Position numbers and translations under genes: made by a program | The notes under the pieces: generated by a model | Databases searched by the model: none | The model's input: only the letters and a program-made list of their open reading frames with translations | Told to the model about the DNA's origin: nothing | Shown here: positions 1 through 64,000 of the stretch, piece by piece | How the letters are laid out: each line of letters opens with the position of its first letter | Numbering within the stretch: position 1 is the first letter of the stretch | NCBI GenBank assembly: GCA_022824315.1 | Contig: JAJEAC010000188.1 | Coordinates: forward strand, 1-64,000 | Length of the DNA stretch: 64,000 bases | Source: Silicimonas sp. | Lineage (GTDB): Bacteria; Pseudomonadota; Alphaproteobacteria; Rhodobacterales; Rhodobacteraceae | Direction of reading: 5' to 3'

Positions 1-280
1 AAGCGCCCATGGCGAACTCGCCATAGACCGGGACCTCCATGGCCGGTCCGGTTCCTTCGACCTGCAGCCGAAGGCATTCCCGGCGCGCGTCGTCCACGGG
101 AACCAGGTCGACCCGGCCAAGCGAGGCCCTCCGTCCGTCGACGGTGCATGTCCAGGTCTTCGTGCCTGACGGGTAGACACGAACGCTCAGTGAGGGAACC
201 GCCTTGTCGTGCACCGAGAATTCGCTCTTGGCGGTCTTGAGGCGCATCGCGCGTGCGTCTGTCAACTTGACTCGGGTCAT
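1..280 (-). CDS. Second tyrosine recombinase, N-terminal part (cut by left edge)
   Basis: Reading leftwards from an ATG at 280 the frame stays open to the window edge, giving 93 residues. It begins MTRVKLTDARAMRLKTAK and continues with VRVYPSGTKTW and an Arg-rich strand. This matches, segment by segment, the arm-type DNA-binding start of the integrase just upstream (MSKMRLTDAKVRALRPAK, VRILPSGRKRY), so it is a diverged paralogue of that enzyme. Its ATG overlaps the upstream stop codon (ATGA, 277-280), which suggests translational coupling. The catalytic domain lies outside the window, so activity cannot be judged. The family is recognised from the paired N-terminal pattern only. Confidence 0.72.
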   Translation of the reverse strand, partial: MTRVKLTDARAMRLKTAKSEFSVHDKAVPSLSVRVYPSGTKTWTCTVDGRRASLGRVDLVPVDDARRECLRLQVEGTGPAMEVPVYGEFAMGA

Positions 281-1395
281 GTCTCCCTCCCTCCGAGAAC
301 GGCACCCATCGCGACCGCGGCCTCCTCCACGGCAGCCTCGGCGTGGTGAGCGTATTTGAGCGTGGTTCCCGGATCGTTGTGCCCGAGCAGCCGCCCCACC
401 GTGAGGACGGTCTCTCCGTTCATGATCGCGAAACTTGCATACGCGTGTCGAAGATCGTGAAGGCGGACGTCCTTCAGGCTGGAGTTCGACCGGATTCCAG
501 CCCAGGTCTTGCGAACCTTGGAGGACGAGATCGGACCCTCGGTTCTCCCGGACGGGAAGACCCACGGCGACGTGCGCGGAAGATCGTTCAGGACAGCGCG
601 TGCTGCAGACGAAAGCCATACCGTGCGGGGACCCGTCTTGCTGTCCCGCAGGTAAAGATGCCCGTCGCGGAAGTCCTTCCAGCGAAGGGTCCTGATCTCG
701 CTGGAGCGGCAGCCGGTCAGCGCAAGGAGCCGGATGATCGAGACCGTCGGACACGGCCCCGCCTCGCGCAGCGCCGTACCGAGCTGGCCGAACTCGGATT
801 CGGACAGGAACCGTTCGCGGTTCTTCCTGCTGTATCTCCGGATCCCCTTGCACGGATTGCTGCCCTCCGGCCGCAGCCCCTCGGCTTCGACCTCCTTCAT
901 GATGACCGACAGCACGGGCATCGACCGGTCCGCCGACACCGGCGTCGCATGCAGGGAAGCGAACCAGTCCTTCACGTCCCGCGACGTGATCCCGGAAATC
1001 TGGCGGCCCCGGAACCAGGGCAGGATCTTCTTGTCGAGATAGTGCCTGTTCACCGCAAGCGTGCCCGGTTTCCAGTTCCTGCCATACCGTCGAAACACCT
1101 CTTCCGCAACGACCTCGAACAGCGTCTCGTCACCCGAGGCCGGACGTCCGGTTCGGATCGCGGCAAGCATTTCTCTCGCCCGTTCCCGCGCCTCGCCGAC
1201 GGCCATGCCGTCAGGGTCGCCCACGATCCGCCATTTGCGGCGACCCTCGTGCTGGGATTGCAGAAAATATCGTTTCCGCCCGCTGGGCAGGATCCTGACG
1301 CCGAAGCCCGCAAGGGCGGTGTCCCGGACGTTCCGGGTGGTCTTCGCGGGCCGCAGGGCGCGGACCTTCGCGTCGGTGAGTCGCATCTTCGACAT
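277..1395 (-). CDS. Tyrosine-type site-specific integrase (phage/ICE family)
   Basis: A 372-residue recombinase of the length usual for P4-like integrases. Residues 1-80 form the arm-binding domain (start MSKMRLTDAKVRALRPAK). The middle is the core-binding helical domain. The catalytic domain carries the first Arg in LLALTGCRSSEIRTLRW, the His-x-x-Arg box in LHDLRHAYASF, the second His in LLGHNDPGTT and the Tyr nucleophile in LKYAHHAE. All catalytic residues are present, so the protein looks functional. It should cut and join att sites to insert or excise an element. It is followed at once by a second recombinase gene (ATGA overlap) and preceded, about 100 bases upstream, by an att-like palindrome inside a truncated photolyase gene. 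Confidence 0.93.
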   Translation of the reverse strand: MSKMRLTDAKVRALRPAKTTRNVRDTALAGFGVRILPSGRKRYFLQSQHEGRRKWRIVGDPDGMAVGEARERAREMLAAIRTGRPASGDETLFEVVAEEVFRRYGRNWKPGTLAVNRHYLDKKILPWFRGRQISGITSRDVKDWFASLHATPVSADRSMPVLSVIMKEVEAEGLRPEGSNPCKGIRRYSRKNRERFLSESEFGQLGTALREAGPCPTVSIIRLLALTGCRSSEIRTLRWKDFRDGHLYLRDSKTGPRTVWLSSAARAVLNDLPRTSPWVFPSGRTEGPISSSKVRKTWAGIRSNSSLKDVRLHDLRHAYASFAIMNGETVLTVGRLLGHNDPGTTLKYAHHAEAAVEEAAVAMGAVLGGRET

Positions 1396-1480
1396 GATTC
1401 TCTTCCTCCGTTCGGTTGCAGAAACGGGAGAAAACTCGTTCGAATCCGCCCGAAATCGCGTTTGCGTGAGGAAAAAGAGA

Positions 1481-1514
1481 CGCTATTTCAATAGCGTAGC
1501 ACCGAAGGTGCGAT
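1481..1514. other. Att-like site: two adjacent palindromes upstream of the integrase
   Basis: Two short inverted repeats lie side by side: CGCTATT-TC-AATAGCG (1481-1496) and GCACC-GAA-GGTGC (1499-1511). The minus-strand 17-mer ATCGCACCTTCGGTGCT (1514-1498) recurs exactly at 59552-59568, again upstream of an integrase start. The truncated photolyase frame runs into this site and stops inside it, as expected if it is an attachment junction. That it is the crossover core is an inference. Confidence 0.55.
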
Positions 1515-2378
1515 CCCAGGTGTGTGCCAGGCGAGGTGATGCGCAAACTCGCGCCAAGCGAGTTCCTTCAGGAAGGACACCGCCCCCGGCCTGCCGTCCC
1601 GGGCTGGCCCAGCTGCCACGTGCCAGCAAGTGGCAGGACTGATCTCGCCCCACGCCAGATGCTCGGAAAGACGGGATGTTGCTGGCTCCGCCAGATAGTC
1701 CCGTCGTTCGCCGTAATTGTCCATTCTATCCGCGGCGAAGGATTCCAGCCGGTCCCGGGCAGCGTCCTCGCCAATCGTCACGTGCCGGGCAACCACGGAC
1801 GCGCCTCGCTGCATCGGCTGCGCCAGGCCCCAGTCCGCGACATCTGCACTCGCCGGCCAGGTTGCAGGCGCAGGCAGTCGCCAGGGACGGGGCAACGGGG
1901 ACGCCACGTTGATGCCTTCGACGGCCCTCCAAAACGCCGAAAAGACCTGGAAGTGCGTTCCCGCCCTGGTCTGGACCGACCATGGTTCGAACAGGACGCT
2001 TCCTGGAACGCTTGCTCCGTCAATGCCCGCTGTCTGCAGTGCGGCTTTCACGGCCTTGTCGCGCGCAATCTGTGGCGCATCGTAGGCCCTGCTCCAACGG
2101 ACCGCCCGGGCTCCGGTCTTGGCAGCCACGTCCAGCAGCACGTCCGTCGCCGACCCGCGACGACAGATCAACCGCGAGCCAGCGGCATTCAGCGACTTCG
2201 CAAATTCCTCGACACCCAACCCGAACCGCCAGAGAGGTGCCGCGCCGTAGGATTCGAACACGTCATCCAGTATGAAGACCGGAACCACCGGACCTCCTGC
2301 CCCAAGGGCCGATGCAAGCACAGGATTGTCCGAAAGACGCAGATCCTTCCGAACCCACCAGATCACCGGATCACGCAT
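1488..2378 (-). pseudogene. phr: Deoxyribodipyrimidine photolyase/cryptochrome, C-terminally truncated
   Basis: The 296-residue product starts MRDPVIWWVRKDLRLSDNP, the typical beginning of the photolyase antenna domain, and reaches the FAD-binding half (NYGERRDYLAEP, SEHLAWGEISPATCWH, LKELAWREFAHHLAWH). Photolyases normally run to about 470 residues; here the last roughly 170, including most of the FAD pocket and DNA-contact surface, are missing. The frame ends PGIAPSVLRY then stop, exactly where the att-like palindrome begins. The start at 2378 is supported by GGAGG four bases upstream; the open frame further upstream has no photolyase similarity. Repair activity is very unlikely. Truncation by integration of the element to the left is the simplest explanation. 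Confidence 0.85.
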
Positions 2379-2735
2379 ATGTCCTCCATCAGCGTTCAAG
2401 TGATTCACGCATTCGAAAGCGACTCGATTGCGGACGGCGATCACAACATGTCCGAGGCGATTCGCAAACCGACCGGCCCAACCCGCCTCGAAAGGGCCAA
2501 AGTCCATTCCCTGGCCGCTTCTGGCCGGCAATTGTGCACGGGAGGGGCACCGGACAGACGCAAGGCATGTCCCTGGTGCCCGGCCCGGCCATTCACGTTT
2601 CGAATGACTGACGTGTTGCCGCCCCACTACGGCGGGCACCCAACCGATCGCCGGGCATGCAATGGCGCGAACAGCGAGCGAGGTCCGTCAGGGCCGCCGG
2701 GGCAATCCCGACCGAACGGGTCCGCGATGGGCAGG
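2379..2735. other. Intergenic region between phr and the aminotransferase gene
   Basis: About 360 bases lie between the photolyase start and the end of the leftward aminotransferase gene. Nothing recognisable is seen beyond the GGAGG ribosome site of phr at the left end. The open frames here are extensions or shadows of neighbours. Confidence 0.4.
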
Positions 2736-3959
2736 CTACAGAACGCGATCAAGCGCGGCGATCAACCGCGAGACCTCGTTTTCGCTGGTGTAATGCGTGA
2801 AACTCAACCGCAGCACGCCGTGGGCAGGATCAATGCCCATGGCGTGCAGAGGCCGAACCGCGTAGAAGTCCCCTCCGCCCGCCATTATGCCCATCGGCGC
2901 AAGCGCGGACGCCAGATCCGCGCCAGACCGGTCGGCAAGGACCCCAACGGTCGGCGCCCGAATCCGGGCGTCGCGAGGTCCGATGAGGCGCACATTGTTC
3001 CGCTCGGCGAGGAACTCAAGCAGCGGTTGCAGCAGCACCGCTTCCCGGTCCCGCATGGCATCGTGCACGGCACGTGCGCGCTCGGTCGGACCGAGCGGTC
3101 CGCATCCCATCGACCCGAACAGCACATCCACGTAATCCGCCATCCCGGCACAGGCTGCGACCTGAGCGTGATCCGGTCCTGCCGGCACAAATCGCTTCGT
3201 GAGATCGCCATCATTGAAGAAGTGCCCCTGGTTCGGCAACGCCCCGCCCAATGCACGGGACATCACCATGATGCCCTGATGCGGTCCGTAGGTCTTGTAG
3301 GCCGAGAACAGATAGATATCCGCACCCAGCGCTCCAACGTCCGGAAGTCCGTGCGGCGCATAGGAAACGCCGTCTACGCAGACGACCGCTCCGGCGTCGT
3401 GCGCCATGCCTGCAATCGCGGCGACATCGTTGATCTCGCCGACAACGTTCGAGCAATGCGGAAAGCAGAGAAGCGCGGCGCCATCCAGCAGCGACTCCAG
3501 CGCGCAAGGATCCAGATGTCCTGTACTCGGGTCGACACGCCACTCTCGGATCTTGATCCCGAACGCCTCAAGCCGCCGCCATGGACCCGAATTGGCCTCG
3601 TGATCCTGGTCGGTCACGACGATGACCGCGCCATCGGGCAACCACGCGCGAAACGCCTGCGCCAGAACGTAGGTGTTTTGTGTCGTCGACGGACCGAAGC
3701 TCACTTCGTCCGCATCAACCCCGAGGATGCCAGCAAGCCGCGTCCGCGCCTCGTCCATTTCCTCACCCGCCAGCCTGCTTGCCTCGAAGGGGCCATAGGG
3801 CTGAACTTTCCTCTCGCGATAGAACCGCTCGAGACGCTCGGTCACGAACCGGCACGTCCAGGATCCGCCCGCATTCTCGAAGAACGCCTGGTCCTGGAGG
3901 GACGGCTCGGAAAATGCCGGGAACTGTGCCCGCACGAAATCAATGTCGAGTTCATTCAT
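2736..3959 (-). CDS. Class V aminotransferase (cysteine desulfurase-like, PLP-dependent)
   Basis: A fold-type I PLP enzyme of about 407 residues from the chosen start MNELDIDFVRAQFPAF; an in-frame ATG ten codons upstream (3989) is also possible and neither has a clear ribosome site. Family marks are the N-terminal FFENAGGSWTC, the cofactor-binding stretch VVCVDGVSYAPHGLPD and the Schiff-base Lys in LFSAYKTYGPHQG. The C-terminal half ends with GVLRLSFTHYTSENEV, typical of the family. The substrate is not evident: relatives include cysteine desulfurases, isopenicillin-N epimerase-like enzymes and kynureninase-like proteins. No Fe-S assembly genes lie nearby, so a housekeeping IscS role is unlikely. 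It stands alone on the minus strand, divergent from rpsF. Confidence 0.82.
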   Translation of the reverse strand: MNELDIDFVRAQFPAFSEPSLQDQAFFENAGGSWTCRFVTERLERFYRERKVQPYGPFEASRLAGEEMDEARTRLAGILGVDADEVSFGPSTTQNTYVLAQAFRAWLPDGAVIVVTDQDHEANSGPWRRLEAFGIKIREWRVDPSTGHLDPCALESLLDGAALLCFPHCSNVVGEINDVAAIAGMAHDAGAVVCVDGVSYAPHGLPDVGALGADIYLFSAYKTYGPHQGIMVMSRALGGALPNQGHFFNDGDLTKRFVPAGPDHAQVAACAGMADYVDVLFGSMGCGPLGPTERARAVHDAMRDREAVLLQPLLEFLAERNNVRLIGPRDARIRAPTVGVLADRSGADLASALAPMGIMAGGGDFYAVRPLHAMGIDPAHGVLRLSFTHYTSENEVSRLIAALDRVL

Positions 3960-4351
3960 GGACCAGGAGAAAATCCGCCGATCCGGCACTCGTCAAGCAT
4001 TGGGCCGCCGCAAATCTGGCACGGCAGGCAGGCGGCCGAACTGGCCCTTGGCTGAAGCGGCAAGATCCTGGCAGGCGGGGTTGCGGCATGGATCGCCCCG
4101 AAAGCCGCCACCGAGGGGCTCGACAATCAGTGAGGCCGACCTGCGTCCCGGCATCCCGTCCGTGCCGGCCTGGCAGGAATCCCATCCTGCCGCAGAACCC
4201 CATGCATCATGCGCACAATGGGTTGAAACCCGCCCAAGCCCGTGTATAAGCCCGCCACTCGCCGCAAGTCATGCCATTGGCGCAACCTCTCGTGGACGGG
4301 CGCGGCGACACTGCCCCTCCTTTGAAGTGCGCTTGAAAGAACGGAGACGAC
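3960..4351. promoter_or_regulatory. Divergent intergenic region holding the ribosomal operon promoter
   Basis: About 390 bases separate the leftward aminotransferase gene from rpsF. No gene is recognisable. The region must carry the rpsF-rpsR-rplI promoter and leader. GGAG lies just before the rpsF ATG (ACGGAGACGAC). I could not assign -35/-10 boxes with confidence. Confidence 0.35.
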
Positions 4352-4714
4352 ATGCCGCTTTATGAGCATGTGATCATTGCGCGTCAGGATCTGTCCAACG
4401 CGCAGGCTGAAGGTCTAGTCGAACACTTCGGAACGGTTCTCGCGGATAACGGCGGCAAGGTCGTCGGAAACGAGTACTGGGGCGTCAAGACCATGGCCTA
4501 CAGGATCAACAAGAATCGGAAGGGCCACTACGCATTCATCAGGACAGACGCACCGCCGCCGGCCGTGCAGGAGATGGAGCGCCTGATGCGCCTTCATGAT
4601 GACGTCGTGCGGGTCCTGACCGTCAAGGTCGACGAGCACGAGGAGGGCCCTTCGGTCCAGATGCGCAGGGTCGAAGAGCGCGAATCCCGCCGCGAACGCG
4701 GCGATCGACGCTAG
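4352..4714 (+). CDS. rpsF: 30S ribosomal protein S6
   Basis: The 120-residue product begins [18 protein letters not shown] and contains [19 protein letters not shown] and [15 protein letters not shown], the standard S6 fold. S6 binds 16S rRNA as a dimer with S18 in the platform of the small subunit. The charged C-terminal tail ([14 protein letters not shown]) is usual in alphaproteobacteria. GGAG precedes the ATG. It is first in a three-gene operon with rpsR (14-base gap) and rplI, the order found in most bacteria. Confidence 0.98.
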
Positions 4715-4728
4715 GAAGGGGAATTCTC

Positions 4729-4956
4729 ATGGCAACGAAACCTTTTTTCCGCCGCCGCAAGGTCTGCCCCTTCTCCGGCGAGAACGCTCCGAGGATCGAC
4801 TACAAGGACACCAAGCTCCTGCAACGCTACATGTCGGAGCGAGGCAAGATCGTGCCGTCGCGAATCACCGCCGTGTCTTCGCGCAGGCAGCGCGAGCTGG
4901 CCCGTGCAATAAAGCGCGCACGATTCCTTGCGCTTCTTCCCTATGCAGTGAAGTGA
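4729..4956 (+). CDS. rpsR: 30S ribosomal protein S18
   Basis: The 75-residue protein begins [20 protein letters not shown] and carries [19 protein letters not shown] and [20 protein letters not shown], the signature of S18. It pairs with S6 on the central domain of 16S rRNA. A GGAAGGGG ribosome site lies just before the ATG. It sits between rpsF and rplI with short gaps, so the three are surely co-transcribed. Confidence 0.98.
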
Positions 4957-4968
4957 GGACGGAAACCA

Positions 4969-5709
4969 ATGCAAGTCATCCTTCTTGAACGCATCGCGAA
5001 GCTCGGCCAGATGGGCGACATAGTCTCCGTCAAGGACGGCTATGCACGCAACTTTCTGCTGCGGCAGAAAAAGGCGCTCTGGGCGTCCGAAGCCAACATC
5101 AAGCAGTTCGAAGAGCAGAAGGTGCAGCTTGAGGCGCGAAACATCGAGACCCGCAAGGAGGCGGACGCGCTTGCCGGCAAGCTCGACGGCAAGCAGTTCA
5201 TCGTGATTCGGCAAGCCTCCGACGGCGGCTCACTTTACGGATCGGTCACGCCCCGAGATGCGATCGAGGTTGCGTCGGAAGCCGGATTCGCGATCGACAA
5301 GCGACAGGTCGCGATCGAGGCGCCGATCAAGGAGCTCGGCGTGCACGGCGTGACGGTCAGGCTTCATCCGGAAGTCGAGGTTCAGATCCAGCTGAACGTG
5401 GCCCGCTCCGAGGACGAGGCAGCGCTCCAGGCAAAGGGCATCAACGTCGCCGAGCAGGCAGCGGAAGACGAAGCCAAGGCCGAACTCGAAATTGCGGAAC
5501 TCTTCGACGAGATCGGCGACGCCGAACTCGACGAGCTGCAGCAAGTCGGCGATCCCGAGAACGAAGACTCGCCGGAAGCGGCCGTCGCCGTGGAGACCGA
5601 GGCAAAATCGGGTTCACCCGGCGCCCCGCCAGCGAACGGTGCGACCGGCAGCGGACAGGAAGCCGGCACGGAAGCGAACAGCGACGGGAGCAAGGAAACC
5701 GGAAGCTAG
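4969..5709 (+). CDS. rplI: 50S ribosomal protein L9 with long acidic C-terminal tail
   Basis: The first roughly 150 residues are a normal L9: [21 protein letters not shown], the [15 protein letters not shown] rRNA-binding segment, the long connecting helix, and the C-terminal domain with [13 protein letters not shown] and [15 protein letters not shown]9 binds domain V of 23S rRNA near the L1 stalk and helps keep the reading frame. The protein then continues for about 90 further residues of low-complexity Glu/Ala/Gly/Ser sequence, making 246 residues against about 150 in Escherichia coli. Longer L9 proteins occur in Rhodobacteraceae, but this tail is extreme. It closes the rpsF operon. Confidence 0.97.
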
Positions 5710-5844
5710 GGGCCTGCGCAGGGACACCGGGGCACGGACAACCGTCCTCGGACACCCGCACCCGCCCCTCTGGCGCCGCCTCCCGCTATTGCAGGCTGCA
5801 AGGGACCGTTTGCATGGCGCGAGGCTTGGGCATAGCGTGTCGCC

Positions 5845-6504
5845 ATGTGCGGACGGTTTGCCCTGACTCTGCCCCATGAGGCGATGGCCGACCTGTTTCG
5901 TGCTGTTCCGGCGAATGATCTGCCGGACACCCCGAACTACAACATCTGCCCGTCCGACGGCATACATGCAATTACGTCGGAAGACGGAATCAGGCATCTC
6001 AGGCCGCTGCGATGGGGCTTTGTTCCCCATTGGTACAAGACGCCGACCGACGGGCCGCTGCTCATCAACGCCCGTGCGGAATCCATTGCGAAAAAGCCCG
6101 CCTTCAGGGACGCGTGCCGCAGTCGTCGGTGCCTCGTTCCGGCAACCGGCTTCTATGAATGGACACGCGACTTCAACAACAACCGCCTGCCGTGGTACAT
6201 TCACCCAAAGTCGGATGGCGCGTTGGCCTTCGCCGGAATTTGGCAGGTTTGGGAGCGCGGCGACACTCCGATCACCACTTGCGCGATCATCACGACGTCC
6301 GCCAACAGGACACTGTCGGGCATCCATCATCGCATGCCGGTCATTCTGGATGCACGGGACTGGCCGCTCTGGCTGGGAGAGGTTGGCAAAGGCGCCGCTG
6401 CAGTCATGAAACCCGCGCCGGATGACTCCCTTCAATTATACCGGGTGCATGCCAAGGTGAACTCAAACCGCGCCAAGGGACCGGAGCTCGTCCAACCTGC
6501 CTGA
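5845..6504 (+). CDS. SOS response-associated peptidase (SRAP/YedK/HMCES family)
   Basis: The 219-residue protein starts MCGRFALT; the second residue is the Cys that forms a thiazolidine crosslink with abasic sites in single-stranded DNA in the YedK/HMCES family. Further family marks are NYNICPSDGIHAI, RPLRWGFVPHWYK, LLINARAESIAKKPAFRD, the catalytic Glu in VPATGFYEWTR and the His in LSGIHHRMPVIL. Known members shield abasic sites during replication. The gene is not clearly in an operon with rplI, which ends 135 bases upstream. No LexA-type box was recognised before it. Confidence 0.95.
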   Translation: MCGRFALTLPHEAMADLFRAVPANDLPDTPNYNICPSDGIHAITSEDGIRHLRPLRWGFVPHWYKTPTDGPLLINARAESIAKKPAFRDACRSRRCLVPATGFYEWTRDFNNNRLPWYIHPKSDGALAFAGIWQVWERGDTPITTCAIITTSANRTLSGIHHRMPVILDARDWPLWLGEVGKGAAAVMKPAPDDSLQLYRVHAKVNSNRAKGPELVQPA

Positions 6505-6547
6505 ACCCGCCAATTCGTTCGCGATCCCGTGTGATAACCCGGTACGT

Positions 6548-6958
6548 TCAGGTCCTGCGAAGCCGGATGACGACGTCCACCTTTGATATCTCGGCGCCGT
6601 CCGGCGCTCCGGGAAGACGACGAATCTCCAGTTCGTCGGCGGGCGCGTCCGAAAGTCGTCCCTCGTCTTCCCAGTAGAAATGCGGGTGGTCGTCTGTGCG
6701 GGTGTCAAAGTAGCTCTTGGTGCCGTCGACGGTGATTTCCTGCAGCAGCCCGGCGTCACAGAACGCCCGAAGCGTGTTGTAGACCGTAGCCAGCGACACC
6801 GCCTCACCGGCGTCGCGCGCCGCCGAATGCAGGCTTTCGGCCGTGACATGTCGATGCTGGCCATCGCCAACAAGAAGCTTCGCCAGCGCGACCCGCTGCC
6901 GCGTCGGCCTGAGTCCCGCCTTGCCAAGCCACTCTGAACTGAGTTCATGGAGCATCAT
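6548..6958 (-). CDS. irr: Iron response regulator Irr (Fur superfamily)
   Basis: A 136-residue Fur-family regulator from the double Met start MMLHELSSEWLGKAGLRPTR. The winged helix-turn-helix includes RPTRQRVALAKLL, HVTAESLHSAARD and VSLATVYNTLRAFCDAGLL; the dimerisation half has YFDTRTDDHPHFYWEDEG. The heme-related HRHVTAE and HPHFYWED segments fit Irr rather than classical Fur, and the usual Cys clusters of Fur are absent. Irr represses or activates iron and heme genes under iron limitation in alphaproteobacteria. The gene is divergent from fabA-fabB-fabI, an arrangement common in Rhodobacteraceae. An upstream in-frame ATG at 7039 exists, but the extra residues do not look like Irr. Confidence 0.9.
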   Translation of the reverse strand: MMLHELSSEWLGKAGLRPTRQRVALAKLLVGDGQHRHVTAESLHSAARDAGEAVSLATVYNTLRAFCDAGLLQEITVDGTKSYFDTRTDDHPHFYWEDEGRLSDAPADELEIRRLPGAPDGAEISKVDVVIRLRRT

Positions 6959-7135
6959 GCCCGCCGATCCAGTCCCCGTTTCCCCTGAACATAATGGAAA
7001 ATCCCGCTCCGGTTCAATCGGAATCAGGCATCGTGACAACTCTGCCCGCCGCGGACACCCCCTTGCACCACAATCCCCGCCCCTGTTATTGGGCGAAGCA
7101 AGTGATCGGCATCATTGTCTGGGGGCAGTGCCAAA
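6959..7135. promoter_or_regulatory. Shared irr / fabABI divergent promoter region
   Basis: About 175 bases separate the two divergent starts and must hold both promoters. An Irr operator could lie here, but I did not identify an unambiguous box. Confidence 0.4.
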
Positions 7136-7645
7136 GTGGCGGGATATCCGGCATCATTCGACAAGGCGGGCCTCTTGGCCTGCGCACGGGGCGAGCTCTT
7201 CGGCCCCGGCAACGCGCAGTTGCCCGCACCACCCATGCTCATGATGGACAGGATCACCGAAGTCAGCGGCGATGGCGGCTTGCATAGCATGGGCCACGTC
7301 GTTGCCGAATTCGACATCAGTCCCGATCTCTGGTTCTTCGACTGCCACTTCCCGGGCAATCCAATCATGCCGGGTTGCCTCGGCCTTGACGGTCTTTGGC
7401 AACTGACGGGCTTCAATCTGGGATGGCGCGGATGGAAGGGCCGCGGATATGCGCTGGGTGTCGGCTCCGTCAAGCTCACCGGCATGGTGCGGCCGGATCG
7501 TCGGCTGCTGAGGTATTTCGTTGACTTTACCAGGGCCGTGCAGACGCGCCGGCTGACCATGGGAGTTGCCGATGGCCGAGTGGAAGCGGACGGCGAGACT
7601 ATATATGAAACGAAGGACATGAAGGTCGCTCTTTCCGAGAGTTGA
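7136..7645 (+). CDS. fabA: 3-hydroxydecanoyl-ACP dehydratase/isomerase
   Basis: FabA dehydrates 3-hydroxydecanoyl-ACP and isomerises the product to the cis-3 isomer, the branch point to unsaturated fatty acids. From the chosen GTG start ([16 protein letters not shown]) the protein has 169 residues, a usual length; the frame can be extended upstream only through a TTG. Family motifs are [19 protein letters not shown], the catalytic His in [16 protein letters not shown] and the Asp in LGLDGLWQL. It is followed by fabB and fabI in one operon. Confidence 0.96.
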
Positions 7646-7662
7646 CCATGGGAGAAGCGCGC

Positions 7663-8883
7663 ATGCGTCGAGTCGTCATCACCGGCATCGGCATCGTCTG
7701 CCCGATCGGCAATGACTGCACCGAGGTCGCCGCCGGCCTCCGGGCCGGCCGATCCGGAATCACCTTTCAGCCGGATTACGCCGAGCTTGGGTTCCGGAGC
7801 CAGATCGCCGGCATACCGGACATCGTGCTGGAAGATGTGATCGACAAACGCCAGTTGCGGTTCATGGGGTCGACCGCCGCCTATGCCTATCTTGCCATGG
7901 AACAGGCGATCGCCGACAGCGGGCTAGAGGAAAGCGACGTCTCCAACGAACGCACGGGACTCGTGGCCGGCTCGGGAGGCCCCTCGACATCCAACTTTTT
8001 CACCGCGCACCGGACCGTTGTCGAAAAGGGTGCGCCAAAGCGAATGGGCCCCTTCATGGTGACCCGCTGCATGTCATCGACCGTATCCGCATGCCTCGCC
8101 ACGCCGTTCAAGATCAAGGGGCTCAACTACTCGATCACCTCCGCATGCTCGACCACGCTCCACTGCATCGGCAACGGCACCGAACAGATTCAGCTGGGCA
8201 AGCAGGATATCGTATTCGCCGGAGGCGGCGAGGAAGTTGACTGGACCCTCTCGTGCCTGTTCGACGCCATGGGCGCGATGAGCTCGAAATACAACGATAC
8301 GCCAACCGAAGCCGCACGCGCCTTCGACGAATCCCGGGACGGCTTTGTCATCGGAGGAGGAGGCGGGATGATCGTGCTCGAGGAACTTGAGCACGCGAAG
8401 GCTCGCGGCGCCAGGATATATGCGGAAGTGACGGGTTACGGCGCAACGTCCGACGGCTTCGACATGGTCGCACCGAGCGGCGAAGGCGGCGAACGGTCGA
8501 TGCGGATCGCAACCTCGACCTTGGGCGATCACAAGGTGGACTACATCAACGCCCACGGCACATCGACACCCGTTGGCGATGTGATCGAGGTCGAGGCGAT
8601 TCGGCGCGTGTTCGGGGAGGATCACGCGCCGATCTCGTCGACCAAGTCGATGACCGGCCACTCGCTCGGTGCAGCCGGAGTGCACGAAGCGATCTATTCT
8701 CTACTGATGATGGAGGGTGGCTTCATCGCGCCGTCAATCAACGTCAAGACGCTTGATCCGGCGCTCCGTCCCGAAGAGATCGTCACCAAGACGACCGAGG
8801 CCGAGTTGGACACGGTTCTCTCGAACAGCTTCGGCTTCGGCGGCACGAATGCCTCCGTGGCGCTCAGCAAGTTTCACGGGTGA
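7663..8883 (+). CDS. fabB: 3-oxoacyl-ACP synthase I (beta-ketoacyl-ACP synthase)
   Basis: FabB elongates acyl-ACPs, including the cis-3-decenoyl-ACP made by FabA. The start at 7663 ([17 protein letters not shown]) has GGAGAAG at the right distance; ATG 7648 and a TTG overlapping the fabA stop are less likely. The thiolase-fold catalytic triad is complete: Cys in [11 protein letters not shown], His in [13 protein letters not shown] and His in [13 protein letters not shown]. The C-terminus has [12 protein letters not shown]. The length of 406 residues is standard. The pairing with fabA shows the organism uses the FabA/FabB route for unsaturated fatty acids. Confidence 0.97.
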
Positions 8884-9686
8884 GTGCCGTGCCGGGCTTG
8901 ATGCAGGGAAAGCGCGGGCTGGTCATGGGCGTGGCAAACGACCGGTCGATCGCCTGGGGCATCGCACGTGCGCTGGCGGATGAAGGCGCCGAGCTTGCAT
9001 TCGCCTACCAGGGCGAGGCATTTGGCAAACGGGTCGAGCCGCTGGCCGGAAGCGTTGGATCGGACATCCTGGTCAATGTCGATGTCACGGACGTTGCCAC
9101 GATCGAGGCGTGCTTTCGGACGCTGCGTGTGCGATGGGGGCGACTTGATTTCCTGATCCATGCCATTGCCTATTCCGACAAGGCAGAACTCGCCGGGCGG
9201 TTCGTCGACACAAGCCGGGAGAACTTCCTGAACTCGCTGAACATCTCCTGCTACTCCTTTATCGAGGTCGCCAGACAGGCCGAGACCCTGATGACGGAGG
9301 GAGGTACTCTCGTCACGTTGACATACATGGGCTCGAACCGTGTCCAGCCGAACTACAACGTGATGGGAGTTGCGAAAGCGGCCCTTGAATCGGCAGTTCG
9401 CTACCTCGCGAACGATCTCGGGCCCAAGGGCATACGTGTCAACGCGATCAGTCCGGGCCCGATGAAGACACTGGCCGGCGCAGCGATCAGCGGCGCGCGC
9501 AAGACCTTCAAGACGATAGAGGCCAATGCGCCATTACGGGCCAACGCTACGCTTGAAGCGGTGGGCGGAACAGCGGTCTACCTCTGCTCGGACCACGGCG
9601 CCTCCACGACCGGCGAGATCATCCGCGTCGACGGCGGCTATCACGTGCTCGGAATGTTTCAGGCGGAAAACGCTCAAGGCGCGTAA
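8880..9686 (+). CDS. fabI: Enoyl-ACP reductase (NADH)
   Basis: FabI performs the last reduction of each elongation cycle. The SDR-type protein shows the FabI dinucleotide motif [17 protein letters not shown], the [14 protein letters not shown] segment, the catalytic Tyr and Lys in [20 protein letters not shown], and the C-terminal [16 protein letters not shown]. The GTG start at 8880 overlaps the fabB stop (GTGA), a sign of translational coupling; an ATG at 8901 just before QGKRGL is the alternative start. It is the third gene of the fabA operon and, being FabI-type, would be the target of triclosan-like inhibitors. Confidence 0.96.
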
Positions 9687-10119
9687 CACTGAAGGCCCAG
9701 AGCGGTATGGGGCCGTCAACGCGCCAGGGCTTGGGTCCCGAATCCTACATGGCCTCGATCACGCGGCCTCCCCCATTGACGCATCGAACCAACCAAGCAT
9801 GCGCGCATCAGCAAATGGCCAGCCGTCACCCTGACCGCAACAGGCAACGGCAGACAAGAGAATGGCCGCACAACGGGTGTTTTCGCCGGCCGGCCTGCGC
9901 AGGCAGCAAGAATGCCTGCAGGGATTCTCAGCCCGGCTGTCGACCCGTGAAGGGTCGCCGAATTCCGAGGTGCCGTGCGCCGCGTTGCATAACGGTACTG
10001 GAAACACGACCATGCACGCCGAAGCGGCCTTGTCGCATGACAAGCCGATTGGCGCGCCCAAGGGCGACCGGCGCATATCCAAGTCCGTCGCCCCATTCGC
10101 GGACATGACCGGGACGGGA
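9687..10119. other. Gene-poor region after fabI
   Basis: No intact gene is recognisable. The right end probably held the lost N-terminal part of the Gfo/Idh/MocA gene whose remnant starts near 10120. No clear terminator for fabI was found. Confidence 0.35.
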
Positions 10120-10582
10120 TTTCACCCGGCTGATCTCCTGATCTCGTTCTTCGGACGGGTCGAGACGGCGCAGGCAATGACGGCAAGCCGCTCGCGGGTT
10201 GGGACACGGGCGATGTCGCCGCCGCCCAGCTTGGATTCGAGGCTGGAATGACAGCGACGCTTTCGGCCATTCTGAACACTCCCGAGTTCATTCGGATGCT
10301 CGCCTTCCGAACCAAGCAGTGGATCGAGACCCTCGACGAAAGCCACCCGCCTGGCGGGAAGGCGCACCATCTTGCATCGGAGACGGGTCAGTATACGGTA
10401 TGGACCGAATTGCATGGGAGGACGCGGTGGTCGACATTCTCAAGGTCTTTGCCGCCGCAATTGCGGGCACCGCGGAGCACCCGTTCACGTCAGAACAGGT
10501 GGCCTGCAAAGTCCAAGTTCTTGAAGCCCTCGCCCGTTCGGCCAAGGATCGGCGCATCGTCGAGATCGCCGAACTCGGATGA
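10120..10582 (+). pseudogene. Remnant of a Gfo/Idh/MocA-type oxidoreductase
   Basis: Three successive stretches in three reading frames read like the C-terminal half of one NAD-dependent sugar/inositol dehydrogenase-type protein: HPADLLISFFGRVETAQAMT (about 10123-10185), then LGFEAGMTATLSAILNTPEF to IETLDESHPPGGKAHHL (about 10210-10375), then EDAVVDILKVFAAAI and QVLEALARSAKDRRIVEIAE up to the stop at 10582. At least two frameshifts separate them and the N-terminal Rossmann domain is gone. Its stop overlaps the start of the BKACE gene (ATGA), so the two were once a coupled operon. The family assignment is by motif only. Confidence 0.62.
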
Positions 10583-11412
10583 CGCCGTCGCGCCCCTTGC
10601 CCCGGTTGATGGTCGCGCCGAACGGCGCGCGGCGGGGCAAGGCAGACCATAATGCACTGCCGATCACGCTGGAGGAATCCGTTGCAACGGCCGTGGCTTG
10701 CAAAAAGGCCGGGGCGGACGGCTTGCACCTGCATGTGCGGGACAAGGAAGGCAGGCACAGTCTTGACACGGGGCTGTACCGAGAGGCGATCGCCGCCCTC
10801 GAACACGCGGTGCCGAACCTGTTCGTTCAGGTGACAAGCGAGGCGGCAGGCTGCTACAGTTCCGACGCCCAACGAGCAATGATCCGCGAGTTGCGACCAC
10901 CCTCGGTGTCCGTCGCGCTTCGCGAAATGCTCCGCGCCCACACCGATACGCCAAGCGCGCGGGCATTCTACGCCTGGGCGCATGCCGAAGGAGTCGACGT
11001 GCAACACATCGTCTACTCGGCGCGGGAATTGAACTGGCTGCTGGACTGCATCGACCAAAAGACGGTTCCGGGCACTCATCACCAGTTGCAACTCGTGCTC
11101 GGATCTTATGCGGGATCGATGCTGCCGCGCCCGCGCGATCTTGAAGCCTATCTGGCACCGCTTCATGCGCGAAGCGCCGATCTGACGTTCGACTGGATGG
11201 TTTGCGCCTTCGGTTCGACCGAAACGGCCTGCCTGGCGCATGCGGCCGCCCGGGGCGGCAAGGTGAGGGTCGGTTTCGAGAATTCGCTCTGGAATGCGGA
11301 CGGATCCCTGGCGCGTGACAATGCCGCACGCGTGGCGGAGATCAGAGCCGTGTTGGACGAAACTGCGTCAGTCGACGAGACGGGTCAGACCTTGTCCCGC
11401 TGCGGCAGATGA
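10579..11412 (+). CDS. BKACE-family enzyme (DUF849, 3-keto acid cleavage protein)
   Basis: The 277-residue TIM-barrel protein has the family layout: an N-terminal VAPNGARRGKADHNALPIT, the metal-binding GADGLHLHVRDKEGRHSLD with paired His residues, LFVQVTSEAAGCYS, and a late strand GKVRVGFENSLWNADGSLA. BKACE enzymes split beta-keto acids with acetyl-CoA into acetoacetate and a CoA ester; 3-keto-5-aminohexanoate is the founding substrate, but substrates vary widely. The true substrate here is unknown. The gene overlaps the stop of a decayed Gfo/Idh/MocA gene and converges with a cupin remnant, so it may be the last intact member of a lost pathway. Confidence 0.85.
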   Translation: MTPSRPLPRLMVAPNGARRGKADHNALPITLEESVATAVACKKAGADGLHLHVRDKEGRHSLDTGLYREAIAALEHAVPNLFVQVTSEAAGCYSSDAQRAMIRELRPPSVSVALREMLRAHTDTPSARAFYAWAHAEGVDVQHIVYSARELNWLLDCIDQKTVPGTHHQLQLVLGSYAGSMLPRPRDLEAYLAPLHARSADLTFDWMVCAFGSTETACLAHAAARGGKVRVGFENSLWNADGSLARDNAARVAEIRAVLDETASVDETGQTLSRCGR

Positions 11413-11750
11413 GGAACGGCCTCGCCCGTATCCGTGAAGGCACGTGTGACCTCTGCCGCCGCATGGATACACGGAATCTCCAGATGACCGTCACCGATGT
11501 TCATGACGCGATGGGACGAATGGTCCGGAATGAAGCCGACATCCATGGATCCAGGTTCGGACTCAACTCCGGCGACCTTGGCCAGGATTCGGCCTTCGAG
11601 GATCGTGACCTGTTCGTCGCCGCTGCGACCGTGCGCGGGGGCCGAAGATCGGGCAGGAAACGCGGTCGTGCCCGTAGTGAACGGCGAGGCACCCACGCGC
11701 TCGCTTCCGACCACCAATCAGGTCTCGACACCGGCGCCCCTGGTAAAGGG
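11385..11750 (-). pseudogene. Cupin-domain protein remnant
   Basis: The minus strand reads LVVGSERVGASPFTTGTTAF, HGRSGDEQVTILEGRI, GFIPDHSSHRVMNIGDG and a C-terminal AAAEVTRAFTDTGE, the pattern of a single-domain cupin. A TGA lies just before LVVGSERV at 11718-11720, splitting it from an apparent upstream part (RGAGVET), and the metal-binding His cluster before DEQVTILEG looks degraded. It converges with and slightly overlaps the BKACE gene. It could still be translated from a TTG inside, but loss of function is likelier. Confidence 0.55.
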
Positions 11751-11900
11751 CGAGATCGACGCATAGGGAACGATGGCTGCTTCGCCTGAGGAGATGTCCG
11801 CGCGTGGAAAATCCCGTGCACGAGATTATGGTGATCAGACGGTCAGTCAAGACATGCGGGCAATCTCCACGAGCAGCAAAACAACCGGAAGCGGGATCAG

Positions 11901-12791
11901 GTGCCGAGTGAGATCTTGAACATCATTGCCCCGGTATTCGTAGTTGCCGGAATTGGATTTTTCCTGGAAATTCGCGGCATTGGCTTCCAATCCGAAACGC
12001 TGACCCGACTTGTGATGCTGATCGGGACGCCGGCCTTGGTGTTCTCGTCCTTGACAAGCACTGCCCTTCCCGACGACTCGCTTGGCCGCATCGTCGCGAT
12101 CAGTTCAGCCGCGGTCCTCGTGGCCGGCACTCTGGCTTTGGTCGCGCTTTTTCTCCTGCGCCTGCACTGGCGGACGTTTCTGTCGTCCCTGTCGCTTCCC
12201 AACGCTGGAAATGCCGGGTTGCCGATCGTCTTTTTCGCCTTTGCCGAGTCGGGGCTGGCGATCGGTGCGGCATTCTACTTCGTCATCACGCTGGTGCAGT
12301 ACACGGTTGTCCCCGCCGTCGTAACCGGCGATCCCGGCCTTCGGAAATTGCTGCGCTTGCCATTGGTCTGGGCAGTCGTGGCGGTGTTCATGTTCCGAAT
12401 CACCGATCTGCCGGTCCCGAATTTCGTCGCGGACGTGACGGCGCTCCTCGGCGCAATCATGATTCCGGTGATGCTGATCTTGCTTGGGGGTGCGCTGGCG
12501 CGACTGAAGGTCGTCGATATCGGGACGTCGGCATTGCTTGCAGGCGTGCGGCTTGCGGTCGGGGTAGCGACCGGCTTGACGTTGATCACGATCTTCAACC
12601 TCAAGGGCGTGGAGGCGGGCGCGATCTTTCTGCTGTCCGCAATGCCCTCTGCGCTCATCACCTACGTGATCGCCGAACACTATGGCCGCAGCCCGAAGCG
12701 TGTGGCCGGACTTGTCGTCAGTTCCACCGTTCTGAATTTCGCGTGCCTGCCGCTACTGATCGCGGCCGCGATCCGACTTGCGGGAATGTAG
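11901..12791 (+). CDS. AEC-family (auxin efflux carrier) transporter
   Basis: The 296-residue inner-membrane protein has about ten hydrophobic segments, beginning at once with IIAPVFVVAGIGFFLE. The mid-protein SLPNAGNAGLPIVFFAF carries the conserved Asn-rich GN.GLP motif of the AEC family. The second half repeats the first (five plus five helices). AEC members move organic acids and similar small anions. A GTG start at 11901 was taken because no upstream ATG fits. It stands between catabolic genes, so export or uptake of a carboxylic acid is plausible, but the substrate is unknown. Confidence 0.88.
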   Translation: MPSEILNIIAPVFVVAGIGFFLEIRGIGFQSETLTRLVMLIGTPALVFSSLTSTALPDDSLGRIVAISSAAVLVAGTLALVALFLLRLHWRTFLSSLSLPNAGNAGLPIVFFAFAESGLAIGAAFYFVITLVQYTVVPAVVTGDPGLRKLLRLPLVWAVVAVFMFRITDLPVPNFVADVTALLGAIMIPVMLILLGGALARLKVVDIGTSALLAGVRLAVGVATGLTLITIFNLKGVEAGAIFLLSAMPSALITYVIAEHYGRSPKRVAGLVVSSTVLNFACLPLLIAAAIRLAGM

Positions 12792-13211
12792 GTTCATGCC
12801 TTCGCCAACCGCGATGCGGCGAGAACCAAGGCGGCAACGTCGAGATCACTATCCCCTGCCTGTTCGGCGCCCTCCGCCATTTCGAGACGGCGATTGACCA
12901 TCGGCGTGTTTCCGTGCCGATGGCGTGACGCCATCTCACGCATCAGATTGAATTGCATTTTGGATCAGGCGATCCGGCCACGCGGCGCGGAGTCACGCGC
13001 GACCGTCGTCGGCTCATCGGCGCCCATCACGTGGGGCCGCACCGCGAGACGCAACGCCAGTTGCAAAGGGTGGCTCACCTTCGCTTGCCATGGTCGATGC
13101 TGAACCAGATTCGGCGGTCCCCTTGAAAGGTCTCGACCTGGCCCAATTGTCTGTCTCGCCGCCTCATTGCCCAGCCTGGGCGCCGCGGCGGTCGCCTTTC
13201 CCCTGTCATCG
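12792..13211. other. Gene-free stretch
   Basis: About 420 bases between the AEC gene and the convergent aldolase gene. Open frames occur on both strands but none is recognisable, and no clear terminator hairpin was seen. Confidence 0.35.
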
Positions 13212-14135
13212 TCACTGGCCTGCCCGTGCCAGAGCCCTAAGGTCCGCGACATCCGCCTTGAGGCGAGCCATCTGCCCGGCATTCAGCGGGACGAGCGGCG
13301 GCGCCATGCGTGTCCAGCTGTCGTCACCGCTGCGCCAAGCCTCCATCTGTTTCATGGCCGCCATCAGCGGATACTTCGATGCCACCGCGCGTGCTGCCTT
13401 CACCAGCGCGAACGCATCGCTATCAGGCCCTTCGGCCGCGGCCATCGCGGCGCGCGAGTAGGTCCCGAACGCGTTCGTCGATCCTGAGATAATGCCGGCG
13501 CAACCGCCGGCCTGCCCATCGAACAGGAACGCCTCGCTTGAAGGGTAGACGTCAAAGCCCGCATCGACCCCGCCAGTGGCTTCAGCGAAGGCGAGCGATT
13601 GCGACAGGTCTCCGCTTGAGTCCTTAAGGCCCGCAACCACCGGTCCGAAGGCTTGCTTCAGTCGAACAACGACATCGACCGGGATCGGCGTCATCGACAT
13701 TTGCGGAAAGTGGTAGAGGTAGACCCGTAGCCGGTCATCGCCGACCTTCTCAACAAGCCTCGAGAAATAGGCATAGAGACCCTCGTCGCTCGGATCCTTG
13801 TAATAGAACGGCGGAAGGGCAAGCACGTTCACGAACCCGGCGGACATCGCCGCCGACGTCAGATCGACAGCATCCTGCGTCGCGCAGGATCCGGTTCCAA
13901 ATATCACGTGGCTCGGATCGAACCCGGCGTCGGCGAAGGCACCGGGAAGCGCCATCCGCTCGCGATGGGAGATCGAGTTTCCCTCGCCCGTCGTTCCGGT
14001 CGGTGCCACGCCATCGCAACCTCCCGCCGTGATCAGGTGCTGGCAATAGGAGACGAGCTTTTGGACGTGGAGTGTGCCGTCCTCCCGAAACGGTGAAACC
14101 GCGGCCGCATAGATCCCTCGTTGGGCCTTTGACAT
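13212..14135 (-). CDS. Dihydrodipicolinate synthase/N-acetylneuraminate lyase family aldolase
   Basis: A 307-residue class I aldolase starting MSKAQRGIYAAAVSPFREDG, with GGAG and AAGGGA just upstream supporting ATG 14135; the frame continues far upstream without similarity. Family motifs are GGCDGVAPTGTTGEGNSIS (substrate-carboxylate binding), the Tyr in RVYLYHFPQMS and the Schiff-base Lys in VVAGLKDSSGDLSQS. Such enzymes condense or split pyruvate-containing compounds. No lysine-pathway genes are near and the neighbours are catabolic, so a sugar-acid or keto-acid lyase is more likely than DapA. The exact substrate is unknown. Confidence 0.87.
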   Translation of the reverse strand: MSKAQRGIYAAAVSPFREDGTLHVQKLVSYCQHLITAGGCDGVAPTGTTGEGNSISHRERMALPGAFADAGFDPSHVIFGTGSCATQDAVDLTSAAMSAGFVNVLALPPFYYKDPSDEGLYAYFSRLVEKVGDDRLRVYLYHFPQMSMTPIPVDVVVRLKQAFGPVVAGLKDSSGDLSQSLAFAEATGGVDAGFDVYPSSEAFLFDGQAGGCAGIISGSTNAFGTYSRAAMAAAEGPDSDAFALVKAARAVASKYPLMAAMKQMEAWRSGDDSWTRMAPPLVPLNAGQMARLKADVADLRALARAGQ

Positions 14136-14530
14136 GTCCCTTCGCTCCATTCTGCGGCCGCCAAGCCGAAATTGCTGTCGCGCATGGCAAAAGGAGTTCG
14201 GCATTTGCCGCATCGGGAAATTGTGCCTGCGAACCTTCGTCGCGTCGAACCGCTTTCCGGTCATGAACGCCCTCGCCCGGTACGTGGCCAACCTGCCCTC
14301 GTCCTGAATGCCGTAAAGGTAGATGTTGTTGACGGCAAGATGGCCTAGGTCAAATTCGGCGCATTTCTTCGAAATGGCCGAGTGACGGACCTGACCGCGC
14401 CGGGTGGTCATGTGCACGGACGAGCGGCGAACGCGTCGGCCACCGCGACGACCCGTGCAATCAAAGCTTGCAGCGACCGGACGGTCAGTTAAGTCAGTCA
14501 TGTATTTCTCTTCTGAAGGACGACTGACAC
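14136..14530. promoter_or_regulatory. Divergent intergenic region between aldolase and GST genes
   Basis: About 395 bases with starts leading away on both sides, so it should hold two promoters. The open frame that crosses it on the minus strand has no recognisable family. No operator motif was identified. Confidence 0.3.
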
Positions 14531-15169
14531 GTGATTGACCTCTACACTTGGACTACTCCGAACGGCCGCAAGGTCTCGATCATGCTCGAAGAGCTTGAAA
14601 TCGCCTACACCGTGCACGCCATCGACATCTCGAAGGACGAGCAATTCGCGCCCGAATTCCTGAGAGTCGCCCCCAACAACCGCATTCCGGCCATCGTCGA
14701 TCACGACACCGGCGTCCGCATGATGGAGTCCGGAGCGATCATGCTCTATCTCGCCGAAAAATGCGGTCGGTTCCTGCCAAAGGGCGACGAGCGCTGGCCG
14801 GCAATCGAATGGCTCATGTGGCAGATGGGCGGTGTCGGCCCGATGTTCGGACAGGTCCACCACTTCGTGAAGTTCAACGCGGGCAAATCCGCCTATGCGG
14901 AAGAGCGCTACTCGAAGGAGACAAGGCGCCTCTACGGCGTTCTCGACAAGCGGCTCGAAGGGCGCGACTACATCGCGGGCGCAGGTCGCGGCGAGTATTC
15001 GATCACGGACATGGCCACGTGGCCATGGGTCTCCCGCTTCGACTGGCAGGCAATCGATCTGGATGGCTTTTCCAACGTTCGGGACTGGTACGTGCGCATT
15101 GCCGGGCGACCCGCCGTACAGCGCGGCTACCAGATCCCAAAGTACGCAAGCGAAATCCCCCTGCCCTGA
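14531..15169 (+). CDS. Glutathione S-transferase (YfcG/YghU-like)
   Basis: The 212-residue protein begins MIDLYTWTTPNGRKVSIMLE from a GTG. Its TxPNGRK segment and the following NNRIPAIVDHD and MMESGAIMLYLAEKCGRFLP form the thioredoxin-like glutathione-binding domain; the helical second domain contains WLMWQMGGVGPMFGQVHHF and EYSITDMATWPW. This matches the nu-class YfcG/YghU group, which act as disulfide-bond reductases using glutathione. It lies 66 bases before metG but is probably a separate unit. Confidence 0.92.
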   Translation: MIDLYTWTTPNGRKVSIMLEELEIAYTVHAIDISKDEQFAPEFLRVAPNNRIPAIVDHDTGVRMMESGAIMLYLAEKCGRFLPKGDERWPAIEWLMWQMGGVGPMFGQVHHFVKFNAGKSAYAEERYSKETRRLYGVLDKRLEGRDYIAGAGRGEYSITDMATWPWVSRFDWQAIDLDGFSNVRDWYVRIAGRPAVQRGYQIPKYASEIPLP

Positions 15170-15235
15170 ACCGCAGATCGGCAGACCTCGCTTGGGGCTG
15201 GGCTAAAGAGCGCTTCGAACCGAAGGAACCATCCG

Positions 15236-16954
15236 ATGGACCGCATTCTCATTACCAGCGCCATTCCCTACATCAACGGGATCAAGCATCTTGGCAATCT
15301 CGTCGGTTCACAGCTTCCCGCGGACCTGTATGCCCGATATATGCGCGCCCGGGGACACGAAGTCCTCTTCCTCTGTGCAACCGACGAGCATGGCACTCCT
15401 GCGGAACTCGCGGCGGATAAGGCGGGCAAGCCGGTCGCAGAGTATTGCGCGGAAATGTGGGCCGTCCAGAAGGATCTCGCGGACGGGTTCGGCCTCTCGT
15501 TCGACAAGTATGGCCGGTCGTCAAGTACACAAAACCACAGGCTTACCCAGCATCTCGCGGGACGGCTCGCCGAGGCCGGACTGATCGAGGAAGTCACCGA
15601 GGATCAGCTTTATTCCAGAACGGACGGACGATTCCTGCCCGACCGGTATGTCGAAGGCACCTGCCCGGAATGCGGATATGAACGCGCGCGCGGGGACCAG
15701 TGCGAAAACTGCACCAAGCAGCTCGACCCGATCGACCTCATTGAGCCTCGGTCCGCGATTTCCGGCTCCACCGACCTTGAGATGCGGGAAACCAAGCACC
15801 TCTATCTCAAGCAGCGCAACCTCCGGCAGGAACTTTCTGACTGGATCGACAGCAAGACCGACTGGCCGATCCTGACCACCTCGATCGCCCGTAAGTGGCT
15901 GGATGACGGCGACGGCCTGCAGGATCGGGGCATCACCCGCGATCTCGACTGGGGCGTTCCGGTCATGCGCGGCGACGAACCGTGGCCCGGCATGGAAGGC
16001 AAGGTCTTCTATGTCTGGTTCGATGCGCCGATCGAGTACATTGCGTGCGCCAAGGAGTGGACAGACGGGCGCGGAGTCGAGGACGCGGAGTGGGAACGAT
16101 GGTGGCGCACTGACAAGGGTGCGGACGATGTCCGCTATGTCCAGTTCATGGGCAAGGACAACGTGCCATTCCACACGCTCAGCTTCCCGGCGACGATCAT
16201 TGGATCGGGCGAGCCCTGGAAGCTCGTGGACTACATCAAGTCGTTCAACTACCTGAACTACGATGGCGGACAGTTCTCGACCTCCCTTGGTCGCGGGGTC
16301 TTCATGGATCAGGCGCTTGACATCCTTCCGTCCGACTACTGGCGCTGGTGGCTCTTGAGCCATGCGCCCGAAAACTCGGACAGCGAATTCACCTGGGACA
16401 ACTTCCAGGCGAGCGTGAACAAGGATCTGGCCGACGTTCTCGGCAACTTCGTGAGCCGGGTGACCAAGTTCTGCAGGTCCCGCTTTGACGGCACCGTTCC
16501 GTCCGGCGGGACGCCGGGTCCAGACGAAGAGGCTCTGATCGCGCGCTTCGAAAGGGGCCTCAAGACCTACGAGACCCATATGGAAGCGATCGAGATCCGG
16601 AAGTCCGCCGCCGAGTTGCGCGCACTCTGGGCCGCCGGCAACGAGTATCTGCAGACTGCGGCCCCATGGACTGCCTACGGCGAAGAACCGGACCGCGCGG
16701 CGGTCGCCATTCGTCTCGCACTCAACCTGATCCGCATCTACGCCGCGATCTCCGCGCCGTTCATTCCGGATGCGTCAGCTCGGATGCTTGACGCGATGAA
16801 CACGTCCGACACCGCATGGCCATCGGACCTGGGTAACGCGCTGGAAGTGCTGCAGCCGGGGCACGCCATTGGCGTTCCGGACATGCTCTTTCGCAAGATC
16901 ACCGATGACGAACGGGAAACGTGGCGGTCGCAGTTTGCCGGAACGCGGGACTGA
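15236..16954 (+). CDS. metG: Methionyl-tRNA synthetase
   Basis: The 572-residue class I synthetase charges tRNA-Met. It starts [20 protein letters not shown] with the HIGH-type motif as KHLGN, followed by [17 protein letters not shown] zinc knuckle [17 protein letters not shown] lies near residue 140. The signature loop usually written KMSKS reads [11 protein letters not shown] near residue 340, a form seen in alphaproteobacterial Met[20 protein letters not shown] and the anticodon-binding helical domain follow. The C-terminal tRNA-binding EMAP domain is absent, as in many short MetG enzymes. An AAGGA ribosome site precedes the ATG. Confidence 0.97.
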
Positions 16955-16964
16955 CCTGGCCGAA

Positions 16965-17624
16965 ATGTCCGTTCCAGTCCAAGACGCGGCAACCGTCATC
17001 CTCGTCAGGGATACTCGAGACGCGCCCCGGATCCTGATGGGGCAACGCGGCAAAGCCGCAGCCTTCATGCCCGAGAAGTTCGTCTTTCCGGGCGGTGCCG
17101 TCGACGAGGCTGACGAGACCGTGCCGTGCCCCGGCCTTGACCCGGCCTGCAGAAAGAGGTTGCTGGCCGAAACCACGGCGACGGATCCTGACCGGTTTGC
17201 CGCCGCCGCGATTCGCGAACTCTGGGAGGAAACCGGCCAGTGCCTGGGACGCGCAGGCAACTGGCCGAACCCGCCCGAGCCGTGGCGCGGCTTCGCCGAG
17301 CAAGGCCTCCTGCCCGATGCCAGTGCGCTCAGCTACTTCTTTCGCGCCCTTACGCCACCTGGGCTGTCGCGCCGCTACGATGCACGGTTCTTTCTGGCCG
17401 ATGCAGCTGCACTTCGGTTCGACGCAGATGATTTCTCCCTGGCCGAATCCGAGCTCAGTCACATTCAGTGGGTGCAGGTCGATCGGGCGCGCGAACTTGA
17501 CCTGCCCTTTGTCACCCGGCTCGTCCTGACGGAACTTCAGCGCCACCTTCCGCGCACCGATGCCCCGGACCAAGTGCCTTACCTGTGCAATGACGAGGCG
17601 GGAAGCCGGGTGATCTGGCTCTAG
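16965..17624 (+). CDS. Nudix hydrolase
   Basis: A 219-residue protein from MSVPVQDAATVILVRD, ten bases after metG and likely co-transcribed. It carries a Nudix-like box with an insertion: FVFPGGAVDEADE, then AAAIRELWEETGQCLG, where the REXXEE Glu residues bind magnesium. The extra segment before the helix and the VRDTRDAPRILMGQRG start are typical of the NUDT19/CoA-diphosphatase-like group in alphaproteobacteria. The substrate (a nucleoside diphosphate derivative or CoA ester) cannot be told from sequence alone. Its 3' end overlaps the convergent DMT transporter gene by four bases. Confidence 0.88.
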   Translation: MSVPVQDAATVILVRDTRDAPRILMGQRGKAAAFMPEKFVFPGGAVDEADETVPCPGLDPACRKRLLAETTATDPDRFAAAAIRELWEETGQCLGRAGNWPNPPEPWRGFAEQGLLPDASALSYFFRALTPPGLSRRYDARFFLADAAALRFDADDFSLAESELSHIQWVQVDRARELDLPFVTRLVLTELQRHLPRTDAPDQVPYLCNDEAGSRVIWL

Positions 17625-18508
17625 ACCAGGAACGCAATTGCAAGGATCGAGGTCGCCAGAACGCTGATTCCAAGCAATTCCCGCGGCTTGAGCACTTCGC
17701 GGAACCAGAGTGCGCCAACCAGGATCGAGAATATCAGTTCGATCTGCCCCACGGCAAAGACATAGGCGGCGTTCATAAGGGAAAAGGCGGCAAACCAGCT
17801 CCAGCTGCCGATCAGCGAGAAGACGCTGACGATCGACGTCTGGCGCCATGCGGCAAGAGTGGCGACGATCTGGCCAGGTTCCTTCAGCCAAAGCCAGGCT
17901 CCCAGCACCAAAGTCTGCCAGAGCACGACGACCGCCAGGGTCACGCCACCGGTCAGGACCGGGTCGCCGGATGAGAGCGACAGCGTCGCGCCCCGGTAGG
18001 TGACAGCCGAGAGTGCGAACAGGACTCCGGACAGGATCCCGATTCCTGCCGCCTTGTTGAAAATGCTGCCGCCTTCGGGCGGATCGGACAGGAGTAGCAC
18101 GCCGACAAATCCGAAGGCGATGGCGCCGGCCCCGGGACCCGAAATCATGTCGCCCAGGATGACGAAGCCGGCGAGAGCGGTCAGCATGACTTCGGTTTTC
18201 TTGAACGTGATGCCGACCGCGAACGCCCTCATCGAAAACAGGCTGACGGTGCAGATCGTGGCCAGGATCTGGAATGCCCCTCCCAAAATCGCGTAGATCA
18301 GGAACGCGGGCGTGAGTTCCGGAAAGTCGGCTCCGGTTGCACGGCCATACGCGAATGCCAGCGCAACTGCCAGGGGCCAGGACCAGAGAAACCTCGCCCA
18401 CGTCGCCGCTGCGGGGCTGAGCGCCGCGCTGACAAGGACCTTCTGGACCGCAAAGCGCATGGTTTGCGCTGCGGCCGCGAGCACCGAAAAGAGAACCCAA
18501 GGCTCCAT
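17621..18508 (-). CDS. EamA/DMT-superfamily transporter
   Basis: The 295-residue inner-membrane protein has about ten transmembrane helices in two EamA repeats, starting MEPWVLFSVLAAAAQTMRFA. Motifs include GITFKKTEVMLTALAGFVIL in the first half and GQIELIFSILVGALWFRE in the second, typical of drug/metabolite transporters. The family exports amino acids, nucleotides or other small metabolites; the substrate is unknown. It converges with the Nudix gene with a four-base overlap. Confidence 0.88.
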   Translation of the reverse strand: MEPWVLFSVLAAAAQTMRFAVQKVLVSAALSPAAATWARFLWSWPLAVALAFAYGRATGADFPELTPAFLIYAILGGAFQILATICTVSLFSMRAFAVGITFKKTEVMLTALAGFVILGDMISGPGAGAIAFGFVGVLLLSDPPEGGSIFNKAAGIGILSGVLFALSAVTYRGATLSLSSGDPVLTGGVTLAVVVLWQTLVLGAWLWLKEPGQIVATLAAWRQTSIVSVFSLIGSWSWFAAFSLMNAAYVFAVGQIELIFSILVGALWFREVLKPRELLGISVLATSILAIAFLV

Positions 18509-19048
18509 GCTTCGGCGCTCTGCCCGTCATGGCGCCGAATGACAAGACCGCTCAGCCGCCCGTCGATTCCACGTCATCGTACGAACGCCTTCATCGCAAG
18601 GGATGGAACACCCGATCTTTGCGGGCCAGGAATTGGTGGCGAAGGACCTCTCCGCAAGAGCGGATCAGGTTTCCGCCATTCGCGGCTAGGACGTGCTACC
18701 GGTTCGCGTGAGAGAGCTTCTGCAGCTTGCAGCTGGGCACCGTCGGGTGCGCGCGATGAGCCACGTGCCGGTTGTTGTGGAGGAGAGAAGTGTCTTTGAC
18801 GCGAGGTCGCTTTGGTCTGCTGCACCGACCGTTTTCGGCTCGCTCATGAGAGGTATCCGTCTCGGCCGGATTACATGGCCTTTCTGGATCGTGAACGGAT
18901 TCGCACGCATGCCAAGCATTTTGACCGGCTGATATGCCAATCCCGTGTTCCGGCTCGGGATTGGCCGGAATGCCTGCGACGCTTGTCCGGCAAGTGAAAC
19001 GTCTTCCGTAGTGTTTCCGAACCGATTCCTTGTTGATTTCGGGGTTGA
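18509..19048. other. Gene-poor region before imuA
   Basis: About 540 bases with only short open frames. One of 60 codons at 18529-18711 (starting MAPNDKTAQPPVDSTSSYER) has a plausible start but no recognised family. The right end holds the imuA promoter with its LexA-type box. Confidence 0.35.
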
Positions 19049-19063
19049 GAACATAAAGTGAAC
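19049..19063 (+). promoter_or_regulatory. LexA-type SOS box (GAAC-N7-GAAC)
   Basis: The sequence GAACATAAAGTGAAC is an exact direct repeat of GAAC with seven bases between, the alphaproteobacterial LexA operator form. It lies 17 bases before the imuA ATG, where a bound repressor would block transcription. The match to the known consensus is exact; binding is inferred. Confidence 0.72.
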
Positions 19064-19080
19064 ATCCTATTGTCCTCCTC

Positions 19081-19698
19081 ATGCCTGATGCTGCCCACCT
19101 CCTGGTCCGGAAAAGCCATCGGCGCCACACCGCGCCCGAAGTGACATTCCTTCGCAGCCTGTCCCTGAACCGGGGCCGCGTGCACGAGTTCTGCGGGATT
19201 GCCAGACGTCGATTGGCGCTGATGACTGCAGGCGCGATGCAGGGATCGGTCTTCTGGATCAACCCTGCGTGGATGCCCGTGCATCTGAACCCCGACGGAA
19301 TGCTGCATCTCGCCGACCCTTCGCGATTCATCTTCATCCGGCCGAAGCGGCCCGAGGACTTGCTCTGGACGATGGAGGAAACGCTGCGTGCGGGACTTGT
19401 GCCCCTGGTCGTGGCCGATCTGCCGGAGCCGCCCGGCCTCATTCACGTCAGGCGGTTGCAACTGGCAGCCGAAGCGGGGGCGACAGAGGGAACCTGTGTG
19501 CCCCTTGGACTGATCCTGACTCCGGGAACCGGGGGCGCGCCCGGCGTCGAAACCCGGTGGAGCATGACGCCCGCTCACGGAACAGGAAAGCAGGAAGCCT
19601 GGCAGCTCGACCGCCTCCGCGCGAGAACGGAGCCGGTGAAGCGCTGGCACCTCAGTGGCGGAAAGGCCGGGCCGAGAATCGACCTGGCCAAGGCCTGA
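19081..19698 (+). CDS. imuA: ImuA-like SOS mutagenesis protein (RecA-related)
   Basis: The 205-residue protein reads RGRVHEFCGIARRRLALMTAG, FWINPAWMPVHLNPDG, RFIFIRPKRPEDLLWTMEET and VRRLQLAAEAGA, the pattern of alphaproteobacterial ImuA proteins, which are shortened RecA/SulA-like partners of the ImuB-DnaE2 translesion complex. No imuB or dnaE2 follows; the next gene is an unrelated ialB-like gene on the other strand, so imuA is an orphan here. An exact GAAC-N7-GAAC box sits just upstream and supports SOS control. The start lacks a clear ribosome site, so a short or leaderless mRNA is possible. Confidence 0.75.
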   Translation: MPDAAHLLVRKSHRRHTAPEVTFLRSLSLNRGRVHEFCGIARRRLALMTAGAMQGSVFWINPAWMPVHLNPDGMLHLADPSRFIFIRPKRPEDLLWTMEETLRAGLVPLVVADLPEPPGLIHVRRLQLAAEAGATEGTCVPLGLILTPGTGGAPGVETRWSMTPAHGTGKQEAWQLDRLRARTEPVKRWHLSGGKAGPRIDLAKA

Positions 19699-19704
19699 GG
19701 CAGA

Positions 19705-20298
19705 TCACTCGGTCGCCTCGCCGTATTCGAGCAGTGCGTTCCAGCCGGCCGTAAACCCGCTCAACGACATATCAAGGTCAACGGCCCTGTCAGGCGCCGC
19801 CGCAGGAACGATTGTCACTGTCGCAACCGCCCCTTGCCGGAACTGGCCGATCTCGTCATCGGTCAGCCCAAGCTGCGAAAAACACCCTATCGTACGGCAA
19901 AAAAGAAACCGATAGATGCGGGCCTCACCGCCATCCACCGCGAGGCGGAGATTTTCCGTGAGCAAGGTCTCGAGCGGCGTCACGATCGTCGCCCATGCCA
20001 CGACTTGAGGGTCGCCAGAATCGGCAAACATGGTGACTTCCGCCACCGGATTCCCGTCTTGATCGCGCAGGAGCTGGTAGAGTTCGCAGGGATCCGTCCT
20101 GTCCGCGACCCTGATGCAGAGAAGCTTCCAATCACTGAACGTGTCCTTGACATAGACATCGGCCTCACCCTCCGGCACCCCGAGAGACAGGCCGGCATTC
20201 GGGTCGCCCTCCCCGGATCCCGAGGTCTGGGCGACGGCCCCGAAGGGAAGCGCCGAGAGGACCAGCGCCGACGCAAGTTTTCTGATCATAAGGTTCAT
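19705..20298 (-). CDS. Invasion-associated locus B (IalB) family protein, exported
   Basis: The 197-residue product starts MNLMIRKLASALVLSALPFG and has a Sec signal peptide ending near GAVAQT. The mature part has the IalB pattern: VKDTFSDWKLLCIRVADRTD with paired Cys residues (CELYQLLRDQDGNPVAEV), GGEARIYRFLFCRTIGCFSQ and a small beta-rich domain. IalB was named from Bartonella invasion but is widespread and poorly understood in free-living alphaproteobacteria; a periplasmic role is likely. It converges with imuA, with ends six bases apart. Confidence 0.85.
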   Translation of the reverse strand: MNLMIRKLASALVLSALPFGAVAQTSGSGEGDPNAGLSLGVPEGEADVYVKDTFSDWKLLCIRVADRTDPCELYQLLRDQDGNPVAEVTMFADSGDPQVVAWATIVTPLETLLTENLRLAVDGGEARIYRFLFCRTIGCFSQLGLTDDEIGQFRQGAVATVTIVPAAAPDRAVDLDMSLSGFTAGWNALLEYGEATE

Positions 20299-20514
20299 TC
20301 CACGCTCACATGCAGCCAAGTTGCTGCGCATCTAGCATCCCGCCAAGACCGGGTCGATAGAGACATTGTTCAAAAATCGACTCCGCAAAGGCAATGCATC
20401 AGCAGTTCAGATCCGCATGTTCGGGTCAGCCCGTAGTCGCCGCCATGACCATGACCCTTTTGATTTGCCGCAACGAGGTCGTGCGCGAACCTTGGAGCGG
20501 GCCGCAAAATGGCT

Positions 20515-20645
20515 TGCAAGCCCGCCCAGTGGGCTTGCATTGCCTTTCAGAAAAACACATCGGACTGCCGCCCAGAAAGGGAGATTCGGGGTCCGATTGT
20601 CACACACGACCCCAGGGACACCTTGCGTGTCCCTGTCTTGTTTTG
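20515..20645 (+). ncRNA. Candidate structured small RNA ending in an intrinsic terminator
   Basis: Three hairpins follow each other in a stretch without a recognisable gene: TGCAAGCCC/GGGCTTGCA (20515-20539, seven-base loop), GGGGTC/GACCCC (20588-20613), and CAGGGACAC/GTGTCCCTG (20613-20635) followed by a T-rich tail TCTTGTTTT. The last is a good Rho-independent terminator on the plus strand, yet no plus-strand gene ends before it. A short non-coding transcript would explain this. The 5' end is unknown and no RNA family was recognised. Confidence 0.4.
20613..20645 (+). terminator. Rho-independent terminator
   Basis: A nine-base-pair stem (20613-20621 with 20627-20635, loop CTTGC) is followed by TCTTGTTTT. 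It faces plus-strand transcription from the gene-free region to its left. Confidence 0.65.
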
Positions 20646-21197
20646 GTGCGATGCGAAATACATGCCAGCACCCCGTTCCAAATTCTCCGTCACCATGTAC
20701 GGGTGTTCGTCCAGTTCTGGAACCACTCGCTCTCCACGCGGAACCCTGACGCGGATTTCCGCACAGACCAGGCAAAGCTTGGGCTCGCACCGGCGCGAAG
20801 TTGCGAGCAGGGTGCTAGGTGCAAATACCTTCGCAGAAACAGAAAATTGCAGCAAACGTTGCCAAAGGGCACCAACCGGGCACCACCGAGCGACACGCCA
20901 GCCGCCCCGACGAGGCCTGCCGCCAAACTGTGCAGGTGGTGCAGGCGTCATTCGTGGGGGACGGAAAGGACTGATGGTGGCGAAGGACGATCGATGGCAT
21001 GGGCCGACGAACCCGGCGCGTGCCGCGCATTTTGCGCATCATGTCCCAGTGTTCATCCCCATCAGCTCGAAGCGGCGGCGCGACGCCGTCAAACCGAGAT
21101 GGACGCAGCCTGTTCCTGAAGCGAGACTGTCTTGTCCGTGCGGCACCAGGAGGATACAGCGATACCGAACGGCCCCGACTTACCAAAGGAGACGATC
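20646..21197. other. Gene-free stretch before the VOC gene
   Basis: About 550 bases without a recognisable gene; several overlapping open frames on both strands have no family signal. An AAGGAG ribosome site for the VOC gene is at its right end. Confidence 0.35.
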
Positions 21198-21671
21198 GTG
21201 ACCGATCGCGGCTTCCGCGTTCGCGGCCTTGGCGAGATCGCCATCCGCTGCGACGATGTCGGGCGAATGACAGCTTTCTACGGCGACGTGCTCGGACTGG
21301 AGCAGATGGAGGGCAATGTCACCGAGGGAATCGTGTTCTTTCGCATCGCGGACGGCTTTGGTGGACACACGCAGGTTCTGGCGCTCTTCGACAAGCAATA
21401 TGGCTCGCAACCCGACCTGCACCCAACCGGGATTGAGTCGCCGGCGACGGGCGCGTCCTCCTCGCTCCATCATCTGGCGTTCAGCCTGCCCTTCGGGGAA
21501 CAGGAGGCCGTGATGAGTTGGTACGAGGCAGAGGGGCTGCCGTATCGGGTCGAGACTTTCGGCTGGGTCGGTTGGCGCGGGGTATTCACCGAGGACCCCG
21601 AAGGCAACACAGTCGAATTGGTGGCCTTTGATGGTTCAGTCAAGGCCGCATCCGAGATGGAAACACACTGA
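21198..21671 (+). CDS. VOC-family (glyoxalase/bleomycin resistance fold) protein
   Basis: The 157-residue protein starts at a GTG with AAGGAG eight bases upstream (MTDRGFRVRGLGEIAIRCDD). The two beta-alpha-beta-beta-beta modules show IAIRCDDVGRMTAFYGDVLG, SSLHHLAFSLPFGEQEAV and FTEDPEGNTVELVAFD, with a His and Glu that usually bind a metal. VOC proteins include lyases, isomerases and dioxygenases; this one cannot be assigned a reaction. It is a single-gene unit ended by a strong hairpin. Confidence 0.83.
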   Translation: MTDRGFRVRGLGEIAIRCDDVGRMTAFYGDVLGLEQMEGNVTEGIVFFRIADGFGGHTQVLALFDKQYGSQPDLHPTGIESPATGASSSLHHLAFSLPFGEQEAVMSWYEAEGLPYRVETFGWVGWRGVFTEDPEGNTVELVAFDGSVKAASEMETH

Positions 21672-21715
21672 GGTTGGTTTCGACTTCTGCAATGCGCTCG
21701 GTTTGCAGAAAAGAG

Positions 21716-21738
21716 AAAGGGACCCATCGGGTCCCTTT
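21716..21738. terminator. Strong hairpin terminator after the VOC gene
   Basis: A perfect ten-base-pair stem AAAGGGACCC/GGGTCCCTTT closes a three-base loop. It ends the VOC gene and, on the minus strand, is followed by a T/C-rich run, so it could work in both directions. Confidence 0.72.
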
Positions 21739-21973
21739 CAACTTCACTCCCTGCCGGACTGACCGATCTTGATTCTTCGGGGACCTATGCAGAGATTCGA
21801 AGGGCGTCAACCAAATTTCGTCTGCACAGTCCACGACCGGGAAAACTCCCGTTTCGCCGGGAAGACAGTGCAACGGTCTATCAGGACGAACCGGGACGCA
21901 AAACGGCGGTGGATCCTCTGGCGAGCCCCGGCCAAATATGCGATCACTCCGGAAACCTGCAACGGGGAGAGGC

Positions 21974-24769
21974 ATGGCATTCGGCAAGGGACATCATCTC
22001 AGCCTGATCGACGGCTCCGCATTTGTCTTTCGTGCATTTCATGCGCTTCCGCCTCTCACGAGAAGATCCGACGGACTGCCCGTCGGAGCGGTTTCGGGCT
22101 TTGTCAACATGCTCTGGAAGATGATGGAGGACAACAAGGGCCCGGAAGCTCCGACCCACATGGCCGTCGTCTTCGACAAGGGCTCGCATACGTTCAGAAA
22201 TGACCTCTACGACCTGTACAAGGCGAACCGGGAGGAAATGCCCGAAGACCTGCGGCCCCAGATCCCTCTGACGCGCGATGCCACCCGCGCCTTCAACATC
22301 GCCTGCCTCGAAGAAGAAGGCTACGAGGCGGATGACATCATTGCTACGCTCGCACGCATGGCTCGCGAGGCTGGCGGACGCGTCACGATCGTGTCTTCCG
22401 ACAAGGATCTCATGCAACTCGTCGGAGATGGCGTGGAAATGCATGACGCCATGAAGAACGTCAGGATCGACGCCGATGGTGTAGAGGAACGGTTCGGCGT
22501 CGGTCCCGACAAGGTGATCGATGTTCAATCACTGGCCGGCGACAGCGTTGACAACATTCCCGGCGCACCTGGAATCGGCGTTAAGACGGCCGCACTCCTG
22601 ATCAATGAATTCGGCGACCTCGACACCCTTCTTTCAAGGGCAGACGAGATCAAGCAGGAGAAGCGCCGACAGACACTTGTCGACCATAAGGAACAGATCC
22701 TCCTGTCGCGAAAGCTGGTGACGCTCGTCCCGGACATGGACCTGCCCTATTCCCTGGACTCGCTGGAGGTCAAGGAACCCGTGGCCGATGACCTTCTGGC
22801 CTTCCTGGCATCCATGGAGTTCCGAACCATTACCGGTCGGGTGGCGAAGGCGTTGGGAAAGGAAGTGCCAACCACGCAGGAAACCGCCGCCGAGCAGCGG
22901 GAAAGCAAGGCGCCGGAAGCGCAAGCCTTTGACCATGATGGATATGTGCGGATCAGCGACGCCGCGGCGCTCGACGCCTGGGTCGCCGATGCGCAGGCCT
23001 TGGGCCATATCGCCATCGACACCGAGACGACCGGCCTCGACGAGATGCGGGCCGAACTCGTGGGCATTTCGCTTGCGGTCAGGGCAGGCAAGGCATGCTA
23101 CCTTCCGCTGATCCACAAGACATCGGCCGGGGAAGACCTCTTCGAATCGGGCGAGCTCGCAGAAGGCCAGATGACAGCGGAGGAGGCACTCGCGATCCTG
23201 AGGCCGATTCTTGAAGACCCTGCCATTCTCAAGATCGGGCAAAACCTGAAATACGACGCGAAGATCCTCGCGCGCCATGGAGTGCGGATTTCTCCCTTCG
23301 ACGACACGCTCCTGATGTCCTATGCCATGAACGCCGGCCTTCACAATCACGGCATGGACACGCTCTCCGAGCGCTACCTCAGTCACCGCCCGATCGAGAT
23401 CAAGTCGCTTCTTGGCACCGGCAAGAGCCAGATCACATTTGACAAGGTCCCGATCGAAGAAGCGGTCAAGTATGCATCCGAGGACGCCGACATAACGCTT
23501 AGGCTCTGGCAACTGTTCAAGCCTGATTTGCACAGGAAGAAAGTGACGACTGTCTACGAGACGCTGGAGCGCCCGCTGGTTCCGGTCCTGGCCGAAATGG
23601 AGATGCACGGCATCAAGGTGGATGCCGGCACGCTTGCACGAATGTCGAACTCGTTCGCGCAGAAGATGGCTGAACTGGAGGACACAATTCACACGCTTGC
23701 AGGCACGAAGTTCAATGTCGGCAGCCCCAGCCAGGTCGGCGACATCCTTTTTGACCGGATGGGCATTGCCGGGGGCAAGAAGGGCAAGACCGGAAAGTAC
23801 GCGACGCCCGCAGTCGTGCTTGAAGATCTGGCGACGGAACACGAACTTCCAGGCCGGGTGCTGGACTGGCGGCAGCTCCAGAAACTCAAATCGACATATA
23901 CCGACTCGTTGCAGGATCATGTCAATCCGGACACCGGACGCGTTCACACATCCTACTCGATCGCGGGTGCCAATACGGGACGCCTCGCTTCGACCGATCC
24001 CAATCTCCAGAACATCCCGGTGCGCACCGAGGAGGGTCGCCGGATCCGCGAAGCGTTCGTCGCCGAGGACGGACAGTGCCTTGTCAGTCTCGACTACTCG
24101 CAGATCGAACTGCGCATCCTTGCCCATGTCGCCGGCATCGAGGCGCTGAAGGAGGCGTTTCGCGACGGGCAAGACATCCATGCGGCCACGGCATCGGAGA
24201 TGTTCGGCGTGCCGCTGGACGAGATGACACCGGACGTGAGGCGGCAGGCCAAGGCGATCAACTTTGGCGTTATCTACGGGATATCCGGCTTCGGCCTGGC
24301 ACGGAATCTCCGCATTCCGCGCGCTGAGGCGCAGGGATTCATTGATCGGTATTTCGAACGCTTTCCCGGGATACGCGACTACATGGACGAAACTGTCGCC
24401 TTCGCCAAGGAGCATGAATATGTCGAGACGCTCTTCGGCCGTCGCATCAACACGCCGGAAATAAACAAGCGCGGTCCGCACGCCGGGTTCGCGAGACGCG
24501 CTGCCATCAACGCTCCCATTCAAGGGACGGCTGCGGACATCATTCGTCGCGCAATGATCAGAATGCCAGATGCCATCGCCAAGCTTCCAGCAAGGATGCT
24601 TCTGCAGGTGCACGACGAACTCCTTTTCGAGGTCGAAGACTCTGCCGTTGACGACCTGATCGGAGTTGCGCGTGACGTCATGGAGGGCGCTGCCGACCCG
24701 GCGGTCCATCTTGATATCCCGCTGATCGTCGACGCCGGCCAGGGCAGGAACTGGGCTGAGGCGCACTGA
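21974..24769 (+). CDS. polA: DNA polymerase I
   Basis: The 931-residue enzyme starts MAFGKGHHLSLIDGSAFVFR, with GGGGAGAGG upstream supporting ATG 21974. Residues 1-290 form the 5' nuclease (IVSSDKDLMQLVGDGV, SLAGDSVDNIPGAPGIG). The 3'-5' exonuclease near residue 350 keeps its first acidic pair in IAIDTETTGLDEM, and EEAVKYASEDADITLRL supplies a later one, so proofreading is likely. The polymerase has motif A SLDYSQIELRILAHVAG, motif B RRQAKAINFGVIYGISGFG and motif C LQVHDELLFEVED. It fills gaps in repair and removes RNA primers. A long minus-strand frame opposite it is a shadow. Confidence 0.98.
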   Translation: MAFGKGHHLSLIDGSAFVFRAFHALPPLTRRSDGLPVGAVSGFVNMLWKMMEDNKGPEAPTHMAVVFDKGSHTFRNDLYDLYKANREEMPEDLRPQIPLTRDATRAFNIACLEEEGYEADDIIATLARMAREAGGRVTIVSSDKDLMQLVGDGVEMHDAMKNVRIDADGVEERFGVGPDKVIDVQSLAGDSVDNIPGAPGIGVKTAALLINEFGDLDTLLSRADEIKQEKRRQTLVDHKEQILLSRKLVTLVPDMDLPYSLDSLEVKEPVADDLLAFLASMEFRTITGRVAKALGKEVPTTQETAAEQRESKAPEAQAFDHDGYVRISDAAALDAWVADAQALGHIAIDTETTGLDEMRAELVGISLAVRAGKACYLPLIHKTSAGEDLFESGELAEGQMTAEEALAILRPILEDPAILKIGQNLKYDAKILARHGVRISPFDDTLLMSYAMNAGLHNHGMDTLSERYLSHRPIEIKSLLGTGKSQITFDKVPIEEAVKYASEDADITLRLWQLFKPDLHRKKVTTVYETLERPLVPVLAEMEMHGIKVDAGTLARMSNSFAQKMAELEDTIHTLAGTKFNVGSPSQVGDILFDRMGIAGGKKGKTGKYATPAVVLEDLATEHELPGRVLDWRQLQKLKSTYTDSLQDHVNPDTGRVHTSYSIAGANTGRLASTDPNLQNIPVRTEEGRRIREAFVAEDGQCLVSLDYSQIELRILAHVAGIEALKEAFRDGQDIHAATASEMFGVPLDEMTPDVRRQAKAINFGVIYGISGFGLARNLRIPRAEAQGFIDRYFERFPGIRDYMDETVAFAKEHEYVETLFGRRINTPEINKRGPHAGFARRAAINAPIQGTAADIIRRAMIRMPDAIAKLPARMLLQVHDELLFEVEDSAVDDLIGVARDVMEGAADPAVHLDIPLIVDAGQGRNWAEAH

Positions 24770-24904
24770 ACCGGTCCAGAACGGACCCTTCGCAGGTCCT
24801 GACCCGGCCCGCCGGACGCGAGGCTCATTCTCCAATCGGCGACCGCGGACGCGGCAGGAACCGACCAAGGCCAACCGGGTCTGAATGTAATGGCGAGGAG
24901 GAAC

Positions 24905-25324
24905 GTGGCGGAACCGATCAAGGATACCAGGAAAATGATTGCCGAGATGCAGCCGCGCCTGCATCCGGGCGTATTCGTGTTCTGTTCAGGCATCAGGGAC
25001 GGCCTTGCTGCAGACGTCGCAGAAGTGGCGAAGGGCAGTTTTGTCGAGGACGAGGGACTGTCGTTCATCATACCGCAGGAGGAAACGGACCGATTCGGAA
25101 TCGCCAACGGAATTCCGATGAGACAGATCACGCTAATGGTCCGATCCGCACTCGACGGCGTTGGCTTGACGGCCGCAGTCTCGTCCGCCCTCGCCGCGCA
25201 GGGAATACCGGCGAACGTCGTCGCGGCAACCCGACACGATCATGTCTTCGTTCCGGCAGATCGGGCGGAAGAAGCCTTGGCCATCCTGCTCGCACAGCAG
25301 GTAGAAGCGCGGGCCGGACCATGA
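24905..25324 (+). CDS. ACT-domain protein
   Basis: A 139-residue protein from the GTG start MAEPIKDTRKMIAEMQPRL, chosen because GAGGAGG lies just before it; an ATG five codons upstream is possible. VFCSGIRDGLAADVAEVAKG begins a first beta-alpha-beta unit and TLMVRSALDGVGLTAAVSSALAAQGIPAN is the second, with HDHVFVPADRAEEALAIL at the end. It resembles small proteins with tandem ACT-like folds, which usually bind amino acids as regulators, but no partner enzyme is attached. The stop overlaps the next start (ATGA), so the two genes are coupled. Confidence 0.78.
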   Translation: MAEPIKDTRKMIAEMQPRLHPGVFVFCSGIRDGLAADVAEVAKGSFVEDEGLSFIIPQEETDRFGIANGIPMRQITLMVRSALDGVGLTAAVSSALAAQGIPANVVAATRHDHVFVPADRAEEALAILLAQQVEARAGP

Positions 25325-25893
25325 GCGCAGCAGCGAACAGGCCTCATGTCGAGGTACGTTCAATGGAAGAACTCGGGGCGTGGCTGGCACACAACCACGA
25401 TTCGTCAGAATCGGTCTGGCTGGTAACCTACAAGAAGATCCACATCGCCCACATTCCTTGGGGTGACGTGGTTGAGGAACTGATCGCCTGGGGCTGGATA
25501 GACAGCGCGGTTCGTTCAGTTGACGAGATACGATACAAGCACTTGATCTCCCCTCGGAGAGACAGTTCGGCCTGGTCTGCAGCAAGCAAGGGCATCGTCG
25601 CAAGGCTCCGGACTGAAGGTCGCATGCAGCCGTCGGGCGAAGCACGGGTCGCCGTCGCGAAAAAAAACGGCATGTGGACCTTCCTGGATGACGTCGAGCG
25701 GCTCGAGGTGCCGGATGACCTGGCCGAGGCGCTTGGCCCGGCGCGCTCGACTTTTGACAGCTGGTCCCGGTCGATCAAGCGTGAATGGCTCGAAAAGATC
25801 AAGCGGGCAAAGACCGACCCGACACGCGCCAAACGCATCGCGGAATGCGCCCGGGCCGCGCGGCAGAATCTCAAGAACGGAGGGCTTGCCTGA
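25321..25893 (+). CDS. YdeI/OmpD-associated family protein
   Basis: The 190-residue protein contains [46 protein letters not shown] spread over residues 40-65, [20 protein letters not shown] and the C-terminal [20 protein letters not shown]. This is the YdeI group, linked in enteric bacteria to antimicrobial-peptide resistance, with no defined biochemical activity. It overlaps the ACT gene by four bases (ATGA). Confidence 0.85.
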
Positions 25894-26023
25894 ACGGACA
25901 TGCCGGGGAACCTGGCCAGCAGACCGTCTCGGACTCAAGGCGGAACGTGGACGAAGTGCCGCCTGCCTCTTTCCACTGCCCTCCCCCTCTTCTATGAGTG
26001 CAGCATCCTTGAAGGGAAGGGAC

Positions 26024-28195
26024 ATGCAGGAACCCGAGATCACCGAAGATCTGATCACCGCCCACGGGTTCACCCCTGAGGAATACCAGGAAGTCATCCG
26101 CATACTGAATCGGGAGCCGACCTTTACCGAGCTCGGCATATTCTCCGCAATGTGGAACGAGCATTGCTCGTACAAGTCATCGAAGAAATGGCTGAAGACC
26201 CTGCCGACGTCGGGACCGCAGGTCATCTGCGGCCCAGGCGAAAACGCGGGCGTCGTCGATATCGGGGATGGCCAGGCCGTGGTCTTCAAGATGGAGAGCC
26301 ACAACCATCCTTCGTATATCGAGCCCTATCAAGGAGCGGCGACCGGGATGGGAGGCATACTCCGCGACATCTTCACCATGGGCGCAAGGCCGGTTGCCGC
26401 GATGAATGCGCTTTCATTCGGTGAGCCTGAACATCCGAGAACCAAGCGCCTTGTGTCGGGAGTCGTCGAGGGAATCGGTGGCTACGGCAATGCCTTTGGC
26501 GTGCCGACGACAGGCGGCGAAGTACGGCTTCACAGAAGCTACAACGGAAACTGCCTCGTGAACGCCTTCGCCGCCGGCATCGTGGACACCGACAGGATCT
26601 TCTATTCTGCCGCGAGCGGTGTCGGCATGCCTGTCGTCTATCTTGGCGCGAAGACGGGACGCGACGGCGTGGGAGGAGCCACGATGGCCTCCGCGGAGTT
26701 CGACGGAAACAGCGAGGACAAGCGGCCTACCGTTCAGGTGGGCGATCCCTTCACCGAAAAGCGCCTGCTCGAAGCCTGCCTTGAATTGATGGCCACAGAT
26801 GCAGTGATCTCGATCCAGGACATGGGCGCTGCGGGCCTCACCTGCTCTGCGGTGGAGATGGGTGACAAGGGCGGTCTCGGCGTCAGGCTCGATCTTGATG
26901 TCGTGCCACAGCGCGAAGAGGCCATGACGGCCTACGAAATGATGCTCAGCGAGAGCCAGGAACGAATGCTGATGGTGCTAAAGCCCGAGTTCGAGGCGGA
27001 AGCGAAGGCAATCTTCGAAAAGTGGGATCTCGACTTCGCGATCGTGGGCGAGACCATCGAGGAAGACCGCTTTCTCGTCATTCACCAAGGCGAAACCAAG
27101 GCGGACCTGCCGCTTTCGAGGCTTTCGTCCAGCGCACCAGAATACGACCGTCCATGGATCGAGACGCCCCCGCCCGCCCCGCTGGCGGACGTACCCGAGA
27201 TCGACCCGATCGACGGGCTCAAGGCGCTTGTCGGCTCGCCCAACTACGCACGCAAGCATTGGGTTTGGGAGCAGTATGACAGCCAGGTCACGGCAAACAC
27301 CGTGCGCACCCCGGGTCGCGGCCCTGGCATCGTCCGGGATCGAAAGACCGGCAAGATGCTGGCGTTCACCTCTGACGTGACGCCGAGATACGTGAAGGCA
27401 CATCCGTTCGAGGGCGGAAAGCAGGCCGTGGCGGAGGCCTACAGGAACCTGACGGCCGCCGGAGCCAGGCCGCTTGCGGCGACCGACAACCTGAATTTCG
27501 GCAACCCGGAAAGGCCGCAGATCATGGGCCAGTTCGTCGGTGTCATCAAGGGGATTGCAGAGGCCTGCACCGCCCTGGACATGCCGATCGTTTCCGGCAA
27601 CGTATCGTTCTACAACGAAACCGACGGCCAGCCGATCCTGCCGACGCCGACCATCGGCGCCGTCGGTCTTGTCCGGCCCGAAGAAACCCTCGTGCCAGGC
27701 GAAGTCCAGGACGGAGACTGGGCGCTCTTGATCGGGGAAACGGCCGGATGGCTTGGCCAGTCCGCGCTGCTGGCCGAGGCCTTTGGCCGCGAGGAAGGGG
27801 AAGCCCCGACGGTCGATCTCGCCGCCGAGCGCGCCCACGGCGAATTCCTCAGGGAACACAGCACACTGATCCACGCAGCGACCGATCTGTCAGACGGCGG
27901 CCTCGCGCTTGCAGCCTTCGAACTGGCGGATGCGGCAGGACTGGGCGTCACGCTTGACACGGATGAAGTTGGAGCACTGTTCGGCGAGGATCAGGCCCGC
28001 TACCTGATTGCCTGCGGTTTTGACCAGGCCGAGGCCATTATGGCAGGGGCATCCCAAGCTGGCATCCCTGTCAGCCAAGTCGGACGCTTCGGTGGAAACC
28101 AGGTCTCGCTCGGCGGCGCATCGGCACCGCTCGCCGAACTCTCCGAACTTTATCGCAGCGCCTTTGCCGACGTGCTTTCATTGCATGACGGCTAG
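26024..28195 (+). CDS. purL: Phosphoribosylformylglycinamidine synthase II
   Basis: PurL makes formylglycinamidine ribonucleotide in purine synthesis, working with PurS and PurQ. The 723-residue length is the small PurL form. The start [20 protein letters not shown] has a GAAGGGAAGG site upstream; the frame before it is a shadow. Motifs are [60 protein letters not shown] and, in the second half, [20 protein letters not shown] and [20 protein letters not shown]. No purS or purQ lies in the window. Confidence 0.98.
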
Positions 28196-28196
28196 A

Positions 28197-28224
28197 CACG
28201 ACCCACCATTGGGTGTCGGTCGTG
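28197..28224 (+). terminator. Possible stem-loop after purL
   Basis: CACGACC (28197-28203) can pair with GGTCGTG (28218-28224), with a smaller competing ACCCA/TGGGT stem inside. There is no T-run, so it may be only a partial terminator or an RNA-stabilising hairpin. Confidence 0.35.
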
Positions 28225-28294
28225 CAGGAACAAATCCGTGTCGAATTCCGGAAGAGAAATGAGCCTGAACTGCAGATAGGTTGCAACGCTTCTT

Positions 28295-29012
28295 TTGCTT
28301 TCCGTTATACCGTTGCTGTGCTTGAACATGCTCTCGCCGCCACCGGGCATTATGGCGCACGATTCCAAGTTTCCGTATGACGCCTTGTCATGGGTGTTTT
28401 CCGGGCATCCGGCATCCACGAACATTTTCAGGTTTGCGCAGGGCCATTGGCAGATAGGTTCCGTCGCAAGTCCAAATTGTTCTGACGTTGTGCATCTTCC
28501 TGGCCATGGCAATTGGCTGCGCCGTATCAGAGAGCTTCGTTGCATTTCTGACTTTCAGAATACTGCACGGCGCTGTTGCGTCCGGCATGGTGCTGTCGCG
28601 GGCAATCGCGAGTGAAATATTTGACAAGAACGGGATGGCAAGAACCATGTCCAGGACCAATTACGGCGGGATTCCTGATCGGAAGTCTCTCGTCTGGATG
28701 GTTGCTTGGATTTGGCAAATTTCGTGCAGTTCTCCTGTCCAGCCGCCTCGCTGCCACCCTTGACCTGACCGTTTGTGTTTTCGCCCATTGCGCAGGGCGG
28801 GAATTTCCAGTGCGTCTGTTCGGAAGCACATTGCTGGTCGGATTGGGCAATGGCTTGACTTTGCCAAACGCCTGAGCGTCGATCACGCTGTACGCAGGAA
28901 TCTGGCGACCAATGCGTTCGGCATCGGTGAACTTGATGCTGCCGGCGGCAATCGTCAGCCTGATGATTTTAGTTTGGATGTCTTTCAAGGTCCAGGAACG
29001 CATTGCTGAAGA
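28295..29012 (+). pseudogene. Shattered MFS drug-efflux transporter (Bcr/CflA type)
   Basis: Pieces of one MFS protein appear in order but in different frames: an N-terminal helix region with PYDALSWVFSGHPAST (about 28295-28450), then FLAMAIGCAVSESFVAFLTF and RILHGAVASGMVLSRAIASE (about 28495-28640), then ITAGFLIGSLSSGWLLGFGK and STLLVGLGNGLTLPNA (about 28660-28875), and a final hydrophobic stretch to 29012. The GLGNGLTLPNA and HGAVASGMVLSRAI motifs are those of Bcr/CflA-like efflux pumps. At least two frameshifts and an early stop after LPNA make it nonfunctional. Confidence 0.68.
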
Positions 29013-29406
29013 TCGATGAAACTCACGCAAATTCAAACGTTTACGTGTTCATGGCAGGCGGATGCCGGACCGTTGGCGTCCGGTCGCGAGGTGCAAGCGA
29101 TCCGTCTTGACGCCATGCCGGACGCTGCAGCATAGGAGACAACAACATGACGCAGACGAGTCATCGCGCCGCGCATGGACATGCACATCAAGGAATTCGC
29201 GAAGACGCCTGCCTCGGGCATTGATGCCGACGCGACTTGCAGACATCGCCGTCATCCGATCTGGCAGAGCGGCGGTCGCCCTTCTGATCTTGCCGTTTAT
29301 CAGTCGCAATGTGCCTGTCGGCCCGAAATCGCAATCACAAGACGGTCACCGCAGCTTCATGGAACCGCTGCGAGCTTGTGGGATCGAATTCGTTTACCGG
29401 TCGATG
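29013..29406. other. Gene-free stretch between the MFS remnant and the sulfatase gene
   Basis: About 390 bases. A 119-codon plus-strand frame at 29062-29421 has no recognisable family and runs into the sulfatase gene on the other strand. No clear RNA structure beyond a weak stem near 29064-29080 was seen. Confidence 0.3.
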
Positions 29407-30933
29407 TCAGGGATCATCTGAGGATAGGTTCCCGACTCCCAGCAGGGCGCCTGCCTCGACCTCCACGGTCCACTTGCCGGCACGAACATATTGCTGTGTG
29501 GCGTCCGTGAAAGGCTGGAAGTCCCAATTGGGCGGTTTGCCCGATTGATGGCTTCGATGGATCAGCCTGCGCCGATTTTGGTCCTTGACGATTCGGGCCT
29601 TTAGCGACCGGGCGTCCCAAAGGTCCCGAGCGGCACTGGCAAGTTCAGAAAGCGTCGCAGCATGACGCGGTTCGTTTGCAAGATTCACCAACTCGTCGGG
29701 ATCCGTTTCCAGATCAAACAAGAGTGGCGGATCCGTCTCGCTGTAAAACAGCTTCATGCGTCCCTTCAGCAGCATGAAGGTCGGTTCAAACACTCCCTCG
29801 GACAAGAATTCCCCCGGAACCATCCTGGGCTGGATCGAACCGCCTCCGAGAAGTGGAACGAGCGAGGTCCCGTCTGTTTCAAGCACCTCTCCGGAAACTC
29901 CCCCAAGGTCGGCAATCGTGGGCAAAATGTCCAGAAGAGAGACGGTTTCGCTGACCCTGGCTGGGTCCAGCCGTCCTGGCGCCCAAAAGATCAAGGGCAC
30001 CCGAGCGGACCATTCAAAGAATGTCTTCTTGTAGTAGAGACCGCGCTCGCCCATCATGTCGCCATGGTCTGACGCAAAGATCACGATGGTGTTTTCGACA
30101 AGGCCGGTTTCCTCCAAGACACGCAAGATTTCCGCAATCTTGCTGTCAACATACTCGATCGAGGCATAGTATCCGTGCCTGGCATTTCGGATGACGTCGT
30201 CGCTCACTTCCGCTTCACCGACGGCGTAATGTGCATGGATGCGGGCGCTATGGGCGTCCATCTCTTCAACCTTGATTGGGGGTACCTTCGGCAAGTCAAT
30301 GTCGTCACGCGAGTACATTGACCAGAATTCAGGCCTGGCAACGTAAGGGTCGTGTGGTGAGGTGAAGGAGACTGTCAGCAGAAATGAATGCGGGTTGGCG
30401 TCTCGTGCGCGGTCATAAAGCCACCGCACCGCTTGCGCATTGACGTCATCGTCGTAGTCGATCTGCAGTGACCGATGGCAGGGTCCGGTCTCCAGCACGT
30501 TCTGCATGTCCTGAAACCGCACCTTGGCCGCCGGCTCCGCCCAGTTCGGTGTCCATCCGAAGTCCGATGGATAGATGTCGGTGGTCAGGCGCTCCTCATA
30601 GCCGTGAAGCTGATCCGGGCCCGTGAAATGCATCTTGCCGGAAAGACACGTCCGATACCCCGCCAACCGCAAATAGTGGGCGAAGGTGGGAATCGCGGCG
30701 GAAAAATCGTGAGCGTTGTCAAATCCCCCAGCCTTCGACGGCATCAGGCCCGACATCATCGATGTTCGCGACGGCCCGCACAGCGGCGAGTTGCAATAGG
30801 CGTTTTCAAATGCCACCCCCTCTGCCGCCAGCCGCGACAGCGTGGGTGCCTTGACCACTGGATGACCATAGAACGGCAGTGCCTTGGCGGACAATTGGTC
30901 CGCCATGACGAATACAATATTGGGCCTTTTCAT
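29407..30933 (-). CDS. Sulfatase, choline-sulfatase-like
   Basis: The 508-residue alkaline-phosphatase-fold enzyme starts MKRPNIVFVMADQLSAKALP. The Cys in NSPLCGPSRTSMMSG fits the CxPxR formylglycine site, which a sulfatase-modifying enzyme must convert for activity. Metal ligands sit in the N-terminal MADQ and in IVIFASDHGDMMGERGLYYK; GKMHFTGPDQLHGYEERLTT is typical of choline sulfatases (BetC). There is no signal peptide, so it acts in the cytoplasm on imported sulfate esters. It is divergent from an ABC transporter that could supply the substrate. The end WDFQPFTDATQQYVRAG also fits BetC. Other sulfate esters remain possible. Confidence 0.85.
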   Translation of the reverse strand: MKRPNIVFVMADQLSAKALPFYGHPVVKAPTLSRLAAEGVAFENAYCNSPLCGPSRTSMMSGLMPSKAGGFDNAHDFSAAIPTFAHYLRLAGYRTCLSGKMHFTGPDQLHGYEERLTTDIYPSDFGWTPNWAEPAAKVRFQDMQNVLETGPCHRSLQIDYDDDVNAQAVRWLYDRARDANPHSFLLTVSFTSPHDPYVARPEFWSMYSRDDIDLPKVPPIKVEEMDAHSARIHAHYAVGEAEVSDDVIRNARHGYYASIEYVDSKIAEILRVLEETGLVENTIVIFASDHGDMMGERGLYYKKTFFEWSARVPLIFWAPGRLDPARVSETVSLLDILPTIADLGGVSGEVLETDGTSLVPLLGGGSIQPRMVPGEFLSEGVFEPTFMLLKGRMKLFYSETDPPLLFDLETDPDELVNLANEPRHAATLSELASAARDLWDARSLKARIVKDQNRRRLIHRSHQSGKPPNWDFQPFTDATQQYVRAGKWTVEVEAGALLGVGNLSSDDP

Positions 30934-30994
30934 CGAATTCTCCAGGTATTTTGCAAATTGTTGACAGTCGACATCCGGTCGTCAATGGTCATGG
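30934..30994. promoter_or_regulatory. Short divergent promoter region, sulfatase / ABC transporter
   Basis: Only about 60 bases separate the two divergent starts, so the two promoters must overlap or lie inside coding sequence. This suggests shared control; no operator was identified. Confidence 0.4.
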
Positions 30995-31699
30995 ATGAAG
31001 TGGCGTGGATTGGGGGGAGCATTGCACGAGTGGGATTTTGCAGCGACCCTGGCAGATATGGACTTTCTGTTGCTGGGGCTTTGGAACACCATGAAAGTGT
31101 TCACCCTAGCGCTTCTATTTGGGATTCCGTTGGGACTTGGACTCGCTCTTGGACGAATGTCACGGGTTCCGATCCTGACGCAATTCTGCTCCTTCGTCAT
31201 CGAGTTTTTTCGCACCACTCCACCGCTGGTACAACTGTTCTGGTTCTTCTTCGCGCTGCCGATCTTGATCAGCGTGCAGATGACACCCTTCGTGGCATCG
31301 GTCCTGACATTCTCCATTCAATCTTCGGCATTCTTTGCCGAGATTTTTCGTGGCGGAATCAACTCGATCGATAGAGGTCAATGGGAAGCTGCAAAAGCAA
31401 TCGGAATGAACCGTCTCGCAAGCCTGCGTCGCGTCATTCTGCCGCAGGCGGTCAAGCGCATGGTTCCGGCCTTTGCGGAACGCTCGATCGAGCTCTTGAA
31501 AACGACCACGCTGATCTCGACCGTCTCTTATGCTGACCTGATGTTTCAGGCCAATGAACTGGCGTCAAAAACCTTCCGTCCGCTGGAAGTCTACACTGTC
31601 GTGGCGGTAATGTACTTCTTCCTGATCCTGGTGTTCTCGCAGCTGACGATCCTGCTGGAGCATCGCATGGCGCGCACTGGCGAAGGCACGCTGAGATAG
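30995..31699 (+). CDS. Polar amino acid-type ABC transporter permease 1
   Basis: The 234-residue inner-membrane subunit has about five helices. Marks of the HisM/GltK permease family are LLLGLWNTMKVFTLALLFG, FFRTTPPLVQLFWFFFALP, SSAFFAEIFRGGINSIDRGQ and the ATPase-contact loop EAAKAIGMNRLASLRRVILP. It is the first of four genes (two permeases, ATPase, binding protein) with very short gaps. The start at 30995 is the first in frame; a later Met cannot be excluded. Confidence 0.92.
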   Translation: MKWRGLGGALHEWDFAATLADMDFLLLGLWNTMKVFTLALLFGIPLGLGLALGRMSRVPILTQFCSFVIEFFRTTPPLVQLFWFFFALPILISVQMTPFVASVLTFSIQSSAFFAEIFRGGINSIDRGQWEAAKAIGMNRLASLRRVILPQAVKRMVPAFAERSIELLKTTTLISTVSYADLMFQANELASKTFRPLEVYTVVAVMYFFLILVFSQLTILLEHRMARTGEGTLR

Positions 31700-31708
31700 G
31701 GCAATGCA

Positions 31709-32374
31709 ATGAATTACAAGTGGAATTTCGGTTCTGTCGTCGAATACTGGGACGTCTTGCTAATAGGGCTTTGGGGCACGCTGACCATTTTTGCCGTGAC
31801 ATGCACGCTAGGCCTCGGCTTTGGGCTTGTCGTGGGCATGATGCGTTATTCCAAAAGCGGCTGGATCAACTATCCGGCAAGGGTCTTTGTCGAGATCTTC
31901 CGCAATACCCCGGTCCTTGTTCAAATCATATGGTTCTTTTTTGCGCTGCCTGTGTTGATTGGGGTTGAGATCAGCGCGTTCCTCGCAGCGGTTCTGGGCA
32001 TGACACTCAACACTATCGCATTCTCGTCAGAAGTCTATCGCGGGGGCATCCAATCGATAGAACGTGAGCAATGGGAGGCAGGCAAGTCCATTGGGATGAG
32101 ATATGATCAGACGATGCGTCGGATCATCCTGCCGCAGGCACTCAAGCGCATGCTGCCACCCCTGACCAGCCGTGGCATTGAGGTCTTCAAGATGTCCACG
32201 CTTGCCTCAGTTGTCGCGTACCCCGAGACCCTGCAACAAGCCAAACTGATCGCCTCGTACGAGTTCAATCCGATTGAAGCCTATACCGTCGTCGCACTGC
32301 TCTTCTTTCTAGTGCTTCTACCGATGGTGCAATTGACATACGTGCTTGAACGCCGTTTCGGAAAAAGTGATTAG
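31709..32374 (+). CDS. Polar amino acid-type ABC transporter permease 2
   Basis: A 221-residue relative of the preceding gene, beginning MNYKWNFGSVVEYWDVLLIG. It has EIFRNTPVLVQIIWFFFALP, AFSSEVYRGGIQSIEREQWE and the coupling loop GKSIGMRYDQTMRRIILPQA. With the first permease it should form the heterodimeric membrane channel. The gap to the previous gene is nine bases and to the ATPase gene also nine. Confidence 0.93.
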   Translation: MNYKWNFGSVVEYWDVLLIGLWGTLTIFAVTCTLGLGFGLVVGMMRYSKSGWINYPARVFVEIFRNTPVLVQIIWFFFALPVLIGVEISAFLAAVLGMTLNTIAFSSEVYRGGIQSIEREQWEAGKSIGMRYDQTMRRIILPQALKRMLPPLTSRGIEVFKMSTLASVVAYPETLQQAKLIASYEFNPIEAYTVVALLFFLVLLPMVQLTYVLERRFGKSD

Positions 32375-32383
32375 GAACCATCC

Positions 32384-33157
32384 ATGACGCCTGCCGTAGA
32401 AGTCCGTGGCCTGCATAAGCAATTCGGTGATCTAGAAGTGCTCAAGGGCATAGATTTGGACGTGATGCCTGGCGAGGCAGTAGTTCTCCTTGGCTCCAGC
32501 GGATCGGGGAAGTCGACGCTTCTGAGATGCATAAACTTCATGGAAGAGCCGACGGAGGGACGAATTCGTGTGGGCGGCAAACTGATCGGGACGGAACGCA
32601 GTGGTCGGATGACCTATCGAGAAGCGGACCTTTGCAAGCTGCGCACCCGCGTTGGGATGGTCTTCCAGCATTTCAATCTTTTTCCGCACATGAACACACT
32701 GGAAAACGTCATGGAGGGTCAGGTCATGGTGCTCGGTCGCTCCAAGGCGGAAGCGAAAGAAAATGCGATGCTGCAGCTCGCTCGCGTGGGTCTTGAGGAC
32801 AAGGCCCCGGAATACCCTGCCCGGCTTTCTGGAGGTCAGAAACAACGTGTCGCGATCGCACGAGCCTTGGCGATGGACCCCGAAGTCATGCTGTTCGACG
32901 AAGTGACCTCAGCCCTTGATCCTGAATTGGTGGGCGAAGTATTGAAAGCGATGCGGCAACTTGCAGAGGAAGGCATGACGATGGTCTGCGTCACGCACGA
33001 GATTGGCTTTGCCTATCATGTCGCCAACAAGGTCTGTTTCTTGCACGACGGCCAGATTCTCGAAGAAGGAGCGCCTCAAATGGTGCTGAAGTCGCCTGAG
33101 ACTGCGCGGGTGCGCGACTTCCTCGAAGGCCATTCACTCTTTAGACTTCCAGACTGA
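32384..33157 (+). CDS. Polar amino acid-type ABC transporter ATP-binding protein
   Basis: The 257-residue ATPase has Walker A in LLGSSGSGKSTLLRCINFME, a Q-loop in VGMVFQHFNLFPHMNTLENV, the signature YPARLSGGQKQRVAIARALA, Walker B VMLFDEVTSALDPEL (acidic residue Glu) and the switch His in VCVTHEIGFAYHVANKV. It powers uptake by the two permeases. The HisP/GlnQ-like sequence agrees with amino-acid-type substrates. Confidence 0.96.
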   Translation: MTPAVEVRGLHKQFGDLEVLKGIDLDVMPGEAVVLLGSSGSGKSTLLRCINFMEEPTEGRIRVGGKLIGTERSGRMTYREADLCKLRTRVGMVFQHFNLFPHMNTLENVMEGQVMVLGRSKAEAKENAMLQLARVGLEDKAPEYPARLSGGQKQRVAIARALAMDPEVMLFDEVTSALDPELVGEVLKAMRQLAEEGMTMVCVTHEIGFAYHVANKVCFLHDGQILEEGAPQMVLKSPETARVRDFLEGHSLFRLPD

Positions 33158-33180
33158 GCAACCAACAAGGAGGTATCACC

Positions 33181-34023
33181 GTGAAAAACTTGCTCAAGAA
33201 CTTCATGGGGGTCGCCGCGGCGCTGGCCGCGTTGACCCTTTCCACCGCCATGGCACACGCCCAGTCGACTTGGGACGCAATCCAAGAACGCGGGACATTG
33301 CGAATCGGTGTCACGCAAGCCCCGCCATGGTTCACCAAGGACGTCCGGACAGGCGAATGGACCGGTGGGCTTGGCATCACGCTTGGCCAGAAGATGGCCG
33401 AAGCGCTGGAAGTCGAGCTTGAAACGGTCGAAGTGACTTGGGGCACTTCAATCGCAGCACTTCAGTCGAACAAGATCGACTTGATGTATTTCCTTTCGCC
33501 TACTGCCTCACGCGCAAGAACCGTCGACTTTACGCGCAGCCCGGTGGTCTTCCTGTCGCAGGCAGTTCTTGCTGCCGAAGGTGTGGATGCCTCGACATGG
33601 GAAGGACTGAACAATGGAGATACAAGCATCTCTGTCCCGCAGGCAACATCGATGGACCAGTTCCTGACACGCATGGCGTCGAACGCCGACATCCAGCGGT
33701 TTCCGGACAACGCTGCCTCGATCGCCGCGTTCCAGTCGGGCCGGGTGGACGCGGTTTCTTTGATGCTGCCGCCGCTCTTGTCGGCGCGACAAAAGCTGGG
33801 CCAAGGGGTAATCTCGGTGCCAACCCCTGCGTTCACCGCACCCGCCAATGTTGCCGTACGCCGGGAAGACGACAAGACTTGGCGCGACTGGCTCGATACC
33901 ACGGTTTTCTTTTGGTATGAGACCGGTCGCATTCAGGGATGGTACGAGGACTTCCTGGTTGAATTCGGCGTCGATCCCAACGACAGCCCGCCCATGCAGC
34001 GCGAACTGCTGTTTATGCGTTGA
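33181..34023 (+). CDS. ABC transporter substrate-binding protein, family 3
   Basis: The 280-residue periplasmic protein starts at a GTG with an AAGGAGG site and has a Sec signal peptide ending near AMAHAQS. The mature protein begins WDAIQERGTLRIGVTQAPPW and contains EVTWGTSIAALQSNKIDLMY and SRARTVDFTRSPVV, the family 3 (amino-acid-type) solute-binding fold. The ligand is not evident. Its operon faces away from a choline-sulfatase-like gene and towards the hyu operon, so a sulfate ester or an N-substituted amino acid is possible. Confidence 0.9.
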   Translation: MKNLLKNFMGVAAALAALTLSTAMAHAQSTWDAIQERGTLRIGVTQAPPWFTKDVRTGEWTGGLGITLGQKMAEALEVELETVEVTWGTSIAALQSNKIDLMYFLSPTASRARTVDFTRSPVVFLSQAVLAAEGVDASTWEGLNNGDTSISVPQATSMDQFLTRMASNADIQRFPDNAASIAAFQSGRVDAVSLMLPPLLSARQKLGQGVISVPTPAFTAPANVAVRREDDKTWRDWLDTTVFFWYETGRIQGWYEDFLVEFGVDPNDSPPMQRELLFMR

Positions 34024-34055
34024 ATGTGCCCTCATGGGGCGGAGTCATCCGCCCC

Positions 34056-34265
34056 ATGGCTTCAATAGAGTGCCAAGCATTGTCGATTGGCGAATTCCGT
34101 CCGCTGCCCCTGGGCGAACAGGTCCGTGACGTGCTGAGGGACCGGACAATTTCGGGCGAACCGGACCTTGGCGCACAACCGACGGAAACCGATCTGGCAA
34201 GCAGGCCGAAAGCCAGCCGTAGTCCCTTTCGCGAAGCAATGAACGCTTCCGCAGGACGTGTGATC
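34056..34265 (+). pseudogene. GntR-family regulator, N-terminal remnant
   Basis: After the binding-protein gene, one frame reads RPLPLGEQVRDVLRDRTISG and DLASRPKASRSPFREAMN, the winged helix-turn-helix of a GntR regulator. Normal spacing residues are replaced by Pro (RPKASRSPF) and the frame ends soon after, with no ligand-binding domain before the convergent SDR gene. It is probably what is left of the regulator of this transport and catabolic cluster. Confidence 0.6.
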
Positions 34266-34351
34266 AAGTCGAATTCACCTATCCCGGCTCGATTCTGCAG
34301 AGTCCGAAACATCGCCGGACCCCACCATCACCGCACATCCCAACGGGTGCT

Positions 34352-35053
34352 TCAGACCGATCGCGTGATCCCGCCGTCCACGCGGATGTTCTGGCCCGTG
34401 ATATACGCTCCGGCCTCCGAAGCTAGGAACGCCACGACCCCGCCGACCTCCGTGAGCGACTTTCCGTAACGCCCCATCGGGATCTTCTCCCGAAACTCTT
34501 CCTTTTCGGGGAGACTGTCGATGAAGCCTGGCAAGATGTTGTTCATGCGGATGTTCTCTGCTGCATACCTGTCGGAGAAAAGCTTGCAGAACGACGCCAG
34601 ACCGGCCCGCATGACACCGCTTGTCGGGAACACCGGACTCGGCTCGAACGCGGCAAAGGTCGAGATGTTGATGATGCTTCCTCCGCCCTGGGCCTGCATG
34701 ATTGGCGTCACAAGCCGCGTCGGGCGTACGGCGCCCAGGAAGTAGACCTCCATTCCCTCGTGCCAATCGCCGTCAGTCAGTTCGAGGATGTCCGCGCGTG
34801 GCCCGTGGCCTGCCGAGTTCACCAGCACGTCGATGCGGCCCCACTCGTTCATGGCGGCATCGACAAGCCGCTGCAGGTCGGCGTCCTCGCGGTTCGATCC
34901 TGTCACGCCCACTCCATCGAGCTCCTTCGCAAGCGCCTCCCCCTTTCCTGATGAGGAGAGTATCCCCACGTTGAAGCCGCTTGCGGCCAGGGCGCGAGCG
35001 CTGTCCGCACCCATGCCGCTTCCACCTGCCGTGATAAGCGCGGTTCTTGTCAT
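34352..35053 (-). CDS. SDR-family protein lacking the usual Tyr/Lys catalytic pair
   Basis: A 233-residue short-chain dehydrogenase fold: MTRTALITAGGSGMGADSAR is the nucleotide-binding start, DVLVNSAGHGPR the central motif, IINISTFAAFEP keeps the catalytic Ser region, and ILPGFIDSLP and TGQNIRVDGGI close the fold. Where YxxxK is expected the sequence reads FPTSG, so both the Tyr and the Lys are absent. It may bind NAD(P) without classical chemistry, or use a variant mechanism. It is the last gene of the hyuA-hyuB operon, 14 bases after the aldolase gene. Confidence 0.85.
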   Translation of the reverse strand: MTRTALITAGGSGMGADSARALAASGFNVGILSSSGKGEALAKELDGVGVTGSNREDADLQRLVDAAMNEWGRIDVLVNSAGHGPRADILELTDGDWHEGMEVYFLGAVRPTRLVTPIMQAQGGGSIINISTFAAFEPSPVFPTSGVMRAGLASFCKLFSDRYAAENIRMNNILPGFIDSLPEKEEFREKIPMGRYGKSLTEVGGVVAFLASEAGAYITGQNIRVDGGITRSV

Positions 35054-35067
35054 TGCATTCTCCCTTG

Positions 35068-35841
35068 TCAGTCAACTCCATCCTTCACTGCGGCAAGAAG
35101 CGCGTCAGCGCCGCGCGCAAGGACCGATGTGTCCGTTCCGCAAGCCACGAAGGTGAAGCCCTCGTTCAGGAGTTCCGCCGCAAGCCCCGCGTCCAGGACC
35201 AGCGTACCGACGGGCTTGCCGGCCTCCTGCACGGCGCCAGCGGCCGCGCGGACCAGTTCCCAGACTTCCGGCGCCATGGGCCGCCCCAACTTGCCGATGT
35301 CCGCCGCAATGTCGGCGGGGCCGAAGAATATTCCGGAGACCCCGTCGATTCCCGCGATTTCGGCGGCCTGTTCCATCGCCGCACGCGTTTCCAGCTGGAG
35401 AAGTACGGTGGTTTCGGCCTCGACGCGCTGGACATAGTCCGTCACGCGCCCGAACTTCGTTGCGCGGGTCGAACCCGCAACGCCCCTTACGCCTCGCGGC
35501 GGATAGCGGGTTGCGGCGACTGCCTGACGCGCCTCTTCGACGGACTGGATCATCGGGAAGAGGAGGCCTGGCGCACCGATGTCTAGCATCCGCTTAACGG
35601 CCACGGGGTCGTTCCATTCCACGCGCACGATCGGCGTCGTGCCGTAGGGAGCAAACGCCTGCAGCTGACCGAGAACGCTGAAATAGTCGCCGGGGCTGTG
35701 CTCCGTGTCGATCAGCGCCCAATCATAGCCCGAAGGAGCCACGACCTCGGCGGCAAGATTGCTCCCCAAGTTGATCCAGATCCCGACCTGCCTCTCGCCG
35801 GCCGCGATCGCGTGCGTGAACCGGTTTCGCTCATACTCCAT
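35068..35841 (-). CDS. HpcH/HpaI-family aldolase
   Basis: The 257-residue class II aldolase has GYDWALIDTEHSPGDYFSVL, PIVRVEWNDPVAVKRMLDIG, GLLFPMIQSVEEARQAVAAT, VLLQLETRAAMEQAAEIAGI and GIFFGPADIAADIGKLGRP. The Glu of LQLETR and the Asp of GPADIAAD bind the divalent metal. Family members split 4-hydroxy-2-oxo acids into pyruvate and an aldehyde. In this operon it may act on the keto acid left after the FAD enzyme. Its start abuts the stop of the FAD oxidoreductase gene. Confidence 0.92.
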   Translation of the reverse strand: MEYERNRFTHAIAAGERQVGIWINLGSNLAAEVVAPSGYDWALIDTEHSPGDYFSVLGQLQAFAPYGTTPIVRVEWNDPVAVKRMLDIGAPGLLFPMIQSVEEARQAVAATRYPPRGVRGVAGSTRATKFGRVTDYVQRVEAETTVLLQLETRAAMEQAAEIAGIDGVSGIFFGPADIAADIGKLGRPMAPEVWELVRAAAGAVQEAGKPVGTLVLDAGLAAELLNEGFTFVACGTDTSVLARGADALLAAVKDGVD

Positions 35842-37053
35842 TCAGATTACCGCCCTTTCGAAAATTGGGGCATTCTTCACGATCCGCTCATAGTTGAAAA
35901 GCGCCAGATCCAACGCCCTGTATTCCCCGTAGGTCAGCCACTCCGCCGTGCCGCGGCCCATTGCCGGCGACTGTTGCAGGCCGTGGCCCGAAAACCCGTT
36001 CAGGAAGATGAAGTTGCCGACCTCGGGATGCGGACCCATGATCGCGTTCTGGTCAAACGTGTTGTAGGCGTAGTGACCTGCCCATTCGCTCGTTACCTTG
36101 ATGGACTCGAACGCGGGGATGCGGGTTGCCAATGTCGGCCAGATAAAGTCCTGCCACAATGAATGATCCATCGCGAAATCGCCGTAATCCACCGCAGGAT
36201 CATGATCGGAGTGTCCGCCGGCCAGATATGTGCCGCCGCCGCTTTCGCGTACGTGAACGCCCGACGGGTCGATGGTCAGCGGCAGTTCCTGTTCAAGCGG
36301 CCTCTCGGCGGAGAAAATCCAGGAGAAGCGCTTTCGCGGCTCGACCGGCACCTCGAGGCCGGCCATGGCCGCCGTACGCGAAGCGCGCGGTCCCGACGCG
36401 TTCACGACCTGTCCGCAGGCAACCACCTCGCCCGACTTCAGCGTGACACTCTCGACGCGTCCACCCGAGCGTGTCATTGCGACCACCTCGTTCTCGACAT
36501 ATTCGACGCCCCGTTCGCGCGCGCTCCGACGAAGCCAGTCGAAGACCGTCGGTCCGTCCCAATAGCCCTCGTCGACCGTGTTGATCGATCCAAGCAAGAT
36601 GTCTTCGACATTGTAGAACGGATAGGTCGCCTTGATTTCGTCGGCGCTCATCAGGACAGTCCCGGCACCCGCCGCACGCTGAACCTCGAGATTTGCCCGA
36701 AGTACGTCGGCGAACCTCTCGGTATCGGCAAGATACATGTAGCCGTGGCAGCGCAGCAGGATCTCCGGCACCCGCTCGTCGCCCCCAAGGTAGCTCCTGA
36801 AGTTCTTTACGAACTCCGCCGCAAACTGGCTGATCCGAACGTTCAGATCCTCCGAGAACTGCTGGCGCATGCAGGAGTTGGTGTGCGCGGTCGAGCAGGC
36901 TTCGTAGGTCGTGTCGCGCTCGACCACGAGAACGCGACCGTCAAAGTCCGGGCATTCGGTCAGGAACCAGGCAGTGGACGACCCCATCATCGCCCCGCCG
37001 ACGATCACGACGTCATAGGTCGAATGCGTGGGCGCCTCGGCGATCACGGCCAT
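35842..37053 (-). CDS. FAD-dependent oxidoreductase (DAO/sarcosine oxidase-like)
   Basis: The 403-residue flavoprotein has the FAD-binding motif YDVVIVGGAMMGSSTAWFL near the N-terminus, followed by VERDTTYEACSTAHTNSCMR. The C-terminal SGHGLQQSPAMGRGTAEWLT closes the FAD site. It belongs to the D-amino acid oxidase superfamily, which oxidises secondary or primary amines to imines. Between the hydantoinase subunits and an aldolase it probably oxidises an amino or N-methyl amino acid released by HyuAB. It abuts both neighbours with no gap, a clear operon arrangement. Confidence 0.9.
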   Translation of the reverse strand: MAVIAEAPTHSTYDVVIVGGAMMGSSTAWFLTECPDFDGRVLVVERDTTYEACSTAHTNSCMRQQFSEDLNVRISQFAAEFVKNFRSYLGGDERVPEILLRCHGYMYLADTERFADVLRANLEVQRAAGAGTVLMSADEIKATYPFYNVEDILLGSINTVDEGYWDGPTVFDWLRRSARERGVEYVENEVVAMTRSGGRVESVTLKSGEVVACGQVVNASGPRASRTAAMAGLEVPVEPRKRFSWIFSAERPLEQELPLTIDPSGVHVRESGGGTYLAGGHSDHDPAVDYGDFAMDHSLWQDFIWPTLATRIPAFESIKVTSEWAGHYAYNTFDQNAIMGPHPEVGNFIFLNGFSGHGLQQSPAMGRGTAEWLTYGEYRALDLALFNYERIVKNAPIFERAVI

Positions 37054-38757
37054 TCAGAAGGCCTCCCCTTTGCGTGCGGCCTCCTCGACCTCCCGAATGT
37101 CCTCAGGCGAAAGGCCGTAGTCATGGGCGGCCGTCTCGGCGGAAATGTACCCTCGCGCAAGATCGCGCTTCACGAGCGCCGGATCCCTGTCCGCAGGGTC
37201 GCCGTATCCACCGCCTCCCGGGAAGGCCAGCATCACCTTGCGTCCATTCGGAACGAACTGCTTTCCCTTGCCGCGCATCGGAGTGCCGTCGTCACGCGCA
37301 ATCGTCGTCGGTGCGCCGGGATGACCTCCGTTGCGGCCGCGTGCCGGATGATGGATCCGATCGAACATGGCTTGAAAGTCGAACTCGTGGCCCTTCGTCG
37401 CGCCGATTTCCATGTACTGGCCAAGGCCCCCTCGCTGCCGGCCGGCCCCACCGGAATCGGGGCGAAGCTCCTTCCGCCAGATAATCACGGGTCCGGTGTG
37501 CTCGGTCGCCTCGACGGGCATGGTCATGACGCCGGACGGAAAGGCGGTGGCATTCAACCCATCATGTTCGGGGCGCGCTCCTGAACCGCCGGAATTGAAT
37601 GTCAGCACCTCACCTCGCCGGGCAGTGCCCGAGGCAGGTGCGTCAGGGCTGGGCCTGAGCGAAAGCTGGAAATTGCAAAGGCATCCGGCTCCTTCGGCGG
37701 GAACGACGCCGGGCAGGATCCTGTCGAGGGCGCCATAGACGGCGTCCGGGACGAAGTGCCCGATGATGTGCCGCAGCGCGACGGGGGCTGGATGCACGGC
37801 GTTCACGATCGTGCCTTCCGGAGCCATCACCTCGAATGGCTCAAGCGATGCATGGTTGTTCGGGATGTCTGGCGCAATGGCGCACTTGAGCGCATAGCAG
37901 GCATAGGCCTTTGCATAGACGAACGGACAGTTGATGCCCCTCTTGTCGATGCCGCTCGTGCCCTCGAAGTCGACCAGGATCCGGTCGTTCTTGACAGACA
38001 GCCTGACCGCGAGGGTGATCGGGGTATCGAAGCCATCCACCGTCATCGAGCCGCTGGCCTCCTTTCGGGGCAGCGCGGCAATCCTCTCGACGGTCGCGCG
38101 GCGGGAGTTCTCGAGAATGAAGCCTGCAATGCCTTCGAGGGTCTTGAGCCGGAACTCGTTCATCATGTCCGAGAGGCGACGATGCCCGATCTCGTTGCAA
38201 GTGGCGAGCGCATACATGTCACCGATCAGCTGATCCGGTTCACGCACGTTGCCACGCACGATGCGCAGCAGGGTTTCATCCACCTCACCGCGTTCCGCAA
38301 ATTTCATGATCGGGATGTACAGGCCTTCCTCGAAGACGCTGTGGGCATCAGCACCGAAGCCCCGCCCTCCGATGTCTACGATATGGGCCGTGCAGGCAAG
38401 GAAGCCCACGAGCACGCCGTCGTGAAAGGACGGTGTCACCATGGTGATGTCATGCAGATGCCCGGTGCCCTCCCAAGGATCGTTGGTGATGTAGATGTCG
38501 CCCTCGAAAATGCCCTGCCGCCCGATCCTGCGAATGAAATGCGCCACCGCGTCCGCCATGGCGTTCACATGGCCAGGTGTCCCGGTCACGGCCTGGGCCA
38601 GCATCCGGCCCTGCGCGTCATAGACGCCCGCCGACAGATCGCCGGCCTCACGGACGCTTGTGGAAAAGGCCGTGCGCACCAAGGCCTGCGCCTGTTCCTC
38701 GACAACGGAAATCAGGCGGTTCCACATCACTTGGAAGGACACGTTCGAGGGTTTCAT
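37054..38757 (-). CDS. hyuB: Hydantoinase B / oxoprolinase family subunit
   Basis: The 567-residue protein contains LVRTAFSTSVREAGDLSAGV, GDIYITNDPWEGTGHLHDIT, GRGFGADAHSVFEEGLYIPI and DFEGTSGIDKRGINCPFVYA, the HyuB signature. With HyuA it forms ATP-dependent hydrolases of hydantoins, 5-oxoproline or related cyclic amides; acetone carboxylase and acetophenone carboxylase subunits are relatives. The late GGGGYGDPADRDPALVKRDL is typical. It lies three bases after hyuA and directly before the FAD oxidoreductase gene. Confidence 0.94.
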   Translation of the reverse strand: MKPSNVSFQVMWNRLISVVEEQAQALVRTAFSTSVREAGDLSAGVYDAQGRMLAQAVTGTPGHVNAMADAVAHFIRRIGRQGIFEGDIYITNDPWEGTGHLHDITMVTPSFHDGVLVGFLACTAHIVDIGGRGFGADAHSVFEEGLYIPIMKFAERGEVDETLLRIVRGNVREPDQLIGDMYALATCNEIGHRRLSDMMNEFRLKTLEGIAGFILENSRRATVERIAALPRKEASGSMTVDGFDTPITLAVRLSVKNDRILVDFEGTSGIDKRGINCPFVYAKAYACYALKCAIAPDIPNNHASLEPFEVMAPEGTIVNAVHPAPVALRHIIGHFVPDAVYGALDRILPGVVPAEGAGCLCNFQLSLRPSPDAPASGTARRGEVLTFNSGGSGARPEHDGLNATAFPSGVMTMPVEATEHTGPVIIWRKELRPDSGGAGRQRGGLGQYMEIGATKGHEFDFQAMFDRIHHPARGRNGGHPGAPTTIARDDGTPMRGKGKQFVPNGRKVMLAFPGGGGYGDPADRDPALVKRDLARGYISAETAAHDYGLSPEDIREVEEAARKGEAF

Positions 38758-38760
38758 GAA

Positions 38761-40839
38761 CTACCCTTTCACCTGGATGTCGATGCAGCCGTCGGGCCGG
38801 CAAATCGCCTTGCTGCCAGCCGGCAAGATGATCGTCGTCTCGCCCTCGGTGACGGCCGCGGGTCCGACGACGTGCTCTCCGGGCAACATGGAACTCCTGT
38901 CGACCGTGACGGCGTCCTGATGCCGGCCACTCGCAGGATCGACAATGCGCCGCCTTCCGGACTCCCTCGCCTTGCTTCCGGCCGGCATCACGCTCACCGG
39001 CTCCACAGCTTCCGCAGGCGTCGACGCCTTGACGGACCAGACCGTGATCTCCACGTCCAGGCCCGCAACCGGGCGTCCGAAGAGTCTCGTGTAGTCCTGC
39101 TCGAACCGTTTCAGGAATGTCGCCGCAACCGGCTCTCTTGCCTGCTCCAGGGACAGCTGGATCGGGATCTCCCAACCCTGCCCTGAGTATCGCATGTAGA
39201 CCTTGAACTCGGAGATGATCTCGCTCGTTGCATCGCAGGTCCGGACGAAGCCGGTCGCGTCCTTCTCCAGTTCGGCAAACAGGTTCTTTCCCCGTGTCGG
39301 ATCGAAATCCGAGAGCCTCATGTAAATCGAACGGTTGGCCTCGAAACTGAACGGCGCGCGCAGGAACCCGATCGCCGAGCCGACGCTTGCGGCAGGCGGC
39401 ACGATCAACCGCTCTATGCCCAGTTTCCCGGCTACCCGTCCGGCATGCAGTGGTGCGGCACCTCCAAACGCGATCATCGTGTACTCGCCGAGGTCTTCGC
39501 CGTTCTCCACGGCATGGACACGCGCCGCGTTCGCCATGCTTTCGTCTACGACCTCCGACACGCAGAGGGCCGCCTCGTCCAGCACCATGTCAAGCGCGTC
39601 GCCCACATGAGTGGCGAGCGCCCTTTCCGAAAGGCCGGGCTGAAGCTTGATTGATCCGCCGGCAAAGTTGTCCGGATCGATCCTGCCCAGCACCAGGTCC
39701 GCGTCCGTCACGCCGGGATGCTCGCCGCCGCGGCCGTAGCAGGCCGGACCAGGCTCCGAGCCAGCGCTTTCCGGGCCGACCCGGATCTGACGCATTGCAT
39801 CCACTCGGGCGAGGCTGCCGCCTCCGGCCCCGATCTCAACCATGTCGATCACGGGGATCGAGATCGGCATGCCCGAGCCCTTCTTGAACCGGTAGGTTCG
39901 GGCCACCTCGAAGACCCGAGATGTCCGCGGGGTCTGGTCCTTGATGAGACATATCTTTGCGGTTGTCCCACCCATGTCGTAGCTCAGCACTTTCCCGATT
40001 CCCAGACGTGCAGCGACATGCGAAGCATAGACCGCACCGCCAGCCGGACCGGATTCGACCAGGCGGACAGGAAACTCGGCGGCGCTCTCCAGCGAGATGA
40101 TCCCGCCGCCGGAGTGCATCAGGAAGATATCGCAGTCCGCACCCTCCGCCCGCAGGCGGCCTTCGAGACGGCTGAGATAGGAATTCATCAGCGGCTTGAT
40201 GTAGGCATTGGCCAGAACCGTGTTGAAACGCTCGTATTCGCGCATCTGCGGGCTGACCTCTGACGAGAGCGACACCATGGCATCCGGCATCCGTTCGGCC
40301 AGAACCTCTCGCACCAACACCTCATGCGCATTGTTGACATAGGAGTGGATGAATCCGACGGCGACGCTCTCGACGCCAGCCTCGGCGATCCGGTCAACCG
40401 CGGCCTCGACTTCGCTCCGGTCCAGGGGGACCAGCACATCGCCGCCCGCACTCACCCGTTCGCGAACGGTGAATCTCATCTGCCGCGGCGCAAGGGGCTC
40501 GGGCAGGTTCAGGTTCAGGTCATATTGCTCGAACCGGGATTCGGTGCGCATTTCGATGACGTCACGAAATCCCTCGGTCGTGATCAGCGCCGACTTTGCG
40601 CCCCTGCGCTCGATAAGGGCATTGGTCGCCAACGTCGTGCCATGAATGATCTGCCCGATGTCGCCGGGGCGAATCCCCGCCTTGCCGCATGCCTGGAGCA
40701 TTCCGTCGACGATTGCGTCCTCAGGAGCCCCATGGGTGGTAAGAACCTTGGCCAGGAACTGCTCGTCATCGCGCTCCAGCACGATGTCGGTAAAGGTCCC
40801 GCCGATATCAACGCCGAGTCGGATGGAGCCAGGAGTCAC
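38761..40839 (-). CDS. hyuA: Hydantoinase A / oxoprolinase family subunit
   Basis: A 692-residue protein from a GTG start (MTPGSIRLGVDIGGTFTDIV); the frame runs further upstream without similarity. The actin-like ATPase motifs are GVDIGGTFTDIVLE, IIHGTTLATNALIERRGAKS, FLMHSGGGIISLESAAEFPV, VESGPAGGAVYASHVAARLG and LSYDMGGTTAKICLI. GAGGGSLARVDAMRQIRVGP and GSEPGPACYGRGGEHPGVTD are further family marks. It supplies the ATP-driven step for the HyuB partner. It is the first gene of the five-gene minus-strand operon and is divergent from bolA. Confidence 0.94.
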   Translation of the reverse strand: MTPGSIRLGVDIGGTFTDIVLERDDEQFLAKVLTTHGAPEDAIVDGMLQACGKAGIRPGDIGQIIHGTTLATNALIERRGAKSALITTEGFRDVIEMRTESRFEQYDLNLNLPEPLAPRQMRFTVRERVSAGGDVLVPLDRSEVEAAVDRIAEAGVESVAVGFIHSYVNNAHEVLVREVLAERMPDAMVSLSSEVSPQMREYERFNTVLANAYIKPLMNSYLSRLEGRLRAEGADCDIFLMHSGGGIISLESAAEFPVRLVESGPAGGAVYASHVAARLGIGKVLSYDMGGTTAKICLIKDQTPRTSRVFEVARTYRFKKGSGMPISIPVIDMVEIGAGGGSLARVDAMRQIRVGPESAGSEPGPACYGRGGEHPGVTDADLVLGRIDPDNFAGGSIKLQPGLSERALATHVGDALDMVLDEAALCVSEVVDESMANAARVHAVENGEDLGEYTMIAFGGAAPLHAGRVAGKLGIERLIVPPAASVGSAIGFLRAPFSFEANRSIYMRLSDFDPTRGKNLFAELEKDATGFVRTCDATSEIISEFKVYMRYSGQGWEIPIQLSLEQAREPVAATFLKRFEQDYTRLFGRPVAGLDVEITVWSVKASTPAEAVEPVSVMPAGSKARESGRRRIVDPASGRHQDAVTVDRSSMLPGEHVVGPAAVTEGETTIILPAGSKAICRPDGCIDIQVKG

Positions 40840-41125
40840 GTGGTCAGTCCCCGCAGAAATTCGGAAAGTCTCCGGAATCACGTGCGTATGTCTCAAGCGA
40901 GCGAAGAAAAAACGCAAACGCAATCTTGAACCGATGGCGCGCCTCCATCGAACCCTCGACGAACTCGTTCGTCCGAACGTTAAGCCAACTGGCCTGGGGC
41001 GGGCCCCCGCTTCCCGGATGCCGGTCTTGGCGAACGGAGAGTTCACAAGCCTGATTGAAACGCGCAGCTTGCAGGGCCTGCTCTTGCACCCTAGATTCGC
41101 AACAGACATTGTGAAGGAACGACCC

Positions 41126-41362
41126 ATGCCGATGCAGCCTCACGAAATCGAAGCGCTCCTGCGAGAGCGCTTCCCGAACGCCACCATACAGATCGGTGGC
41201 GATGACGGCGTCCACATGTCGGCGATGGTGATCGACGAGAGCTTTCGGGGAATGAATCGCGTTGAGCAGCAACGCGCGGTCTATGCGGCGCTGAAGGGCC
41301 GGATGGACGGGCCGGACGGCGAGTTGCACGCGCTGGCACTGACCACCAGGGCCCCGGAATAG
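41126..41362 (+). CDS. BolA-family protein
   Basis: The 78-residue protein begins MPMQPHEIEALLRERFPNAT and has DDGVHMSAMVIDESFRGMNR and VEQQRAVYAALKGRM, the BolA fold. GAAGGA lies eight bases before the ATG. It is followed 105 bases later by the CGFS glutaredoxin gene. BolA2-like proteins pair with CGFS glutaredoxins through a bridging [2Fe-2S] cluster and act in iron-sulfur delivery or iron sensing, so the two neighbours very likely work together. Confidence 0.93.
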   Translation: MPMQPHEIEALLRERFPNATIQIGGDDGVHMSAMVIDESFRGMNRVEQQRAVYAALKGRMDGPDGELHALALTTRAPE

Positions 41363-41467
41363 CCGCCCTCGGGGGCGGTCATCCCGAAAGACGCCTCGTA
41401 CGCTTTGCAATTCGGGTCACCGCGGACTATCTGTCAGATACATGGCCGCGATCGCAGAGAGACAGAC

Positions 41468-41830
41468 ATGACCGCGCAGGAACAGATCAAGGATACCGTC
41501 GACGCCAATGACGTGGTGCTCTTCATGAAGGGCACCAAGGTGATGCCGCAATGCGGGTTTTCGAGCCGCGTGGCCGGCGTGCTGAATTTCATGGGCGTCG
41601 AGTTCAGGGACGTGAACGTCCTCGCCGACGAAAAGATTCGGCAGGGCATCAAGGATTACTCCGACTGGCCGACGATTCCGCAGCTTTACGTCAAGGGCGA
41701 GTTCGTCGGCGGCTGCGACATTGTCACCGAGATGACCCTTTCGGGCGAACTGGACCAGCTCTTCGACGACAAGGGCGTCGCCTACGACAAGGACGCGGCC
41801 GACAAGATCCGGGAGCACAACAGCGAGTAG
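41468..41830 (+). CDS. grxD: Monothiol glutaredoxin, CGFS type (Grx4)
   Basis: The 120-residue protein starts MTAQEQIKDTVDANDVVLFM. KGTKVMPQCGFSSRVAGVLN holds the CGFS cluster-binding site, and SDWPTIPQLYVKGEFVGGCD gives the cis-Pro and glutathione-binding residues. Grx4 proteins carry a glutathione-ligated [2Fe-2S] cluster and hand it to apoproteins. Its pairing with the BolA gene just upstream is the widespread Grx4-BolA arrangement. Confidence 0.96.
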   Translation: MTAQEQIKDTVDANDVVLFMKGTKVMPQCGFSSRVAGVLNFMGVEFRDVNVLADEKIRQGIKDYSDWPTIPQLYVKGEFVGGCDIVTEMTLSGELDQLFDDKGVAYDKDAADKIREHNSE

Positions 41831-42062
41831 CCTGCGGCACTTCTTCCTGGCAACGACATTGGCTTGCAAGGCCGGCATTCGCTGCCGCCGCTACGGGTCG
41901 GGCCGTCACCAGGTCGCGCAGGGCAATGCAGTCCGTTGAATTGCCGGGTTCATGGGAGCGCGCCAGACAAGGCCGAATTTCCCGTCGCGCCGCAACAAGA
42001 TCCCTGTTGCCAATCCCATGCGCGTGCTCTTTGGTCTATCCGCTGGCCAGACAGGATTGCTC

Positions 42063-43703
42063 ATGCGGATCAAAAACCTGACCACAGCCGCCGCACTGCT
42101 GACAGCGACAGCGCTGGACGCAGGGGCCGAGACGTTGCGCTGGGCGCGGGCGGGTGACTCCCATTATCCCGCCGCATGCAAATGCGTGTTCCCCGTTGCG
42201 CTGGGCGCGGGCGGGTGACTCGCTGACGCTCGACCCCACGCACAGAACGAAGGCCCGACGTCCGCGCTGGCGCACCAGATCATGGAGCCCTTTGTCCTCC
42301 GGGACATGACCGGCAGGATCGTTCCTGCGCTGGCGACCGTATGGAGACCGTCCGAAAGCGATCCGAACGTCTGGGTCTTCAAGCTGCGCGAAGGAGTGAC
42401 CTTCCACGACGGCGCGGAGTTCGACAGCGAGGACGCGGTCTTCTCGTTCAACCGCGCCATGACCCCGGAGAGCGACTTCAAGACGCTTCTCGCGTCGGTC
42501 AAGGAGGTGCGCGCGCCCGAAAAATACGTGTTCGAGATCGTCACCGAAAGACCGAACCCGATCATGCCGGCCAACCTCACGAACATCTTCATCCTCGACA
42601 AGGGCTGGGCCGAGGCGAGCAACGCGGAGAAGGTGCAGGACTACGGGGGCGGCGAGACCACCCATGCCGCCAGGAACGCCAACGGAACGGGCCCCTACAA
42701 GCTCGTCAGCCGCGAGCCCGACACCAGGACGGTGCTCACGATCAACGAGGACTACTGGGGCGAGGACGAATTCCCGATGGAGGTGACGGACATCGTCTAC
42801 ACCCCGATCATGAACGGCGCCACCCGTGTCGCCGCGCTGCTGTCGGGCGAGGTGGACTTCATCCAGGATGTTCCGGTTCAGGACATCGCGCGCGTCTCGG
42901 GCAGCGACGGTCTTGACGTGCGCACCGCCCTGCAGAACCGCGTGATCTTCTTCGGAATGAATGTCGGCGATGACGACCTGGTCACGGACGATGTCGACGG
43001 AAGGAACCCCTTTGGCGACGTCCGCGTCCGGCAGGCAATCAACATCGCGATCAACCGGGACGCCATCAAGAAGATCGTGATGCGCGACCAGTCCCAGCCC
43101 ACAGGTGTCATCATGCCACCCTTCGTCAACGGCTGGACGGAAGCGCTCAACCAGGCGCCGAACGCTGACATCGAGACCGCGAAGTCACTCATGGCCGAGG
43201 CCGGCTACGGCAACGGGTTCTCGATCCGGCTCAACTGCCCGAACGATCGCTACGTCAACGACGAATCCATCTGTCGGGCGGCGGTCGGGATGCTGGCGCA
43301 GATCGGGATCGCGGTGACCATGGAAGCGCTGCCAAAGGCTCAGCACTTCCCGCTGATCAACAACCTGAAGACCGACTTCTACCTGCTCGGCTGGGGCGTG
43401 CAGACCTACGACTCGGAGCACATCTTCAACTTTCTGGTTCATTCGCGCGACGAAAAGTACGGTTCGTGGAACGGCACGCGCTTCAGCGACGCGGATCTCG
43501 ATGCAAAGATCGAAGCACTGGCCACCGAGATCGATCTGGCCGAGCGCGATCGCATGATCGCCGAGATATGGCGGGCGGTCCAGGACGAGCGGATCTACAT
43601 CCCGATCCACCACCAGGTGCTGAACTGGGGCATGAAATCGAACATCCGGACCATCGTGGCGGCCGACGACACGGCCAAGTTCAAGTATTTCAGCTTCGAC
43701 TGA
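42063..43703 (+). pseudogene. Peptide ABC transporter binding protein, copy 1 (disrupted near N-terminus)
   Basis: The signal-peptide part MRIKNLTTAAALLTATALDA and the long body share one frame and match copy 2 (43839-45419) closely through NWGMKSNIRTIVAADDTAKF. Between them lies an inserted partial duplication (offset 61 bases) and, further on, a one-base deletion relative to copy 2, which restores the frame; but the out-of-frame stretch between contains TGA at 42216-42218. The protein therefore stops after 51 residues unless read through. The body could be translated from a later start but without a signal peptide. It is the first gene of the decaying operon. Confidence 0.82.
42133..42221. 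repeat. Direct repeat, 28 bases twice, inside binding-protein copy 1
   Basis: A 28-base block starting CGTTGCGCTGGGCGCGGG occurs at 42133-42160 and again at 42194-42221, with 33 bases between (offset 61). The intact paralogue has it once. The spacer is not found in copy 2, so the event was not a simple tandem duplication. Confidence 0.85.
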
Positions 43704-43838
43704 CGCCGAGACGACCCCAAGGACGGCACGGACACCGCCTTCCGCCCCTTGACGCCGCCCGCCGCGGGCCGCAATGCCTGACTGCAAAATCCATGCACAC
43801 GGCCAATACTTCAGCCTGGCAAACTGGGAGGACAGATC

Positions 43839-45419
43839 ATGCAGACCAAATACCTGACTGTTGCGGCGGCATTGCTGGCGGCTACATCGCTGGGAGCGAG
43901 CGCCGAAACGTTGCGCTGGGCGCGGGCGGGCGATTCGCTGACGCTCGACCCGCACGCGCAGAACGAAGGCCCGACCTCCGCGCTGGCGCACCAGATCATG
44001 GAGCCGCTGGTCATGCGGGACATGACAGGCGCGATCGTGCCGGCTCTGGCGACCAAATGGGGCCCGTCCGAAAGCGATCCGAATGTCTGGGTCTTCACGC
44101 TGCGCGATGGCGTGAGATTCCATGACGGTGCGGAGTTTGACAGCGAGGACGCGGTCTTTTCGTTCAACCGCGCCATGACTCCGGACAGCGACTACAAGGA
44201 GCTTCTCGCCTCGGTCAAGGAGGTGCGCGCACCCAGCAGTCACGTGTTCGAGATCGTGACCGACGGGCCGAACCCGATCATGCCATCCAACCTCACAAAC
44301 CTGTTCATCATCGACAAGGGCTGGGCGGAGGCGAACAACGCGGTGAAGGTGCAGGACTACGAGGGCGGCGAAGACACCTACGCAGCCAAGAACGCCAACG
44401 GCACCGGTCCCTACAAGCTTGCGAGCCGCGAGCCCGACACCAAGACAGTGCTCACGATCAACGAGGACTACTGGGGCAAGGGCGAATTCCCGATGGAGGT
44501 AACGGACATCGTCTACACGCCGATCCAGAACGCCGCGACCCGAGTCGCGGCGCTCCTCTCCGGCGAGGTGGACTTCATCCAGGACGTGCCGGTGCAAGAC
44601 TTGTCGCGCGTTGCCAGCAGCGATGGGCTGGACGTGCGAACCGCGCCGCAAAACCGCGTGATCTTCTTCGGAATGAATGTCGGCGATGACGACCTGGCCA
44701 CGGACAATGTCGACGGAAAGAACCCGTTCGCAGACATCCGGGTGCGACGGGCAATGAACATCGCGATCAACCGCGATGCCATAATGAAGGTCGTGATGCG
44801 TGAGCAGTCTCAGCCGGCAGGAGTCATCATGCCGCCCTTCGTCAACGGCTGGACCGGCGCGCTGGACCAGGTTCCGGACCACGACATCGACGCCGCAAAG
44901 GCGCTCATGGCCGAGGCCGGCTACGGAGACGGTTTCTCGATCCGGCTCAACTGCCCGAACGACCGATACATCAACGACGAGGCCATCTGCCAGGCGGCGG
45001 TCGGGATGCTGGCGCAGATCGGTGTCACGGTCACCCTGGAGGCCTTGCCCAAGGCACAGCACTTCCCGCTGATCAACAAGCTGGAAACCGACTTCTACAT
45101 GCTCGGCTGGGGCGTCCCGACCTACGATTCCGAATATATCTTCAACTTCCTCGTCCATTCGCGGGACGAAAAGTACGGATCGTGGAACGGCACGCGCTTC
45201 GGTGACGCCGGACTCGACGCCAAGATCGAAGCGCTCGCTTCGGAGACGGACCTGCCGAAGCGCAACAGCATGATCGCCGAGATCTGGCAGACGGTTCAGG
45301 ACGCGCAGATCTACGTGCCGATCCACCACCAGGTGCTGAACTGGGGCATGAGATCCGACATCCAGACCATCGTCGCGCCGGACGACGCGGCCAAGTTCAA
45401 GTATTTCCGCTTCAACTGA
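43839..45419 (+). CDS. Peptide ABC transporter substrate-binding protein, copy 2 (family 5)
   Basis: The intact 526-residue paralogue of copy 1. GGGAGGACAGATC precedes the ATG and a signal peptide MQTKYLTVAAALLAATSLGA ends near ASAET. The mature part has LRWARAGDSLTLDPHAQNEG, VPALATKWGPSESDPNVWVF, VRFHDGAEFDSEDAVFSFNR and RVRRAMNIAINRDAIMKVVM, the dipeptide/oligopeptide-binding (DppA/family 5) layout. It feeds dipeptides or similar cations to an inner-membrane complex. Since the downstream permeases and ATPase are broken, it may now bind without transport, unless another complex accepts it. Confidence 0.9.
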   Translation: MQTKYLTVAAALLAATSLGASAETLRWARAGDSLTLDPHAQNEGPTSALAHQIMEPLVMRDMTGAIVPALATKWGPSESDPNVWVFTLRDGVRFHDGAEFDSEDAVFSFNRAMTPDSDYKELLASVKEVRAPSSHVFEIVTDGPNPIMPSNLTNLFIIDKGWAEANNAVKVQDYEGGEDTYAAKNANGTGPYKLASREPDTKTVLTINEDYWGKGEFPMEVTDIVYTPIQNAATRVAALLSGEVDFIQDVPVQDLSRVASSDGLDVRTAPQNRVIFFGMNVGDDDLATDNVDGKNPFADIRVRRAMNIAINRDAIMKVVMREQSQPAGVIMPPFVNGWTGALDQVPDHDIDAAKALMAEAGYGDGFSIRLNCPNDRYINDEAICQAAVGMLAQIGVTVTLEALPKAQHFPLINKLETDFYMLGWGVPTYDSEYIFNFLVHSRDEKYGSWNGTRFGDAGLDAKIEALASETDLPKRNSMIAEIWQTVQDAQIYVPIHHQVLNWGMRSDIQTIVAPDDAAKFKYFRFN

Positions 45420-45671
45420 AGCGGCTACAGCCCGGAGGGCGGCGCACGGGCCGCCTTCCGGCCCCCGAACTGCCATGCACCGCAGGGCGCCGTGTCCATC
45501 CATCGACCTTTCCTGCGCCGTTCCGGCCCGGCACCACGAGTTTCGGGATCCATCACCCTCGTCATTGCGAACCTAGTCGGCAACCGTGCACCGCGGAATG
45601 CGGAGCGACCACGCCTTGCCATCCGCGACAAAACTGCCAGAGTGGCGCCTGCTGACACAAAGGCGGATTCA

Positions 45672-47249
45672 ATGACAGCAAGAGCTTCAACAGGTATGCT
45701 GGGATTTCTATTGGCAACCTGCATTGCTGCCAGCACGCATGCCGAAACCTTCAGATGGGCGGGAACCACCGACCCGCAGACAATGGATCCGCATGCCGTG
45801 AGCTCGGCGCCGGTTCTCGGCTTCCTGAACAACGTCTACGAGGGCCTCGTACGCCGCGGCAGAGACATGTCGATCGAACCCGCACTGGCCACGAGCTGGG
45901 ACCCTATCGGTGACGGGGAGGGCTGGCGCTTCTTCCTCCGTCAGGGTGTCACTTTCCACGATGGAAGCGCGTTCAGCGCCGACGACGTGATCTTCTCATA
46001 CGAACGCGCATCATCGGAAGAGTCGGACGTGCGCAGCTGGTTTGCGACCGTAGCGGACGTGACCAAGGTCGACGACTTCACGATAGACATCATGACCAAC
46101 GTGCCCAACCCGATCTTCCCGGATTCGATCGCCAACTGGATGATGATGGATGCGGGCTGGGCGGAGGTGAATGGCGCGGCTCTGCCGGACAAGGAATCCG
46201 GCAACCATGCCACGCTCAACGCCAATGGCACCGGCGCCTTCGTGCTGAGTGGCCGCCAGCCCGGTCTGGAGACCGTCCTTCGGCCGTTCGGCGACTGGTG
46301 GGGCAACGTCGAGCACAACATCGCCGAGGCGACGTTCCTGCCCATCCAGAACCCGGCCACGGCCGTCGCCGCCCTGCTCTCGGGCGATGTCGACCTGATC
46401 AACCCGGTGCCAATCCAGGATGCCGAACGGCTGTCCGGGCAGGACGCGGTCAAGGTCATCAGGGGCATCGAGGCCCGTGTCATCATGTTCGGCTTCGCCC
46501 ACGAGGCGGATGCCCTCAAGTACGGCCCCGACACTGGTGGTCCGAATCCTTTCAGGGACGTGCGGGTGCGCGAAGCGGTGGCACGCGCGATCAACGTGCC
46601 TGCCATCCTGCAAACAATCATGCGCGGCAGCGCCGAACCGGCAAGCCGGCTTGTCAGCCCCGCGATGCGCGGATTCTCCACGGCAAATGCCATGCGCCCG
46701 ACATTCGATCCGGATCGTGCAAGGACATTGCGCGCCGAAGCCGGCTATCCTGACGGGTTCGGCTTCGGTCTCAAGTGCCCGAACGACCGCTACCTGAACG
46801 ACGAGGCCGTTTGCCAGGCCGTCGTCGGCATGCTGGCTCAGGTGGGCATCACGGCTGAACTCGACGCGATGCCGGTTCGCAACTACTGGCCGGAACTGCG
46901 CGAGAACAACTTTGACATGTACATGCTCGGCTGGTCGCCCGGCACGTTCGATCACGAGCATCCGATCCGATTCCTCGCGTCCACTCCGAACAGCGAGAAG
47001 AAACTTGGCAGCTGGAACTTCGGGGGATACTCGAATGCCAGGATCGATGAGCTCCTGCCGATGATCCAGTCCGAGATCCACGACACCAAGCGGCAGGCGA
47101 TGCTGGACGAGGTGACGGCGCTCTATCAGGACGAGCATGCCTACGTGACGATGTACGTCCAGCCGCTCGTTTGGGGCGCCCAATCCAATGTTGAACTGAC
47201 GCAGCGGCCGGACAACTTCTTCATCCTGCGTTGGGTGAGGATCAACTGA
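45672..47249 (+). CDS. Peptide ABC transporter substrate-binding protein, third family 5 member
   Basis: A 525-residue protein from MTARASTGMLGFLLATCIAA with a signal peptide ending near STHAET; the upstream in-frame extension has no similarity. FRWAGTTDPQTMDPHAVSSA, FFLRQGVTFHDGSAFSADDV and RVREAVARAINVPAILQTIM give the family 5 pattern. It is only distantly similar to copies 1 and 2, so it is an older paralogue with probably different ligand preference. It is intact and directly precedes the permease genes. Confidence 0.9.
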   Translation: MTARASTGMLGFLLATCIAASTHAETFRWAGTTDPQTMDPHAVSSAPVLGFLNNVYEGLVRRGRDMSIEPALATSWDPIGDGEGWRFFLRQGVTFHDGSAFSADDVIFSYERASSEESDVRSWFATVADVTKVDDFTIDIMTNVPNPIFPDSIANWMMMDAGWAEVNGAALPDKESGNHATLNANGTGAFVLSGRQPGLETVLRPFGDWWGNVEHNIAEATFLPIQNPATAVAALLSGDVDLINPVPIQDAERLSGQDAVKVIRGIEARVIMFGFAHEADALKYGPDTGGPNPFRDVRVREAVARAINVPAILQTIMRGSAEPASRLVSPAMRGFSTANAMRPTFDPDRARTLRAEAGYPDGFGFGLKCPNDRYLNDEAVCQAVVGMLAQVGITAELDAMPVRNYWPELRENNFDMYMLGWSPGTFDHEHPIRFLASTPNSEKKLGSWNFGGYSNARIDELLPMIQSEIHDTKRQAMLDEVTALYQDEHAYVTMYVQPLVWGAQSNVELTQRPDNFFILRWVRIN

Positions 47250-47343
47250 CCTTGCGGACGCAGTACCGTCGGCCCGCCTCCGGGCGGGTCGAACTCGTTC
47301 CCGGCCTGCGCCTCCGCCGCCGTACCGGTCGCGAGGAAGCCAA

Positions 47344-48323
47344 GTGCTGAACTACGTCATTCGCCGCATCTTCCAGTCCGTCGTCGTGCTGCTCATCGTC
47401 GGCCTCGTGGCGTTCTCCATGTTCCGGTTCGTGGGCGATCCGATCGACAACATGCTTGGTCAGGAGCGCACACAGGCGGACATAGAGCGCCTGCGTACGC
47501 AACTCGGACTCGACCAGCCATTCCCCTTGCAATACTGGCGCTTCCTCGAGAACGCGGTGCAGGGCAATTTCGGCGTCAGCTACAGGCAAGGTCGCCCGGT
47601 GGCAGAGATCATCGCCGAGCGTGCGCGCCAGCAACGCTGGAACTGGCGGCCGTCAGCGGTCTCCTTGCGATCGTGATAGGCATCGTTCTCGGCGTCTTCA
47701 CTGCGATTCGACGCGACGGCTGGGCTTCGAACGTGATCATGGCCGGATCGCTCATTGGTGTCAGTCTTCCCACGTTTCTCATAGGCATCCTGCTGATCTA
47801 CGTCTTCTCGGTGGAGCTCGACCTGCTGCCCAGTTTCGGGCGCGGCGACGTGGTTGATGTCGGCGGATGGTCCACCGGCTTCCTCACCGCGAGCGGCCTC
47901 TAGGCGCTTGTACTGCCTGCAATCACGCTCGGCCTGTACCAGATGACGCTGATCATGCGGCTTGTGCGCGCCGAAATGCTCGAGGTTCTCCGGCAGGACT
48001 ACATCAATTTTGCCCGCGCCAGGGGACTCTCCGAACGCGTCGTGAACTTCCGCCATGCCCTGAAGAACACGCTCGTCCCGGTCATCACCGTGACCGGCCT
48101 GCAGCTCGGCTCGATCATCGCCTTCGCGATCATCACCGAAACGGTGTTCCAGTGGCCAGGCGTCGGACTGCTCTTCATCAATGCCATCCAGTTCGTCGAC
48201 ATCCCGGTGATGGCGGCTTACCTGATGCTGATCTCGGTCATGTTCGTCGGAATCAACCTCTTGGTCGATCTCCTCTACGTCGCGATCGATCCGCGGCTCC
48301 GCGGCGAGGGGAACACGACATGA
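47344..48323 (+). pseudogene. Dipeptide-type ABC permease (DppB-like), frameshifted and stopped
   Basis: A GTG with GAGGAAG upstream starts MLNYVIRRIFQSVVVLLIVG and continues to GRPVAEIIAERAR; there the frame is lost near 47625, where the expected PATLELAAVSGLLAIVIG lies in another frame. That frame continues GIVLGVFTAIRRDGWASN but meets TAG at 47901-47903, after which LPAITLGLYQMTLIMRLVRA and ARGLSERVVNFRHALKNTLV complete a normal DppB. Two independent lesions make a working permease very unlikely. Its stop overlaps the start of the next permease gene (ATGA). Confidence 0.88.
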
Positions 48324-49269
48324 CCAGCGCGCGCACGGCACCCGACCGGCATAACCCGGTGGCCATGCGGATCAGGGCGATGTGGCAAAGCGATCTCGCG
48401 TGGACATTCCGCCACTCGCCGGTTGCCATGGTCTCCTTCGTCGTGGTCGTGCTCCTGGTCTCGGGAGCCCTCCTCGCCCCGCTGATCGCGCCGCACGACC
48501 CGTTCGCTCCCGCGACGCTCAACCTGATGAACGGGTTCACGGCGCCGGGCGCGCCAAATGCGTTTACCGGAGAGCTTCTGGCTCGGCACCGACGACCAGG
48601 GCCGTGACGTCTTCTCGACCATTCTCTTTGGCATGCGCATCTCGCTTTTGGTGGGCTTCGCGGCGGTATTGCTCGGCATGACGATCGGAGTGACATTGGG
48701 CCTGATTGCCGGCTACCGAGGCGGCTGGACGGAAACGATCATCATGCGCCGACGTGCAATTGACCTTCCCCGCGATTCTCGTTGCTATGCTCATATTTGG
48801 CATCGCCAAGGGGTTCACGCCCGTCGAATACCGGGACCAGATCGCCATCTGGGTTCTGATTCTCGCGATCGGCCTCTCCGACTGGGTCCAGTTTGCGCGG
48901 GTCGTGCGTGGGGCAACGCTGGTCGAGACGAAGAAAGAGTACGTGCAGGCCGCGCAACTCATCGGCAGATCGGGGACCGCAATCATGATCCGCCACATCC
49001 TGCCAAACGTCCTCTCGCCCGTACTGGTGATCGCGACGATCTCGCTTGCGCTCGCCATCATCGCCGAGGCGACGCTGTCCTTCCTCGGCGTCGGCGCACC
49101 ACCCACGCAGCCTTCGCTCGGCACCCTGATCCGGATCGGCCAGGGATTCCTCTTCTCCGGCGAATGGTGGATTCTCTTCTTCCCCGCCTGCACGCTGCTT
49201 GCGCTCGCGCTCTCCGTGAATCTTCTCGGCGACTGGCTGCGCGACGCGTTGAACCCGAAGCTGAGATAG
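48320..49269 (+). pseudogene. Dipeptide-type ABC permease (DppC-like), two frameshifts
   Basis: The N-terminal part (WQSDLAWTFRHSPVAMVSFV, LLAPLIAPHDPFAPATLNLM) loses frame near 48570, and the sequence goes on in a second frame (SFWLGTDDQGRDVFSTILFG, GLIAGYRGGWTETIIMR). A second shift near 48750 leads to CADVQLTFPAILVAMLIFGI and the coupling loop and C-terminus (VQAAQLIGRSGTAIMIRHIL, SVNLLGDWLRDALNPKLR) in a third frame. All conserved parts are present, so the lesions look recent. Confidence 0.88.
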
Positions 49270-49333
49270 GCATGGCACGGATCACGATCCCGATCGGCGG
49301 ACAGCGGCACCTCGTGCCGATGCCGGGCAACCG

Positions 49334-51042
49334 ATGAGCGCAATTCTCGACATTGCCGACCTGACGGTCGAGTTTCCGACGCGAAGGGAGATCTTCGTTG
49401 CCGTCGACGGGGCCAGCCTGACGGTCGAGCCTGGCGAGATCCATGGTCTTGTCGGCGAATCCGGGGCCGGAAAGTCGACCATTGGTGCCGCCGTCATGGC
49501 ATTGCTCGAGCGCCCAGGAAGAATCGCGGGTGGCACGATCCGCCTCAGGAAAGAGATCATCTCGGGACGTGACCGGGCCGCGATGCGGAGCCTGCGCGGA
49601 CGCGAGATCAGCATGATCTTCCAGGATCCGCTGACTTCGCTGAACCCGCTCTTTACGATTCGCGAGCAGTTGACGGAAACCATCAAGACCCATTTGAGCG
49701 TGACTGACGCCGAAGCGCACGAGCGGGCGCATGATCTCCTTGCACGAGTCGGAATCCCCGAGCCCGAGATACGACTCGACCAGTACCCGCACCAGTTCTC
49801 CGGCGGCATGCGGCAGCACGTTGTCATTGCGCTTGCCCTGTGCTCGGAGCCCGACGTCATCATCGCCGACGAGCCGACAACCGCGCTCGACGTCTCGATC
49901 CAGGCCAAGATCCTGGATCTCATCAGGGAACTCGCGAACGAGCGCCAGGTCGGCGTGATCCTCATCACCCACGACATGGGCGTCATTGCCGACACAACGG
50001 ACCGCGTCACCGTCATGCACCAAGGCAAGGTCGTGGAGACAGGCGCCACGAGGCTCGTTCTGGGCAAGCCGAGCCATCCCTACACCAAATCGCTCATCGC
50101 AGCCGTCCCGCGCCCCAACGTGAAGCTGCACCGGTTTCCGCTCATTTCCTACGACGGACGCACCACCGAATTCCGGATCAATGACCTGGCGCGGAACTGG
50201 AGCAGGCCGGATACCGTCTCCGCCAAGCCGCTCTTCGAAATTGGCGGACTTACCAAGCGCTTCCTGCAGAAACGCTCCTTCATCCCGTCGCGGCGGCAAT
50301 ATCTTGTCGCCGTGAACAACGTCAGATTCGACATTCGCCAAGGTGAGGTGTTCGGAATCGTCGGCGAGTGGGGTCCGGAAAATCCACTGTCGCACGCATG
50401 ATCGCCGGGCTTTACAGGGTCGACGGCGGCACGATTCTCTATGACGGACAGCCTGTCACCGGCTCCGGCTCCCTTGCCTGGTACCGCCGCCAGATCCAGA
50501 TGATCTTTCAGGATCCCTACTCGTCGTTCAACCCGCGCATGCGGGTGGACGCCATCGTCGCCGAGCCCGCGCTCCATCACGGGCTCCTGTCCGGCAAGGC
50601 GCTGAGACACCGGATCGACGAACTGCTCGAACATGTCGGGCTGGGCGCAGCCGCGGGGTTCAAGTATCCGCACGAGTTTTCCGGCGGCCAGCGCCAGCGA
50701 ATCTCCATTGCCCGAGCGCTTGCAACGCAACCGAAATTCCTGATCTGCGACGAACCGACATCCGCCCTCGACGTCTCGATCCAGGCGCAGATTCTCAACA
50801 TCCTGAAAGACCTGCAGGAGCACCTGAACCTGACGATGCTGTTCATCTCGCACGATCTTCCGGTGGTGCGTCAGATGTGTGATCGGGTCGCCGTCATGCA
50901 GAACGGCCGCCTAGTGGAAATTCAGGATGCAGAATCGCTCTTCGCCGCGCCCCGGGAAGACTACACGCGATCGCTCCTCAACCTGATGCCGCGTCTCGAC
51001 GGGCTTGCGACCGAAGGCATCGAGGATCAAGTCGAAGCCTGA
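49334..51042 (+). pseudogene. Fused double ATPase of a peptide ABC transporter (DppD-DppF type), frameshifted
   Basis: The first nucleotide-binding domain is complete: Walker A GLVGESGAGKSTIG, Q-loop ISMIFQDPLTSLNPLF, signature QFSGGMRQHVVIALAL and Walker B VIIADEPTTALDVSI. The second begins FEIGGLTKRFLQKR but its Walker A is broken: GIVGE is followed by WGPENPLSHA and a stop, while the other frame gives GSGKSTVARMIAGLYR and a full remaining domain to 51042. Restoring one base (GAGTGGGG to GAGTCGGGG) at 50369/50370 repairs the motif exactly. The first domain alone could still be made. Confidence 0.9.
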
Positions 51043-51131
51043 GCGGCATTCGCAATGCCCGCGGTTGAGCCAGAGACAGGACACCCAGCGAACCGTTGCC
51101 GACTTGCTTCAAACTTCGCAACCGGCGTCTG

Positions 51132-51530
51132 CTATGCGTGGGCTCCTGACGTCTTCTCGGCCAATTTCGCCAGTGCTTCGGCACGTTCGGCAATCCTGGC
51201 AAGGGCTTCCGACACCTTGTCCTCGGGTGGCGCAGCTTGCATCCGCCCTTGCTCAACCTCACCTTCCAGATCCTTGATTCGGGCCTCCTGCCGGGCGACC
51301 GTTTCCTCCAGTTGCCGCGTGTTGCTCGCGGCAACGACATGTTTGTCGGCCAACATGAGCCCGGCCATCAGAAGCATCTGCGCTTCGGGAAGACGTCGGG
51401 CCTGACCCTCAAGTGTCTTTGCTTCGGTGTTGAGCAGCCCGGCCGCCTGATGAAGAGCGCTCTCTTCGCCGTCCTTGCAGGACACTTTGAAAAGCCGTTC
51501 GCCGATCCGAATCGAAACCTCGGGCATCAT
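51132..51530 (-). CDS. zapA: Cell division protein ZapA
   Basis: The 132-residue protein starts MMPEVSIRIGERLFKVSCKD, followed by GEESALHQAAGLLNTEAKTL, the ZapA globular head, and then a long helix (RQLEETVARQEARIKDLEGE) that forms the tetramer stalk. ZapA crosslinks FtsZ filaments at midcell. Its ATG overlaps the stop of the upstream coiled-coil gene (ATGA), so the two are coupled. The Ala-rich C-terminus is not conserved. Confidence 0.88.
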   Translation of the reverse strand: MMPEVSIRIGERLFKVSCKDGEESALHQAAGLLNTEAKTLEGQARRLPEAQMLLMAGLMLADKHVVAASNTRQLEETVARQEARIKDLEGEVEQGRMQAAPPEDKVSEALARIAERAEALAKLAEKTSGAHA

Positions 51531-51910
51531 CCAGCCTCCTTCAGCACGGGTTCAAGCATCGCCAAGACTTCCTCGATCTCCGCCTTCTCCGCATCGCGAG
51601 TGGCGCGAAGGCCGGCAAGCTCGCCTTCCAGGGCGAAATTCAGCAGATCCGCTTGCACCAGGCGTTCGGCATGCGCCGCACGGAGCGCAGCGTTCGATTC
51701 CCTGAGAGTCCGGTTCACCGCCCGCATCTGCTGAACCAGGGCGTCCCGGGTCCTGAGCGCCTCCTGCAAACGCGTCACGTCGACCTTTAGCCCCTCCATG
51801 ACGCCGTCCCGGCCTTCACCCTCCGCGTTCGGACCCGTCCGGTCCAACGCCCTTTCCGTCCTGTCCAAAGCGGAGAGGATTCTGCTTTCGAGCTCGGACA
51901 TGTCACTCAT
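51527..51910 (-). CDS. Small coiled-coil protein coupled to ZapA
   Basis: A 127-residue, highly helical protein from MSDMSELESRILSALDRTER, with AGGAGC four bases before the ATG. Heptad-rich stretches (VTRLQEALRTRDALVQQMRA, ESNAALRAAHAERLVQADLL, ATRDAEKAEIEEVLAMLEPV) predict a coiled coil over most of its length. No named family is recognised. The overlap with zapA and its position divergent from tkt suggest a partner in division or Z-ring assembly, but this is inference from context only. Confidence 0.75.
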   Translation of the reverse strand: MSDMSELESRILSALDRTERALDRTGPNAEGEGRDGVMEGLKVDVTRLQEALRTRDALVQQMRAVNRTLRESNAALRAAHAERLVQADLLNFALEGELAGLRATRDAEKAEIEEVLAMLEPVLKEAG

Positions 51911-52113
51911 GATTGCTCCTGGCTTGCGAATCCACTGGCCGAACACTTGACGCCTAGGCCGCGAATCGACTCCAGGCAACAGGGCCTGCTCCGAGCATAG
52001 CGCATGCAGCGGCAGTTTCACCCACTTTCCGAACGATGCGCTACGGCTCGCCTTGCGTTCGACAAGTTGGCTGTTAAGAACCAAGACGATATGGACCAGC
52101 CAAGGGCGGCAGC

Positions 52114-54135
52114 ATGGACATCGATACCCTGAAAGAACTGCATCCGGACCACTTCGAACGCGCCGCGGCCATTCGCGTGCTTGCCATGGATGCGGTCCAG
52201 GCCGCCAATTCAGGCCACCCCGGGATGCCCATGGGCATGGCAGACGTGGCGACGGTACTCTTCGAAAGGCATCTCAAGTTCGATGCGGCCGACCCTGACT
52301 GGCCGGATCGCGACCGTTTCATCCTGTCTGCGGGCCATGGCTCGATGCTGCTCTACGCGTTGCTCCACCTCACCGGCTACGAGGACATGACGCTCGACCA
52401 GATCAAGCGTTTTCGCCAGATTGGCTCGATCACGGCAGGTCATCCTGAATTCGGGCATGCCAAGGGGATCGAAACGACAACTGGACCTCTTGGCCAGGGC
52501 CTTGCGAATGCGGTCGGATTCGCCATTGCAGAAGAAGCCCTCCGGGCTCGGTTCGGGAAAAAGGTCGTCAACCACTTCACGTATGTCATCGCAGGCGACG
52601 GATGCCTGATGGAAGGACTGAGCCAGGAGGCGATCGGACTTGCAGGCATGCAACGGCTCTCAAGGCTGATCGTGCTCTGGGACGACAACGACATCTCGAT
52701 TGACGGCAGCATCGCGCTTTCGGACATAACCGACCAGAAGCGGCGCTTCCAGGCCTCGGGCTGGGAGGTCCTGGAATGCGATGGCCACGATCCCGAGGAC
52801 ATCGACCGCGCGCTGAGCAAGGCCCGCAAGGCGAAGAGGCCCACGATGATCGCGTGCAAGACCGTCATCGGATTCGGCGCGCCCAGCAAGCAGGGCACCG
52901 CGTCGGCCCATGGTTCGCCTCTTGGACAGGACGAAATCGAGGCGACACGTGCCGCCTACGGCTGGCAACATGCGCCCTTCGATTTGCCCGGTTCCATCCT
53001 TGAAGCCTGGCGAGTGATCGGTCGCCGTGGCGGTGAGGCCCGCAAGGCTTGGCAGGACCGCTTTGCGACCCTGTCGACCTCGCGCCAGGCTGACTTCGAC
53101 CGGATCATGTCGGGAGGCGCACACAAACGGCTGATTCCCGTCGTCCGGGCCCTGAAAAGGACCCTGTCGAACGAGCAGCCCAAGGTGGCAACCCGGAAGG
53201 CGTCGGAAATGGCGCTGGAAGTGATTAATCCGGTCGTGGCGGAGACCATCGGAGGCTCGGCCGACCTGACCGGATCGAACAACACCAAGACCCCGGATCT
53301 TGGAATATTCGATTCCACGGATCGCAAGAGCCGCTACATCCACTACGGGGTCCGCGAACACGGCATGGCGGCCGCGATGGTCGGCATGGCACTCCATGGC
53401 GGTGTCAAACCCTACGGTGGCACGTTTCTTTGCTTTACCGACTACGCCAGGGGAGCAATTCGGCTGTCGGCTCTCATGGGCCTGCCCGTAACCTACGTAA
53501 TGACCCATGATTCCATCGGATTGGGCGAGGATGGCCCCACCCACCAACCCGTCGAGCACCTGGCGATGCTGCGTGCAACACCCAATTGCCGCGTGATCCG
53601 TCCCGCTGATGCGGTTGAAACTGCCGAGGCATGGGAAATCGCGCTTTCGTCACGGCGAACCCCTACGATATTGGCCCTCTCGCGCCAGAGCCTGCCGACG
53701 GTGCGAACACAGCACAAGTCAAGAAACCTCACGGCCATGGGTGCCTACACCTTGGCTCGTCCCGGTTCAGGCCGGCGACGCGCCGTCCTGATCGCCACCG
53801 GTTCCGAGGTGTCCGTTGCGCTGGAGGCACGGTCGCTTCTGGAGGCGGAGGGAATTGGCACCAGCGTGGTCTCGATGCCCTGCGCAGAACTCTTCGCCGA
53901 ACAGCATGACGCCTACCGCAGACGAGTGCTGCCTGCGGGCGCAGTCCGCGTCGCCATAGAGGCGGGCGTACGCCAGGGCTGGGACAGGTGGCTTCTTGGC
54001 GAGCGTGGCCGCGCAGGACGCGACGGGTTCGTAGGCATGGAGGGTTTCGGTGCTTCCGCGCCGGCTGGCGACCTGTACCGCCATTTTGGAATCACTGCAG
54101 AAAACGTCGCAGCAAGGGTTCGGTCGCTTCTGTAG
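52114..54135 (+). CDS. tkt: Transketolase
   Basis: Transketolase moves two-carbon units between sugar phosphates in the pentose phosphate and Calvin pathways. The 673-residue protein has the substrate-phosphate and TPP motifs: [39 protein letters not shown], the TPP fold GDGCLMEG with [28 protein letters not shown]-like [19 protein letters not shown], and in the second half [20 protein letters not shown] and [20 protein letters not shown]. All key His and Asp residues appear. It stands divergent from the coiled-coil/zapA pair. No other Calvin cycle gene is in the window, so a housekeeping pentose phosphate role is likely. Confidence 0.96.
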
Positions 54136-54204
54136 TGGTGCGCCCAAGGCGCCGACCGATGCTCCGCGCGCCCTGTGCGATACCTGCATAGGCGTGCTGG
54201 ACGC

Positions 54205-54372
54205 CTACTTGATCTTGCCTTCCCTGTATTCGACATGCCTGCGGGCGACCGGGTCGTACTTTCGCGCCGTCATCTTCTCGGTCATCGTGCGGGCGTTCTT
54301 CCTGGTTACGTAGAAGTGGCCCGTGTCCGCTGTCGAATTCAGACGAATCTTGATCGTCGTCGGCTTCGCCAT
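54205..54372 (-). CDS. rpmG: 50S ribosomal protein L33
   Basis: A 55-residue frame read from the minus strand: [40 protein letters not shown], then [15 protein letters not shown]. This is L33 of the Cys-free type, which does not bind zinc. L33 sits near the E site of the large subunit. It stands alone between tkt and rnpB. No paralogue is seen in the window. Confidence 0.96.
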
Positions 54373-54610
54373 TGCGTCTCTCCTCTCGGGCTCGGCCCTG
54401 AGGGCCGCGAGCCGTAATTCTCAAAACCCGAGTTTTAGACGCCGAGTACAGAGTGTCAACTGGATTCGATCCAGTTGCGGTGCTGACGTTGGCTTGCATC
54501 CGCATGTCCACGCAGGCCTGATAGCGAACGCCTTGCCGAATTCGGCCGACGGCAACCAAACAGGATCGCGGCACTGTACCAGACGCGGACAGCGATTCCT
54601 GGAGACAATG

Positions 54611-54964
54611 TGCGGATGGCGTGTAAGCCGGATTCTGTGCCCCGATTCCGGGGCGATGACCATTCATCTTGCCCCGCCGTTGCCGGAAGGGTCATGCTGC
54701 CTACCCGGGTCCCTGAACCGAAGCGCGTCCGTGCGGAACCCCTATTCGGCATTGCTCCCGGTGGGGCTTGCCGTGCCGGTCCTGTTGCCAGTCCCGCGGT
54801 GAGCTCTTACCTCACCGTTTCACCATTGCCCCGCGTGCGAGGCCGTCTGTTCTCTGTGGCGCTATCCCTCGGGTTGCCCCGGCCGGGAGTTACCCGGCAC
54901 CGTCGCTTCGTGGAGTCCGGACTTTCCTCGAAACCTTCGTTTCGCGGCCATCCAGCCATCCGCA
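54611..54964 (-). ncRNA. rnpB: RNase P RNA, bacterial type A
   Basis: The minus strand carries the universal core: GGAAAGTCCGGACTCCACG near the 5' end, GGGATAGCGCCACAGAGA in the middle, GGTAAGAGCTCACCGCGG and the 3' core AGAATCCGGCTTACACGCC. The ends are defined by the P1 helix, where TGCGGATGGC (54611-54620 on plus) pairs perfectly with GCCATCCGCA (54955-54964 on plus). The length of about 354 bases is normal. RNase P RNA is the catalytic part of the tRNA 5' processing enzyme. Confidence 0.95.
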
Positions 54965-55168
54965 ATGCGTTACATATGTGCATTGATTCCACCAAGCAAG
55001 TCGCGAGAGTTGCCAGTGCTGGCCGGAATTTCTCTTCTTGGCATTGACAAGGTCAACTTGGGGGTAGGCTAGGCGACCGGCATCCAATTCGAGTGCGTCT
55101 GCCGGGACTGAGTGGCTCGGGTTCAGCATTTCCCGAATTGCTGTGGACAATGCGGCACGAGCACAAAG

Positions 55169-55705
55169 CGGGCGGTAGCGGTTTTGAAACCGTCTGGCGT
55201 CGGCAACAACGAGATGATGGAGGTCCTTGCCGAAGCTTGCCCTGACTTTCATGTCGTGTGCGTGCAATTGCCTGGGCGGCCGGTCTCGGCGGCGAAGACT
55301 ATCAATTCGTGACGGATACCGAATTTCTCCGCCGCGTGGACCAAGGCGCGTGCTGCTTGCACTGGACGGCCGCGATCTGTCCTACCGCACTCCGTCAACC
55401 ATTCGCACGTGCGCCGAAAGCGGCGAATCCTTCCTGATCTGTCTGCTTCGCGCTGTCCAAGAAACCGCCGATCAGGTCTTTGGAAATTTCGCCGCTTTGC
55501 GACTCTCCGCATCCCCAAAACGCTTGCCCACTGCTTGGCCGGTCGCGGACGCAAGGCACAGGCAGATATCAGGGCCCGGCTCGCACGAGACGGGGCGAAT
55601 CAACCGTCGGGCATCAACGCTGTGGATGTCGCAAACGATGGACTTTTTGAATACGCCATCCAAGTGGCGCTTCAGCCGGTCAGGGCAAAGCGATGCAAGG
55701 TTTGA
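55169..55705 (+). pseudogene. phnN: Ribose 1,5-bisphosphokinase PhnN, remnant
   Basis: Fragments of one PhnN protein occur in successive frames: AVLKPSGVGNNEMMEVLAEA (55180-), GEDYQFVTDTEFLRRVDQGA (55291-), GRDLSYRTPSTIRTCAESGE with FGNFAALRLSASPKRL, and finally LAHCLAGRGRKAQADIRARL and IQVALQPVRAKR up to the stop at 55705. Several frameshifts separate them and the P-loop Lys is replaced (GVGNN instead of GVGKD). PhnN makes PRPP from ribose 1,5-bisphosphate in phosphonate use. The gene is dead but clearly recognisable. Confidence 0.75.
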
Positions 55706-56345
55706 AACATTCCATCCGTCCGCTCACCCACGAGCGCGATCTCGGCCATGTCAAACGGCTGCGGCAGCTCTGGAAGCCGTTCGCGGATTGCAGCGCCTGC
55801 AAGGGGACGCTGCATGCCAGTCAGCTTGTCCGTCAGGGTCATGTGAAACCGGAACTCATCCAGTACATAGGGGTATCCCCAGCGCAGAAGATTCGCCTCT
55901 TGGTTGAATGTCAGCCCGGCAGCGCGGCGACGCGCAAGCTCGGCGGGCGTGGGAGGTGCACGCAACTGGTCCAACCCTGCAACTATGTCACGCGCCAATT
56001 CCTGAAGCGCACGCGCATCTCCCACCGGGGTCAAGGCCAGAAATCGACCCATTACGGTAAGCTCTAGTCCAGACAGCCGAATCGGCGACTGGCGCTCAGC
56101 GATCCCTGCAACCGCGGCCTCAAGCGCCGCCCGCGTGTGCCTTCAGCCAACCGAAACGGTGGCATCAGCGTGCCATGGAACCCATATTTGCGCGGTCCCA
56201 TGGTGAAGTCTTCAATCCCGGCCAATTCCGGTCTATCGCAGATCCGTGCATGGTCGATGTCCCAGCCCAGCCACCGGGCCCCGAATTCGGCCATCGGACC
56301 CTTAGGCGGCAGATAGTAGACACCAAAACGTGAGCATTCGGACAT
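55672..56345 (-). pseudogene. DUF1045 phosphonate-cluster protein (2H phosphoesterase-like), frameshifted
   Basis: The minus strand begins MSECSRFGVYYLPPKGPMAE and reads RKYGFHGTLMPPFRLAEGT, where the first HxT motif lies. A frame change near 56133 at an ACAC repeat leads into RAALEAAVAGIAERQSPIRL and MGRFLALTP, and on to FRFHMTLTDKLTGMQRPLAG, which has the second HxT motif. DUF1045 proteins are coded beside phnM and phnN in many alphaproteobacterial phosphonate operons. The single shift suggests recent loss. Its 3' end overlaps the phnN remnant on the other strand, and its ATG overlaps a possible phnM ATG head to head. Confidence 0.8.
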
Positions 56346-56394
56346 GAATTCACCGTTCCCAACTTCCGTGCCGCCCAGGCAACGTGACGAGTAT

Positions 56395-57537
56395 GTGACA
56401 GAAAGTGCCTGCCTCGCCAACGCGCGTGTCGTGCTTGAGGATCGCGTGTTCACCGGCAGCGTCACGATCAGCCAGGGAGCCATCACTTCGATTGAAGAAA
56501 CCGGCCATGTTCCCGCCGGTGCAATCGATCTTGCAGGCGATTTTCTGATTCCCGGACTTGTGGAACTCCACGCCGACAATCTTGAACGGCATATCGAGCC
56601 ACGGACAAGTGTCCACTGGCCACACGCACCGGCGATCCTGGCCCACGACCGCGAACTCGCGTCCACGGGCATCACGACCGTGTTCGACGCCATGCGCGTG
56701 GGCTCGATCCCGTCCGGCAAGGGTCGGTACCTGCGTTACGCGCGTGAATTGTCGCGCGAATTGCTTGATCTGCGAGCGGAAGGGGCATTGAAGATCAGCC
56801 ATTTCCTGCATCTGCGCGCTGAAGTGTGCTCGGAAACACTGATTGACGAATTGGCCGAATTCGGCCCGGAGGACCGAGTGGGCATCGTCAGCCTCATGGA
56901 TCATACCCCCGGCCAACGACAGTTCACGGACATCAGCACAATGAAAACGCATGTCGCCACCAAGAAAGACATGAGGGATCAGGAATTTGACGATCACGTG
57001 GCCCGTCTTCGCGCGCTGCGGGCAAAGCACGGCGACAAGCATGAAGCCATGGCCGTCCAAGAGGCCAGGCGCCTCGGCGCAGTGCTGGCAAGTCACGATG
57101 ACACCACAGCTGGCCAGGTCGCCGTTTCCGCAGCGCATGGCATTCGCCTGGCAGAGTTCCCGACGACGATCGAAGCAGCCGAAGCCTGGCGCGAGGCGGG
57201 CATTGCGATCATGATGGGTGCCCCGAACATAATTCGTGGCGAATCGCATTACAGCAATGTCTCGGCGCTTGATCTCGCCAAGCGTGATTTGCTGGATATC
57301 GTGTCATCAGACTACGTGCCCTCCGCGCTGTTGCTGGCGGCCTTCCGGCTCGCCGAGATTTGGCAGGATCTTCCCCGGGCCATCAGATGCATCAGCCAGG
57401 CACCCGCACACGCGGCCGGTCTCGCAAATCGTGGCGCAATTTCCACAGGCAACCGGGCGGACCTCGTTCGTCTTCGGGCCATCGCGTCGACTCACGCCGT
57501 CATCAGTGCTTGGGTCAACGGGCAGCGCGTCAGCTAG
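56395..57537 (+). CDS. phnM: Alpha-D-ribose 1-methylphosphonate 5-triphosphate diphosphatase
   Basis: PhnM removes pyrophosphate in the C-P lyase pathway. The 380-residue amidohydrolase starts ESACLANARVVLEDRVF after a GTG; an ATG at 56344 gives 17 more residues without similarity, so GTG 56395 is preferred. The metal-binding GLVELHADNLERHIEPR, TTVFDAMRVGS, VSLMDHTPGQRQFTDISTMK, LASHDDTTAGQV and GAPNIIRGESHYSNVSALDL agree with PhnM. It is intact although its neighbours phnN and DUF1045 are broken and no C-P lyase core genes (phnGHIJKL) are in the window. Confidence 0.93.
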   Translation: MTESACLANARVVLEDRVFTGSVTISQGAITSIEETGHVPAGAIDLAGDFLIPGLVELHADNLERHIEPRTSVHWPHAPAILAHDRELASTGITTVFDAMRVGSIPSGKGRYLRYARELSRELLDLRAEGALKISHFLHLRAEVCSETLIDELAEFGPEDRVGIVSLMDHTPGQRQFTDISTMKTHVATKKDMRDQEFDDHVARLRALRAKHGDKHEAMAVQEARRLGAVLASHDDTTAGQVAVSAAHGIRLAEFPTTIEAAEAWREAGIAIMMGAPNIIRGESHYSNVSALDLAKRDLLDIVSSDYVPSALLLAAFRLAEIWQDLPRAIRCISQAPAHAAGLANRGAISTGNRADLVRLRAIASTHAVISAWVNGQRVS

Positions 57538-58366
57538 AGCTTGCCCGACCTTCCCCGAAACGATCGGGAATCCCAACGGCCTTGAAACCAGATTCGATGT
57601 ACGCATCGAAATCAGGAGGCTGGCGCGAATGCCAAGTGCCTTCTCGTACGACTCTCACGGGCATGCCGGTGCGGCGATGCGGCCCAGTGACTCCCGACGC
57701 GTCGTGCCGACCTCCTGAGACATCGCCCGGTCCGTTGCCGCTATTAGGAACCGACCCGTCCCAATTCCAGGCCCGTCAGCCCGGCAAATGCCGGCTATTG
57801 CCAGAGATCTGCTCCGGCCCCAGAGGGACTGGCTCCAGGAACAGGCGCGGATGTTGCCCCGGAACCACGGTGAGGGACCTCACGCGCCGCATGAACGAGT
57901 ATTTCGGCCTCGCGCCCGGCAGAGACGCGGCCTGAAGGCTCCTGAAGTGCCGCGGTCAGACTTCAGGAAGTTGACGCACCGCGCATGCGAGCGGGTCCGA
58001 ACGGACGTGAATCGTCGGCGGGAAACACTGCTTCCATGATCGCTCGGCAATGGCCTCAACCCAATGGTCGGATCCGGAATGCGCCAGGGTCCGCACCCAT
58101 GGTAATGTCGTGACCCAATGACGGGCCTACCTGTCCGATTTGGCGCTCAATCGACCATCAGGCGATTTCCGGGCGGCTCCCTGCGTTTCCCGAGGATACG
58201 GCAGACATGTGCGAACCGGACATCGTCGCGCGATTCCACGGCGACCCCGGACAACTCGGGCACTTCCGATGCTATGGCAAACTCGTTCCCAAGCCGATTC
58301 GATGCACGGATGCGTGAGCAAGCGACGATGGAGGTCACTCGCGTCATTCGGGGGACCAGACAAGCC
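57538..58366. other. Long gene-poor region after phnM
   Basis: About 830 bases with overlapping open frames on both strands but no recognisable family. One minus-strand stretch (MPVRVVREGTWHSRQPPDFD, about 57590-57665) looks protein-like but is short. It is probably debris of lost genes. Confidence 0.35.
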
Positions 58367-59062
58367 TCATGCGACCTCCGCCGGAAACCCTCGTGCCAGT
58401 CCGGCCATGAGCGCCTTGTCATCCTCCGAAAGAGAACCTCTCGCATTCGAATTGAAGCGCTGGCGGAAGGCGGACAATATGGCGCTTTCCCCCGCGTCCA
58501 CCGGGTAGCCGAACACGGCGGCATCTCGGATGAAGTTGCCGCCTGGCAAGGGTGCTGGCCATACCGAGAGGCCCTTCTCTGCGAGCCGCCGCCAGTCGAA
58601 GTGCCGCCCAGGGTCGCTCTTCCGGCCGGGGGCCATGTCGGAGTGCCCGATCACCGCCTTAGGAGGCAGGACATGACGGTCCAGAATGTCGGCGAGCAGA
58701 ACTTCCAGCATTTCCATGAGCGGTTCGGTGAATTGCGACATGCCGTCATTGTCGAGTTCGATCCCGATGGAACGGGAATTCACGTCACTCCGCCCCGCCC
58801 AAGACCCGGCACCGGCATGCCATGCCCGCTTGTCCTCGCAAACCATCCGAAACACCGACCCGTCCCGCCCGACAAGATAGTGCGCGGAGACTTCGAATTC
58901 GCTGCCACAGAGGCGCTCGAGCGCCACCTCGGCAGTCTCCATTGCAGTATAGTGAATTACGACCAGTTCTATTTGAGCCCCGGATCGCCGTTCCCCAAAG
59001 CAGGACGCAGGCCTGTCGATGACCTCCATGCGTGGCCCTGCAGTGTCATGAAAAGTACGCAT
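58367..59062 (-). CDS. N-acetylmuramoyl-L-alanine amidase, AmpD-like
   Basis: The protein of about 231 residues has the zinc amidase_2 layout: VVIHYTAMETAEVALERLC (first His), YLVGRDGSVFRMVCEDKRAW followed by HAGAG (second motif), IGIELDNDGMSQFTEPLMEM, and GHSDMAPGRKSDPGRHFDW (third zinc-site region, with His and Asp). AmpD enzymes cleave anhydro-muropeptides in the cytoplasm during cell-wall recycling; there is no signal peptide. The start may be ATG 59062 or, in line with family N-termini, ATG 59029 (MEVIDRPASCF). Confidence 0.9.
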   Translation of the reverse strand: MRTFHDTAGPRMEVIDRPASCFGERRSGAQIELVVIHYTAMETAEVALERLCGSEFEVSAHYLVGRDGSVFRMVCEDKRAWHAGAGSWAGRSDVNSRSIGIELDNDGMSQFTEPLMEMLEVLLADILDRHVLPPKAVIGHSDMAPGRKSDPGRHFDWRRLAEKGLSVWPAPLPGGNFIRDAAVFGYPVDAGESAILSAFRQRFNSNARGSLSEDDKALMAGLARGFPAEVA

Positions 59063-59551
59063 TCAGCAGTTCATTCTTCGTGGTGCAATACACGACTCTG
59101 GCCAACGCGGAACCTGATGCGTTGCCCAAGTGCGATGGTCGAGAGCCGGATCTGTCCTTTCAACATGATCCGGCTTCCAAGCTCCGAATCGTGCCTGCGG
59201 TCCCCTGCAAGCACCTGGATGAGACCTGGCGCGCACGACACCGCCCTGACTTTCGGGCGCTCTCATGTGCCTCCGTCGCATGGCCGCACAGGACATCTGA
59301 TTCAGGATCGGCAAACATCAACCCTGTCCCGCAATCGGGCACCCCACATCCAATCAGCGAGGTGACCACGATGCGCCGGGCGACCACAGCATTGATCGCG
59401 GAACTGCCAAAGTTGATCTTCCGTTCCGTGGCAGGCCACCAGCAGAACGATGTTCTTCGCAAGAAGTGCTGACAGGCCTTTGTTTCCCAAGGGTGCCCTC
59501 CAAACACGTTCTTTGGCTGTTCCACCGCATGATCCACGCTATCCACACGAC
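59063..59551. other. Gene-poor region left of the second att-like site
   Basis: About 490 bases with no recognisable gene on either strand. Confidence 0.3.
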
Positions 59552-59568
59552 ATCGCACCTTCGGTGCT
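59552..59568 (+). other. Second att-like site
   Basis: The 17-mer ATCGCACCTTCGGTGCT is identical to the minus-strand sequence at 1514-1498. It lies 113 bases before the start of a decayed integrase, against about 102 bases at the left site, and the bases between (an ATTGA...CTTTCCTC-like stretch) are also alike. It is probably the attachment core of a sister element. Confidence 0.55.
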
Positions 59569-59681
59569 GGTCCAATTCTAGTCCATTGATATCAAGTCGC
59601 TTTCCTCTGTCAAATTCGCGACTTCGTGCAAAACCATGGCGGATTCTGTTCCCCGCTGCAACTGCAGGGGAGAACAGATCG

Positions 59682-59830
59682 ATGACATGCATCAATTTTA
59701 CCGACGCCCGAATCACGGCGCTCAAGCCCTGCAGGGCCACCCACGACATCCGCGACACCAAGCTGAAGAGCGTCCCCGTCGGAATGGTCCCGACGTGGGA
59801 AGCGCATGCAGGCACGGCCAGCAAGATGTG
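59682..59830 (+). pseudogene. Tyrosine integrase N-terminal remnant
   Basis: From ATG 59682 the frame reads MTCINFTDARITALKPCRAT then HDIRDTKLKSVPVG, matching the start of the intact integrase at the left end (MSKMRLTDAKVRALRPAKTT, RNVRDTALAGFGVR). After about 40 residues the similarity fades and continues only weakly in other frames. The catalytic domain is not found. It is a dead copy of the same integrase type. Confidence 0.7.
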
Positions 59831-60393
59831 GACAGCCGGACCGGGCATCGGCTCGGGCGGATTACGCAGCGGAGAAGCTCCCTGCGTCCGGCATCATTCC
59901 ACCAGAACCAGCGATCCCGTGCAGAGATCAGCTGCGCACCATCGAGACCCCTGCGGCCCCGGCCATGCGCCGCGCCCACTCTTTGCCGGATCTGTTAGCC
60001 GGACGTGGCCGCCAATCCCCGCGGATGCTCACACGTGATCAGCGTGCCTCCGACCTCACGCTCCTGTGCCGCAGTTGACATGTGGATGAGCAAGTCTTGG
60101 ATGCCGCCATGGGGCGGTGGCATGCCAATAACCGGCATCCGGCTGGACAACAATGTTGCCAGCACCTCCAAGGACATTGCGACCGACTGGAGGCGCCGAC
60201 AAACGAGGGCTCTCCGCAATTCCACCGGCCGGATGCGGTGCGTCAAATCCCTCCTGAGACACGATCGCAGCCATCATGCGAGTTTGCCGCCAGGTCCTGC
60301 AAGGCGTGCCCGATTGGAGACTGTGCTGACCTGCGGCTGACATGCCGGGGCGAGCACGCGTCGTTCAGCCCGATCCTGCATGATCCGGCAGCG
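59831..60393. other. Gene-poor region between the integrase remnant and the barrel gene
   Basis: About 560 bases. Weak integrase-like traces may persist at the left (for example ARADYAAEKLPA near 59850), otherwise nothing recognisable. Confidence 0.3.
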
Positions 60394-61434
60394 CTAGAAT
60401 CTGTAGATGAGCGAAAATACCGCCTTGGTGTCGTTGGAATCCAGGAAACTGACATCACCCAGCGCGACCTGGGCGTCCTCGTAGTTCAGGCCGAAATTCG
60501 CGGACAGGCCCCTTGCCAGGTCGTACTGAATGCCCAGTGCCGCCGAGACTTCCTCCTGCCCTTCGACTTGGCCGTAATGGCCTTCGAGAGACAGGCCCCA
60601 GACCATGATCTTTCGGCGAATTCCCGACGAGATGTACCAGCGCATGGCGTTCACGCCTGCGGACGAAAGGCTCTCTTGCCCCAAGCCCACATCAAGCAAC
60701 GTACTTCCGTAAACGACCTCCCCGACCAAGCTGTATCCTTGGCTCGTGAACAGGAGCGACCCGTCTGCAGCTTCGTATGAACCCTGACCGGCACGGAACG
60801 TGAAACGATAGTCCCTGCTACCGTTGCCGATCGGCCGCTGGAATGTCAGTCCCACGTCAACGTTGCCGTCATCGTCCACCACGCCGCTCGCCACGTACGG
60901 GCCAACCCGTCCAGCGTATCCTGCACTCCTGTCGGAAGGCTCGCCGTGGAAATCATCAAATGCCAGGACGGCATTTCCGAAGCCTCGGCGGCGGCGGGTC
61001 TGTTCGCGCACGGTCTCCGACACATTGCCCAGCAACGCGGTGCCCCAGACGCCCCCAACCGACAACGCCGCATCATCCGTGAATCTTTCGCTTTCCTCGG
61101 GAGACAGGGATTCGTCAGAGACGAGTTGACCGGCATAGCTCAACTCAACGCGCCACCGGTTCGGAAGCTGGGTCATGGCAACCGCGCCAAGGCTGCCGAT
61201 CAGCCCCGGGCCGTTGTCATCGTCTTCATCCGATCCGCTCGTGTACCGGGCCTCGACTGCTCCGACAAGCGTCAGCGTAACGTCACCGATTTCCATCGCG
61301 ACCGCTTCTTCAAGCGGCGAAAGGCGGCCAGGATTCGGCAGACCGCCCTGCGCCTCTGCGGTGCCAGTGACCGCGGCACCGATCAGGGCGAATGCCGAAG
61401 CGAGTCCAGAGCGCCGGAGGATTGTCGTACCCAT
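60394..61434 (-). CDS. Outer-membrane beta-barrel protein (porin-like), unknown specificity
   Basis: The 346-residue product starts MGTTILRRSGLASAFALIGA with a Sec signal peptide ending near TAEAQG; GGAG is nine bases before the ATG. The mature part alternates polar and hydrophobic residues in many strands (VTLTLVGAVEARYTSG, RWRVELSYAGQLVSD, DYRFTFRAGQGSYEAA, ISSGIRRKIMVWGLSLEGHY) and ends FSLIYRF, with the terminal Phe recognised by the Bam machinery. No named porin family is recognised. The gene begins four bases after the stop of the haloperoxidase-like gene, so the two are coupled. Confidence 0.72.
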   Translation of the reverse strand: MGTTILRRSGLASAFALIGAAVTGTAEAQGGLPNPGRLSPLEEAVAMEIGDVTLTLVGAVEARYTSGSDEDDDNGPGLIGSLGAVAMTQLPNRWRVELSYAGQLVSDESLSPEESERFTDDAALSVGGVWGTALLGNVSETVREQTRRRRGFGNAVLAFDDFHGEPSDRSAGYAGRVGPYVASGVVDDDGNVDVGLTFQRPIGNGSRDYRFTFRAGQGSYEAADGSLLFTSQGYSLVGEVVYGSTLLDVGLGQESLSSAGVNAMRWYISSGIRRKIMVWGLSLEGHYGQVEGQEEVSAALGIQYDLARGLSANFGLNYEDAQVALGDVSFLDSNDTKAVFSLIYRF

Positions 61435-61438
61435 CGCC

Positions 61439-62902
61439 TCAGCTCCGCTTCGGAAAGGTCGAGCGGAAGGCGTGTCGGGCAATGGCGCGCCCGGCAGCAA
61501 GACCTTGTACATTGTCGATTGCCCAGTGGACGCCGCCGTAGAGCCTGCTCATGCCGTTCTCTTCGGCCATGTGGCTGAGGCTTGTCCAATGCCGCGTGAC
61601 ACCCTGAAGCTGCGGCCACAATACCTGATCAGGCGACCTTCCGGAGAACGCGATGTCATCCCGTCCATGGATCAGGGCGATCATTTCCGCAGCTGCACCG
61701 CCAAACGTTGAATGCCCGGACGTGTACGACGGGAATTCCGGCGTGGGAATGTAGCTGCGCCAGCCGGCGCGCACGCTCACCCTGTTGTCTGGATTGCCGA
61801 ATTCCGGCGCCCGTAACCGGATGGCCGTTTCGGGACGGAGCACGTCGTAGTGGTACTTGCTGTCCCAGGCCGAGATCGATGCATCGCATTGCGTCATGCC
61901 AACCAAGGCCATCGCCCGGGCGAGTCCAAGGAACCCGAGGCCGCGATCCTGGAGGAGCTGCATCGCAATGTACATGAAGTGGCCCGGATTCGTCACTCCC
62001 CAAGGCCCGTCTTCCCAGAACAGGGCCGCTTCCGACTGGTCCGCCGTGCGGGTCGTGCTGTCGTTGCCGCCCAACCTGCGGATCGTGTCAAACTCCTCCG
62101 CAAACTCCGGGCTGCCGGGATCGTGGAAGCCGGAGACCCGGAACTGCGAACCTGTCTTCATTGTCCAAGGCGTGATCATCCCGTGTCCGGGGTAGAGGCA
62201 TCGCTCGAATGACGGGAAGGACGGTCCCGGCGAGGCACCGTAGAACGGAGCGGTCGGGCTCCACTGCAGGCTATCCCTGCGCCGTTCATACCGTCCGAGA
62301 TAGTAGTTGACCTCGCTTGGTTCCGAACCGTCATCCGTTCGCTGTCCAAGCACGATCATGGCAGCCCTGCGGCCCCATGCCACGCCAAGGGACTTGGCTT
62401 CGCCGGCTGGGAAGCGCTTCAGAAACGCAGTGCGTTCAAAGAGGAACGGCTGCTGGAATGCCTCTGCTGCAGCGAGGGAAAAGGCGACGCCGTAGGCGAC
62501 CTCGGGATCCGCGTCCTGCGGGCCGTTGCCGATCCCGAACGGCTCGCCATAGGTCCTCGCGATGCCGTTGGCGGCAAGGAACGCCGCTGCCGTGGCCAAT
62601 CCCAGATTGTACGCCGCCCTCGGAGCCAGAATCCGCTGGTCCCGGATCTGCTGCAGGGCCGCGTCCACCCAATAAAAGACACTGCTCTGCCTGCCTGGCC
62701 CCAGAATCTGGCTGGCATAGGAAGAACCGTGTGCCCGCGTGACGGTGCCGGCCGCAAGGGGAATGGCGCCGACCGTGGCTGCAAGCGATCGCACGAACTG
62801 CCTTCTCGACAGGGGCGTTCCATGACGTGAATGGCATGAATGGTGCGTGGATCCGCGCAGTTGGTCGAGAGACGAGGGTACGGTACAGTGGGCTGAAGTC
62901 AA
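61439..62902 (-). CDS. Vanadium-dependent haloperoxidase-like protein (PAP2 fold), Tat-exported
   Basis: A 487-residue protein from a TTG start with GGAGG five bases upstream; no ATG fits, and the twin-arginine signal LSRRQFVRSLAATVGAIPLA follows near residue 38. The vanadate/phosphate-binding motifs are K and R in SKYHYDVLRPETAIRLR, FPSYTSGHSTFGGAAAEM with the SGH motif, and the final Arg and His in SRLYGGVHWAIDNVQG. These match vanadium chloro-/bromoperoxidase-type enzymes, which oxidise halides with hydrogen peroxide, and related acid phosphatases. Length and motifs favour the haloperoxidase group, but halide oxidation is not proved by sequence. It is transcribed together with the barrel gene. 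Confidence 0.85.
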   Translation of the reverse strand: MTSAHCTVPSSLDQLRGSTHHSCHSRHGTPLSRRQFVRSLAATVGAIPLAAGTVTRAHGSSYASQILGPGRQSSVFYWVDAALQQIRDQRILAPRAAYNLGLATAAAFLAANGIARTYGEPFGIGNGPQDADPEVAYGVAFSLAAAEAFQQPFLFERTAFLKRFPAGEAKSLGVAWGRRAAMIVLGQRTDDGSEPSEVNYYLGRYERRRDSLQWSPTAPFYGASPGPSFPSFERCLYPGHGMITPWTMKTGSQFRVSGFHDPGSPEFAEEFDTIRRLGGNDSTTRTADQSEAALFWEDGPWGVTNPGHFMYIAMQLLQDRGLGFLGLARAMALVGMTQCDASISAWDSKYHYDVLRPETAIRLRAPEFGNPDNRVSVRAGWRSYIPTPEFPSYTSGHSTFGGAAAEMIALIHGRDDIAFSGRSPDQVLWPQLQGVTRHWTSLSHMAEENGMSRLYGGVHWAIDNVQGLAAGRAIARHAFRSTFPKRS

Positions 62903-63590
62903 ATTTGCCTCCAATTGATTTGGGATAAGTGAGCCGGATGACGTGCGAGTCCCGCCGAAAGCCGCATTGGTCGCTCTCCGGCAGGTCAACGAGCAGAAAG
63001 ACGGGACTACGGGATGCCGCTCACAGGTCGATATTCAGGCCACGGATGTGCCGCGTGTGCCCGCCGGCGAACTTCGCCACATTGGAAGCTTGCCCCAAGC
63101 CGACATAGCTGCGGCTGGGACCTGGTGTGTTTTGGACATACCTCGACGGCATTCGAACCCATGGCCGACAAATCTAACGAACCCATTTTAAGCGCTGAGC
63201 AACTGCCGCGCGTATCCACACTTCAACTCACGCGGCAACAAACCACGGGAACGGGTGCCCGCTAGCATGGAGCGCAACTGGCAACAATGGGAAAGGCTCC
63301 ACATCGGGAGAATTCTGCATCCAGTGCGACGATTTGCCCCCTCTGTGGCTGTCGTGGATCGCCTCTCGATTCGACGGTTTCTAGACGGGGGCCGCAAGCG
63401 TCATCAACGACGGTGTGTGCGGGCCCGACTGCATTCAGACTCCCGAAGGACGCGGCGCGTCGACGAACGCCACGGGCAATTGCGCGTTCAATGCACCGTA
63501 GGCACGACGCGCGAAATCGATTGCAGAGCCGGATGATTGCTACCGCAGGGCGCAATACCGATGACAGGAATGATCTGTAGGACCGGAGGC
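62903..63590. other. Gene-poor region before the right-hand gene
   Basis: About 690 bases without a recognisable gene. Small frames occur on both strands. A TTCGAAC motif near 63160 was checked for a tRNA and did not fit. The left end should carry the haloperoxidase promoter. Confidence 0.35.
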
Positions 63591-64000
63591 TCAGCCGTCC
63601 TTTCGTGCGATCCGGAAGGGGCCTGGGTCCCAGTTGCAGGCAAACCCGTCGCCGTCCGGATCGAGGCCCCTCCGGTCACGCTCTGGTCCGCCTGCCTCCA
63701 GAAATGCGGCCTGCGCCCGGTCGGTCCAGCCATACCTGGTGCAGGCACGGTTGTACCGCTCCTCGTTGAATTCGCCCCAACGGCGGTAGATCGGTTCGCC
63801 GACCTCGTTCGTTGCCGAGAGAGCATAGGCCACGATGTTGGGTTCCGATCCGTCGGGGCGGACGGGCAGATCCTCGGGCTCGACGACCCTTAGGGCCTCT
63901 CGCTGACGCTGAAGCCTGTCGCGGTCGCTTTCGATGGTCTCGCGCGAGCTTACTGCTTCAAAGTCCTGCTCGTCCGAAATGACGGCACGGTCGACTTCGC
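63591..64000 (-). CDS. Excalibur-type protein, C-terminal part (cut by right edge)
   Basis: The minus-strand frame enters from the right edge and gives at least 135 residues. The C-terminus has RYNRACTRYGWTDRAQAAFL, then ERDRRGLDPDGDGFACNWDP, the DxDGDGxAC motif of the Excalibur calcium-binding domain. The visible N-terminal part is charged and low in complexity (EQDFEAVSSRETIESDRDRL). Such proteins are often exported or lipoproteins, but the signal would lie outside the window. Function unknown. Confidence 0.7.
   Translation of the reverse strand, partial: EVDRAVISDEQDFEAVSSRETIESDRDRLQRQREALRVVEPEDLPVRPDGSEPNIVAYALSATNEVGEPIYRRWGEFNEERYNRACTRYGWTDRAQAAFLEAGGPERDRRGLDPDGDGFACNWDPGPFRIARKDG

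Follow-up and report, generated by a model that had tools for sequence, protein, structure and literature searches.

Results

Features at the two edges of the window

The window analysed here is a 64,000-nucleotide stretch of a Silicimonas contig (C3), part of a genome (G000) of 208 contigs and 4.81 Mb. The features that concern us lie near its two edges.

1-280, minus strand: int2, 5' part; start codon at 278-280, truncated by the start of the contig, with a match to an integrase N terminus at C3:74-280
277-1395, minus strand: int1 (P0001), a tyrosine recombinase of 372 aa with arm-binding, SAM-like and catalytic domains
1498-1512, minus strand: left end of the intact element, CGCACCTTCGGTGCT, with the dyad GCACC-TTC-GGTGC; this end is conserved, at a similar distance from int1, in 29 distinct insertions
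1513-1518, minus strand: attL spacer TGGGAT; the attR counterpart on contig C71 is ATGGAT
1519-1523, minus strand: target core ACACC in phr; ACACC is found here in 28 of 29 sites
1519-2378, minus strand: phr (DNA photolyase), 5' part; the 3' part, with the FAD-binding domain, is at C71:~433-987
59545-59553, plus strand: probable target remnant ACACG and spacer ACAT, from the sequence and by analogy with the 4-bp-spacer members L123 and L124
59554-59568, plus strand: left end of the relic, CGCACCTTCGGTGCT, an exact sequence match
59554-59790, plus strand: relic of a second-subfamily element, comprising left end, leader and the first 30-odd codons of int1 (start 59683)

A previous, sequence-only reading of this DNA had reported an identical 17-base sequence at both loci in opposite orientation. 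This was borne out: ATCGCACCTTCGGTGCT occurs at 1498-1514 on the minus strand and at 59552-59568 on the plus strand. These are the only two exact copies in the window and the 208-contig, 4.8-Mb genome, the nearest other match (on C11) carrying two mismatches. Each copy adjoins an integrase start, at a distance of 102 bases, as had been stated, and of about 114 bases, where 113 had been given. The stretches between site and gene are indeed alike: aligned locally with the 17-mer masked, the two regions scored 76, whereas 300 shuffles of the unmasked region gave no more than 39. The 17-mer had also been called att-like, and it does hold an element end, but only 15 of its 17 bases, CGCACCTTCGGTGCT, belong to the element, the leading AT being target DNA from the insertion-site spacer. 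CGCACCTTCGGTGCT is the int-proximal (left) end of a family of integrative islands.

The intact copy divides a photolyase gene

In the intact copy the int1 stop and the int2 start overlap as ATGA; the int2 translation begins MTRVKLTDARAMRLK, and its DNA is 86% identical to int2 of locus L028. Behind 1498-1514, the minus-strand photolyase ORF stops short after ...ELAWREFAHHLAWHTP. The photolyase FAD domain has a single match in the genome, at C71:421-972, which lacks the first 15 profile positions, and six genomes of the genus have the whole gene, reading ...HTPWILDRNW or HNPWILDRNW. The junction on C3 is ...GGCACACACC-TGGGAT-CGCACCTTCGGTGCT and that on C71 is ...GGTTCACACC-ATGGAT-TTTGGACCGCAACTGG. 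Because the halves of phr on C3 and C71 each adjoin an element end, we conclude that one element splits the gene, with its left end at 1512 and its right end near C71:432. The middle of this element is absent from the assembled C3 and C71. The sequence-only reading had suggested a search for matching direct repeats beyond each window edge; the one that belongs to the intact copy is found on C71, within the 3' part of phr.

The second copy is a remnant of a separate insertion

The second copy had been described as a dead integrase. Dead it is, but not as a full-length decayed gene: about 235 bp of the element are left, with an uncertain right limit at 59780-59798. Its left end and leader share 74-77% identity with members of a different subfamily, better than with the intact neighbour. 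Compared with the same locus in sister genomes, these about 235 bp stand in place of about 215 bp of host DNA; there, the intergenic host sequence runs uninterrupted between genes that by eye are amidase-like and porin-like, and no relic is present. The left flank of the dead site is syntenic in seven sister genomes, several of which have both flanks on one contig. The simplest course would be an insertion of which all else was later deleted, together with a small amount of host sequence. Whether the relic flank might be a second photolyase remnant was also considered and ruled out, its alignment scoring below shuffles. Elsewhere on the same contig, outside the window, C3:124603-124719 holds a scrap of integrase N terminus with an internal TAG.

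The window thus contains two separate insertions, and the 58-kb block between them is ordinary chromosome, as shown by sister genomes that have no relic and are syntenic at the dead site. The sequence-only reading, in which a chromosomal block is flanked by two outward-facing insertions of one family, one intact and one decayed, was right in each of these particulars, but the block is no unit, the subfamilies differ and the insertions are independent.

Members of the family and their target

Two further, paralogous int pairs were found in G000, one on C196 and the other on C15, next to what by eye appears to be a tRNA-Gln gene. More members came from other genomes of the genus and from a small number of MAGs besides, under the titles Boseongicola, Silicimonas, Rhodobacter, Rhodobacteraceae, Alphaproteobacteria and, once, Gammaproteobacteria. 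The family core consists of two adjacent tyrosine-recombinase genes at the left, overlapping by 4 bases or a few bases apart, with no gene between; behind int2, blastn found no sequence common to the subfamilies. In the 29 distinct insertions compared, the left ends match or nearly match CGCACCTnCGGTGCT and lie about 115-130 bp 5' of int1. A chromosomal ACACC precedes this end by 4-8 bp at 28 of the 29 sites (L063 being the exception), against a background of 0.23% of flank positions, and the length of this 4-8-bp spacer differs among subfamilies. The elements sit at chromosomal ACACC mostly inside genes, and the target gene is not restored. Both element ends carry an imperfect direct repeat, ACACC-N5/6, for example GAACACCGTGTTG / CTACACCGTGTTC.

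The element of C3 also occurs in L061, a contig of another assembly, with 239 of 239 bases identical. The flank of L061 is 100% identical to G000 over 1,763 bp, yet the site in G000 is empty (ACACC-ATGGAG), which suggests an insertion polymorphism and recent movement.

Four related loci (L033, L108, L142 and L143) have other or no recognisable ends. The first of these, L033:10001-11116, is a family member of 60% identity in a MAG labelled Gammaproteobacteria; its left end is changed and it apparently lies inside a PQQ-dehydrogenase-like gene. G000 also has a tandem integrase pair at C61:11786-14105, about 41% identical to int1; it lacks the CGCACC end and may belong to a second tandem family related to this one. 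The contig starts C24:1-600 and C148:1-600 of G000 share an integrase-like N terminus and are 90% identical over 589 bp.

Right ends recovered from split host genes

Element ends were paired through split host genes because no complete element lies on one contig. Besides phr, four split genes gave matching left and right ends: those for an alanine dehydrogenase, an RND transporter, an ABC substrate-binding protein and a malK-like protein. The alanine dehydrogenase gene, GAACACC-GTGTTC-TCGACC at attB in other genomes, is split in G002 into an attL, GAACACC-GTGTTGA-CGCACC, and an attR, TTCTACACC-GTGTTC-TCGACC (also given as CTTCTACACC-GTGTTC-TCGACC). One site in the RND-transporter gene is occupied in five genomes by elements of two lineages, and its attR could be read in G002, G004 and G005. 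The substrate-binding gene of G004 reads ...YQVDTTE at the left end and TDFTPVLTPV... at the right, and the malK-like gene is split in G002 (both genes named by eye). The RND-transporter gene (G000:C91:24243-24862) is a hot spot: it is empty in G000, and the L061 insertion lies about 620 bp from the five-genome site.

The spacers of attL and attR usually differ at position 6, and those of phr and malK at positions 1-2 too. Compared with the empty site of the alanine dehydrogenase gene, the attR spacer is unchanged and that of attL departs from it in the sixth base; the attL of L061 likewise departs from its empty site at this base. These differences leave the overlap length unfixed, and the sixth base may be element sequence or come from the donor spacer.

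For the subfamily of the window element, left and right ends are equal in number in G000, G001, G002, G004, G005 and G007, and G006 has three right ends versus two left ends. In this subfamily the right ends share about 300 bp of conserved sequence, in which a palindrome, CCATGTGCAATGCrCATG, hardly varies and a second dyad shows compensating changes; they terminate in ACACC. Three overlapping small genes, pointing inward, occupy the right part in this subfamily and in one element of another. All three are present in L247, L249 and L250 and, incompletely, in L252; L248 and L251 hold only the start of the first, and C71 begins within that gene. Related small proteins occur in L253, the element of another subfamily. 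All six proteins scanned from L249 and L250 were closest to NikA-like families (E below 1e-3), and of two scanned from L253 one was NikA-like at 0.005 and one ParD at 0.004; the NikA-like Pfam matches are weak (E 7e-7 to 5e-3), most at or below the gathering score. A search downstream of each element for its own spacer located no right ends, and the end of the L144/L145 alignment, considered as a right end, was ruled out since it lies inside a coding stretch.

Cargo

The DNA after int2 varies between elements. Judged by its matches, the cargo is mostly anti-phage defence, and the islands appear to carry defence genes between related marine bacteria. The genes comprise type I-E CRISPR-Cas (cas3, cas8e, cas7e, cas6e and cas1e matched), type I restriction-modification, a cluster of AIPR, DUF4420, Z1/MzaC-like protein, ATPase and cytosine methylase, Hhe/PDC-S37-like and GajB-like proteins, E1-E2-JAB, an HmaC-like ATPase, and GmrSD and SIR2-like proteins; behind one right end there are also a tryptophan halogenase and an ABC transporter. 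As element limits are known for only some of these contigs, part of this list may be of host origin. In L028 the type I-E CRISPR-Cas locus, at L028:12732-20872, is immediately behind int1-int2.

Discussion

We consider it very probable that the 17-mer marks the left end of integrative islands with two tandem recombinases, variable cargo and an ACACC target, and that the copy at 59552 is the deletion remnant of an older insertion. An identical 17-mer, inverted, at both edges of the block could also be taken as attL and attR of one 58-kb composite element or island filling the window. That is almost certainly wrong: the integrases face outward, the two copies belong to different subfamilies, the left flank of the dead site is syntenic in sister genomes, several with both flanks on one contig, and the intact copy has its right end on C71, in phr, so that the two phr halves refute it. 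It is very improbable, too, that GCACC-TnC-GGTGC is simply a terminator or regulatory hairpin ahead of the integrase genes and uninformative on ends. The dyad does adjoin the int leader, and a second hairpin and a T-run follow it in C3, but homology between insertions begins at the motif, host flanks differ just outside it, and comparison with empty sites puts the junction there, which contradicts a purely regulatory role.

A different question is whether the family is a group of its own. As in integrative genomic islands with a tyrosine recombinase, an integrase lies at one end, direct repeats at both, and relatives have an empty site. GInts are genomic islands with three integrases (ginABC) in one operon, followed by a small HLH gene, ginD (PMC5385486), and SEs are strand-biased circularizing integrative elements with the left-end order intA-tfp-intB-srap (PMC10214605). 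The present elements could be a divergent branch of either, with accessory genes lost or replaced. Like GInts and SEs, they have adjacent tyrosine recombinases at the left, variable cargo right behind, conserved right-end stretches, imperfect direct repeats of about 10-11 bp (here ACACC-N5/6) and a variable overlap of about 6 bp (PMC5385486, PMC10214605); with SEs in particular they share a left end that has two catalytic tyrosine recombinases, as well as 6-bp end spacers that act as footprints. However, the elements sequenced beyond int2 have int1 and int2 only, two recombinase-like genes rather than three, without ginC; no ginD was seen after the recombinases in a comparison by blastn, which found nothing there common to the subfamilies; and the three small NikA-like genes are at the far, opposite end. 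Neither tfp between int1 and int2 nor srap was seen, and SEs place the 6 bp of the target in attL, whereas in alanine dehydrogenase it is attR that equals the empty site, attL being one base off. Moreover, GInts have been reported absent from Alphaproteobacteria, and SEs have been reported as present only in Gammaproteobacteria (PMC10214605). We therefore regard a divergent GInt or SE branch as rather unlikely. The architecture, as read from sequence, resembles that of GInts and SEs but is without their defining gene sets, in a class outside their reported host ranges.

RITs (recombinases in trio, with overlapping ritA-ritB-ritC; PMC3414803) likewise have adjacent or overlapping tyrosine-recombinase genes and occur in alpha-proteobacteria, but the present family, compared here in gene content, has two such genes instead of three, and cargo besides. 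The three weakly NikA-like genes beside the conserved right end invite comparison with IMEs (integrase plus relaxase or oriT). Integrases of the CTnDOT and Tn916 type rely on a short core together with a 6-7-bp coupling sequence that can vary, and hence use many sites. In contrast to these, the present family has two recombinases, the core ACACC and no conjugation genes seen in the parts scanned. A literature search of open-licence papers found no two-recombinase family with an ACACC target and no islands in a photolyase gene.

As to mechanism, Int1 and Int2 may act together on a short core, in which ACACC is joined by an overlap of some 5-6 bp and, on the element side, by an arm that contains the 5-3-5 dyad. 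The island would be excised as a circle, whose ACACC-spacer would pair with similar ACACC-spacer targets, and on the simplest reading integration would proceed by conservative strand exchange with mismatch tolerated. The NikA-like proteins might recognise the conserved DNA of the right end, which would then mimic an oriT and allow mobilisation in trans; alternatively, they might serve as directionality or arm-binding factors. More tentatively, and in our view improbably as a whole, the family could be a distinct class of mobile defence island, in which an asymmetric XerC/XerD-like complex of two different tyrosine recombinases needs hardly more than ACACC and a few matching bases, so that the island can split many genes, and the NikA-like trio with the palindromic right end forms a relaxosome platform that borrows a conjugation system.

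In summary, the element in phr accounts for the broken state of the genome's only photolyase of the searched family. The family would add a vehicle for anti-phage defence genes (type I-E CRISPR-Cas, type I restriction-modification, Z1/AIPR/methylase and E1-E2-JAB) in an alphaproteobacterial genus, and in a class without reported GInts or SEs. Its target is so short that insertion nears the behaviour of a transposon, yet the footprints stay readable: for several of the split host genes the empty site can be recovered, and sequence alone thus suffices to reconstruct how these islands moved.
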